From a virus: 32,114 nucleotides of DNA. Below are positions 1 through 32,114 of this stretch, piece by piece; the first letter of the stretch is position 1; the number at the start of each line of letters is the position of its first letter. Made by a program: the position numbers and the translations under genes. The notes under the pieces are model-generated. The model was not told the DNA's origin. It was given only the letters and a program-made list of their open reading frames with translations, and made no database searches. The DNA is taken from positions 1-32,114 of the IMG/VR virus record IMGVR_UViG_3300033182_000084; one strand, given 5' to 3'.

Positions 1-6
1 ATTACG

Positions 7-192
7 ATGGCTAAGAGGATCGTGGAGAAGCTACAGGAGCCGTCAGCGTCTATTTATAACATTACCTACGAATGTCCTGCGATGATGCCGCAGACGGTCT
101 TAGAGACCGTCAGAGAGTACATCATAATCGACGCAGAGATGGATCATCACTTTGAAACGTGCGATCTAGAGGTTGACTGTTTTAGGCCATAA
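7..192 (+). CDS. Small hypothetical protein at the left edge
   Basis: A 61-residue rightward ORF starting ATG-GCT only six bases from the window edge, so its ribosome-binding site cannot be judged and a start further upstream is possible. The protein is acidic, has a compact middle (TVLETVREYIIIDAEMDHHFE) and no signal peptide or membrane segment. I do not recognise the family. It converges on the leftward early block, with a hairpin between them. It is the only rightward gene left of the early block and may be the last gene of a late transcript if the genome is circular or permuted; that is inference. Confidence 0.5.
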   Translation: MAKRIVEKLQEPSASIYNITYECPAMMPQTVLETVREYIIIDAEMDHHFETCDLEVDCFRP

Positions 193-216
193 AAGAGGCC
201 CACACTAGGTGGGCCT
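188..216 (-). terminator. Rho-independent terminator of the leftward early block
   Basis: Perfect 8-bp stem AGGCCCAC (196-203) / GTGGGCCT (209-216) with a 5-base loop. On the minus strand the stem is followed by TCTTTTAT, a fair U-tract. On the plus strand only TT follows, so it should mainly stop leftward transcription arriving from the 244-462 gene. Confidence 0.6.
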
Positions 217-243
217 TAAGAAGGAGAGTGTCATGAAAGTAAG

Positions 244-462
244 TTAACCAAGCGAATTGAAAGCTTCGTAAACTCGCTCAACTTCATTATAACCATATTT
301 CTTTGCCAGTGTCAGCGCATCTGATGCCTTGTAGAACTTCCCATCAATAAACGCAAACAAAGGCTCTCCATCCTTTGTCTTGTCTATTGCTACAAGATAG
401 TAAGGCCCAAACTTAATGTGTTTGATCCTTTTGTTATGTTTTCTTAGATTAAAACTAACCAT
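244..462 (-). CDS. Small basic hypothetical protein
   Basis: 72 residues, basic N-terminus (NLRKHNKRIKHIKFG) followed by a beta-rich middle. No motif that I recognise. The ATG at 462 overlaps the stop of the XRE-like gene upstream (455) by eight bases, so it is translationally coupled and is the last gene of the leftward block before the hairpin at 196-216. Function unknown. Its position next to a regulator and its basic charge would allow nucleic-acid binding, but nothing in the sequence proves it. Confidence 0.65.
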   Translation of the reverse strand: MVSFNLRKHNKRIKHIKFGPYYLVAIDKTKDGEPLFAFIDGKFYKASDALTLAKKYGYNEVERVYEAFNSLG

Positions 463-772
463 ACATTCCAGCTACTAGATAAAACATCGCAAATATCGCC
501 GCGCATCCTAGCAACATTGCACCAATCCCAATCCAGCTAATTTTGCTAAAGAGTAAAGCATTGCGCTCAGGATCGAGATATATCTGATCTTGCTCAATCT
601 TGCCTGTATAAAACAACTGCTCAAGCTTTTGCTTGTTTATATCAGACGGCAAGTCAGAGCCAGTCTCCCAGTTGCTCACAGTCCGGCGACTAACGCCGAT
701 TATGACAGCAAGTTGTTGTTGGCTTAGTTTAAGCTTAATTCTGTGCGCTCGAATATTATCCGCAGATCTCAT
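455..772 (-). CDS. XRE-family HTH regulator with C-terminal membrane anchor
   Basis: 105 residues starting at the ATG at 772. The same frame stays open to a Met at 874, but the upstream nuclease gene ends at 777, so the short start five bases later fits better. Residues 3-40 form a Cro/CI-type helix-turn-helix: LKLSQQQLAVIIGVSRRTVSNWETG carries the usual Q..LA...GVS...VS.WE pattern. After a charged linker, residues about 79-101 are one strongly hydrophobic segment (SWIGIGAMLLGCAAIFAMFY), followed by only a few residues. The predicted product is thus a DNA-binding head on a single-span membrane tail, presumably with the head in the cytoplasm. Membrane-tethered XRE proteins exist in bacteria but are unusual in phage early regions. 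Target DNA is unknown. Confidence 0.83.
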   Translation of the reverse strand: MRSADNIRAHRIKLKLSQQQLAVIIGVSRRTVSNWETGSDLPSDINKQKLEQLFYTGKIEQDQIYLDPERNALLFSKISWIGIGAMLLGCAAIFAMFYLVAGMYG

Positions 773-776
773 TTTT

Positions 777-1193
777 TTAGTCAGGTTCTGTTCCACCGTA
801 GCTCTCCTTAATTCGCGTAATAAATTCCTCAACTTGTAATTTAGCATCGTCGAAGCCTCTGCCAATAATAACACTTTGGTTAATGGAATTCAGATAATTG
901 TGCCAATCCTTTTGCTCTGGTGAGATTCTACCGCCAGTTTCCTTCTTCATCTCAATCCAAAGATTCCAGACTGGAATAAAAAGATCTGGGACGCCGGAAA
1001 CTACGCCCTCGGCCTTGAGACGTCCGGCGGTGGCTATATTTCGTTGTCCGCCGTTTGGTATTGCAATAATCCTTACGCCTTCGTAACTTTTCCGAAACCA
1101 ACTTACAAACTCTCGTTGCTCAATGTGTTCACTTCTCCCAGTTTTTATCGATGATTTTGTAGTATTTGCCCTCTTTCTTGTAAAAGACTTCAT
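777..1193 (-). CDS. VRR-NUC domain nuclease
   Basis: 138 residues with the phage-type VRR-NUC signature of the PD-(D/E)XK superfamily: E26 in the first helix (IEQREFVSWF), then IPNGGQRN near 45-52, GVPDLFIP with the catalytic Asp at 70, and IEMKK with E81 and K83. These proteins are stand-alone nucleases in phages and often sit beside an SF2 helicase, as here. The ATG at 1193 makes a 65-base overlap with the helicase end (1129). No ATG, GTG or TTG in this frame lies between 1193 and the domain, so the long overlap is probably real unless an unusual codon such as the ATT near residue 24 is used. A role in recombination or degradation of host or branched DNA is inference from the family. Confidence 0.87.
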   Translation of the reverse strand: MKSFTRKRANTTKSSIKTGRSEHIEQREFVSWFRKSYEGVRIIAIPNGGQRNIATAGRLKAEGVVSGVPDLFIPVWNLWIEMKKETGGRISPEQKDWHNYLNSINQSVIIGRGFDDAKLQVEEFITRIKESYGGTEPD

Positions 1194-2724
1194 CCGGCGG
1201 CTTTCCTTTATTCATGATGTAGCAGATATCCTCTAAATTGGCTGTCTGCAAAAATTTAAAATCAATTTTTGAGTTAGCGGCTATTTCTGCTAATTTTACA
1301 GTTGCCTTGTTCCCAGCGTATCCGCCATGATTTATCGGTAAGTATTCGGCAATGACTGGATCACTCAGTAGTTTAGAATAGTATTGGACTTTAATCATAT
1401 TCTTGCCACTAGCACGAGACGTATGCTTTGACCAGTACCAACTATGCACTGCGTATCCATTGTTTAAATTGCCCATTATATCGACGTCACACAGCCGCAT
1501 TCGTTTCTCTTTCGGCGCTGGGAACTCATATCCGCAGTCTGGGCATTCTTTTACGGCTGGCGCGACTAAGCTGTCGCACTCTGGGCATACCTTTACTGGC
1601 GCTTCTCCAGTTCCGCTCCCAGCCCTGTTTGGCGGTTGCACGTTTGTAATCGGGCCGTGCATCTGCACGATCCCAGCAAAATCTAAAACCAAGCAATGAT
1701 CTGTGTGGCTTTTGATTCTCATGCCGCGTCCAGCCATCTGCACATACAGCCCAGCAGACATTGTGGGCCTCAGCATGGCGATCAAATCGATGTCTGGATA
1801 GTCGAAGCCAGTGGTGAGCACATTGGCGTTTGTGAGCGCCTTGAGTTCGCCAGACTTAAACTTATTGATAATCTCTTCGCGGTACTTCTTTGGCGTGTCT
1901 CCGGTGATGCACTCAGCCGGAATGCCGTGCTCAATTAGCAAGTCTTTAATCGCTTCAGCGTGTTTTACGCCAGCGCAGAAAAACAGCCACGACTTGCGAT
2001 CGCCAGCAAGTTTAATGACTTCGCGCACAACGCCTTCGTTAGTGTGCATCTTGTTGACCGCTTCTTGGAGTTCTTTCTCAATGAACTCGCCGCCGCGTTT
2101 ATGTACGCCTTTGACGCTAAGTTTCGTTCCGGTCAGTTTCGACCGCAGTGGCGCAAGATATCCATCTTGAACTAGCGCCTCGATGCTGGTCGGCTCAATG
2201 ATGTCATCGAATATCCCGGGCTTATCTGTGATCATGCCGTGGCCTAGTCGGTACGGCGTCGCCGTCAGTCCGATCACGCGCATTGCCGGATTGATGATCT
2301 TGAGCGCGTCGATTAGTTTGCGGTAACTGGTGTCAGTGTTGGTCGATATCAAATGCGCTTCGTCCACGATCATCAGGTCGATGTGTCCTATTTCGTGGGC
2401 CTTCTTTCTGATAGACTGAATGCCAGCAAACGTGACTTGCTGATGGGCCTCTTTACGCCCGATTCCAGCAGAGTAAATGCCGAGCGGCGCTTCAGGCCAA
2501 TGAAGCAACATTTTTTCAGCGTTCTGCTCGATCAGTTCTTTAACGTGCGTGACCATTAACACACGAGTCTCAGGCCAGTTGGTTATCGCGTCCTTGCAGA
2601 TTGCCGCGACAATATGAGATTTGCCGCTCCCGGTCGGTAGCACGATGCATGGATTGCCATACTCGTGCGCCCTAAACCAGTCATACAGTTTTTCGATTGC
2701 AAGTTTTTGGTACTTACGAAGCAT
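1129..2724 (-). CDS. SF2 DEAH-box DNA helicase with zinc ribbon
   Basis: 531 residues. Walker A is PTGSGKS (30-36), Walker B/motif II VDEAH (120-124), motif III GLTATPYR (152-159), and motif VI QMAGRGMR (329-336), the order and spacing of a RecQ/Ssl2/type III restriction-like superfamily 2 helicase. Behind the second RecA fold, C380, C383, C394 and C397 (CPEC...CPDC) form a zinc ribbon, followed by an uncharacterised C-terminal domain of about 130 residues. It is an ATP-driven DNA translocase or helicase, probably for replication or recombination. It overlaps its neighbours on both sides (2714 and 1193), so helicase and nuclease are likely made together. The start at 2724 has only a weak ribosome-binding site, consistent with coupling to the preceding gene. 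Confidence 0.93.
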   Translation of the reverse strand: MLRKYQKLAIEKLYDWFRAHEYGNPCIVLPTGSGKSHIVAAICKDAITNWPETRVLMVTHVKELIEQNAEKMLLHWPEAPLGIYSAGIGRKEAHQQVTFAGIQSIRKKAHEIGHIDLMIVDEAHLISTNTDTSYRKLIDALKIINPAMRVIGLTATPYRLGHGMITDKPGIFDDIIEPTSIEALVQDGYLAPLRSKLTGTKLSVKGVHKRGGEFIEKELQEAVNKMHTNEGVVREVIKLAGDRKSWLFFCAGVKHAEAIKDLLIEHGIPAECITGDTPKKYREEIINKFKSGELKALTNANVLTTGFDYPDIDLIAMLRPTMSAGLYVQMAGRGMRIKSHTDHCLVLDFAGIVQMHGPITNVQPPNRAGSGTGEAPVKVCPECDSLVAPAVKECPDCGYEFPAPKEKRMRLCDVDIMGNLNNGYAVHSWYWSKHTSRASGKNMIKVQYYSKLLSDPVIAEYLPINHGGYAGNKATVKLAEIAANSKIDFKFLQTANLEDICYIMNKGKPPDEVFYKKEGKYYKIIDKNWEK

Positions 2725-2992
2725 CTATCTTTTCTAATTCATTCGCCACCAACTTTGCGTATCCGCTGATGTCATGCCAAGTGTCGTGCAAGTAATAGTT
2801 GCCGCACAAAACTCTCGCCAACTTGTTACAGATCATGTCGAGACTTTCTTGCATCGGCGGTGGCATCGTTCGGTAATTAGGCGCATCGCGCACGATCTTC
2901 TTTAGACTCTGGCTTGTCTTGCTTACATATGTGTACTTGCCATATTGCCCGTGACGCTCCGCTAGTGTTGCTTCAATGGTTTTCATAGTCAT
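2714..2992 (-). CDS. DUF6378-like small phage protein
   Basis: 92 residues. The pattern ERHGQYGKY near the start, MPPPMQESLDMICNKLARVL in the middle and DTWHDISGYAKL near the end matches the small phage family I know as DUF6378, often compared with MazG-like helical proteins; no catalytic role has been established that I can rely on. ATG at 2992 overlaps the TGA of the upstream nuclease gene (2989) in an ATGA arrangement, and a second in-frame Met lies two codons on. The end overlaps the helicase start by eleven bases. The co-expressed position among replication genes suggests nucleotide or DNA metabolism, by inference only. Confidence 0.75.
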   Translation of the reverse strand: MTMKTIEATLAERHGQYGKYTYVSKTSQSLKKIVRDAPNYRTMPPPMQESLDMICNKLARVLCGNYYLHDTWHDISGYAKLVANELEKIDAS

Positions 2993-3999
2993 CCTGTTAT
3001 CTTGCCTCCAAAGTTAAAACGTAGATCTTTAACAAAATCATCTGGATTCAAACACGCATCCAGATTGCTCACCAACTCAATGCTTTTAAACACGTTCGCG
3101 TCGCCTTCGCCATTGCGAATAAACTGCCCCTCGATCTCGTACACTGCCTCAGTTGGCGTATCGCTTTCAACTCTGGGCCAAGGCACAACGTCAGGATGCA
3201 AGACGTGTGAGTCGCATCCTTTGCGCTGGAAATCCTCTGGGATCTCTTCAGCGTCGAATCTCGTACAGTCCCACGTTCCGTCGGGCTGTGGTGACGAGTG
3301 AGCGCACGTTCGACAGTTGATCTGTTTTGTCGGCTGGCCCTCGTGACATATGTGCTTCGCTGGGCAAGTCTTGCACATAAACCATGTTGGATCTTTAGAT
3401 ATTCTTGGCGGCGCCTCATTAGCCGTCGTGATAAACTCGCCCTTGCGCAACAATTGATCCGCCAACTCTTCGTCAAACTCAACGATTTCTGTGTACATCT
3501 CGTCGTTGTCTTTGCATACGGCAACGTACAGCGCTTTTGGAATCTCTTTGCCCTTCATGTAGATTTGCATCTGCGCGTAATGCATTGGCTTGGATTCCTT
3601 GACGCCCTTTCGCGCAACCAAATCAAAAGATCTTTTATTGTGCGTCTTGAACTCGGCAATAAACTTTTTGTCAGTGTGCCCGGGAACGCCCTTCACGATG
3701 ATCCCGTCAACACTGCCGCTAATGTGTGTGCCAAAGTCTACTTTGGCTTGGTTGTTACCGACTTCGCGTATGTCGATTCCTATCGCTCGCAAGTCGGCAA
3801 CAATGACTCGTTCTTCTAGTTGCCCTCGACGAAACAGTCGCCGCATACGTCCAGAAAAATGTTCTTTGAATGTCCATCTGAACATATACCAGAGATAACG
3901 CTCGCACTTGTGACCAAGTATTGATCCGCCCATGTGTCCACGTTGCGTATCTGTTGTCTCTTGGTGGTACTTATCAATTAACTCAACTATTTTGCTCAT
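2989..3999 (-). CDS. PD-(D/E)XK exonuclease, Cas4/RecB-like, with extra cysteine cluster
   Basis: 336 residues. The nuclease core shows D98 (GSVDGII), E116 and K118 (AEFKT), and Q143 in the YAQMQIY helix, the RecB motif III pattern. C32 (KCERYLW) together with C209, C212 and C218 (CKTCPAKHIC) reproduces the one-plus-three cysteine layout that holds a 4Fe-4S cluster in Cas4 and AddB-type nucleases. A second set, C229, C232, C245 and C262, follows and looks like a separate zinc-binding module. Likely role: exonuclease making single-stranded ends for the Sak4/ssDNA-binding recombination pair encoded just upstream in the same block. It is not part of a CRISPR locus. The ATG at 3999 has an AAGGGC ribosome-binding site and shares one base with the preceding stop. 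Confidence 0.86.
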   Translation of the reverse strand: MSKIVELIDKYHQETTDTQRGHMGGSILGHKCERYLWYMFRWTFKEHFSGRMRRLFRRGQLEERVIVADLRAIGIDIREVGNNQAKVDFGTHISGSVDGIIVKGVPGHTDKKFIAEFKTHNKRSFDLVARKGVKESKPMHYAQMQIYMKGKEIPKALYVAVCKDNDEMYTEIVEFDEELADQLLRKGEFITTANEAPPRISKDPTWFMCKTCPAKHICHEGQPTKQINCRTCAHSSPQPDGTWDCTRFDAEEIPEDFQRKGCDSHVLHPDVVPWPRVESDTPTEAVYEIEGQFIRNGEGDANVFKSIELVSNLDACLNPDDFVKDLRFNFGGKITG

Positions 4000-4232
4000 T
4001 AAAGCCCTTTTATTTTGCGTAGGAATTTATCAAAATGCAAACTCGGTTTTTCGCCATTCCTTTTCATTTTTAAATAAAAGGCATATTCTATTTTCCCCAT
4101 CACTTTTTTAACCTCATTTTTTTGGTTTTTGGAAAATAGATAATTTAATTTAGATGCTCCATTAAAAGCTAATTCATCGAGCACACCAAGCTCTGAATCC
4201 GTTAGCTCTATTACATTAGTTTTATCGCTCAT
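3999..4232 (-). CDS. Small AT-rich hypothetical protein
   Basis: 77 residues, lysine-rich C-terminal half, no recognised motif. The gene is visibly more AT-rich than its neighbours. Its AAAGG ribosome-binding site lies inside the U-tract of the terminator that follows the ssDNA-binding gene, so only transcripts that read through (or start inside) can express it. Its stop TAA shares a base with the ATG of the nuclease at 3999. Function unknown. Confidence 0.6.
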   Translation of the reverse strand: MSDKTNVIELTDSELGVLDELAFNGASKLNYLFSKNQKNEVKKVMGKIEYAFYLKMKRNGEKPSLHFDKFLRKIKGL

Positions 4233-4243
4233 AAAAAACCTTT

Positions 4244-4266
4244 AAAAAAAGAGGGCCAAAGCCCTC
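4244..4266 (-). terminator. Internal rho-independent terminator after the ssDNA-binding gene
   Basis: Perfect stem GAGGGC (4251-4256) / GCCCTC (4261-4266) with loop CAAA. On the minus strand the stem runs straight into seven T and then a second T run. It lies three bases beyond the stop codon of the DUF669 gene, so it should reduce leftward transcription into the nuclease-helicase half of the block. Confidence 0.75.
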
Positions 4267-4269
4267 TTG

Positions 4270-4737
4270 TTATTTTGCCCAAGGCGCGTTTGAATTTGCT
4301 TCTTTAGGTTTTGCGGTTGGTGGTTGAGCGCCACCAGAGATTGGTTTCCAATCTCGTACATCATTCGATGCCGCGTACTGCTCAGTCGCCGGACGGACAG
4401 TGACTTTAACTTTCAAGTCCATTCCGACCAACTCGTCAGTGTCTGACGGCAACGCCGACATACCGCCAGCTAGTGCAATCTGGCTCAACTGCCTTCGACC
4501 AATTGCTTCAGCCGCCGCGTTAGGATTGTTGATGGTTACGTTTCCAAACACTACACGCCCAGCGTATTCATTTCCGGTAATGTCATATCGTACCGAAATA
4601 TAACGCCCATTCCCAGCCTTAGTAGTCTTGAGTTCGGCGCCCATGATGCGAGCGTCGTACCAGCCGTCAGGCACTGGCGTGTACTCTCGTGGTTCGTCGT
4701 CTAATACTAAATCGTGATTGTCAAACTCTAGATCCAT
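4270..4737 (-). CDS. DUF669-family ssDNA-binding protein
   Basis: 155 residues. The start VPDGWYDARIMGAELKTTKAG, the middle NPNAAAEAIGRRQLSQIALA and the strand LVGMDLKVKVTVRP match the phage DUF669 family, thought to act as single-stranded-DNA-binding partner of phage recombinases. The last 25 residues are low-complexity and Pro/Ala/Lys-rich, ending NAPWAK, like the flexible tails of SSB proteins. ATG at 4737 has a GGAGA ribosome-binding site and follows the upstream stop by one base. The conserved order Sak4, small protein, DUF669 supports a recombination role. The gene is closed by the terminator at 4244-4266. Confidence 0.85.
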   Translation of the reverse strand: MDLEFDNHDLVLDDEPREYTPVPDGWYDARIMGAELKTTKAGNGRYISVRYDITGNEYAGRVVFGNVTINNPNAAAEAIGRRQLSQIALAGGMSALPSDTDELVGMDLKVKVTVRPATEQYAASNDVRDWKPISGGAQPPTAKPKEANSNAPWAK

Positions 4738-4738
4738 A

Positions 4739-5140
4739 TTACTCTCCTATGTCTTCGTTAATAATTTGAAAAGATGGTCTGCTAGGCACAGTGGTGACTG
4801 CGTCTAACAGTTTCTCGGTGATGCTAGTGTCAGTCTTTTTCCAAACTGACAGATTGATTTCCGGCTTCCACCGGAAAAGAACTGGCAAGTAATCAGATAG
4901 ACCAGCTTCAGCCGCAATATCTTGTAACTTATCTGAGTCAACCTTTCGATTGAGCCGAGTCGTCACTTTGATTTTGATATCTTCGATTGTCTTGGTCGTC
5001 GTTGAGTCAACCATGTCGTCGATTCCCATCATCTCGCGCATTGCATCCTCGATCTCACGGCGCTCGACAATTGCAGCCTTCTCATTGACTTTGGCGTTGA
5101 TCCAAGCCGTGCTCAATCCTTTCAGAGTCTTTGGCAACAT
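4739..5140 (-). CDS. Small recombination-block protein between Sak4 and DUF669
   Basis: 133 residues from the ATG at 5140. The frame stays open to 5197, but that part overlaps Sak4, whose stop is at 5142, so the start two bases after it is chosen. Residues 1-50 are helical and charged; then come beta-like segments (IKIKVTTRLNRKVD), KLQDIAAEAGL and the Trp-containing FRWKPEINLSVWK. Proteins with this layout commonly sit between the Sak4-type ATPase and DUF669 in other phages, but I cannot name an established function. It probably works with the recombinase pair, judging only from gene order. Confidence 0.78.
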   Translation of the reverse strand: MLPKTLKGLSTAWINAKVNEKAAIVERREIEDAMREMMGIDDMVDSTTTKTIEDIKIKVTTRLNRKVDSDKLQDIAAEAGLSDYLPVLFRWKPEINLSVWKKTDTSITEKLLDAVTTVPSRPSFQIINEDIGE

Positions 5141-5141
5141 A

Positions 5142-5804
5142 TCAGCCTCCGATCTTCGTGATGAGTTTGGCGAGGTCAGGCTCTTCCCATTCCTCAAGCT
5201 TGCCGGAACGATCCTTGGCTTGCCACGACGAGTCTGCGTGGCATTTCAAGCCGCGCCATCCGTTACCTTCCGAGTCCTTCTCAATCCGCAATGCCAACAC
5301 TTCGTCAAAGAAGTACGGTAGTTGCTGACCAGTCTTGTTTCCGGGCATCGACGGCGCGTAGAGTATCCGCCCCATCTCGTCTTGCATTTTCTCCAGCTTC
5401 GCTGTCATCAGAACGTGCATTGGCAGATCGCGAAACGCGCGGATCAAGTCCGTCATCTGTTCTTGCATCGCGCCGTAAGCTTGGCGTGGATCTTTTGCTT
5501 GTTTCTTTTCAAAGTTCAAAACGACTTCAGCGATTTCAGAGATGCTGTCTATCGCAACTGATGAATAATCTTTTGAGTTCTGCATCAACCACGAATAAAC
5601 TTCTTTTAGATCGCTCATGTTGCCGATCTCAATGAACGGTAGATCAGCGTCACGAATACTCAGCAAGCCGCCCTCCGCCGACAGAATTATCGGATTCGGT
5701 AACGTCGTGATGAGCGTGGTCTTACCAGCGCCAGCTTGTCCGTACACAAGAACCTTAACGCCTGTTGCCGCAATAGCGGACGTACTATTTAGTTTTATAG
5801 CCAT
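5142..5804 (-). CDS. Sak4-type RecA-like phage recombination ATPase
   Basis: 220 residues, the usual size for Sak4. Walker A is GQAGAGKT (22-29) and Walker B SVAIDSISE (82-90); LMTAKLEKMQDE and APSMPGNKTGQQLPYFFDEV match the conserved middle of the phage AAA_24/Sak4 family. These proteins are small Rad51/RecA-like annealing ATPases that depend on a phage ssDNA-binding protein, and a DUF669 gene lies two genes downstream. ATG at 5804 has a strong GGAGG site four bases away. About 50 non-coding bases separate it from the 5856-6146 gene upstream. A role in homologous recombination and genome concatemer formation is established for the family and inferred here. Confidence 0.88.
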   Translation of the reverse strand: MAIKLNSTSAIAATGVKVLVYGQAGAGKTTLITTLPNPIILSAEGGLLSIRDADLPFIEIGNMSDLKEVYSWLMQNSKDYSSVAIDSISEIAEVVLNFEKKQAKDPRQAYGAMQEQMTDLIRAFRDLPMHVLMTAKLEKMQDEMGRILYAPSMPGNKTGQQLPYFFDEVLALRIEKDSEGNGWRGLKCHADSSWQAKDRSGKLEEWEEPDLAKLITKIGG

Positions 5805-5855
5805 ATGGCCTCCGTTAAACGGCGGTCGGGGAATCCCATTCGCCAGTTGTTTATT

Positions 5856-6146
5856 TTAGCAAAGTTTTTTTGGTAATGGTGCGTATAAATCAGACTGAAT
5901 TAACATTTCAGCGTAATCGTTAAATGCTTCTTCGCGTTCGGCCTTGTTGGTCATGTCAGTATACGGAAAGAAATTTTCAACCGACTCGGCGATTGAAGTA
6001 ACTCCATTTTCTTCAATGACGTACAGTCCGGCCTCTGGGAAGTAATGATCACGCGCACTCATGTTTCGCTCGTTTCCATTCACCAACACGAGCGTTACAA
6101 GCGTCGTGGAGTCTGGTCTGCTCGATACAAACTTTTTTATCTTCAT
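5856..6146 (-). CDS. Small hypothetical early protein
   Basis: 96 residues starting at the ATG at 6146 with an AAAGG site eight bases upstream. Strand-rich N-terminal half (TTLVTLVLVNGNERNMSA, DHYFPEAGLYVIEENG), then a helical acidic half (KAEREEAFNDYAEML). No known motif. Its first 98 bases are shared, in another frame, with the small membrane-protein ORF 6049-6258. This frame looks the better protein in the shared part. Function unknown. Confidence 0.65.
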   Translation of the reverse strand: MKIKKFVSSRPDSTTLVTLVLVNGNERNMSARDHYFPEAGLYVIEENGVTSIAESVENFFPYTDMTNKAEREEAFNDYAEMLIQSDLYAPLPKKLC

Positions 6147-6258
6147 GTCGTTGCCTTTCTTCCCATTCTAGCGCAACGATGTATGACAGCATGATGACGA
6201 CCAAACCTCCAATAAGAAAATACATCACGTCAATAAATCGTTCTAAAAGTTTAAGCAT
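6049..6258 (-). CDS. Small single-span membrane protein, overlaps next gene
   Basis: 69 residues from the ATG at 6258, with GGGAG eight bases upstream and an eight-base overlap with the end of the 6251 gene. Residues 10-30 are a hydrophobic span (VMYFLIGGLVVIMLSYIVAL), followed by a charged tail with three cysteines. The frame is open further upstream, but that part reads poorly and is a shadow of the upstream gene. The last 98 bases overlap the 5856-6146 gene out of frame. It could be a small inner-membrane early protein; I see no lipobox, so Rz/Rz1 spanins are not supported. Confidence 0.5.
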   Translation of the reverse strand: MLKLLERFIDVMYFLIGGLVVIMLSYIVALEWEERQRHEDKKVCIEQTRLHDACNARVGEWKRAKHECA

Positions 6259-6523
6259 CCCATTTCTCCCATTTTTCGACCATGATCGGCTCAACAATAT
6301 CGCAAAAGATCTTGGCCTCTTTATGCATTTCGTATTCGTAAGTCTCGACGGCAGCAGTCTCGATCTCAGCGAAGTATCCGGCATACTCGAGCACTTGAGG
6401 TAGATTCTTATCATCCCGGAAGATGTAACAGAACTTGCCCTCGACCTTTAGGATCTCTGGGATCTCGTGATCGCGGTCAGCTGCCATCGCGAGGAACAAT
6501 GTGTTTACTTTAATTACTACCAC
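6251..6523 (-). CDS. Small hypothetical acidic protein (GTG start)
   Basis: 90 residues using the GTG at 6523, which has an excellent AGGAG site (within 6531-6538) seven to eight bases away. The frame is open to a TTG at 6547 inside the upstream gene, but that codon has no ribosome-binding site. The N-terminus is strand-like (VVVIKVNTLFLAMAADRD), then YIFRDDKNLPQVLEYAGYFA and an acidic helical end. Family not recognised. It overlaps its neighbours on both sides, as expected in a coupled early cluster. Confidence 0.68.
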   Translation of the reverse strand: MVVIKVNTLFLAMAADRDHEIPEILKVEGKFCYIFRDDKNLPQVLEYAGYFAEIETAAVETYEYEMHKEAKIFCDIVEPIMVEKWEKWDA

Positions 6524-6698
6524 GTTTATCTCCTCTCCTAATATCAATGCAAGACTTACACATCCATCTAGAATTATTGGTCTTGAACTTGCCGCCCTCG
6601 AGCGGTCTGTATTTGCTGCAATAGGCGCAATGTCGCTCCCCGGTATATTGAGCGACGGCCTCGCGCATTTGATTTATTTTTAGTCTTTGGTCTGGCAA
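6510..6698 (-). CDS. Small zinc-finger protein (TTG start)
   Basis: 62 residues from the TTG at 6698, placed six bases after a perfect AAGGAG (6705-6710). The in-frame TTG at 6713 would put the start upstream of that site. Two CxxC pairs (HCAYC and MCKSC), about 20 residues apart, with ARG/LYS-rich flanks, form a probable zinc ribbon. The N-terminal KINQMREAVAQY is helical. The role could be nucleic-acid or protein binding; no closer family is recognised. Its 5' part is shared out of frame with the end of ORF 6574-6843. Confidence 0.68.
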   Translation of the reverse strand: MPDQRLKINQMREAVAQYTGERHCAYCSKYRPLEGGKFKTNNSRWMCKSCIDIRRGDKRGSN

Positions 6699-6843
6699 TG
6701 TTTTCTCCTTCAAGTTTTACTGAGTTTATTTTCCAATTGTCGCCATGCAAATTTTCATAGCAGGCTTCGTCATAATGCATTTTTGCGGAGGCGTGGTCAA
6801 CGTACTCGCCGACCACATATCCGTTGACTATGACCTTAAACAC
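6574..6843 (-). CDS. Small hypothetical protein with run-on C-terminus
   Basis: 89 residues from a GTG at 6843, which overlaps the TAA of the coiled-coil gene (6836) but has no clear ribosome-binding site, so coupling is assumed. The first 55 residues read as a real protein (FKVIVNGYVVGEYVDHASAK, YDEACYENLHGDNWKINSV). After about residue 57 the frame enters the zinc-finger gene and becomes Arg/Gln-rich, which looks like run-on after loss of an earlier stop. The real product may therefore be functional only in its N-terminal half. Family unknown. Confidence 0.5.
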   Translation of the reverse strand: MFKVIVNGYVVGEYVDHASAKMHYDEACYENLHGDNWKINSVKLEGENIARPKTKNKSNARGRRSIYRGATLRLLQQIQTARGRQVQDQ

Positions 6844-7126
6844 CGAAGCGCAGCGAGAAGATCGCTGAAGTCGTGGTGTACTTTTCGCGAGTGTTAGAGT
6901 CAACACCCATGTCATCAATCAAAGTTCTCCAATCAAGAACTTTGCGATTCGCCTCGACATATGTTGCGTTGTACACGTTGCCGCAAACTTTCTTGATTCC
7001 GTTTGCTTGGCACTGGTCTTTGATCTCTGCCTCGAGCGCTTTGATCTCGCGATTGTAATCAGCAACGATTTTCTTCATTGCGCCAACTTTGTCGACTAGT
7101 GTCTCGAGCGTGTTTTCTGCTTTCAT
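6836..7126 (-). CDS. Coiled-coil early protein of the Sak4 neighbourhood
   Basis: 96 residues. Residues 1-40 form a coiled coil (ETLVDKVGAMKKIVADYNRE and onward through EIKALEAEIKDQ), followed by a small beta domain with the pattern YVEANRKVLDWRTLIDDM. Small proteins with this coiled coil plus LDW layout are common in the early regions of Sak4-encoding phages; no activity is established. ATG at 7126 has AGGAG seven bases upstream. This is the first gene after the promoter at 7177-7204 and so heads the transcript running through the recombination genes. Confidence 0.75.
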   Translation of the reverse strand: MKAENTLETLVDKVGAMKKIVADYNREIKALEAEIKDQCQANGIKKVCGNVYNATYVEANRKVLDWRTLIDDMGVDSNTREKYTTTSAIFSLRFGV

Positions 7127-7176
7127 TTTTTTCTCCTAATTTTGTGGCTGTCGGCCCATCCGTTCGCCACATCTGT

Positions 7177-7204
7177 ATATTACCACATGACACAAAAGTG
7201 TCAA
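7177..7204 (-). promoter_or_regulatory. Strong sigma70-type leftward promoter
   Basis: On the minus strand a perfect TTGACA (-35, 7199-7204) is followed after 16 bases by TAATAT (-10, 7177-7182). It lies just beyond the stop of the 57-residue gene and about 50 bases before the coiled-coil gene, in the only sizeable gap of this cluster, so it should feed the whole recombination block. Sequence evidence only. Confidence 0.68.
7188..7203. promoter_or_regulatory. Palindromic operator overlapping the leftward -35
   Basis: Perfect inverted repeat TGACAC (7188-7193), AAAA, GTGTCA (7198-7203). It covers five of six bases of the TTGACA -35 element and the spacer, the position of a repressor site. The phage encodes two small HTH proteins that could bind it (455-772 and 7746-7934); which one, if either, cannot be told from the sequence. 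Confidence 0.55.
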
Positions 7205-7209
7205 CTATC

Positions 7210-7383
7210 TCATTGAAAATAAATTGCCAGCCACTTCAAAATAGCAGGTTTCGTTTTGGGCATACGCAATTCAGAGATCGTCCATCCAAGATGCTGGTGT
7301 TTGTCGGTATATGCCTGGGCCTCCCGTAATGTGCCAAAGTAGGCCGTCGGTAGCGTTTCGACTTTAACTTTGTATATTTTCAT
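7210..7383 (-). CDS. 57-residue hypothetical protein
   Basis: Starts at the ATG at 7383, two bases after the TGA of the metallopeptidase gene, with no separate ribosome-binding site; ends TGA at 7210. Strand-like start (MKIYKVKVETLPTAYFGTL), then a helical EAQAYTDKHQHLGW and a hydrophobic aromatic end. No motif recognised. The stop lies directly upstream of the -35 box of the 7177-7204 promoter, which fits a true gene end. Confidence 0.63.
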   Translation of the reverse strand: MKIYKVKVETLPTAYFGTLREAQAYTDKHQHLGWTISELRMPKTKPAILKWLAIYFQ

Positions 7384-7384
7384 G

Positions 7385-7663
7385 TCATTCGGTCAAATCA
7401 AGGAACATCCTTTCAATATTAGCGCATTCGATCTCTCGGTTGCGCCATTCTGCCCAAGTTTTAGCTGGCTTACGCCCCGCACGCTCCCACTGCGCCGCGT
7501 GGCACGCCTCGTGTAGGATAACGTTCGGTTTATTCATGTCCGGCGCAAGGTAAATCACCGGGATATCGCCAGCGAGAAAAAAGGTCGCGTTGCTGGGCGT
7601 GATAACCGTGGTATCTGGATAGTGCAAATTAAATAATGCTAGGAACGCAATAATCTCAGTCAT
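7385..7663 (-). CDS. Small HExxH metallopeptidase-like protein
   Basis: 92 residues. HEACH at 51-55 is the zinc-binding HExxH motif, preceded by the hydrophobic VIL and followed by AAQWERAG; E77, E79 and E84 in the helix NREIECANIE are candidates for the third ligand as in gluzincins. Before it lies a beta hairpin (GDIPVIYLAPDMN), the usual edge strand of such folds. It is very short, so essentially a minimal catalytic core. ATG at 7663 has GGGAGG five bases upstream. It is divergent from the small HTH ORF at 7746. This resembles the pairing of ImmA-type peptidases with repressors, but the peptidase is too diverged for me to call it ImmA. Confidence 0.63.
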   Translation of the reverse strand: MTEIIAFLALFNLHYPDTTVITPSNATFFLAGDIPVIYLAPDMNKPNVILHEACHAAQWERAGRKPAKTWAEWRNREIECANIERMFLDLTE

Positions 7664-7687
7664 GTCGCCTCCCGTTGTTGAAGGTTG

Positions 7688-7716
7688 AGTATAATTCTTT
7701 TTTGCACTAACATTAA
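7688..7716. promoter_or_regulatory. Possible divergent promoter region
   Basis: Between the leftward metallopeptidase and the rightward HTH ORF there is a perfect TATAAT on the plus strand (7690-7695) that overlaps TATACT on the minus strand (7688-7693). Neither has a good -35: TTAATG at 7711-7716 on the minus strand is 17 bases away but matches only half, and no -35 is visible on the plus side. A run of nine A (7714-7722) lies alongside. These are probably the early divergent promoters, possibly activator-dependent. Confidence 0.38.
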
Positions 7717-7745
7717 AAAAAAACGCTTTTTAACAGGAGAAAACA

Positions 7746-7934
7746 AAGGAAGTAAAAGAAATCAAAAACTTGCTGTCTGACCGCAATCCCCGAGAGGTGA
7801 GCCGACGCACTGGCATCAGCTACTCAACGTTACGAAACATTACATCTAGCAAAGATCCTGATCCGTCTATCAAGACCGTGAATAAGCTTCGGGAGTATTT
7901 TTCAACGACTTGCCCGAGGCTGACTCATGGCTAA
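7746..7934 (+). CDS. Small Cro-like HTH regulator lacking a canonical start codon
   Basis: An open frame of 62 codons ending TAA at 7932. NPREVSRRTGISYSTLRNIT is a clear Cro/CI-type helix-turn-helix, followed by the usual PSIKTVNKLREYF helix. A strong AGGAG (7735-7739) is followed at the ideal six-base spacing by AAG (7746-7748) where ATG would be expected. ATC at 7761 could start behind AAGGAAG, and TTG at 7770 would give a 54-residue protein but is badly spaced. The frame overlaps the primase ATG (7927) by eight bases, a normal operon junction. It probably regulates the divergent early promoters, perhaps through the palindrome at 7188. It is either a rare-start gene, a mutated gene or a sequence error. 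Confidence 0.6.
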   Translation, partial: KEVKEIKNLLSDRNPREVSRRTGISYSTLRNITSSKDPDPSIKTVNKLREYFSTTCPRLTHG

Positions 7935-9663
7935 CATCACCGAGATTTGGAAGGACAAAAAACCTGTAGATCCGCCGGATATACAGTTACGAAACGCGAT
8001 TGAGGAGGCCGGGTTAGATGCGCCAGCAGAAATTATTTTCGATGGAAGAATTCACCGATTTAATTCAGGTAGCAGTGGAAGATCAAATAGTACAGATAAG
8101 AGCGGTTGGTATATTGCTTTTGGTGATGGCATTTGCGCTGGGAAGTTCGGTGATTGGCGTTGGGGCGTTGAACACAAATGGATACAAAATATCGGTCGTC
8201 GACTCACGCAGAACGAAGAGATTGAGTTTGCGCGACGGATGGAGGCCGCAAAGAAGGCGCGAGAGGAATCAGAGTCGGTAATGCGTGATAACGTCTCCGA
8301 GATCGTTGATAAGATCTGGAACGAGGCGGCACACGCAACCGAGGATCATCCCTACCTAGTCAAGAAGCAAATTAAGCCTCATGGCGCCCGAGTCACTGGG
8401 GATGGGCGACTGATCGTCCCACTCTACAATGACGACGGCGAGATGACGACCGTGCAGTACATCGACGCTAACGGTGGCAAGCTGTATCACACTGGCGGAA
8501 AGACTGGCGGATCGTACTGGCGCATTGGCGCGGATGACGATAACACGAGAGTCTATCTTGCTGAGGGATACGCAACCGCCGCCACAATCGCTGAGACGAC
8601 GTCTAAGGCGTGTTACGTTGCTTACTCGGCGTCTAACATTCCGACGGTCGTAGGACAGCTTAGAGAGCGCTATGGGCCGTCTACGCGCATCATTATCGTT
8701 GCTGATAACGATAGATCGGGAGTTGGCAAGAATCACGCCGATCAGGCCAGTGCGAAGTATGGCGCGACTGTCATCGTGCCGCCGATCGAAGGCATGGACG
8801 CTAACGACTATCTACTCGCCGGGAACGATCTATCAGCACTGCTGGAGCCAGCGACTCAGGAATACGACTGGCTGGAGCATGGTAAAGACTTCAGGTCGAC
8901 TCCGACTCCTATTAGCTGGTATATAAAGAATTGGATTCAGTCTAAATCCTTGGCAATGGTGCATGGGCCTTCAGGATCGGGAAAGACGTTTTTAGTGCTG
9001 GACTGGTGTCTGCATCTGTCGGCGGTCGGTCTTGAGAATCGAGACTGGTGCGGTAACCGGACAAAGCATCTGCCAGTCGTGTATCTGGCTGGTGAGGGAC
9101 ATCACGGACTCAAGGGCCGAGTCGCGGCTTGGATGCAACACCACGACGTAGATGACATCGACTTTTGGATGAGCAAGACAGGAACGGATCTAAACGAGCC
9201 AGAGGGCCTACTGAAGGTCATAGAGAACGTCAGGGCGCTTCCAGTGACGCCAAAGGTAATCGTTGTAGACACACTGCACCGATTCCTTAACGGCGACGAG
9301 AACAGCGCTCAGGACGCCAAGACGATGCTGGACTCGTGCGCCGTACTAATGAATGAGTTTGACTGCACTGTCATGCTTGTGCATCACACTGGCGTGTCTG
9401 AAGAAGCGCAGCATCGAGCCAGAGGATCATCGGCGTGGCGAGGTGCATTGGATATCGAGATCAGCGTTAAGCCATCAAAGGGATCAAGTCCAATCGAAAT
9501 TGTGCAGCGCAAAATGAAAGATGCTGAGATGAAAGACAGTCTGTTTTTTGAGCTGCGTAAGGTAGACATTGCTGGCTGGCGTGATGAGGACGGCGAGCAA
9601 GTACACTCTGTCGTGCTCGAATCCGCATCAGCGCCAGCCAAGGTCAGCAAGAAGCTTTCGTGA
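7927..9663 (+). CDS. Toprim primase fused to RepA-type hexameric helicase
   Basis: 578 residues to the first stop. Residues 30-90 resemble the N-terminal region of phage/plasmid primases. The Toprim fold shows AEGYATA (E213) and VADNDRSG (D260, D262). The AAA_25/RepA-like helicase has Walker A GPSGSGKT (347-354), Walker B VIVVDT (444-449), the HH pair (486-487) and RGSSAWRGALD (499-509). It should prime and unwind phage DNA, and the iteron-rich putative origin lies just downstream. GAGG sits seven bases before the ATG. The TGA at 9661-9663 is followed in the same frame by 95 sense codons encoding what looks like the usual C-terminal domain (see 9664-9951), so the protein is either truncated, read through, or split. 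Confidence 0.92.
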   Translation: MANITEIWKDKKPVDPPDIQLRNAIEEAGLDAPAEIIFDGRIHRFNSGSSGRSNSTDKSGWYIAFGDGICAGKFGDWRWGVEHKWIQNIGRRLTQNEEIEFARRMEAAKKAREESESVMRDNVSEIVDKIWNEAAHATEDHPYLVKKQIKPHGARVTGDGRLIVPLYNDDGEMTTVQYIDANGGKLYHTGGKTGGSYWRIGADDDNTRVYLAEGYATAATIAETTSKACYVAYSASNIPTVVGQLRERYGPSTRIIIVADNDRSGVGKNHADQASAKYGATVIVPPIEGMDANDYLLAGNDLSALLEPATQEYDWLEHGKDFRSTPTPISWYIKNWIQSKSLAMVHGPSGSGKTFLVLDWCLHLSAVGLENRDWCGNRTKHLPVVYLAGEGHHGLKGRVAAWMQHHDVDDIDFWMSKTGTDLNEPEGLLKVIENVRALPVTPKVIVVDTLHRFLNGDENSAQDAKTMLDSCAVLMNEFDCTVMLVHHTGVSEEAQHRARGSSAWRGALDIEISVKPSKGSSPIEIVQRKMKDAEMKDSLFFELRKVDIAGWRDEDGEQVHSVVLESASAPAKVSKKLS

Positions 9664-9951
9664 GTTGAGGAAAGTCGTAAGCGATTTGAGAGGGCTTGGC
9701 ACTTCACCAACAGGAACTATGATGGAGGTAAGCCGTTCGTTGAAAAGTCTGGGATGCTCGACTTCTTGACTTCGAGCGCGATGGGAATGTCAGAAAGCGC
9801 GGCTCGAAAGGCGTGTCAAAATGATCCATCACGCATGATTGGGATACTGATTGATGCGAAATATATTGCACCTAAAGGGCGCGGATGGGTCGCTTTGGAC
9901 GAGTCTTTGATCATGGATTTGAAGTCTCAGTGTGACAATTTGGGACAATAG
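9664..9951 (+). pseudogene. In-frame C-terminal domain of the primase-helicase, cut off by TGA
   Basis: Exactly in frame with the primase-helicase after its TGA, 95 sense codons run to TAG at 9949. The translation starts EESRKRFERAWHFTNRNYDG and continues with PFVEKSGMLDFL, GMSESAARKAC, RMIGILIDAKYIAP and GWVALDES, the pattern of the winged-helix-like C-terminal domain I associate with phage RepA-type primase-helicases. The first ATG (9754) is 30 codons inside this pattern and no ribosome-binding site precedes the frame start. Independent translation would thus give a clipped 65-residue protein. Most likely a nonsense mutation or sequence error; readthrough cannot be excluded. Confidence 0.6.
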
Positions 9952-9970
9952 AATAAAATCAATGACTTAC

Positions 9971-10025
9971 GACGTTTTTGGGACAATGGGACATTTGGGA
10001 CAAAAAGTAATTGTCCCAAAACGTC
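9971..10025. repeat. Long inverted repeat inside iteron group 1
   Basis: GACGTTTTTGGGACAAT (9971-9987) is the reverse complement of ATTGTCCCAAAACGTC (10010-10025) except for one extra T. The 22-base interval holds two more GGGACA copies. It could form a hairpin or be a symmetric protein-binding array in the origin. Confidence 0.75.
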
Positions 10026-10063
10026 AAAATAAAAATGATTTAAATCAATTACTTATGAAAAAT
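10026..10063. other. AT-rich stretch, possible DNA unwinding element
   Basis: Between the two iteron groups only a handful of G or C occur in about 38 bases, and the perfect palindrome GATTTAAATC (10037-10046) sits inside. This composition and placement fit an unwinding element of an iteron origin. The call is by position and composition only. Confidence 0.4.
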
Positions 10064-10114
10064 AGGACAAAGTTTGGGACAAAGCCGGGGACAAATATTT
10101 TTTGGGACAGGACA

Positions 10115-10138
10115 GGACAACACACTATAGTGTTGTCC
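10115..10138. repeat. Dyad inside iteron group 2
   Basis: GGACAACAC (10115-10123) and GTGTTGTCC (10130-10138) form a perfect 9-bp stem around ACTATA. A second, offset palindrome (ACACTATAGTGT) overlaps it. Both arms carry an iteron core in opposite orientation. No T run follows, so it is not a terminator. Confidence 0.72.
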
Positions 10139-10190
10139 AATTGTCCCATTTGTCCTGACCTGAATGTTTTGTCTTGAAGTAGAATATCGC

Positions 10191-10199
10191 TGTGGATAA
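10191..10199 (-). promoter_or_regulatory. Perfect DnaA box
   Basis: TTATCCACA on the minus strand, identical to the strict consensus for host DnaA binding, 35 bases past the last iteron. A single copy could be chance, but its place beside the iterons makes a role in host-assisted initiation plausible. It overlaps the in-frame GTG at 10192 that could be mistaken for the terminase start. Confidence 0.6.
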
Positions 10200-10212
10200 C
10201 TTGGAGCGAGAA

Positions 10213-10623
10213 ATGGACGAAGTAAAGAAGCTTGGAAGGCCGACTGATTACACTGATGAGTTGGTGGATCGAATCTGCGAGGAAATCGCGGCTGGTCGAT
10301 CGTTGAATAAGATTTGCGCTGAAGAAGATTGGAGTCCTGATAAGTCTACGTTCTATCGTTGGATGTATCGTCATCCAACCATTCGCGACAAGTACGCGCG
10401 AGCGAAGAACGCGCAGCAAGAATTTGCGGCTGAGGACATCTTGGAGATCGCATACGACGCGACGCCCGAGACCTACAACGTGGCTCGATTAAAAGTCGAC
10501 GCGCACAAGTGGATTGCCTCAAAGCTTTTGCCTAAGCGCTACGGTGAGAAACAACAACTTGAACACACTGGCGAGTCCGGTGGGCCGCTGGTCATCAAAT
10601 GGAAGGGATCAAATGAGGATTAA
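10213..10623 (+). CDS. terS: Terminase small subunit
   Basis: 136 residues. LGRPTDYTDELVDRICEEIA, RSLNKICAEEDWSPDKSTFY with WMYRHP, and NVARLKVDAHKWIASKLLPK are typical of Sf6/P22-like small terminase subunits: an N-terminal HTH DNA-binding domain and a helical oligomerisation part, which recognise phage DNA for packaging. The ATG at 10213 is chosen because GGAG lies exactly six bases upstream. The in-frame GTG at 10192 has no good site and lies in the DnaA box. The gene directly precedes the large subunit, apart from a tiny overlapping membrane ORF. Confidence 0.88.
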   Translation: MDEVKKLGRPTDYTDELVDRICEEIAAGRSLNKICAEEDWSPDKSTFYRWMYRHPTIRDKYARAKNAQQEFAAEDILEIAYDATPETYNVARLKVDAHKWIASKLLPKRYGEKQQLEHTGESGGPLVIKWKGSNED

Positions 10624-10711
10624 GTTCGACTGGTTTATCTTCGCGTTAGTTGCTGGGCTGGTGTTTACGGTGTTCGGTATGCTTGCCGACTTTTTAGGAT
10701 TCTATGCCTGA
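10613..10711 (+). CDS. 32-residue single-span membrane peptide between TerS and TerL
   Basis: ATG at 10613 with AAGG six bases upstream, overlapping the end of TerS by eleven bases and the start of TerL by eight. The peptide is basic at the start (MRIKFDW), then almost entirely hydrophobic (FIFALVAGLVFTVFGMLADF). The good ribosome-binding site and tight overlaps on both sides argue that it is translated. The role could be holin-like or membrane-associated, or it could be only a coupling ORF; the sequence does not decide. Confidence 0.55.
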   Translation: MRIKFDWFIFALVAGLVFTVFGMLADFLGFYA

Positions 10712-11966
10712 GATTACGATTCCGTACACGCCCCGGGAGGTCATGCTCCCGTTTCACAATAGAACTGAAAGATTTGCTTGTTTGGTGGCTCATCGTCGTT
10801 GCGGCAAGACTGTCGCGGCGATCAATGACCTGATCCGCGATGCGCTGACGATACAGCGCGATAACGTGCGCGTTGCGTACATCTCGCCGACCTATCGGCA
10901 GTCCAAGGCGGTGGCGTGGGACTACTGCAAGGAATTCACGCGGTCGATCCCGGGGATCAAAGTTAATGAGTCGGAACTGCGGATCGACTTTCCGAACGGC
11001 GCTCGAATACGACTGTTTGGCGCTGAGACCGCCGACTCAATGCGAGGTCTGTACTTTGACTCGGTGGTGCTAGACGAGCCAGCCGACTTCCCGGCGAACG
11101 CATGGTCGACAGTCATTCGACCAGCGATCGCTGACCGTCAGGGTAAGGCGACGTTCATCGGGACGCCAAAAGGTAAGAACGAGTTTTGGGAGATATTCGA
11201 CGCCGCTCGTAATGATCGGTCATGGTTTACCGCGATGCATAAGGTCAGCGAGACCAAGTTGTTGCCGCAGGAAGAACTCGATGCGGCGATAAAGACAATG
11301 GGCGAGGATCGGTACGAGCAAGAATTTGAGTGCAGTTTTGAGGCCGCGATTGCTGGCGCTTACTACGGCACGGAAATGAAGGAAGCAACAAATACTGGAC
11401 GGATATGTAATGTTCCGTATGATCGGGCCGTAGGTGTCGTTACAAGTTGGGATTTAGGTATAGGCGATTCAACTTCGATATGGTTTGCACAGTATGTCGG
11501 GCAGGAAGTTAGGTTGATCGACTATTACGAAAGCAGTGGCGTTGGTCTCGATCATTACGCCAAAGTGTTGCAAGAAAAAGGTTACGTTTATGAGTCGCAC
11601 ATATTGCCGCACGACGTTCAGGTTAAAGAACTCAGTACGGGACATTCGCGCCTCGAAACATTGGACAACTTAGGGATAAGGCCAGTGGAGATAGCGCCAA
11701 AGCTTAATCTTGACGACGGCATACAGGCAGTGCGATCCATGTTGGATCGATGTTGGTTTGATGAGACCAAGTGCAATCGAGGGATCGAGGCATTGAGACA
11801 GTATCAGCGCGACTTTGACGAGAAGGGCAGAACGTGGCGAGGTAGACCGAGGCACGACTGGACATCGCACGGCGCTGATGCAATGAGATATTTGGCAGTT
11901 GGCTATCGACCACAGCAAACAAGTTGGGGCGAGCCGATTAGACGTAATCTGCGAGGGATAGCGTAG
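10704..11966 (+). CDS. terL: Terminase large subunit
   Basis: 420 residues. ATPase domain: Walker A variant HRRCGKT (30-36), Walker B VVLDEPAD (121-128, catalytic E125), coupling motif FIGTPKG (151-157). RNase H-like nuclease domain: D250 in SWDLG, D304 in LPHD and D392 in SHGADAMRYL. It pumps DNA into the procapsid and cuts concatemers, docking at the portal (gene at 30642). It is somewhat shorter than the usual 450-500 residues but all motifs are present. ATG at 10704 follows AGGA four bases away. Stop TAG overlaps the GTG start of the next gene. Confidence 0.95.
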   Translation: MPEITIPYTPREVMLPFHNRTERFACLVAHRRCGKTVAAINDLIRDALTIQRDNVRVAYISPTYRQSKAVAWDYCKEFTRSIPGIKVNESELRIDFPNGARIRLFGAETADSMRGLYFDSVVLDEPADFPANAWSTVIRPAIADRQGKATFIGTPKGKNEFWEIFDAARNDRSWFTAMHKVSETKLLPQEELDAAIKTMGEDRYEQEFECSFEAAIAGAYYGTEMKEATNTGRICNVPYDRAVGVVTSWDLGIGDSTSIWFAQYVGQEVRLIDYYESSGVGLDHYAKVLQEKGYVYESHILPHDVQVKELSTGHSRLETLDNLGIRPVEIAPKLNLDDGIQAVRSMLDRCWFDETKCNRGIEALRQYQRDFDEKGRTWRGRPRHDWTSHGADAMRYLAVGYRPQQTSWGEPIRRNLRGIA

Positions 11967-12736
11967 TGGCGAAGTTAAAAGGACTACTCAATATCATTGA
12001 TGCTTTGATCAAGAAGTACAATATGAGTCCTGATCAGGCCGAGCAGATAGTCAAGAATAATCAGTGGATGAATCTTGAAGGCGCATTGATTGATGAGCCG
12101 AAAGAGACTCGTAAAGCTTACAAACTGTTTGAGCAGAAGAACGATCAGATATATCCGCTGTATGTCGATAACAAGCAACCGATCCCGATGAATGAGTGGA
12201 TGTATGCCAAGCATATTCCGCCAAATGAAAAGGGAGAGATATCGTCAGGAATAGGAAGTCTGGCGTATCGCCCGGGATTCCATAGCGGAACTAATCCGTT
12301 TGCTCTACACATTGGCGGCAAGTCAGATAGATCTTTACCAGTTGATTATCGCAAGTACAATCAGGTCTGGGGCGAGATAGAAGTGCCAAAAGATTACGAC
12401 TGGTACAACGAGGCAATGTATCGAGCCAGAATGACTAACGATGGACGCATTGATCCACAGACAGCAGAGATTAAAGATCAGTTACCGCTTGGCGGTAGCT
12501 ACAACTACAACACGAATGCTAACGTTGCTGGAGACTGGCTTATATCTGACAGGATAAAGGTCAACAGATTGTTAGATAGAGAAGAGGTAGCGGACATAAA
12601 CAAACGTGCCGGAGTCTCAGACTTGCCAACGATAGATCAATTGATTAAGTCTGGCAAAGTCGATCTATCTCGATTGACTCAAGAAGCCAAGAAGCAGTTG
12701 AAACGTGCTGGTCTTTTAGACCTGATAGGCCCATAG
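11966..12736 (+). CDS. Phage protein with a domain shared with polyvalent proteins
   Basis: 256 residues from a GTG overlapping the TerL stop; GAGGG lies about nine bases upstream. The core, YAKHIPPNEKG, SLAYRPGFHSG, NQVWGEIEVPKD, QLPLGGSYNY and GDWLISDRIKVNR, is a pattern I have seen in phage proteins and in large polyvalent proteins of mobile elements, but I cannot assign an activity with certainty. Residues 1-35 are helical. It sits between TerL and the virion transglycosylase, so it may be a virion or ejected protein. Confidence 0.75.
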   Translation: MAKLKGLLNIIDALIKKYNMSPDQAEQIVKNNQWMNLEGALIDEPKETRKAYKLFEQKNDQIYPLYVDNKQPIPMNEWMYAKHIPPNEKGEISSGIGSLAYRPGFHSGTNPFALHIGGKSDRSLPVDYRKYNQVWGEIEVPKDYDWYNEAMYRARMTNDGRIDPQTAEIKDQLPLGGSYNYNTNANVAGDWLISDRIKVNRLLDREEVADINKRAGVSDLPTIDQLIKSGKVDLSRLTQEAKKQLKRAGLLDLIGP

Positions 12737-12745
12737 GGAGCAGGT

Positions 12746-14209
12746 ATGGCTGGAGCAAATTTAGTTAGAAGATTAATACAGCTTGGATATTTGACTATCG
12801 ACTCGGCAAAGAATCCTAGTGCTGTTAAGTCTGCTATTACTAAATACGAGAAAAACAAGAAAAAAAGCAAAGCATTTGGAGAGAGAGAAAAACTTGCTTC
12901 AGAAAGTAATTTTGAAACTTCATTTGCGCCTGAACAGTTTAAGAAAAACATTATCACTCCAGAGGATTTGCAGGGCGAAACGCTTATATCGCTGATGGGA
13001 GATCCAAGTGATATTGGATTGCTTAGTCGAGTTGGCGGTATTAATGTTAACAGTCAGGCTCAAGGCGGCATAAAGTTTCCTCAAAAGTTTCAAGATAAAG
13101 ATCTTGCATGGGCATCTGGGGAAGGAACAGCCGCAACCTATATGGACAAAGTTAGAAGCGTCGCCGAAGAAACAGGTCGATTACCTGTATCAATTAACAC
13201 CGTGATGACTAATGAATCCATGTATTCGCCTAGATTTATTTCTGAATCTGTTTTGAATCAATTAAAGGCAACGCCAAAACTAGCTAAAAAAGATATAGAG
13301 CAGTTTGATAAACACGTCAGGAAAGAAATACCAAATTTAAATTGGCAAGGACTTGAAGGCGGCGGCATAGAACAAATAATGTCTGATGCAGTCAGCGGAT
13401 CGACGCGAGCTAAGTTTTTACAAATACTTGGTCAATCAAAATATCGAGATAAAGGATTTCCGATTGTATCTGAAGCAATTAGCGCTCAAAGAGATCCTCG
13501 GTTTAACAATTCTGTTCTTGGCGACGCTGGTGGAGCTATTATAAGATTTGATCCATCTAAGGAATTAGTACCTTTAAGCAAAGACATTCACGGAACTTAT
13601 AGTCACGGGATGCAAAAAGTATCTGGGAGTCAACCACAACAGTTTGAAAGGCTATTCCCTTACCGAGAAATGTTTCCAGACTTGTTTAAACAGCAAGCTA
13701 CTAGGCTAGACAAAAGAGGTCGTCCTTTAACTGTAGATCAAGCAATTAAATCTGGAGATTGGTCAAAAAGCGGATTCCAAAAAGCAGATCAAAAATGGGT
13801 TGATAGAACTATGGCTTACTTAGAAAAAATGAAGGGAAAGCCTGAAGGTTTGCTCGGAGCCGTCGCCATACCAATGAGTCCTAAAGCCTACCAAGGCGAT
13901 CCGATGACAGGCATGAATCTGTCGCAAGTGCAAGGCGACTCAAGGCCATTCTCACCAACGATGGCTGAGTATGGAAAGTCTGTAATGCGAGGCATACCGC
14001 TTGGAGTCCTCGATACGTTTGATGCTCTTAAGGATCTTGGAACTAATATGGGATTCATCCCAGACAACAGCGCATACATTCCTAAAGAAGCTAGTGATAA
14101 GTCTAAGCAAATGATCAGAGATACCATTCCTGACTTCAAGCCTAGATATTTAGATACAACCGAAAAAGAATTTGCTGAGTTTATCGGCGGATTGTTATCG
14201 CCAATTTAA
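12746..14209 (+). CDS. Large hypothetical protein, possibly virion-associated
   Basis: 487 residues; ATG preceded by GGAG. Lysine-rich N-terminus (KYEKNKKKSKAFGEREK), a central part with DIHGTYSHGMQK, LFPYREMFPDLF and DQKWVDRTMAYLEKM, and a Gly/Pro-rich end (RGIPLGVLDTFDALKDLGTN). No enzyme motif I can name and no membrane span. Base composition is clearly more AT-rich than in TerL and nearly all arginines late in the gene use AGA, suggesting different ancestry from the packaging genes. The place before the transglycosylase suggests a structural or ejected protein. Confidence 0.72.
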   Translation: MAGANLVRRLIQLGYLTIDSAKNPSAVKSAITKYEKNKKKSKAFGEREKLASESNFETSFAPEQFKKNIITPEDLQGETLISLMGDPSDIGLLSRVGGINVNSQAQGGIKFPQKFQDKDLAWASGEGTAATYMDKVRSVAEETGRLPVSINTVMTNESMYSPRFISESVLNQLKATPKLAKKDIEQFDKHVRKEIPNLNWQGLEGGGIEQIMSDAVSGSTRAKFLQILGQSKYRDKGFPIVSEAISAQRDPRFNNSVLGDAGGAIIRFDPSKELVPLSKDIHGTYSHGMQKVSGSQPQQFERLFPYREMFPDLFKQQATRLDKRGRPLTVDQAIKSGDWSKSGFQKADQKWVDRTMAYLEKMKGKPEGLLGAVAIPMSPKAYQGDPMTGMNLSQVQGDSRPFSPTMAEYGKSVMRGIPLGVLDTFDALKDLGTNMGFIPDNSAYIPKEASDKSKQMIRDTIPDFKPRYLDTTEKEFAEFIGGLLSPI

Positions 14210-14217
14210 GGATTAAT

Positions 14218-14796
14218 ATGGCTGGGATATTAGACAAAATTAAGAGTTTAGGCAGGGACTTAAAATCAGACATATCTGGAGCGATTACGTCTGCTACTGG
14301 TACAAATTTTGGAACAGAGGAATGGAGTCCGCCATCTAACAAACAGATTTATCAGAAATATAAGCCAGTGATTGAAAAAGCGGCAAAGCAATACAATGTT
14401 CCTGAAAAATTACTAACTCGATTGTTGTATCAAGAAAGTAGTTTTGATCCAGATGTTATATCTGGTAAAAGATCATCCCGGGCTGGCGCACAAGGCATTG
14501 CTCAATTTATGCCAAAGACTGCGGCATCAGTTTCAGAAACTGGTGGAGTTGATCCGCTTGATCCAGTCGCATCAATTTATGGCGCGGCACATTACTTAAA
14601 TAATTTGCAAAAATCTTTCCCAGATTGGCGAGATACTCTAGCGGCTTACAATTGGGGCCGAGGAAATCTGGCAAGGAAAGGTATATTGAACGCACCAGAT
14701 GAAACCAAAAATTACTATGAGCAAATATTAACTGATGCAAACATACCATTTGAAAGGCCAATAATGGATAGAGGCTTATTAGGGATGACACCATGA
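14218..14796 (+). CDS. Virion-associated lytic transglycosylase (SLT domain)
   Basis: 192 residues. After a 45-residue leader, the SLT fold runs from KYKPVIEKAAKQYNVPEKLL: catalytic E73 in YQESSFDP, GAQGIAQFMP (90-99) and AAYNWGRGN (142-150). The enzyme cleaves peptidoglycan between MurNAc and GlcNAc. With no signal peptide and a place among structural genes, it is expected to be carried in the particle and to open the cell wall during DNA ejection. The last bases overlap the adaptor start in ATGA. Confidence 0.9.
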   Translation: MAGILDKIKSLGRDLKSDISGAITSATGTNFGTEEWSPPSNKQIYQKYKPVIEKAAKQYNVPEKLLTRLLYQESSFDPDVISGKRSSRAGAQGIAQFMPKTAASVSETGGVDPLDPVASIYGAAHYLNNLQKSFPDWRDTLAAYNWGRGNLARKGILNAPDETKNYYEQILTDANIPFERPIMDRGLLGMTP

Positions 14797-15419
14797 CGAT
14801 CACCAACTACACCAATCTACAGTCGACGATTGCAGACTTTCTCAATCGAGATGACTTGACCAGCACGATCCCTGTGTTTGTTCAGCTTGCCGAGTCGCAA
14901 CTGAATCGAGAGCTACGGCACTGGAAGATGGAGACGAGGGCAACTGCAACGATTGACGGCGGCGACCAGTATTCGCAAGTTCCTGGAGACTGGCTGGAGA
15001 CGATCCGCATGAGTATTCAGGGCGCTGGAACTAGCGTTGTGAACTTGATATCCCGCGCATCGATGGCAGATAAGCGTGCTGGAGCCGAGGATACGTCAGG
15101 TCGGCCTGAGTATTACTGCCATGCGGACGGTCAGTTTAACTTCTATCCTACGCCTGACGCTGACTACACAGCAGAGTTGCTGTATTTCGCTGAGATCCCA
15201 GCATTGGCCTCAAATAGTACAAATTGGTTGCTGACTACTGCGCCGGACGTATATTTATATGGATCGTTAATGCATTCTGCTCCATACTTACAGGAAGATC
15301 CAAGGATCACTGTGTGGGCGCAACTGTATTCAGCGGCAGTAAAGAACTTGATGGATGCATCAGAACGCGCCAGATACTCTGGCTCAGGATTAACACTTAA
15401 AGTGAGAGGTTTAGGATGA
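14793..15419 (+). CDS. Head-tail adaptor protein (SU10/P22 type)
   Basis: 208 residues. YTNLQSTIADFLNRDDLTST, then IPVFVQLAESQLNRELR, is the N-terminal signature of the phage adaptor family that forms the ring under the portal in P22 gp4- and SU10-like phages. The middle has strands matching RPEYYCHADGQFNFYPTPDA and the end is helical. It would connect the portal (30642) to the nozzle (22595). ATG at 14793 overlaps the previous stop, and the stop overlaps the next start. Confidence 0.82.
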   Translation: MTITNYTNLQSTIADFLNRDDLTSTIPVFVQLAESQLNRELRHWKMETRATATIDGGDQYSQVPGDWLETIRMSIQGAGTSVVNLISRASMADKRAGAEDTSGRPEYYCHADGQFNFYPTPDADYTAELLYFAEIPALASNSTNWLLTTAPDVYLYGSLMHSAPYLQEDPRITVWAQLYSAAVKNLMDASERARYSGSGLTLKVRGLG

Positions 15420-15802
15420 GTTTTTCCAACTATTTAGAGACTGAGTTACTCGACCACGTCTTTACAAACAGTGCATACACAGCGCCATCGACGCTGTATT
15501 TGGCGCTTTTTACTAGCAATCCAGACGAGGATGGCAGTGGAACTGAGGTCACAACATCTGGAACGGCGTATGCACGTCAGACTGTGACATTTAGCGTATC
15601 TGGCAACACTGCGACGACTGACGCGGCAGTTGAGTTTCCTACAGCGACCGCAAACTACGGCACAGTGAGTCACGTTGGCATTTACGACGCATCGAGCGCT
15701 GGCAATTTGATCGCTTATGCGGCACTAACGACATCAAAGGCTATTGAGACTGGCGACGTGTTTCGTGTACCAGCCGGAGACTTAGATATCACGCTTGATT
15801 GA
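15416..15802 (+). CDS. Short tail-fibre-type structural protein
   Basis: 128 residues. MSFSNYLETELLDHVFTNSA, then APSTLYLALFTSNPDEDG, YARQTVTF and VSHVGIYDASSAGNLIAYAA, belongs to a well-known compact phage family annotated as tail fibre protein, all-beta. ATGA overlap with the adaptor. It is probably the first part of the tail-fibre assembly; the exact position in the tail is not known from sequence. Confidence 0.75.
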   Translation: MSFSNYLETELLDHVFTNSAYTAPSTLYLALFTSNPDEDGSGTEVTTSGTAYARQTVTFSVSGNTATTDAAVEFPTATANYGTVSHVGIYDASSAGNLIAYAALTTSKAIETGDVFRVPAGDLDITLD

Positions 15803-15810
15803 GGATTAAC

Positions 15811-16317
15811 ATGGCTCTAGTTGTCAAAGATCGAGTCAAAGAAACAACAACCACGACTGGGACTGGTACTCTAACGCTCGCTGGTGCGGCTGACGGATTC
15901 CAGTCTTTTTCCGTTGTTGGTGATGGCAATACGACGTACTACGCCATAGTTTCAGGCAACGACTGGGAAGTCGGAGTTGGCACATACACAGCGTCTGGCA
16001 CGACTCTGAGTCGCGATACAGTGCTGGAATCGTCAAATTCTGGCTCTGCAATCAATCTGACTGCGGCGGCGGACGTTTTTGTGACGTATCCAGCCGAAAG
16101 ATCAATCTGGGCTGACGCAAATGACGACGTAAACGTCCCAGCAGATTTAACATCTGTTGGCGGTATCATCGCTGGCGCTATTTTTGAGCACACCAACACG
16201 ATCACCGCAAATTACACGATCACAACTGGCAACAATGCGATATCCGCTGGCCCAATTACTGTCAACTCAGGCGTGAGCGTTACTGTTCCGTCTGGATCAT
16301 CGTGGAAAGTCGTCTAA
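15811..16317 (+). CDS. Tail-fibre protein with GTGTLTLAGA domain
   Basis: 168 residues from the ATG at 15811 with GAGGA five bases upstream; the frame is open to a TTG at 15799 but that lacks a site. Residues 1-105 (VVKDRVKETTTTTGTGTLTL, then YAIVSGNDWEVGVGTY, TLSRDTVLESS and VFVTYPAERS) are a phage fibre module found in many marine phages. The last 45 residues (TNTITANYTITTGNNAISAG, then ITVNSGVSVTVPSGSSWKVV) are a second module, also seen in the 60-residue protein at 16974. Probably a fibre shaft or attachment segment. Confidence 0.75.
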   Translation: MALVVKDRVKETTTTTGTGTLTLAGAADGFQSFSVVGDGNTTYYAIVSGNDWEVGVGTYTASGTTLSRDTVLESSNSGSAINLTAAADVFVTYPAERSIWADANDDVNVPADLTSVGGIIAGAIFEHTNTITANYTITTGNNAISAGPITVNSGVSVTVPSGSSWKVV

Positions 16318-16971
16318 ATGTTTAGTGTAAATGCATTTAGTGAACAACCGTTTTCATCGGCAGATGCCGGAGTCAATTACGTTGACGCCTCCGCAACGAT
16401 TAACGCGGCGGCAACGACGACTGCGAGTTTTGTCACTGTCGTTGACTCGACATCGAGCGCGACTTGCGCGGCAACCAACACTTGCGACTTAACGAGAGTA
16501 CGAGAGTCTGGATCACTCGCGGCTGGCGACACAGTCATTGCAGTTGTATACATCAGAAAGAGACAGACCGAGGCGACAGTATCTGCGAGCGCGTCTGTCA
16601 CGTCTGACTGTGAGCGCATTAAACTATTTAGCGCGACTGTGTCTGCGTCAGCGGGCACGACGGCAAGTTTTGAAACGGTTGTTGAAGCTGACTCCGCGAT
16701 ATCTGCCAGTGCGACGACTGCGGCGGATATGGAGCGTGTGCGAGAGCGGAGCGGCGTATCGAGGGCAGTCGCAACGATTACGATCGACGCTAGACGAAAG
16801 TGGGAAGATGAGGCGGTCAATGCTGAGTCGTGGTCGGAGCTATCGGCAAATACAGAAACTTGGAGCGTACTCGACACCAACAGTGAGACGTGGAGTACGG
16901 TGAGTGTAAACAGCGAGACTTGGACGAAGCAGTCCGAGAACTCAGAAACTTGGACTAAACTGGCGGCGTAA
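16318..16971 (+). CDS. Repetitive tail-fibre-like protein with Trp decapeptide tail
   Basis: 217 residues. The first 165 are built from Ala/Thr/Ser-rich repeats with the recurring motifs TTASFVTVVDS / TTASFETVVEA and DLTRVRES / DMERVRERS, about 80-110 residues apart. The end is five near-copies of a ten-residue unit ETWSxxSxNS (residues about 170-217). Such Trp repeats occur in other phage tail proteins. The protein is not enzymatic by any visible motif. The ATG follows the previous stop directly. Confidence 0.7.
   Translation: MFSVNAFSEQPFSSADAGVNYVDASATINAAATTTASFVTVVDSTSSATCAATNTCDLTRVRESGSLAAGDTVIAVVYIRKRQTEATVSASASVTSDCERIKLFSATVSASAGTTASFETVVEADSAISASATTAADMERVRERSGVSRAVATITIDARRKWEDEAVNAESWSELSANTETWSVLDTNSETWSTVSVNSETWTKQSENSETWTKLAA
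16825..16968 (+). repeat. 30-bp tandem repeat, 4.8 copies (Trp decapeptides)
   Basis: Copies begin at 16825, 16855, 16885, 16915 and 16945, each starting GAG or GAA, then an ACN/TCG codon and TGG. The protein period is ten residues. The DNA copies differ mostly at wobble positions, so the repeat is held at protein level. Confidence 0.85.
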
Positions 16972-16973
16972 TT

Positions 16974-17156
16974 ATGGCGATAGTATTGAACGGCACATCT
17001 GGAATACAATATCCCGCGTTTCTTGAGAACGATCAGACAATTGACGCAGATTACACGATCGCGGCGACAAAGAACGCAGCTAGTATCGGTGACATAACTA
17101 TTAGTTCTGGCGTGACAGTGACTGTTGCATCAGGCGGGAACTGGGTGATTCTATGA
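16974..17156 (+). CDS. 60-residue fibre module protein
   Basis: MAIVLNGTSGIQYPAFLEND is a fibre-type start. The rest (TIDADYTIAATKNAASIGD, then ITISSGVTVTVASGGNWVIL) is a paralogue of the C-terminal module of the 15811-16317 protein, with the same strand pattern and aromatic end. The stop overlaps the next ATG (ATGA). Here the module stands alone, so it is probably an independently made fibre segment. Confidence 0.7.
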   Translation: MAIVLNGTSGIQYPAFLENDQTIDADYTIAATKNAASIGDITISSGVTVTVASGGNWVIL

Positions 17157-17683
17157 GTACACTGAAGGTTAACAGCATACTTGATACGTCAGGTAACAAT
17201 ACGGTTGTTGGAAAGATACTTCAGGTTAAGTACACATTAAATTCAACAACAAGTTCTCAATCAACTTCTCAAAATGTTCCAACAGCAATAAATAACACTA
17301 GCGTTGATATTACGCCATTTTTTACTAGTAGCAAAATACTATTGCAAGCTCATTGGATGGGCGAGGTAACCAGCAGTTATTGGAGCTTAATGTTTTGTTT
17401 TCTTAGAGGATCAACTTACATTGGATCGCCTGTACAAACTAACAGATATTATGGAATATCTCCAATGTGGGATGGATACACTAGCGCAAACTACGCCTCT
17501 ACTCCAGAGGGTAATGCTTTATTTTATGTAGACACGCCATCTACTACATCTCAGATAACATACCATTTAGCAATAAATGGATCAGCAACAACAGTTTACA
17601 CAAATAGGACAGTAACCGATACCGATGCAGCCGCTTACGAAAGAGGTACAACAGTAATAACTGCAATGGAGATTGCCGGATGA
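17153..17683 (+). CDS. Fibre tip gene 1: MSTLKV cap plus KILQV...MEIA domain
   Basis: 176 residues. The first 18 (MSTLKVNSILDTSGNNTV) are the cap shared with the genes at 17943, 18311 and 19999. The rest, from GKILQVKYTLN through PFFTSSKILLQAHWMGE to AYERGTTVITAMEIAG, is an all-beta tip domain frequent at the ends of marine phage fibres. A receptor-contact role is expected but the receptor is unknown. It is coupled by ATGA overlaps to the genes on both sides. Confidence 0.75.
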   Translation: MSTLKVNSILDTSGNNTVVGKILQVKYTLNSTTSSQSTSQNVPTAINNTSVDITPFFTSSKILLQAHWMGEVTSSYWSLMFCFLRGSTYIGSPVQTNRYYGISPMWDGYTSANYASTPEGNALFYVDTPSTTSQITYHLAINGSATTVYTNRTVTDTDAAAYERGTTVITAMEIAG

Positions 17684-17946
17684 ATCACGAAGCCATATAT
17701 GCACTATATTCTAATGTCGTTAAGATTATTGAAGATACTCCATACGATGCTAGTGGCAATGAAGTAACTGTCGATGTTGATGCAGTTAACGCTTGGGTTA
17801 GTCCAGAGCAATACGCACGAGACAGATCAAGAGCATATCCAACAATCCAAGAGCAACTTGATATGCAGTATTGGGATAGTGTCAATGGTACGACAACTTG
17901 GAAAGACGCTATTGAGGCTGTAAAGACGGAGCATCCTAAGCCATGA
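17680..17946 (+). CDS. Tail-fibre assembly chaperone-like protein
   Basis: 88 residues. YALYSNVVKIIEDTPYDASG, then YPTIQEQLDMQYWDSVNGT and WKDAIEAVKTEHPK, is the pattern of small helical proteins found directly after tail-fibre genes in many phages, thought to act as assembly chaperones (XkdW-like). It lies between two tip genes with ATGA overlaps on both sides, fitting a helper for one or both. Confidence 0.72.
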   Translation: MNHEAIYALYSNVVKIIEDTPYDASGNEVTVDVDAVNAWVSPEQYARDRSRAYPTIQEQLDMQYWDSVNGTTTWKDAIEAVKTEHPKP

Positions 17947-18305
17947 GTACACTGAAGGTAGACACAATACAAGACACCAATGCTGTTGAGATGTACCTAT
18001 GCAAAGCGTGGGTAAACTTTGATGGCACTGGTACTCCAGCAATTAGAGATTCTGGTAATGTGTCAAGTATTACTGATGTTGCTACTGGGCGTTTTATAGT
18101 TAATTTTACTAACGCACTTGAAGATACTAATTACGCTTGCGTAACTGGGCTTAACTTAAATACTAGTAGTGGAGGTTCTGCTAATTATAATAGATCAGCA
18201 GTAGCAAATGCCGCAACAACTAGTTACGCATACTTTAACACTTATACTAGTAATGGAGCATCACTTATTGATGTTAACGTAAATCAATTAGCCGTCTTTA
18301 GGTAA
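17943..18305 (+). CDS. Fibre tip gene 2: MSTLKV cap plus KAWVNF domain
   Basis: 120 residues. Cap MSTLKVDTIQDTNAVE, identical with tip gene 1 at DNA level over the first 17 bases (ATGAGTACACTGAAGGT). The domain KAWVNFDGTGTPAIRDSGNV, then TGRFIVNFTNALEDTNYACV and the end LAVFR, is a common fibre-tip jelly roll. The next gene is a clear paralogue. Probably a receptor-contact module. Confidence 0.75.
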   Translation: MSTLKVDTIQDTNAVEMYLCKAWVNFDGTGTPAIRDSGNVSSITDVATGRFIVNFTNALEDTNYACVTGLNLNTSSGGSANYNRSAVANAATTSYAYFNTYTSNGASLIDVNVNQLAVFR

Positions 18306-18310
18306 ACCAA

Positions 18311-18679
18311 ATGAGTACACTTAAACTAGACACAATAGCAAGCAGAGACGGTACAGAGTCTACTGATGTCACTAATGTCGTTAATGGTTCTGCAAAGGCT
18401 TGGGTTAACTTTAATGGTACTGGAACAGTTGCTATTAGAGATTCATTTAATATTTCAAGCGTTGTTGATACTGCTACTGGTGTTTTTACAGTAACTTTTA
18501 CAAGTGCAATGTCTGACGCAAACTACTCTGCTGTTGTTGCATGTAGCGATTCTGGTACTACTAGAGCGTTTCCACACACAAAAACTTTTAGCACTAGTAA
18601 TTTTATTATCAGAAGCAGTAGAGGCGATACCGGTGCTGATGTAGATCACGACACATATTCAGTAGCTGTTTTTAGATAA
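18311..18679 (+). CDS. Fibre tip gene 3: paralogue of gene 2
   Basis: 122 residues, cap MSTLKLDTIASRDGTES, then KAWVNFNGTGTVAIRDSFNI, TGVFTVTFTSAMSDANYSAV and the end VAVFR. Aligned with the 17943 protein, the central 45 residues are mostly identical, whereas the loops after NY.A/V and the part before the end differ, as expected for duplicated receptor-contact domains under diversifying selection (inference). ATG with no strong ribosome-binding site, five bases after the previous stop. Confidence 0.75.
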   Translation: MSTLKLDTIASRDGTESTDVTNVVNGSAKAWVNFNGTGTVAIRDSFNISSVVDTATGVFTVTFTSAMSDANYSAVVACSDSGTTRAFPHTKTFSTSNFIIRSSRGDTGADVDHDTYSVAVFR

Positions 18680-18688
18680 GAGGAAATT

Positions 18689-18877
18689 ATGGACAAGAGA
18701 ATTATTTATCCTACGGACGATGGTGGTGTAGCAGTGATTGTACCAGCGCCAAACTCAGGATTAACCATCGAGCAGATTGCGGCGAAGGACGTCCCGGCTG
18801 GCAAGGATTATCAGATTGTTGACGTTTCCGAGAGCCCGACTGACCGGACGTTCCGTAACGCTTGGGAGTACGCATAA
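18689..18877 (+). CDS. Small phage protein accompanying fibre genes
   Basis: 62 residues: RIIYPTDDGGVAVIVPAPNS, then GLTIEQIAAKDVPAG and DRTFRNAWEYA. This conserved little protein is found next to tail-fibre genes in many phages; its job is unknown. GAGGA lies before the ATG, and the TAA overlaps the next ATG (TAATG). Confidence 0.72.
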   Translation: MDKRIIYPTDDGGVAVIVPAPNSGLTIEQIAAKDVPAGKDYQIVDVSESPTDRTFRNAWEYA

Positions 18878-19116
18878 TGCCTATTAACGTTAATTTGACT
18901 AAAGCCAAGACAATTGCTCACGGTATGCGTAGAGAAAAACGGGCCAAAGAATTTGAGCCACACGATGAGGTGATCTCTAAGCAAATCCCAGGTGCTGACG
19001 CAACGGAAGCTGAGGCTGCTCGACAGGTTATTCGAGATAAATATGCGGTTGTACAGACGGACATCGATGCAGCAACTGATGTCGATTCATTAAAGGTTGT
19101 TGTGGAGAATATGTAA
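18877..19116 (+). CDS. Small helical phage protein accompanying fibre genes
   Basis: 79 residues from the ATG at 18877, which shares a base with the previous stop. MPINVNLTKAKTIAHGMRRE, then an Ala/Glu-rich helical middle and AATDVDSLKVVV. It matches a common helical protein that follows the 62-residue partner in many phages and may help fibre assembly. Function not established. Confidence 0.7.
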   Translation: MPINVNLTKAKTIAHGMRREKRAKEFEPHDEVISKQIPGADATEAEAARQVIRDKYAVVQTDIDAATDVDSLKVVVENM

Positions 19117-19734
19117 ATGTCTAAAGTCGTTATTCAGGGCAATGCTAACGGGACTGGTAATTTCACGATTGCTGCCCCGAATAGTAACACCGACAGAACA
19201 TTTAACTTACCTGACTCTAGTGGTACGGTAGCTACTACTGCTGACATTCCTTCATTAGATGGTATTTCAGGGGCTTACACAAGTGGCACAGCTTTAGATG
19301 TAGACTCAAGCGGTCGTGTAACTACTCCAAACCAACCATCTTTTAATGCTCATGCTAATTCTAATTTAAATCATGGTACTACTACTACAAAATACGTTTG
19401 GAATCTTACACGTCATAATATTGGTAGTCATTATGATACATCTAATGGAAGATTTACTGCACCAATAGACGGAAGATACTATTTCAATATAGAGGCACTA
19501 CAACAAGTTGACGCAAACTCTTACTACACAAGATGTTATTTGTATAAAAATGGATCGTCGTATTTAGATGGGCTAAATACACAGGCATTACAAAGTGGAT
19601 ATAGTAGATTACATTTAAATGCTGTAGTAGAAGCATCTTCTGGCGATTATTTTGAAACTTATTTTGTTAGTAATAACTCTAGCGCATTTGTGTATGCAAC
19701 TTATTCATGGTTTTCAGGACATTTATTAGGATAA
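19117..19734 (+). CDS. Fibre tip gene 4: C1q-like jelly-roll protein
   Basis: 205 residues. The start VVIQGNANGTGNFTIAAPNS, then TDRTFNLPDSSGTVATT, is a usual fibre attachment segment. From about residue 73 (PSFNAHANSNLNHG, then YDTSNGRFTAPIDGRYYFN, CYLYKNGSSY, SGDYFETYFV and YSWFSGHLL) the protein is a C1q/TNF-like jelly roll, a trimeric binding domain common at phage fibre ends. The start cap differs from the MSTLKV genes. Likely receptor or surface binding. Confidence 0.8.
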   Translation: MSKVVIQGNANGTGNFTIAAPNSNTDRTFNLPDSSGTVATTADIPSLDGISGAYTSGTALDVDSSGRVTTPNQPSFNAHANSNLNHGTTTTKYVWNLTRHNIGSHYDTSNGRFTAPIDGRYYFNIEALQQVDANSYYTRCYLYKNGSSYLDGLNTQALQSGYSRLHLNAVVEASSGDYFETYFVSNNSSAFVYATYSWFSGHLLG

Positions 19735-19738
19735 AAAC

Positions 19739-19999
19739 ATGGCAGATTACACAGTTACATTAACAGACGCAGAAGATAAGTCATTAAGATATTCGGCATT
19801 GTCTGCACAAGATTGGATTGATAACGCTGCAAAGAATAGAGCAAGAATAGCTAAGAAAGAAATCATTGCTAAGTTAGTTGCTCACTGTAATGCCAACAGT
19901 ATTACAATAGCTACAGGCGAGGATGCTCAAGTTACTCAAGCATTTGATCTAGGTGTTGTTCAGTTCTTAGCTGATGTACCTGCACCGGAGCTACCATAA
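19739..19999 (+). CDS. Small fibre-companion protein
   Basis: 86 residues: MADYTVTLTDAEDKSLRYSA, then DWIDNAAKNRARIAKKEIIA, LVAHCNAN and GEDAQVTQAFDLGVVQ. A frequent phage protein encoded beside fibre genes, helical, function unknown. It follows the C1q tip gene and its stop overlaps the next fibre's ATG, repeating the tip-plus-companion order of this array. Confidence 0.72.
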   Translation: MADYTVTLTDAEDKSLRYSALSAQDWIDNAAKNRARIAKKEIIAKLVAHCNANSITIATGEDAQVTQAFDLGVVQFLADVPAPELP

Positions 20000-21030
20000 T
20001 GAGTACCATTGCAGTCAACGCAATTACAGATGCTAACGGTGGTAGCACTACAACTATCAATGGCACTACACCTAATGCTTACAACACCGTTGGCAAGAAC
20101 TTAATCATTAACGGTGCGATGCAGATTGCACAGCGTGGTACTAGTAGTGCAGGAATAACAACAAGTGATTACTATACTTGTGATCGTTGGAAAATTTTAC
20201 TGGCATCACTAGGAACATGGACATCAGAACAGTCTACAGATGCTCCAGACGGTTTTAGTAACTCTTTAAAGTTATCTTGCACAACTGCTAATGCTAGTCC
20301 AGCGTCTGCTGAGTATGCTATTTTGCATTATTACATGGAAGGTTTATCTCTTCAACATTTAGCTAAAGGCACTACATCTGCTAAAAAAGTTACATTGTCT
20401 TTTTGGGTAAAGTCTAATAAGACTGGAGATTTACAAGTCAACTTTTATGATAACGATAACACTAGAATTATCGGTAACACTGTAACTATAAATTCTTCTG
20501 CTACTTGGGAAAAGAAAACAATCACATTTGCTGGGGATACAACTGGATCTTTAGATAACGATATTAATTTGTCTGCATTTTTAGAATTTTTTTTAGACTC
20601 TGGAACAGATTTTTCAAGCGGTGCGGTTCCTACTTCATGGGAAGCTGCTACTAATGCAGACAGAAACGCTGGTGGTACTTTAGCACTTGCAGATTCTACA
20701 TCTAACTACATTAATATCACAGGAGTCCAACTAGAAGTTGGTGAGTCAGCTACTGAGTTTGAGCATCGTCCTTATACTACTGAGGAGTTGCTTTGTTTTA
20801 GATATTACGTTCGATGTCCAGGTACATATTACAGTGCAATGTACGGTGGTGGTGCTATGATTCAAATAGATTTACCTGTCAACATGAGAACAACACCTAC
20901 TATATCTTACACTAGTGAAACTGGTAGTGGATCTATTTCGACTTATCCAAAACAAAGACGTATACATTTTTATGATAACAGTGATGCTAGTTTTAATATG
21001 TCTACACCAACAGCAGATGCGGAGTTATAA
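19999..21030 (+). CDS. Fibre tip gene 5: KNLIINGAMQIAQRG carbohydrate-binding-like fibre
   Basis: 343 residues. The cap MSTIAVNAITDANGGSTTTI is related to the MSTLKV cap. The main part is the phage fibre domain KNLIINGAMQIAQRG, DRWKILL, TLSFWVKSNKTG, TWEKKTITFAGDTTG, NITGVQLEVGESATEFEHRP, which resembles carbohydrate-binding beta sandwiches. The last 60 residues, after CFRYYVR, are a separate tip. The longest of the array; probably binds cell-surface sugar. Confidence 0.8.
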   Translation: MSTIAVNAITDANGGSTTTINGTTPNAYNTVGKNLIINGAMQIAQRGTSSAGITTSDYYTCDRWKILLASLGTWTSEQSTDAPDGFSNSLKLSCTTANASPASAEYAILHYYMEGLSLQHLAKGTTSAKKVTLSFWVKSNKTGDLQVNFYDNDNTRIIGNTVTINSSATWEKKTITFAGDTTGSLDNDINLSAFLEFFLDSGTDFSSGAVPTSWEAATNADRNAGGTLALADSTSNYINITGVQLEVGESATEFEHRPYTTEELLCFRYYVRCPGTYYSAMYGGGAMIQIDLPVNMRTTPTISYTSETGSGSISTYPKQRRIHFYDNSDASFNMSTPTADAEL

Positions 21031-21195
21031 ATGTACAAATTACTAGGGGTTGATCCGTTAAATGGTGGTGAGATGCAAGGAGTTAAGCGAATAGCTGATA
21101 ATGCGTTCATTCCATTTGACGAAGCAAACAGAGACTATCAAGAATACTTAGAGTGGTTGGCAGAGGGCAATACGCCTGAGCCAGCCGACAATTAA
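21031..21195 (+). CDS. 54-residue fibre-companion protein
   Basis: Begins at the ATG directly after the previous [23 protein letters not shown], then [20 protein letters not shown] and [14 protein letters not shown]: the [21 protein letters not shown] end is a well-known pattern of small proteins that follow phage fibre genes. Probably an assembly factor or fibre-bound peptide; unproven. Confidence 0.75.
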
Positions 21196-21207
21196 CTGGA
21201 GACTTAA

Positions 21208-21756
21208 ATGGCAGATACCACAACTACGACGTACAGTTTAGTTAAGCCTGAAATTGGGGCGTCTGAAGATTCATGGGGAACTAAGTTAAATAATAACTTA
21301 GACAGTATTGACGACTTGCTCGATGGAACGACTGCTGTAACTGGGATAGACATCAACTCAGGCGCGATTGATAACACTCCAATTGGGGCAACAACAGCGT
21401 CAACTGGAAATTTCAGTACGCTATCATTAAATGGCACTGCCGTTACATCTACAGCCGCAGAGTTAAATATACTTGACGGCGTTACTGCTACAGCGGCTGA
21501 AATAAACGCTCTGGACGGAATTACATCAACTGTTTCCGAGTTAAATATACTTGATGGCGTAACAGCAACAACCGCAGAATTAAATTATGTTGACGGAGTA
21601 ACATCATCAATACAAACTCAGATTGATTCAAAGCAAGCAACATTAACTAATATATCTGACTCAACAGGGGCTAATGGATACGGAACGAGAACGGTATCTA
21701 CAAGTGATCCAACTGGAGGATCAGATGGTGACATCCATTACAAGGTTGCTAGTTAA
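21208..21756 (+). CDS. Fibre protein with [10 protein letters not shown] repeats
   Basis: 182 residues; GGAG lies eight bases before the ATG. N-terminus [20 protein letters not shown] is a common fibre start. Residues 79-130 are four 13-residue repeats of the type [13 protein letters not shown], known from fibre shafts. The end is Ser/Thr/Gly-rich ([14 protein letters not shown], then HYKVAS). Probably a trimeric shaft that carries the glycine-rich protein encoded next; the stop shares a base with that gene's ATG. Confidence 0.78.
21442..21597 (+). repeat. 39-bp tandem repeat, four copies (AELNILDG)
   Basis: Copies begin at 21442, 21481, 21520 and 21559. Each encodes VT(S/A)T..E(L/I)N(I/A/Y)(L/V)DG. 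Copies 1 and 3 share most bases, so expansion by recombination is likely. A structural shaft repeat. Confidence 0.85.
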
Positions 21757-22442
21757 TGCCACTTAAAATTAAACATGGCGGCGTCTGGAAAGATGTCCAG
21801 CAAGTATTTGTAAAGGTTTCAGGCGCTTGGAAAAACTGTCTTGATGTAAAAATTAAAGACGGTGGATCATGGAAGTCAGCGTTATATGAGTCCGGATCTC
21901 AAAACTATACTAGCTCTGGAACTTACTCTTTAACAGTTCCTGCTGGCGTATCAACAATGACTGTTTCTGTTTATGCTGGCGGAGGAGGCGGTAGTGCTTG
22001 TTGGTTCTGTGGAGATGGATATCCCGGCGGCGGCGGTGGTTCTGGCGGCTACAGGACAAGTCAATCCTTATCTGTTACTCCGGGAGAATCTTTATCGATA
22101 GTTGTTGGCGCTGGCGGCTCTCCCGGAAGTTTTGTTTTATGTGCTAGTTCTAGTTCAGGCCGTGCTGGATCTGCTGGCGGATCTTCATCTGTTACTAGCG
22201 GCTCTGGATCTGTAAGTGCTACTGGAGGTTCTGGAGGTAGTTGGGGTACGCCGGGTGGAGGCGGTTCTGGAGGCTCGCCTAGCGGAGTTAATGGAAGCGG
22301 TGGATCAGGACTTTATGGCGGTTCTGGCGGTAATAATGGCACTGGTTATGGAACAGGCGGTCGAGGTGGTAACTTGACTGACTCAGATGCAAATAAAGGT
22401 GGTCGTGCTGGATCTGCTGGCGCTGTGTTCTTGTCATGGTAA
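21756..22442 (+). CDS. Glycine-rich fibre tip adhesin
   Basis: 228 residues. Residues 1-45 hold three copies of a K-(G)G-x-WK unit (KHGGVWKDVQQ, KVSGAWKNCLD, KDGGSWKSAL), probably the attachment part. After a strand-rich bridge (YSLTVPAGVSTMTVSVYAGG), the last 150 residues are glycine/serine-rich, with runs such as PGGGGGSGGY, AGGSPGSF and GGGGSGGSP, ending GSAGAVFLSW. This resembles the glycine-rich phage tip and lectin-like domains that recognise cell-surface receptors. Four cysteines (WFCGD among them) are unusual for such a domain. Confidence 0.75.
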   Translation: MPLKIKHGGVWKDVQQVFVKVSGAWKNCLDVKIKDGGSWKSALYESGSQNYTSSGTYSLTVPAGVSTMTVSVYAGGGGGSACWFCGDGYPGGGGGSGGYRTSQSLSVTPGESLSIVVGAGGSPGSFVLCASSSSGRAGSAGGSSSVTSGSGSVSATGGSGGSWGTPGGGGSGGSPSGVNGSGGSGLYGGSGGNNGTGYGTGGRGGNLTDSDANKGGRAGSAGAVFLSW

Positions 22443-22585
22443 TTGATAAAGAAACGAAAACAAAGAGAGAAAGCATTTGTGATAAATGCGAAAAGAGCAA
22501 GTTAGGCATCTGCACAGAGTGCGGATGTGTTCTTGCTTTAAAGACAAAATGGAAATTGGCAAAGTGTCCAATTGGCAAATGGTAA
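22436..22585 (+). CDS. DUF6171-like zinc-ribbon protein
   Basis: 49 residues; ATG overlaps the end of the adhesin gene. Cysteines in CDKC, CTECGC and the terminal KCPIGKW pattern match the small phage family DUF6171, found beside tail genes in marine podoviruses; zinc binding is likely and function unknown. Cys and Lys codons leave no doubt about the frame. Confidence 0.75.
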   Translation: MVIDKETKTKRESICDKCEKSKLGICTECGCVLALKTKWKLAKCPIGKW

Positions 22586-22594
22586 GGAAATAAA

Positions 22595-24073
22595 ATGGCT
22601 CTTATCCCATTAAAATTGCCGCCCGGAGTTTACAAAAACGGCACAGAATTTGAGCAATCTAACCGCTGGCGCGATGCAAGTTTAGTTCGTTGGTCTGAGG
22701 GCAGTATGAGACCAGTTGGTGGATGGGGCGACTTTGTAACGTCTGGGATTGCCGCCGCGCCAAGAGGAATGCACGGATGGCGTGACTTAGACTTTAACAA
22801 TAACTTGGCGGCTGGAACTTACGAGAAACTGTACGCAATCAGTTCTGCTGGAACTGTTACTGATATTACTCCGGCATCTTTTACTGTTGGTCGAGAGAGC
22901 GCGATTCAAAATACTGGATACGGCGGTGGCCTTTATAACGCTGGATACTACAACACGCCTCGATCTCCATCGTCTAACTGGTTGCCAGCGACGACTTGGT
23001 CGATTGATAACTTTGGTGAGGATTTGGTTGCGTGTGCAACAACAGATAAAAAACTGCATTTATGGGACGTTGATGGCGGCGGTGTTGCCGCGCCAATAAC
23101 AAACGCACCAACAGGAAATGAAGGGCTAATTGTTACCGAGGAACGATTCTTGTTTGCCCTTGGCGCAGATAGTAATCCACGAAAGATACAGTGGTGCGAC
23201 AAGGAGGATCTCACGTCTTGGACTCCGGCGGCGACAAACGAAGCTGGAGACATAGAGTTGCAGACATCTGGATCTATTAGGGCGGCGGCTAGAGTTAGAG
23301 GTAGGACTCTTATATTAACTGACGTTGACGCTCACTTGGCGACTTATCAAGGGCCACCGTATGTGTACGGATTTGAGCGTGTTGGCTCTGCTTGCGGTAC
23401 TGATTCGCCTAAGTCATTGGTCGCTGTTGATCAGGCCGCATTCTGGATGGGGCAAAAAGGATTCTTTATATTTGACGGATCTATTGTTCGAGAACTTAAC
23501 TGCGAGGTTAGCGACCACATATTCCGAGATATAAACAACAACCAGATTAGTAAAGTTTATGGCACTCATAACAGTCGTTATTCAGAGATCTGGTGGTTTT
23601 ATCCAAGTAGTTCATCAACAGAAAACGACAGATACGTTGCATACGACTACAAGGACAACATCTGGATGATCGGTGAATTGTCTCGAACTGCGGCGATTGA
23701 TACTGGTATTTTGCGATATCCAATCTGGGCAGACTCAAGCGGTAATCTTTACTTTCAGGAGTATGGATTTAACCACTCTGGCGCTACAATGTTTGTAGAG
23801 TCAGGGCCGATTAGTTTAGGTAACGGTGACAACATTATGCACGTTACCGATCTCATTCCAGACGAACTATCTCAGGGAGACGTTACTGCTAAGTTTAAAA
23901 CAAGGTTGTATCCAAACGGCACTGAGTCAGAGTTCGGATCATTCTCAATGTCGAATCCGACTAGCGTCAGATTTAGTGGTAGACAGGTGCGGATGAGAGT
24001 TGAGACAGAAATTAACTCAGACTGGCGCGTTGGCACGATGCGTATAGAGGCGAAGCCGGGAGGTAGGCGTTGA
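22595..24073 (+). CDS. Tail nozzle-like beta-propeller protein (P22 gp10 type)
   Basis: 492 residues. Starts LIPLKLPPGVYKNGTEFEQS, then RWRDASLVRWSEGSMRPVGG, a signature of this phage family. Repeated W- and G-rich blades follow (LVACATTDKKLHLWDVDG, RFLFALGADSNPRKIQW, QAAFWMGQKGFFIFDG, NDRYVAYDYKDNIWMIG), fitting a beta propeller. It ends with a beta domain (KFKTRLYPNGTESEFGSF). Expected to form the tail hub or nozzle under the adaptor. AAGGA lies before the ATG. Confidence 0.78.
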   Translation: MALIPLKLPPGVYKNGTEFEQSNRWRDASLVRWSEGSMRPVGGWGDFVTSGIAAAPRGMHGWRDLDFNNNLAAGTYEKLYAISSAGTVTDITPASFTVGRESAIQNTGYGGGLYNAGYYNTPRSPSSNWLPATTWSIDNFGEDLVACATTDKKLHLWDVDGGGVAAPITNAPTGNEGLIVTEERFLFALGADSNPRKIQWCDKEDLTSWTPAATNEAGDIELQTSGSIRAAARVRGRTLILTDVDAHLATYQGPPYVYGFERVGSACGTDSPKSLVAVDQAAFWMGQKGFFIFDGSIVRELNCEVSDHIFRDINNNQISKVYGTHNSRYSEIWWFYPSSSSTENDRYVAYDYKDNIWMIGELSRTAAIDTGILRYPIWADSSGNLYFQEYGFNHSGATMFVESGPISLGNGDNIMHVTDLIPDELSQGDVTAKFKTRLYPNGTESEFGSFSMSNPTSVRFSGRQVRMRVETEINSDWRVGTMRIEAKPGGRR

Positions 24074-24732
24074 ACGCAATTCCTCCACCGTTAGGCGGTA
24101 ACTGGCGCGAATGGGCAGAGCGCCTGAATAATTTTATTGCTCGTACTAAAAACAAACTGGACTTTAAGTTAACTGGCGAATCAGCGTCCGAGAACGGCAT
24201 TATGCTTTGGGACGAGACAAAGAAGCACATGGTTTTGTCAGTCGACGGCGAGTTCTTGCCAATCCCATACGGCGAAAACTCTTATGGTTTCTTTGCTGAC
24301 TTTAACAGTCAGTCGGCAAGTACAATTGATACAGCAACAGCCATCACTTGGGATACGACAGCGTATTCGCACAACATATCAATTGACGGGACAGATGCGA
24401 GCAAAATAGTTTTTGCAAGATCTGGAGTATACGAATTGAGTTTTACTGCTGAATTAATATCGTCATCATCGAGTTCAAAAACGTTTTATTTCTGGCCTAG
24501 AGTTAACGGCACAGACGTTGCGAACTCAACAATGGTGACGACGTTAGAGTCTAATAATCAAAAGAAGATCGTTGCTCGATCTGGAATATTTGAGGTGGAT
24601 GCGGATGACTACTTACAGGCGATGTTTGCTACGGACGACTTGGCGGCATCTCTCTCAACGACGGCGGCAACTTCATTTTGCCCAGCGTCACCGTCAGTAA
24701 CGTTATCAGTGAGTGAGTTGTACGTCCCATGA
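24070..24732 (+). CDS. Tail fibre/collar protein with C1q-like end (TTG start)
   Basis: 220 residues. Start is TTG at 24070, with a strong GGGAGG six bases upstream, overlapping the nozzle stop. N-terminus IPPPLGGNWREWAERLNNF and MLWDETKKHMVLSVDGEFLP attach to the tail. From about 75 a jelly roll (GFFADFNSQSAS, IVFARSGVYELSFTAELIS, FYFWPRVNG, IFEVDADDYLQAMFATDD) resembles C1q-like domains. Probably a short tail appendage. Confidence 0.75.
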   Translation: MNAIPPPLGGNWREWAERLNNFIARTKNKLDFKLTGESASENGIMLWDETKKHMVLSVDGEFLPIPYGENSYGFFADFNSQSASTIDTATAITWDTTAYSHNISIDGTDASKIVFARSGVYELSFTAELISSSSSSKTFYFWPRVNGTDVANSTMVTTLESNNQKKIVARSGIFEVDADDYLQAMFATDDLAASLSTTAATSFCPASPSVTLSVSELYVP

Positions 24733-25112
24733 GTTATGAGCCAAAGCAAAGTGTTACTGAAGAACTTATGCGTTGTCGAGTATGGATTGAGAATGCTCTT
24801 GCATACAGTGGCGGTACTCACAATTTTGACGATATTTGTTTGGGAGTCCTTAGCGGTAATCTGCAATTATGGCCTACAGAGAATAGCTGTATGGTTACAG
24901 AAATAGTGGTTTATCCGCGAAAAAAAGTATTTCACGTTTTTCTAGCTGGTGGTACGCTTCAGGAACTTATAGATTTCCACGAGCCAGCAATTGAGTGGGC
25001 TAAGGCGCAAGGATGCTCTGAAATGACGCTTTCAGGGCGATTTGGATGGGAAAAAGCTCTAGCAAGTAACGGTTGGAGTAAGAAATTTACAATGCTTGAA
25101 AGGGAGATTTAA
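24729..25112 (+). CDS. GNAT-fold virion protein (T7 gp13-like)
   Basis: 127 residues: FDDICLGVLSGNLQLWPTEN, then VTEIVVYPRKKVFHVFLAGG and GCSEMTLSGRFGWEKALASN. The pattern matches phage proteins related to T7 internal virion protein A, with an acetyltransferase-like fold but no proven acetyltransferase activity. ATGA overlap with the previous gene. Placed before the ejection-type genes, as in other podoviruses. Confidence 0.75.
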   Translation: MSYEPKQSVTEELMRCRVWIENALAYSGGTHNFDDICLGVLSGNLQLWPTENSCMVTEIVVYPRKKVFHVFLAGGTLQELIDFHEPAIEWAKAQGCSEMTLSGRFGWEKALASNGWSKKFTMLEREI

Positions 25113-25490
25113 ATGAGTGGCGGTGGTGGAAAAGGCGGAAGACAAACAACACAGGTACAGATTCCACAGTATCTGCAAGATGCGTCTAGGCGCAATATTG
25201 CTCGTGCTGAACAGGTGCAACGGTTAGGATTCATGCCATATACAGGCCCACAGGTCGCGGCATTTAATCCAACTCAACAGGCGGCGATGCAGTCAAATAT
25301 TGGCGCGGCAGAGGCTTTTGGCCTTGTTCAGCCCGGTTCATTGCAGGCGATGCAAGGAATGCCGACGCCACAAACATTTGCTGGTGGCGTACAAGGATAT
25401 TCATCAATTCCGTTATACGATCAGGCTCTGGCTGAGTTACAGCAACGCAATCCGAGCCAAGTTAATGCGTATAACAGACTATTTGTTTAA
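25113..25490 (+). CDS. Internal virion protein, N-terminal half of a usually fused protein
   Basis: 125 residues. Glycine-rich start (MSGGGGKGGRQTTQVQIPQY), helix LQDASRRNIARAEQV, then YTGPQVAAFNPTQQAAMQSN and YDQALAELQQRNPSQVNAYN. In phages I recall, this sequence runs on into the kind of protein encoded next, as one polypeptide of about 400 residues. Here it ends at TAA 25488 and the next gene starts in another frame eleven bases on. The head-on arrangement may be an old gene split. Confidence 0.68.
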   Translation: MSGGGGKGGRQTTQVQIPQYLQDASRRNIARAEQVQRLGFMPYTGPQVAAFNPTQQAAMQSNIGAAEAFGLVQPGSLQAMQGMPTPQTFAGGVQGYSSIPLYDQALAELQQRNPSQVNAYNRLFV

Positions 25491-25500
25491 AGGATAGATT

Positions 25501-26283
25501 ATGGCTGGGGCAGCGGTTGCTAATAATCAAACGAGATTTCCAGTTCCACCAAGATCTGGGATGCCAAATGTCAATCAAGCGGCGGCGCAAGGAATATATG
25601 GCGCTGGATTAGGAGCTGCATCTGAGATGGGCTACACGCCACAGCAAGTACAAGCTGGGCAGTTAGCGACGACAGATATTGGTCAATATCAGAATCCATT
25701 TACTGAGCAAGTTATCCGCGCTAATGAAGCAGATATATTGCGTGGCGCTCAGATGGGATTAGATATTCTTGGCGCTAAGGCTCAGGCCGCTGGAGCATAC
25801 GGCGGATCGAGGCAAGCAATTGCAGAGTCAGAATATGGCAGAAATGTGGCGCAACAGTTAGCGCAGTCATCTGCGGCATTAAGACAGGCCGGATTCCAAA
25901 ACGCACAACAAGCCGCTTTGAGCGATATACAGAACAGACTTGGCGCACAGCAGTTCAACGTTACGTCTGGCTTACAGGGCGTACAGCAACGCTTAGGCGC
26001 TGGATCGCAACTTGCTAATATTGCTAATCTTGGTTTTGGCATGGGCCAGCAAGTACAGCAGAATCTAGCGGCTCAGGGCGCACAACAGCAAGCATTGCAA
26101 CAGGCGATATTTGATGCCGCACAGCAACAATTTGCTGGATATGCTGGAGCGCCAATGCAAGGCATTAATCTGGCATCTGGCGCGATCAGCGCATCTCCTG
26201 TTCCTCAGACTCAGACAACAACAAGACAGCCCGGATTGTTTGATTATTTGACTGCTGGATTAACTGCTTACAAGGCTGCGTAA
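25501..26283 (+). CDS. Internal virion/DNA-transfer-like protein
   Basis: 260 residues, Gln/Ala-rich and helical. ATG with AGGA seven bases upstream. YQNPFTEQVIRANEADILRG, then AAGAYGGSRQAIAESEYGRN and AQQALQQAIFDAAQQQ match podovirus internal proteins ejected with the DNA. It ends FDYLTAGLTAYKAA, a common end of such proteins. No enzymatic motif. Probably the C-terminal partner of the 25113 gene. Confidence 0.7.
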   Translation: MAGAAVANNQTRFPVPPRSGMPNVNQAAAQGIYGAGLGAASEMGYTPQQVQAGQLATTDIGQYQNPFTEQVIRANEADILRGAQMGLDILGAKAQAAGAYGGSRQAIAESEYGRNVAQQLAQSSAALRQAGFQNAQQAALSDIQNRLGAQQFNVTSGLQGVQQRLGAGSQLANIANLGFGMGQQVQQNLAAQGAQQQALQQAIFDAAQQQFAGYAGAPMQGINLASGAISASPVPQTQTTTRQPGLFDYLTAGLTAYKAA

Positions 26284-26285
26284 TA

Positions 26286-26705
26286 ATGTACAACCCATAT
26301 CAATTTTTGCCGCAAGGACTTCTTGGATTTCAAGATTCATATGCTGACCGACAGCAACAATATTATGGATTGATGAATATGCCGCAACAAGAAGCTCCGA
26401 TTAGGGCGCCTCAATTTGTAAAGCAAGTAGATCCGATTGCGATGCAACCGTTTGGTCAAACGTTAGACGCAAGCGCTCAGGCTGGTCTTAACAAAATGGT
26501 TGATAACATGAAGTCTGGAAGCCCTGAATATGTCGGCCAGTTTGAGCCAAAAGATAACTACATACCGACGACAGACTATAGAACAAACGAGACTCCTAGC
26601 ACTTATCAAATTCCATACATGAACATGAGTCCTCAGTCTGCTATGGGAAGTAAAGAAGAGGACGAGAAGAGTTTTAGACGAAGAATGCTTGGACTAACTC
26701 GCTAA
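26286..26705 (+). CDS. Hypothetical virion-region protein
   Basis: 139 residues, rich in Gln, Pro, Met and Tyr, with little predicted order (YADRQQQYYGLMNMPQQEAP), ending in a basic helix (EKSFRRRMLGLTR). No recognised family. Tightly packed between internal virion genes and so probably a minor ejected or structural protein. Confidence 0.65.
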   Translation: MYNPYQFLPQGLLGFQDSYADRQQQYYGLMNMPQQEAPIRAPQFVKQVDPIAMQPFGQTLDASAQAGLNKMVDNMKSGSPEYVGQFEPKDNYIPTTDYRTNETPSTYQIPYMNMSPQSAMGSKEEDEKSFRRRMLGLTR

Positions 26706-26716
26706 TTGGAAAAAAT

Positions 26717-28720
26717 ATGCCAAGACAATTAACGCAAGGCGAAAGAGACGAACTCATTGCATATATGCAAGGCATGAAAGCAGATGAAGCTTTTGTGAGT
26801 GAGAGAGTTAAAAATGTACAGGATGAAGGATCATCGCTAATGTACGGTTATTTAGATGCTGGCGATAAAATATTTACTAATCCGGCCGCGATATACAGAA
26901 CAATTCCATCTATCGAGGAAAACTTTGAAAGTTTGCCTCTTGATCTTCAGCAACAAATTATTCAAGGCGGTAGAGCGAGAGATCAAGCCAGTTTTATGGG
27001 CGCATCTGGAGGCAGTCTCGTGACGCCAGATCAGCGCAGATTCGGATTGCTGTATAGCGATATGCCATATATGGATACTGCGGCAAGGAAACAACTAGCT
27101 CCTGAAGATGAAATGGAAGCTATGAGTTATGTTGTAGATGAACGAGGTAATCCAGTTGTAACGACCATGCCAGCGCCTAATATGCCAGAGGAAAGCAACA
27201 AAGGAGTTTTTGCTGGCCTACTTAATGCTGTTAACGGTGTTGCTGATAGAGTGGCGCGAAAGAGAGGATTCACTCAGAATGCTAAATTCTTGCCTCGTCA
27301 AAATTATCAAAGCAACACTCAGATAGAGGCGGCACCGCCAGCTATTACTGATTATGAAACTTATGGGCCTAACGCAAGAAATATTACTGGCTCAGAATTT
27401 TATGGAAATAATGTTGCACAAACAATTCCTATCAATGGCGGCGCTGTTGATAACAGATTATCTGGAGCAGTTTATGACGGCGATACTTTTGCACATGGGC
27501 AAGAAACATATGAAGATCCATCTCGCGCCGCAGTTGACAATAGGATAACTGGAGCCGGAGGAATGGATCTTGGCGTTAATCAATTAATCAGCGGAGTCAA
27601 AAGAGCAGACACGGACGGAAATCAAATATCTTTTGACGCGGATAACGGATTAGGATTTACGCCTAATGGACAACTTGGATTGCAAGGCGATGCAAATGAT
27701 ATTGAATATCAAGCTGGAGAAATACAGAAAGATCTAGAAGAGGCAATTCCAGAGGCAAAAGAGAAATTAGACTTTGGCAGATTAGCAAAAGCGCTTGCTC
27801 TTGGATTTAACACTTTGCGTCTCAATCCTGACCAGCAGTTGGCTTCGTATCTTGGCAAGTCTTTAGAGGAAGATAGAAAGAGAAAGCTACAAGGAAAGAC
27901 TCTTGGAACTGTTGTTAAGTATCTTGAAAACAAAGGTTACAAAGATCACGCAGACATTGCTAGAAATAATCCTAATCTTGCTATGGACATATACAAGCAA
28001 GTTGTTCAGCAAGAAATGAGCGCAAAAGCATCGCCAAAAGTTTCAGGAGTTCAGTTTGACGCAGATGACAATGCTTTTGTTGTCGTTAGTCAAGGAGGAG
28101 AAACTGAGGTTAGAAAATTAAATGTTAAAGGAAGAAGTCAAGAAGATATTTATAAAGCAAAGCTAGAAGCTGACAGAGTGGCTCAGGATCTCAAAACTTC
28201 TGATGCTTTATCTAATGATGTGATGACCATGGCTTACTCATTAGAAGAAAAATTATCTGGATACAGAAGAGCATTAAACGCGCTCCAAAGTGGAGCAAAG
28301 AGTGGATGGATTCAAAACACATTCTTGCCAGCATTTAATGCTGAAACTTCTGCTCTAAGACAAGCGGCGAATACTTTAGGTATCACAGTTATTAATAGTG
28401 CGACATTTGGCGCATTAAGTGAAACAGAACTTAGACTGGCTTTGAGTACAGAGTTAGATCTTAATCTACCGCCTGAAGAGTTAGAGCAACAAGTCATCGC
28501 AAAAATAGAAGCCGCTGAAAAATTCAAGGCTGAATTGATTAGAAAAGCATACGAATTGAGAAGTATGCCTTATAGCGAATATATTGAGAAACAAGCAATG
28601 ATTGCAAGAGAGAATGAGAAATACTTAAGAAAGCCAGATGATCCTGACGTAACCGACGCAGACTGGGCAATGCTAAATGCTCAGGAGAGAAAGCATTATT
28701 ATCAATTAGCAGATCAATAA
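26717..28720 (+). CDS. Large internal virion/ejection-type protein
   Basis: 667 residues. Helical start (LTQGERDELIAYMQGMKADE), a disordered Asn/Gly-rich middle (about residues 190-310), and a long helical end from GEIQKDLEEAIPEAKEK with LALSTELDLNLPPEELEQQV and KFKAELIRKAYELRSM. No enzyme motif. Size, composition and position match the ejection proteins of podoviruses. Arginine is coded almost only by AGA, as in the next gene. Confidence 0.7.
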   Translation: MPRQLTQGERDELIAYMQGMKADEAFVSERVKNVQDEGSSLMYGYLDAGDKIFTNPAAIYRTIPSIEENFESLPLDLQQQIIQGGRARDQASFMGASGGSLVTPDQRRFGLLYSDMPYMDTAARKQLAPEDEMEAMSYVVDERGNPVVTTMPAPNMPEESNKGVFAGLLNAVNGVADRVARKRGFTQNAKFLPRQNYQSNTQIEAAPPAITDYETYGPNARNITGSEFYGNNVAQTIPINGGAVDNRLSGAVYDGDTFAHGQETYEDPSRAAVDNRITGAGGMDLGVNQLISGVKRADTDGNQISFDADNGLGFTPNGQLGLQGDANDIEYQAGEIQKDLEEAIPEAKEKLDFGRLAKALALGFNTLRLNPDQQLASYLGKSLEEDRKRKLQGKTLGTVVKYLENKGYKDHADIARNNPNLAMDIYKQVVQQEMSAKASPKVSGVQFDADDNAFVVVSQGGETEVRKLNVKGRSQEDIYKAKLEADRVAQDLKTSDALSNDVMTMAYSLEEKLSGYRRALNALQSGAKSGWIQNTFLPAFNAETSALRQAANTLGITVINSATFGALSETELRLALSTELDLNLPPEELEQQVIAKIEAAEKFKAELIRKAYELRSMPYSEYIEKQAMIARENEKYLRKPDDPDVTDADWAMLNAQERKHYYQLADQ

Positions 28721-28730
28721 GGCGAACATA

Positions 28731-30638
28731 ATGGCTAATGATGCACAAGAAGATTTCTTAGACAAAAAAAGAAGAAAGAAAAGAGTAGACGCTCCGACTG
28801 AGGTTTCTGACTTTTCTGGCTTTGTTAGAGCTTTCGGTCAGGGCGTAACTCTTGGCTCCGCAGAAGAGCTTGAGGCTAGTATTAGATCAAATCTCGGAAA
28901 ACTTGGTGTTACTGAAGAAGATCGAGGTTACGAAGAAATTAGGGACGAGCTTAGGTCTCAAATAAAACAATACAAAAAACAAAATCCGAAAACAGCAATT
29001 ACAGCGGAATTTGTAGGGGCTATTATCCCGTCTGTTTTACAAGTGCTGTTGACTCGCGGCAAAAGCTTGCCATTAAATATTCCGAATCTTGTGAAGATTG
29101 GCGCAACTGAAGGAGGACTTGCTGGATACGGATTGTCAGAGTCTGAAGATATAGGAGGCCAAACTGCTGATGTATTATCTGGTGCTGGATTTGGCGCAGT
29201 TGCTAGTCCAATGTTTGGTTTTGGCGGCAAATATATTGCTCAAGGATTTTCTAATTTAATAGATTACACGAGACAAAAGTTTGGCAACTTATCCGCTGAT
29301 GCTGTTCAAGCTGAAGTAAGGCGGCTTCAAGAACTTAGCGGAAAGAATCCAGATCAGATTGTTCAAGATTTGTCTGAGGGCAGATTGATGTCTGACAACA
29401 CGACTTTGCAAAACGCTCTAAAAGGATACGTCATTGCTGGCGGTGAAGCTGGTAAAAGCGTATTGGACAAGACTGGAGCTAGGGCAACAGACACAAAGAG
29501 ATATGCAATGGCACAGTTGGAAAACAGACTCTCTCCGGGAATGGGCGAAAATGTTATTAAGGATTTCAAAGAGACAGAAAAAGCATTGTTAAAAAGAGAG
29601 TCTGATGCTTATGACGCAATATTTGCATCTACTCCTGACAGTTCTGTCACCAGAGGAATCATTAGAGATATGCTGCAAGCGGCTAGGACTGTTCCAAATG
29701 CAATGGACGAAATTAATGCTATTTATAAAATGAAAAAGCTAGTTCCGTTATTTGCAAAAGATAGATCTGGAGCGATCAAAATGGTGAGACAGCCATCATT
29801 AAGAGACGCGGAGATAATACGAAGAGCTATCAATGAGACGACAACTAAAATGTACAAAAGCGGTGACACTACAGCCGCTGGAATTGTATCTGATTTAGAG
29901 CAGAGTTTAAGAACTCAGATAGATATTTTGTCTGATCCATTGAAACAAACTAGAGCAAGATATGCTCAGATTAAAAGTTCAGCAGATGCATTTAAAGCTG
30001 GCAGAACTGCGCTGACTGCAAATGTTGACGAGACTGAAATTCTTGTTGAAAAATTAAAGAACAATCCAGAGCAACTAAAAGCTTTTAGGGCTGGAGTGAT
30101 GGATAGTATTAGGAATAAATCTAGACGTTCCGGAACAGTATTTGCAAACTTAGCAGATCCAGAAAATCAGATAGGTGCGGCTTTGAGAGTTGCCCTTGAT
30201 GGCGACGATGTTGCCTTGCAGAACGCATTAAAGATTGCTGGCGACGCGGCTCAGATTGCAAAAGGCGTTAAGCCGGGAGCCGGATCTCCAACTGCTCAAT
30301 TGCAAAGAGAATTGCAAAACCAAGGCACTGAGATATCTGGAGAGGATGCGATAGGCGCTATTTCTGGTAATCCAATTTCATTGATTAGAGTATTTGCTAA
30401 AAAGTTGAAACAAGAAAAGCCAATGATGACTGATGCAGAAAGACAACAGGTTGTTGATATTGTATTTAGCCAAGATCCTAATCTGCTTAAAAAAGCATTA
30501 ACAGATAGGGCAACTTTTGAATTTGTAACAGATAAGTATTCTAGAGTTGGCGAAGTGGCTGGATCAACTTTTAGAAAGTTTGCAACAATGCAACAATCCC
30601 AGCCGGGAACAGGTATTTTAAATTTTATTGGGCAATAA
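28731..30638 (+). CDS. Ejection-type internal virion protein
   Basis: 635 residues. A very basic start (LDKKRRKKR) is followed by SGFVRAFGQGVTLGSAEELE, YEEIRDELRSQIKQYKKQNP and the hydrophobic ITAEFVGAIIPSVLQVLL, a sequence of segments seen at the start of many phage internal and ejected proteins. Gly/Ala-rich, possibly membrane-active stretches follow (EGGLAGYGLSESEDIGG, GAGFGAVASPMFGFGG). The remaining 450 residues are helical. Probably forms part of the trans-envelope conduit for DNA ejection. It lies directly before the portal gene. Confidence 0.75.
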   Translation: MANDAQEDFLDKKRRKKRVDAPTEVSDFSGFVRAFGQGVTLGSAEELEASIRSNLGKLGVTEEDRGYEEIRDELRSQIKQYKKQNPKTAITAEFVGAIIPSVLQVLLTRGKSLPLNIPNLVKIGATEGGLAGYGLSESEDIGGQTADVLSGAGFGAVASPMFGFGGKYIAQGFSNLIDYTRQKFGNLSADAVQAEVRRLQELSGKNPDQIVQDLSEGRLMSDNTTLQNALKGYVIAGGEAGKSVLDKTGARATDTKRYAMAQLENRLSPGMGENVIKDFKETEKALLKRESDAYDAIFASTPDSSVTRGIIRDMLQAARTVPNAMDEINAIYKMKKLVPLFAKDRSGAIKMVRQPSLRDAEIIRRAINETTTKMYKSGDTTAAGIVSDLEQSLRTQIDILSDPLKQTRARYAQIKSSADAFKAGRTALTANVDETEILVEKLKNNPEQLKAFRAGVMDSIRNKSRRSGTVFANLADPENQIGAALRVALDGDDVALQNALKIAGDAAQIAKGVKPGAGSPTAQLQRELQNQGTEISGEDAIGAISGNPISLIRVFAKKLKQEKPMMTDAERQQVVDIVFSQDPNLLKKALTDRATFEFVTDKYSRVGEVAGSTFRKFATMQQSQPGTGILNFIGQ

Positions 30639-30641
30639 AAT

Positions 30642-32114
30642 ATGAAGCCAGAACGCATGGATAGATCAACAATCGAGGGCGTAGTACAGAACGCTGTACA
30701 AGAGGCCGTCGATTTTATTGAGAGCGAAGTTGCAGACGATCGCATCAAGGCTCAGAGATACTTTGATGGCGAAGTAGATATTGGCGAAGAGGACGGACGA
30801 TCTAAAGTCGTCGCAACAAAAGTTAGAGACACGGTTCGATCAATCAAGCCAAGTCTCATGCGTGTGTTCCTGTCTACAGACAAGTCAGTTGAGTACACGC
30901 CTCAAGGCCCAGAGGACGTAGCGATAGCGCAACAGGCAACACAGTATATGCACTGGGCATTCAACGAGCTAAACGGCTACAAGTTGCTAAATGATGCGTT
31001 CCATGACGCAATGATTAAGAAGGCCGGAATTCTTAAAGTTTACTGGGACAAATATACCGATGCCGAAACGTACTCATATACTAATCTCACGGATGAAGAG
31101 TTTGCTGTCATTGTTAATGACGATGATGTCGACGTTATTGAACATTCTCAGGAAATGTCAATTGCTATTGACGACATGGGACTTGAAGTCGAAATGCCAG
31201 AGCATTCTGTCACGATTAGCAGAAAGACTGAAAAAGGGAAGTTAATGGTCGAATCTGTACCACCAGAGGAATTCATGGTGGACAGAAATGCTCGATCAAT
31301 TGACGACTTTTATGTCGTCGCACATCGTACAGAAATGCGCGTATCTGATGTTGTAAATATGGGATACGACTTTAATGAAATCTCAAATTTAGACGGTATC
31401 GGATCGAGCGACACATACTCAGAGGCAGAGGACTTTGAGCGTCGCGGATATCAGATGGAAGAGGAAGAGCAGACTGAGGATATCTCAATGCGGCTCGTTG
31501 CCATCACCGAGGCGTACATGAAGATGGACATTGAGGGGACAGGCGTCGCTCAGATGTACAAATTCACACTTGGCGGTAGTAACTACAAGTTGCTCGATTA
31601 TGAGCCATTTGGTTATGTGCCATTTGCTGTATTTGAGGTTGATCCAGAGCCACACGCATTTTTCGGACGATCAATCGCCGATCTCATTATGGACGATCAG
31701 GACGCCGCAACCGCAATGTTGCGTGGCGTACTAGATAACGTAGCGTTGACGAATAATCCAAGGCTTGGCTTTGTTGAGAATCAGGTCAACGTCGATGACC
31801 TACTAAACAATGAGATTGGCGGTCTTATTCGTATGAAGGCGCCAAACGCCATTCAGGAGGTCTCTGTGCCGTTTGTAGCGGCTCAAACGCTCTCAGCCAT
31901 TCAGTATATGGATGAGACGATTGAGACCAAGACAGGCGTTTCTAGGGCTTCTATGGGCCTTGACGCGGATGCATTGCAGAATACGACTGCTACTGCCGCT
32001 CAGATCACAAAACAGGCTGGCGCGGCTCAGGTTGAGGTTATGGCGCGGAATCTTGCCGAGGGCGGCATGAAGAGATTGTTTAAGTTGATGCTACGTCTAT
32101 TTGTTGAGAATACC
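30642..32114 (+). CDS. Portal protein (P22/SU10-like), cut at the window end
   Basis: 491 codons without a stop to the last base. Key patterns: RSKVVATKVRDTVRSIKPSL, then MRVFLSTDKSVEYTPQGP, IKKAGILKVYWDK, VPPEEFMVDRNARSIDDF, EPFGYVPFAVFEVDPEPHAF with FGRSIADLIMDDQDA, and SVPFVAAQTLSAIQYMDE with KTGVSRASMGLDAD. This is the portal family of P22-like and related podoviruses: a dodecameric channel for DNA entry at one capsid corner. The C-terminal part and probably scaffold and capsid genes lie beyond the window. ATG at 30642 has no clear ribosome-binding site. Confidence 0.9.
   Translation, partial: MKPERMDRSTIEGVVQNAVQEAVDFIESEVADDRIKAQRYFDGEVDIGEEDGRSKVVATKVRDTVRSIKPSLMRVFLSTDKSVEYTPQGPEDVAIAQQATQYMHWAFNELNGYKLLNDAFHDAMIKKAGILKVYWDKYTDAETYSYTNLTDEEFAVIVNDDDVDVIEHSQEMSIAIDDMGLEVEMPEHSVTISRKTEKGKLMVESVPPEEFMVDRNARSIDDFYVVAHRTEMRVSDVVNMGYDFNEISNLDGIGSSDTYSEAEDFERRGYQMEEEEQTEDISMRLVAITEAYMKMDIEGTGVAQMYKFTLGGSNYKLLDYEPFGYVPFAVFEVDPEPHAFFGRSIADLIMDDQDAATAMLRGVLDNVALTNNPRLGFVENQVNVDDLLNNEIGGLIRMKAPNAIQEVSVPFVAAQTLSAIQYMDETIETKTGVSRASMGLDADALQNTTATAAQITKQAGAAQVEVMARNLAEGGMKRLFKLMLRLFVENT

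Follow-up and report, generated by a model that had tools for sequence, protein, structure and literature searches.

An isolated in-frame stop in a phage primase-helicase gene and the putative origin-recognition domain beyond it

The window, by which we mean the whole stretch of 32,114 nucleotides of viral DNA analysed here (IMG/VR record IMGVR_UViG_3300033182_000084), carries an in-frame TGA at 9661-9663 (+) in the gene of a phage replication initiator, and our analysis leads us to regard this codon, with a probability of about 0.93, as an isolated nonsense change, be it real or a product of sequencing or assembly. Unremarkable as such, the stop brings to light a naturally occurring panel of phage initiators in which the helicase part is nearly constant and the probable origin-reading domain changes along with the adjacent repeats. 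The panel makes it testable which residues of the winged helix choose the iteron and how initiator and origin change jointly, and it raises the further question of why origin specificity keeps changing, conceivably through incompatibility, satellites or origin-directed nucleases as in PLE/ICP1.

The interrupted gene and its relatives

The primase-helicase frame runs from the ATG at 7927 to the TGA (ORF 7927-9663, +), and its product combines a Toprim_3 domain (residues 209-298) with an AAA_25/RepA-like helicase (residues 321-491), as assigned with Pfam and PHROGs. Both domains exceed the curated Pfam cut-offs (40.1 bits versus 27.2 for Toprim_3 and 120.7 versus 27 for AAA_25), and a profile search matches the helicase domain to the RSF1010-type RepA of PDB entry 1g8y with an E-value of 1.2e-05 over profile positions 319-497. 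No D5/SF3-type family appeared in the Pfam scan at E<=1, in which AAA_25 and other P-loop families were listed. The model of the full-length protein was poor (pTM 0.42) and was set aside.

Beyond the TGA the same frame stays open for 95 codons, up to the TAG at 9949-9951; its earliest in-frame ATG is codon 31, at position 9754, and no Shine-Dalgarno-like stretch is seen at a usable distance from this downstream frame (9664-9951). The ORF reading thereby confirms the original prediction with regard to the position of the stop, the 95 open codons that follow, the occurrence of the first ATG after 30 codons and the lack of a ribosome-binding site. An open run of this length would arise by chance with a probability of approximately 0.008 at the base composition of the gene, but the much stronger evidence for the coding status of this stretch is homology rather than run length: the encoded protein is 100% identical to that of the nearest contig (L001/L022, itself 95% identical over primase residues 1-578) and 91% identical to that of L002, and comparison with L022 reveals five synonymous and no non-synonymous codon differences. 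This absence of decay in the downstream domain would fit a recent change or an error, and it would also fit a domain that is still made by readthrough.

The part cut off by the stop (9664-9951, +) is predicted to be a C-terminal winged-helix domain on the basis of an alignment of 44 C-termini and of an AlphaFold2 model (pLDDT 88, pTM 0.75), in agreement with the winged-helix-type end that had been recognised in the original prediction. No Pfam or PHROGs family was found for this part, searching PDB sequences with a profile of the C-termini yielded no match, and the structural matches in the PDB are generic winged-helix repressors (best VIA-align Z 7.2, that is, below 8; best Foldseek E 0.018), for which reason the winged-helix assignment remains a prediction. 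The nearest structural relative among predicted viral proteins, and the single strong structural match in BFVD, is part of the Prim_Pol-domain protein A0A6J5RWR5 (E 4.9e-08, TM 0.91).

Relatives of the gene were drawn from IMG/VR and from four phage records, and were included if their tblastn identity reached 40% in the matched part and the gene was present through to its end. Eighty of the 230 IMG/VR relatives were examined, four of which (L085, L057, L047 and L100) were dropped because the ORF leaves the contig, so that 76 of them and the four phage records make up the 80 relatives counted here; 13 genome contigs with less than 36% identity were excluded from the counts as too distant. Alignment with these relatives, the check that had been proposed at the outset, finds all 80 uninterrupted at the junction between helicase and C-terminal part, where the position of the TGA is taken by Lys (60), Pro (9), Ala (3), Arg (2), Thr (2), Asn (2), Gly (1) or Glu (1). 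The two nearest relatives have an Arg codon that a single transition turns into a stop, and when IMG/VR was searched for a pattern in which the first base of the TGA could take either form, 15 stretches were returned, only two of which are this gene, both of them intact. The C-terminal part is fused to the body in all 80 relatives, and the separate downstream gene that would have counted against a severed domain was encountered in none. As far as is visible, the window alone has the stop, a distribution that speaks against programmed readthrough as well as a split gene.

A second lesion and the source of the stop

Not only the primase is affected, since the small HTH-like gene of 62 codons at 7746-7934 (+), which overlaps the start of the primase by 8 bases, begins in the window with AAG (7746-7748), whereas in relatives an ATG follows the same AGGAG, as it does in 12 of the 12 other close-clade loci where the AGGAG is readable (in seven further close-clade loci either the upstream stretch or the AGGAG was missing). 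The HTH-like gene shows, on the window branch, four non-synonymous changes (start codon, Y8N, L15P and G58R) and two synonymous ones, as compared to none and one, respectively, on the L022 branch, and the site of L15P is Leu in ten other close relatives with an upstream reading. A small 'transcriptional regulator' is annotated at the same place in Salicola phage CGphi29, Alteromonas phage XX1924 and Idiomarinaceae phage 1N2-2. Damage to two neighbouring replication genes is the mark of a defective genome or of sequence error.

When the 47 window genes were compared with four related contigs (L001 and G002-G004), 16 had no relative there; among the 31 that did, the primase alone has an internal stop with respect to all its relatives, and 29 other window genes are each free of an internal stop when set against at least one relative. 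Of the 94 substitutions on the window branch in the primase, 68 are at third codon positions, a bias indicating that errors do not pervade the contig. The ancestry of positions 7600-11000 is a patchwork, with 8000-8100 being 95% like L033, 9400-9600 being 94-95% like L024 and the rest mostly resembling L022; natural recombination is a possible source of these patches and so is chimeric assembly. Elsewhere in the window, the gene at 25113-25490 has 125 codons versus 178-226 in its relatives from three related contigs, and the shortfall at its end may reflect a deletion or represent a third lesion. A repeat of about 27 bases (TCGGTT...TAAGTAGCAACCGA), which precedes the small terminase gene in L001 (5676-5736) and L003 (7308-7362), is missing from the window.

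Four candidates had been put forward originally for the stop, among which nonsense mutation and sequencing error gain from the comparison with relatives (0 of 80 with a stop) while readthrough and a split subunit lose ground. Programmed or leaky UGA readthrough would give rise to two products, a long one that binds the origin and a short one lacking the domain, and it could draw on the intact downstream frame, on the full conservation of its protein and on a stop that falls, in the predicted model, in a linker just ahead of a separate domain; nonetheless, the stop is not conserved in any of the 80 relatives, the overlapping HTH gene is disabled too, and TGA is an ordinary stop that ends 12 of the 46 window genes. 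Moreover, no tRNA gene was found in the 32 kb of the window (which may be a fragment), no Rfam match in a search of the window and no conspicuous RNA structure after the stop (z -1.12 over 60 nt and -0.61 over 100 nt), all of which makes readthrough very improbable. A reassigned TGA was rejected in view of the same use of TGA as a stop and the same lack of tRNA genes, and a selenocysteine-like structure was tested and set aside. Even less credible is the separate translation of 9664-9951 as a subunit of its own, for instance from the ATG at 9754: an in-frame ATG does exist, but a start there would delete the first helix and the first strand of the predicted fold, a ribosome-binding site is not seen and the part is fused to the body throughout the relatives.

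Concerning the nature of the isolated nonsense change itself, we consider a real mutation somewhat more probable than not. A sequencing or assembly error, in which case 9661 would begin a sense codon and the HTH start be intact in the living phage, and a low-coverage or chimeric stretch would have produced both lesions as artefacts, is possible but strikes us as the less likely source. It derives its appeal from the fact that both disabling changes lie within 2 kb and none in the 29 other comparable genes, from the short patches of differing ancestry in the contig, and from L074, one other contig of 80, whose lone in-frame TGA at codon 148 of the primase ORF is the sole other internal stop among the relatives and illustrates that lone stops occur in the collection. 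Conversely, the changes in the primase on the window branch are distributed over codon positions in the manner of genuine evolution, and on balance we place a real replication-defective variant a little above local sequence error.

A plausible mechanism can be sketched. In intact relatives a single protein would unite a Toprim primase with a hexameric helicase of the RepA-like kind, and its C-terminal winged helix would bind the iterons directly behind its own gene and load the primase-helicase at the origin. The product of the window would keep primase and helicase and lose the origin-reading domain, being as it were an enzyme without an address, and the truncated protein would presumably be unable to start replication.

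The iteron array and its covariation with the C-terminal domain

Iteron initiators in general bind iterons and place the replication machinery at the origin. Next to the initiator gene the window has a series of short repeats, the arrangement of an iteron-type origin: repeats of the TTTGGGACAA type in both orientations extend over 9939-10155 (+), overlap the last codons of the gene and mark a probable replication origin. GGACAA occurs 11 times in 370 bases as compared to 3.3 times in shuffles, none of 200 of which reached as many copies. Within the array lies a perfect inverted repeat with arms of 9 bases and a spacer of 6 (10115-10138), as read from the sequence, and adjoining the array is TTATCCACA (10191-10199, -), which we take to be DnaA-box-like. 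In 67 of the 80 loci, counting the window, the commonest 6-mer in this neighbourhood is more frequent than in dinucleotide shuffles (p<=0.01), and in 13 of the 80 regions no repeat is significant at that threshold. The iteron core is GGACA in the clade of the window and GGATA in L024, L034 and L036, while farther relatives have GGTAA, GGAAC, GGTAC, GGTCA, GGTTC, GGTTA and others.

Defining the iteron class as the commonest GGNNN, by a rule that prefers GGA or GGT, allowed 55 of 59 non-redundant loci to be classed. For pairs with a body identity (first 578 residues) of 90% or more, the median identity of the C-termini is 0.94 across the 31 pairs with matching iterons and 0.56 across the 28 pairs with different ones, which corresponds to an AUC of 0.85; at lower body identities the AUC is 0.63 (75-90%), 0.85 (60-75%) and 0.65 (45-60%). 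Shuffling the iteron classes within clusters of similar bodies gives a p-value of 0.0002 in 5000 shuffles, although kinship is not fully removed by this procedure. Bodies that are 94-98% identical can be found paired with C-termini only 37-75% alike and with differing iterons, as in L034 versus L032 and L037 (bodies 95-97%, C-termini 38%; GGATA versus GGACA) or in L077 and L079 versus L080 (bodies 98%, C-termini 75%; GGTAA versus GGAAC).

A further case is a near-minimal pair, L059 and L066 versus L060 and L053, with bodies 96-97% and C-termini 97% identical and yet GGAAC versus GGTAA iterons: three residues differ (AKVYIKPSATG versus AKQYIKPSSPG), including a Val/Gln exchange in a helix, and the arrays comprise eight GGAAC and one GGTAA in the former as opposed to one GGAAC and six to seven GGTAA in the latter. 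The helix in question spans residues 44-50 of the domain (9793-9813, +, in the window), and across relatives the identity of its residue 49 (9808-9810) tracks the iteron class; among non-redundant loci it is Gln in 14 of 14 GGTAA loci, Val in 7 of 8 GGAAC loci, Lys in 11 of 12 GGACA loci and Lys or Arg in 3 of 3 GGATA loci. Departures from this pattern are L080 (Lys with GGAAC), L070 (Gln with GGTAC) and L088 (Thr with GGACA), and Asn occurs with five classes.

The tree of the bodies, a quick one with several long branches, requires no fewer than 21 changes of iteron class and 18 of residue 49, so that kinship alone does not easily explain the link. In a test of independent pairs on this tree, for Gln and GGTAA four to five of five agree and none is contrary (p 0.06-0.125, the pairs being too few for significance), and for Val and GGAAC three of three agree in nearly all pairings. 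The DNA past the array differs among L059, L060 and L061 and among L077, L079 and L080 despite their near-identical primase-helicase bodies, which suggests that the exchange may reach beyond the array.

We read the C-terminal part, from these comparisons of sequences, as a putative exchangeable origin-recognition module. The covariation between iterons and C-termini lends good support to the remark in the original prediction that the downstream part may govern DNA binding beside the origin. Going one step further, we lean slightly toward the view that the domain and its iterons form an exchangeable module with a partly readable residue-to-base code, that phages switch origin specificity either by swapping domain and array or by altering a few helix residues, and that the window represents a natural knock-out of this system.

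Relation to known initiators

The proposed module around the stop is a variant of an already known kind. In RepA of the PLE satellites of Vibrio cholerae, for which initiator-origin specificity has been established by experiment, the published account describes a DNA-binding domain that covaries with the iteron origin while the remainder is conserved, as well as module swapping on more than one occasion (PMC8263062), and both traits have their likeness here. The differences are that the variable domain of PLE RepA is N-terminal (RepA_N) whereas here it is a predicted C-terminal winged helix on a Toprim/RepA-like primase-helicase, that PLE is a satellite whose semi-palindromic repeats measure about 30 bases whereas here a phage has short GG-cored iterons, and that specificity is experimental for PLE RepA and inferred here (PMC8263062). 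In the literature searched, which consisted mostly of open-access abstracts, we found no earlier description of covariation between iterons and C-termini in this phage family.

The helicase domain resembles the RSF1010 RepA-type hexameric helicase (PDB 1g8y), but unlike the latter it shares its polypeptide with a Toprim primase and a predicted winged helix. The alpha protein of phage P4 likewise carries primase, helicase and a C-terminal winged-helix origin-binding domain in one polypeptide and works with iterons, an architecture matched here with a predicted winged helix; the helicase of P4 alpha is of the SF3 type, in contrast to the AAA_25/RepA-like helicase of the window. Closer at hand, Salicola phage CGphi29, Alteromonas phages XX1924/PB15 and Idiomarinaceae phage 1N2-2 encode members of the same primase-helicase family over nearly the whole length, and these, unlike the one in the window, are uninterrupted. 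XX1924, 1N2-2 and CGphi29 also have, as in the window, a small regulator gene before the primase-helicase and iterons after it, and the cores of those iterons are GGTTC, GGTAC and GGACA.

Follow-up and report, generated by a model that had tools for sequence, protein, structure and literature searches.

The phage record IMGVR_UViG_3300033182_000084, whose 32,114 bases are together called the window here, carries 14 GGACA/TGTCC sites at 9943-10155, between a primase-helicase gene and the gene for the terminase small subunit, and this raises the question of whether the array is where the phage begins replication and, if so, which protein reads it. Judged by sequence comparison with relatives, together with a predicted structure, the 260-base stretch is very probably the replication start of the phage, and we put at roughly 80% the probability that the array serves as an origin and that a predicted C-terminal winged-helix domain of the primase-helicase itself binds its iterons.

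The repeat array of the window

Clustered short repeats, an AT-rich stretch and a DnaA box, the features of an iteron-type origin, are all present in the window (Table 1). The full unit GGGACA makes up 9 of the 14 sites (7 on the + and 2 on the - strand), the remaining five being GGACA variants, and the sites form two blocks, in agreement with the original prediction of about 14 GGGACA-type repeats in two groups; the AT-rich centre, the 9-bp dyad and the perfect DnaA box that it described were each found again. Where it had reported an inverted repeat matching at 16 of 17 bases, there are two long inverted repeats (9933-9949/10010-10026 and 10001-10017/10088-10104), each with 15 matching positions out of 17. 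TGGGACA occurs nine times in the 32 kb window, eight of them within the array; a count of nine was reached in none of 100 whole-window shuffles, and the commonest 6-mer of the array stretch lies 13.6 standard deviations above shuffles of that stretch. The AT-rich core is a candidate unwinding element.

Cumulative GC skew, for which a turn at 10 kb had been anticipated, lends no support: GC and AT skew change sign at ~7.5-8 kb, some 2 kb from the array and where divergent genes meet, and GC skew shows no change at the array itself (~10 kb). Skew decides little here because phage skew follows gene direction, and with its turn coinciding with the gene-direction flip it was set aside as origin evidence.

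Table 1. Positions of the proposed reader, the repeat array and neighbouring elements in the window.
Feature	Position	Strand	Details
Primase-helicase (P4-alpha-type primase with EGYATA motif, Toprim_3, AAA_25/RepA-type helicase)	7927-9663	+	Pfam, hhalign
In-frame TGA separating the helicase from the C-terminal domain	9661-9663	+	arginine codon here in L002 and L003
C-terminal winged-helix domain (predicted), proposed iteron reader	9664-9951	+	95 codons and TAG; overlaps first iteron
MSESAARKACQ, proposed recognition helix and N-terminal lead-in	9787-9819	+	residues 621-631 of relatives
Iteron block 1	9942-10018	.	GGGACA at 9942+, 9980+, 9988+, 9997+, 10012-
AT-rich core with GATTTAAATC (10037-10046)	10019-10064	.	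up to 87% AT over 30 bp
Iteron block 2	10065-10119	+	GGACA-type units at 10065, 10077, 10089, 10105, 10110, 10115; full GGGACA at 10076+, 10088+, 10104+
Dyad GGACAACAC-ACTATA-GTGTTGTCC	10115-10138	.	9-bp arms 10115-10123/10130-10138
Inverted GGACA-type units	10134-10155	-	starts 10134, 10142, 10151; full GGGACA at 10142-
Perfect DnaA box TTATCCACA	10191-10199	-	boxes enriched in relatives

The primase-helicase and its C-terminal domain

In the primase-helicase, Pfam identifies AAA_25 (E 7.6e-35) and Toprim_3 (5.2e-10), and hhalign aligns the primase domain with that of P4 alpha at about 99.1% (34% identity over 158 columns, EGYATA present). The alignment to P4 alpha ends at the primase, before the helicase, whose closest solved relative by sequence is RSF1010 RepA (1g8y, E 1.1e-5).

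The C-terminal domain had been described as lost in the original prediction; it can still be read in frame from 9664 to 9948, after the single TGA that closes the gene, and runs to a TAG at 9949-9951. This stretch is coding-like in one frame only—the one continuing past the TGA—and, set against the relative L002, shows five synonymous differences and not one nonsynonymous. Ten relatives have no stop at the corresponding position, and exact-sequence scans returned no TGA-bearing version in other viral contigs, the first of the patterns used being one that would miss L002, which differs one base before the TGA. Because the stretch behind it is coding-like and shows no nonsynonymous change against L002, the TGA is, on this comparison, either recent or an error. 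An alternative genetic code was considered as an explanation and rejected, there being no sign of general recoding since the other long genes of the window that end at TGA have few codons before the next stop (a maximum of 57 in one). As the proposed reader domain lies behind the TGA, the window copy would need readthrough or a separately made domain, unless it is a mutant or was misassembled.

AlphaFold2, run on the 9664-9951 stretch together with 56 relatives, predicts (pLDDT 82) the order helix-strand-three helices-two strands-helix. Foldseek matches the model, with E values from 0.02 upwards, to DNA-binding winged helices, those of the CRP family among them, and VIA-align 2 matches it to ArsR-type regulators (Z 7.2, 72 residues, 2.6 A); scores of this size agree with an ordinary winged helix and single out no nearer relative, and a profile search of the domain in the PDB gave nothing below E 0.19. 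The origin-binding domain of P4 alpha was considered as a homologue and set aside, having no sequence match to this domain (hhalign 0.3%) and being absent among the structural matches listed; the two may still share a fold.

Conservation of the array and covariation with the proposed reader

The feature, originally thought uncommon in a phage, is not uncommon within this phage family. In 84 of 109 relatives the 280-bp stretch at the stop of the primase-helicase gene contains a 6-mer repeated beyond all 200 of its shuffles, compared with 2 of 107 control stretches inside the gene and 0 of 54 lying 3 kb downstream, and relatives keeping the gap without repeats, which the original prediction had named as counter-evidence, are mostly not found. 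Throughout the family the array comes after the gene for the primase-helicase and is accompanied by an AT-rich core, a dyad and DnaA boxes, and this comparison supports the iteron-type origin reading. The unit itself differs among relatives (GGGACA, AGGACA, GGTTCA, GGTACA, CGGATA, GGTAAC, AGGGTCA, AGGGGGC and others), more than 20 different units occurring in the family. Twenty-five of the 109 loci miss the test at the stop (280 bp, 200 shuffles); in part this reflects the filter on low-complexity 6-mers such as GGGGGC, and in some cases the remoteness of the locus. Of the failures examined, two are displaced arrays: L021 and L074 have GGTAAC arrays ~1 kb and 0.35 kb further downstream, respectively, in agreement with the expectation from their SAKQY helix. 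In L021, ~1 kb (5971-6960) is inserted between the primase-helicase and the array. L010, where the C-terminal domain is shortened and the reader helix incomplete, has no array.

The locus L012 and the loci L148-L213 have an unrelated N-terminal half, which looks like a prim-pol primase, and retain the RepA-type helicase, the C-terminal domain and a GGGACA array. The remote relatives L103, L106, L108, L109 and L116 have a different-looking C-terminal end, and arrays still follow the gene, with units including CGTGACA, GATGCA and GCGACA. Papers on CGphi29 and related roseophages make no mention of iterons or an origin, and literature searches, with subscription papers mostly outside their scope, returned no description of such arrays for this family.

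Of 146 loci, 64 have perfect DnaA boxes in the 400 bp that follow the stop, the density being 1.61/kb near the stop versus 0.026/kb elsewhere (~60-fold enrichment). The dyad in Table 1 corresponds to one in relatives whose apex reads TTTA or TATA and whose stems vary in sequence; it is present with at least 6 pairs in 38 of 74 loci, versus 0.3% of shuffles that preserve base composition only. Across the family it has a CTTTAG or CTATAG centre and variable stems, and facing iterons often lie on its flanks; a role as a priming hairpin is possible. An intrinsic terminator was considered and rejected, the window showing no T run.

Since the terminase small subunit (TerS) gene comes next in the window, the array could also be taken for the recognition site of the terminase (pac). 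It nevertheless keeps its place after the primase in loci that have MazG (L009) or hypothetical genes (L007, L008, L011, L012) next, and the TerS side is 85% identical between L002 and L004 though their arrays differ; the array thus keeps company with the primase and not with TerS, and a packaging site is very improbable. Tandem copies of TAAGTAGCAACCGA, possibly a packaging site, lie between the DnaA box and the TerS start in L002 (5675-5745) and L004 (6300-6375) and are absent from the window.

The diversity of units allows reader and array to be compared across the family. Over 62 dereplicated loci, unit similarity is associated with C-terminal identity when the helicase is held constant (partial Mantel r 0.45, p 0.0005), as opposed to r -0.08 for helicase identity with the C-terminal domain held constant. 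In the pooled set of 92 dereplicated loci, helix 619-636 given the helicase reaches r 0.55 (p 0.0005) and the helicase given the helix 0.00; the nearest neighbour shares the unit in 78% of cases by helix, 68% by the rest of the C-terminal domain and 58% by helicase, and when only loci below 65% helicase identity are allowed the unit is predicted in 33%, compared with 15% by helicase. Kinship among loci inflates any association test, and the Mantel p values leave some shared descent, the main safeguard being controls of equal relatedness, namely the helicase and a Cro-like protein. Among pairs with more than 70% helicase identity, scored for positions that differ when units differ and not when units agree, the association with iteron change peaks at residues 621-631, on or beside a helix of the predicted winged-helix domain (model residues 42-52, spanning helix 44-50 and both its ends). 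In loci added later whose helix agreed with a known one in at least 13 of its 19 positions, the repeated unit was usually that of the known locus or a close variant; these loci are mostly one clade with the L012 helix and so not independent.

The Cro-like protein is an HTH regulator encoded at 7749-7933, just before the primase, and present there in at least 33 loci and in annotated relatives; the array might be its operator. On those 33 loci, however, no covariation links it to the unit (-0.02, p 0.62, compared with 0.54 for the proposed reader), which speaks strongly against it as the reader; L031 and L032, moreover, share a nearly identical regulator and differ in their units, and the divergent region 7660-7930 contains no GGACA, making an operator hardly credible. 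Iteron plasmids mostly rely on a separate Rep protein, and by that precedent a distinct, unrecognised initiator of phage or host could read the iterons here. This appears improbable, the unit tracking a single domain of the primase-helicase, with its peak on one helix, and no other Rep-type protein being named among the window proteins scanned (a subset). Of the binders originally proposed, covariation therefore singles out the C-terminal domain and disfavours a separate initiator.

Covariation ties the domain to the units without separating an origin from an autoregulatory site, and it would look alike if the domain, bound to the array, acted as a repressor or terminator of its own operon, the origin lying elsewhere. 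Promoter-like hexamers do overlap the array (5 versus 1.4 in shuffles), which comes after the gene to be controlled. The ~60-fold enrichment of DnaA boxes, the AT-rich core and the spread of 14 sites across 210 bp argue against such control, as does a terminator-type scan of the array that finds nothing, and we regard it as unlikely.

Reader and array have also been replaced jointly. Between L002 and L004 the two are exchanged together between homologous flanks (5175-5642, by DNA comparison), and L031 and L032 align at 88% up to 2690, a point inside the reader domain. Helix and unit pair as SAKQY with GGTAAC, SAKVY with GGAAC-type units, AERTVRNM with AGGGTCA, and RTIEND with AGGGGGC. L047, with GGTAAC, and L080, with GGAAC-type units, are 95% identical over residues 595-660. 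We tentatively suggest, as an idea with somewhat less than even odds, that reader helix and unit form a legible natural recognition code throughout this large family, and that the end of the initiator gene is exchanged with its array as a cassette that resets replication specificity, perhaps escaping origin-directed interference.

A proposed mechanism and its known counterparts

In the origin reading favoured here, the C-terminal winged-helix domain of the primase-helicase would bind the GGGACA/GGACA units in the two blocks around the AT-rich core and thereby position the helicase at the core; DnaA may assist its melting, and the fused primase would then begin synthesis. The start of replication and its reader would thus be predictable straight from sequence in a large, mostly uncharacterised phage family, with a pairing that looks like a lock and key. 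Adjacent and varying together in more than 20 ways, reader and array resemble a natural specificity-swap experiment run many times, and the natural pairs bear both on a protein-DNA recognition code and on the idea that a phage could alter its origin specificity through the exchange of a single cassette. The proposal is testable, since arrays of this kind are carried by phages in culture: Alteromonas PB15 and XX1924, with a GGTTCA array, Idiomarinaceae 1N2-2 and Salicola CGphi29.

In P4 alpha a single chain unites primase and helicase with recognition of the origin, the helicase being of the SF3 class. The phage protein shares with it a homologous EGYATA primase domain, and just as the P4 crr with its type 1 repeats directly follows the alpha gene, the array here follows the initiator gene. 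The helicase, in contrast, is of the AAA_25/RepA type and not SF3/D5-type, the C-terminal domain, with its predicted winged-helix fold, has no detectable sequence similarity to that of P4, and P4 needs a second region 4.5 kb away. The C-terminal domains of SaPI Rep and SCCmec Cch2 recognise iterons that immediately follow their helicase genes (PMC7581432). The phage domain is likewise matched in specificity to the iterons behind its gene, as judged by covariation only, whereas the SaPI and SCCmec helicases, set apart by description, are D5/AAA+ or DUF927-type and not RepA-type. The RepA-type helicase is shared, by sequence, with RSF1010, and the layout of iterons plus hairpin (ssi hairpins in RSF1010) recurs in the phage array; yet RSF1010 divides helicase, primase and iteron binding among separate proteins (RepA, RepB and RepC), its RepA being a 279-residue chain without this C-terminal domain. 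No RepC-like protein was found among the window proteins scanned, and the unit covaries with the fused domain instead. PLE RepA of Vibrio cholerae satellites has a DNA-binding domain that varies in step with the origin, and replication requires a cognate pair (PMC8263062). The phage initiator resembles it in covarying with its array, and differs in that PLE RepA is a RepA_N initiator without helicase or primase and has two specificity types, compared with more than 20 units in this phage family. We read the phage origin as one that would work like those of P4 alpha and SaPI Rep, but on a helicase of the RSF1010-RepA type.
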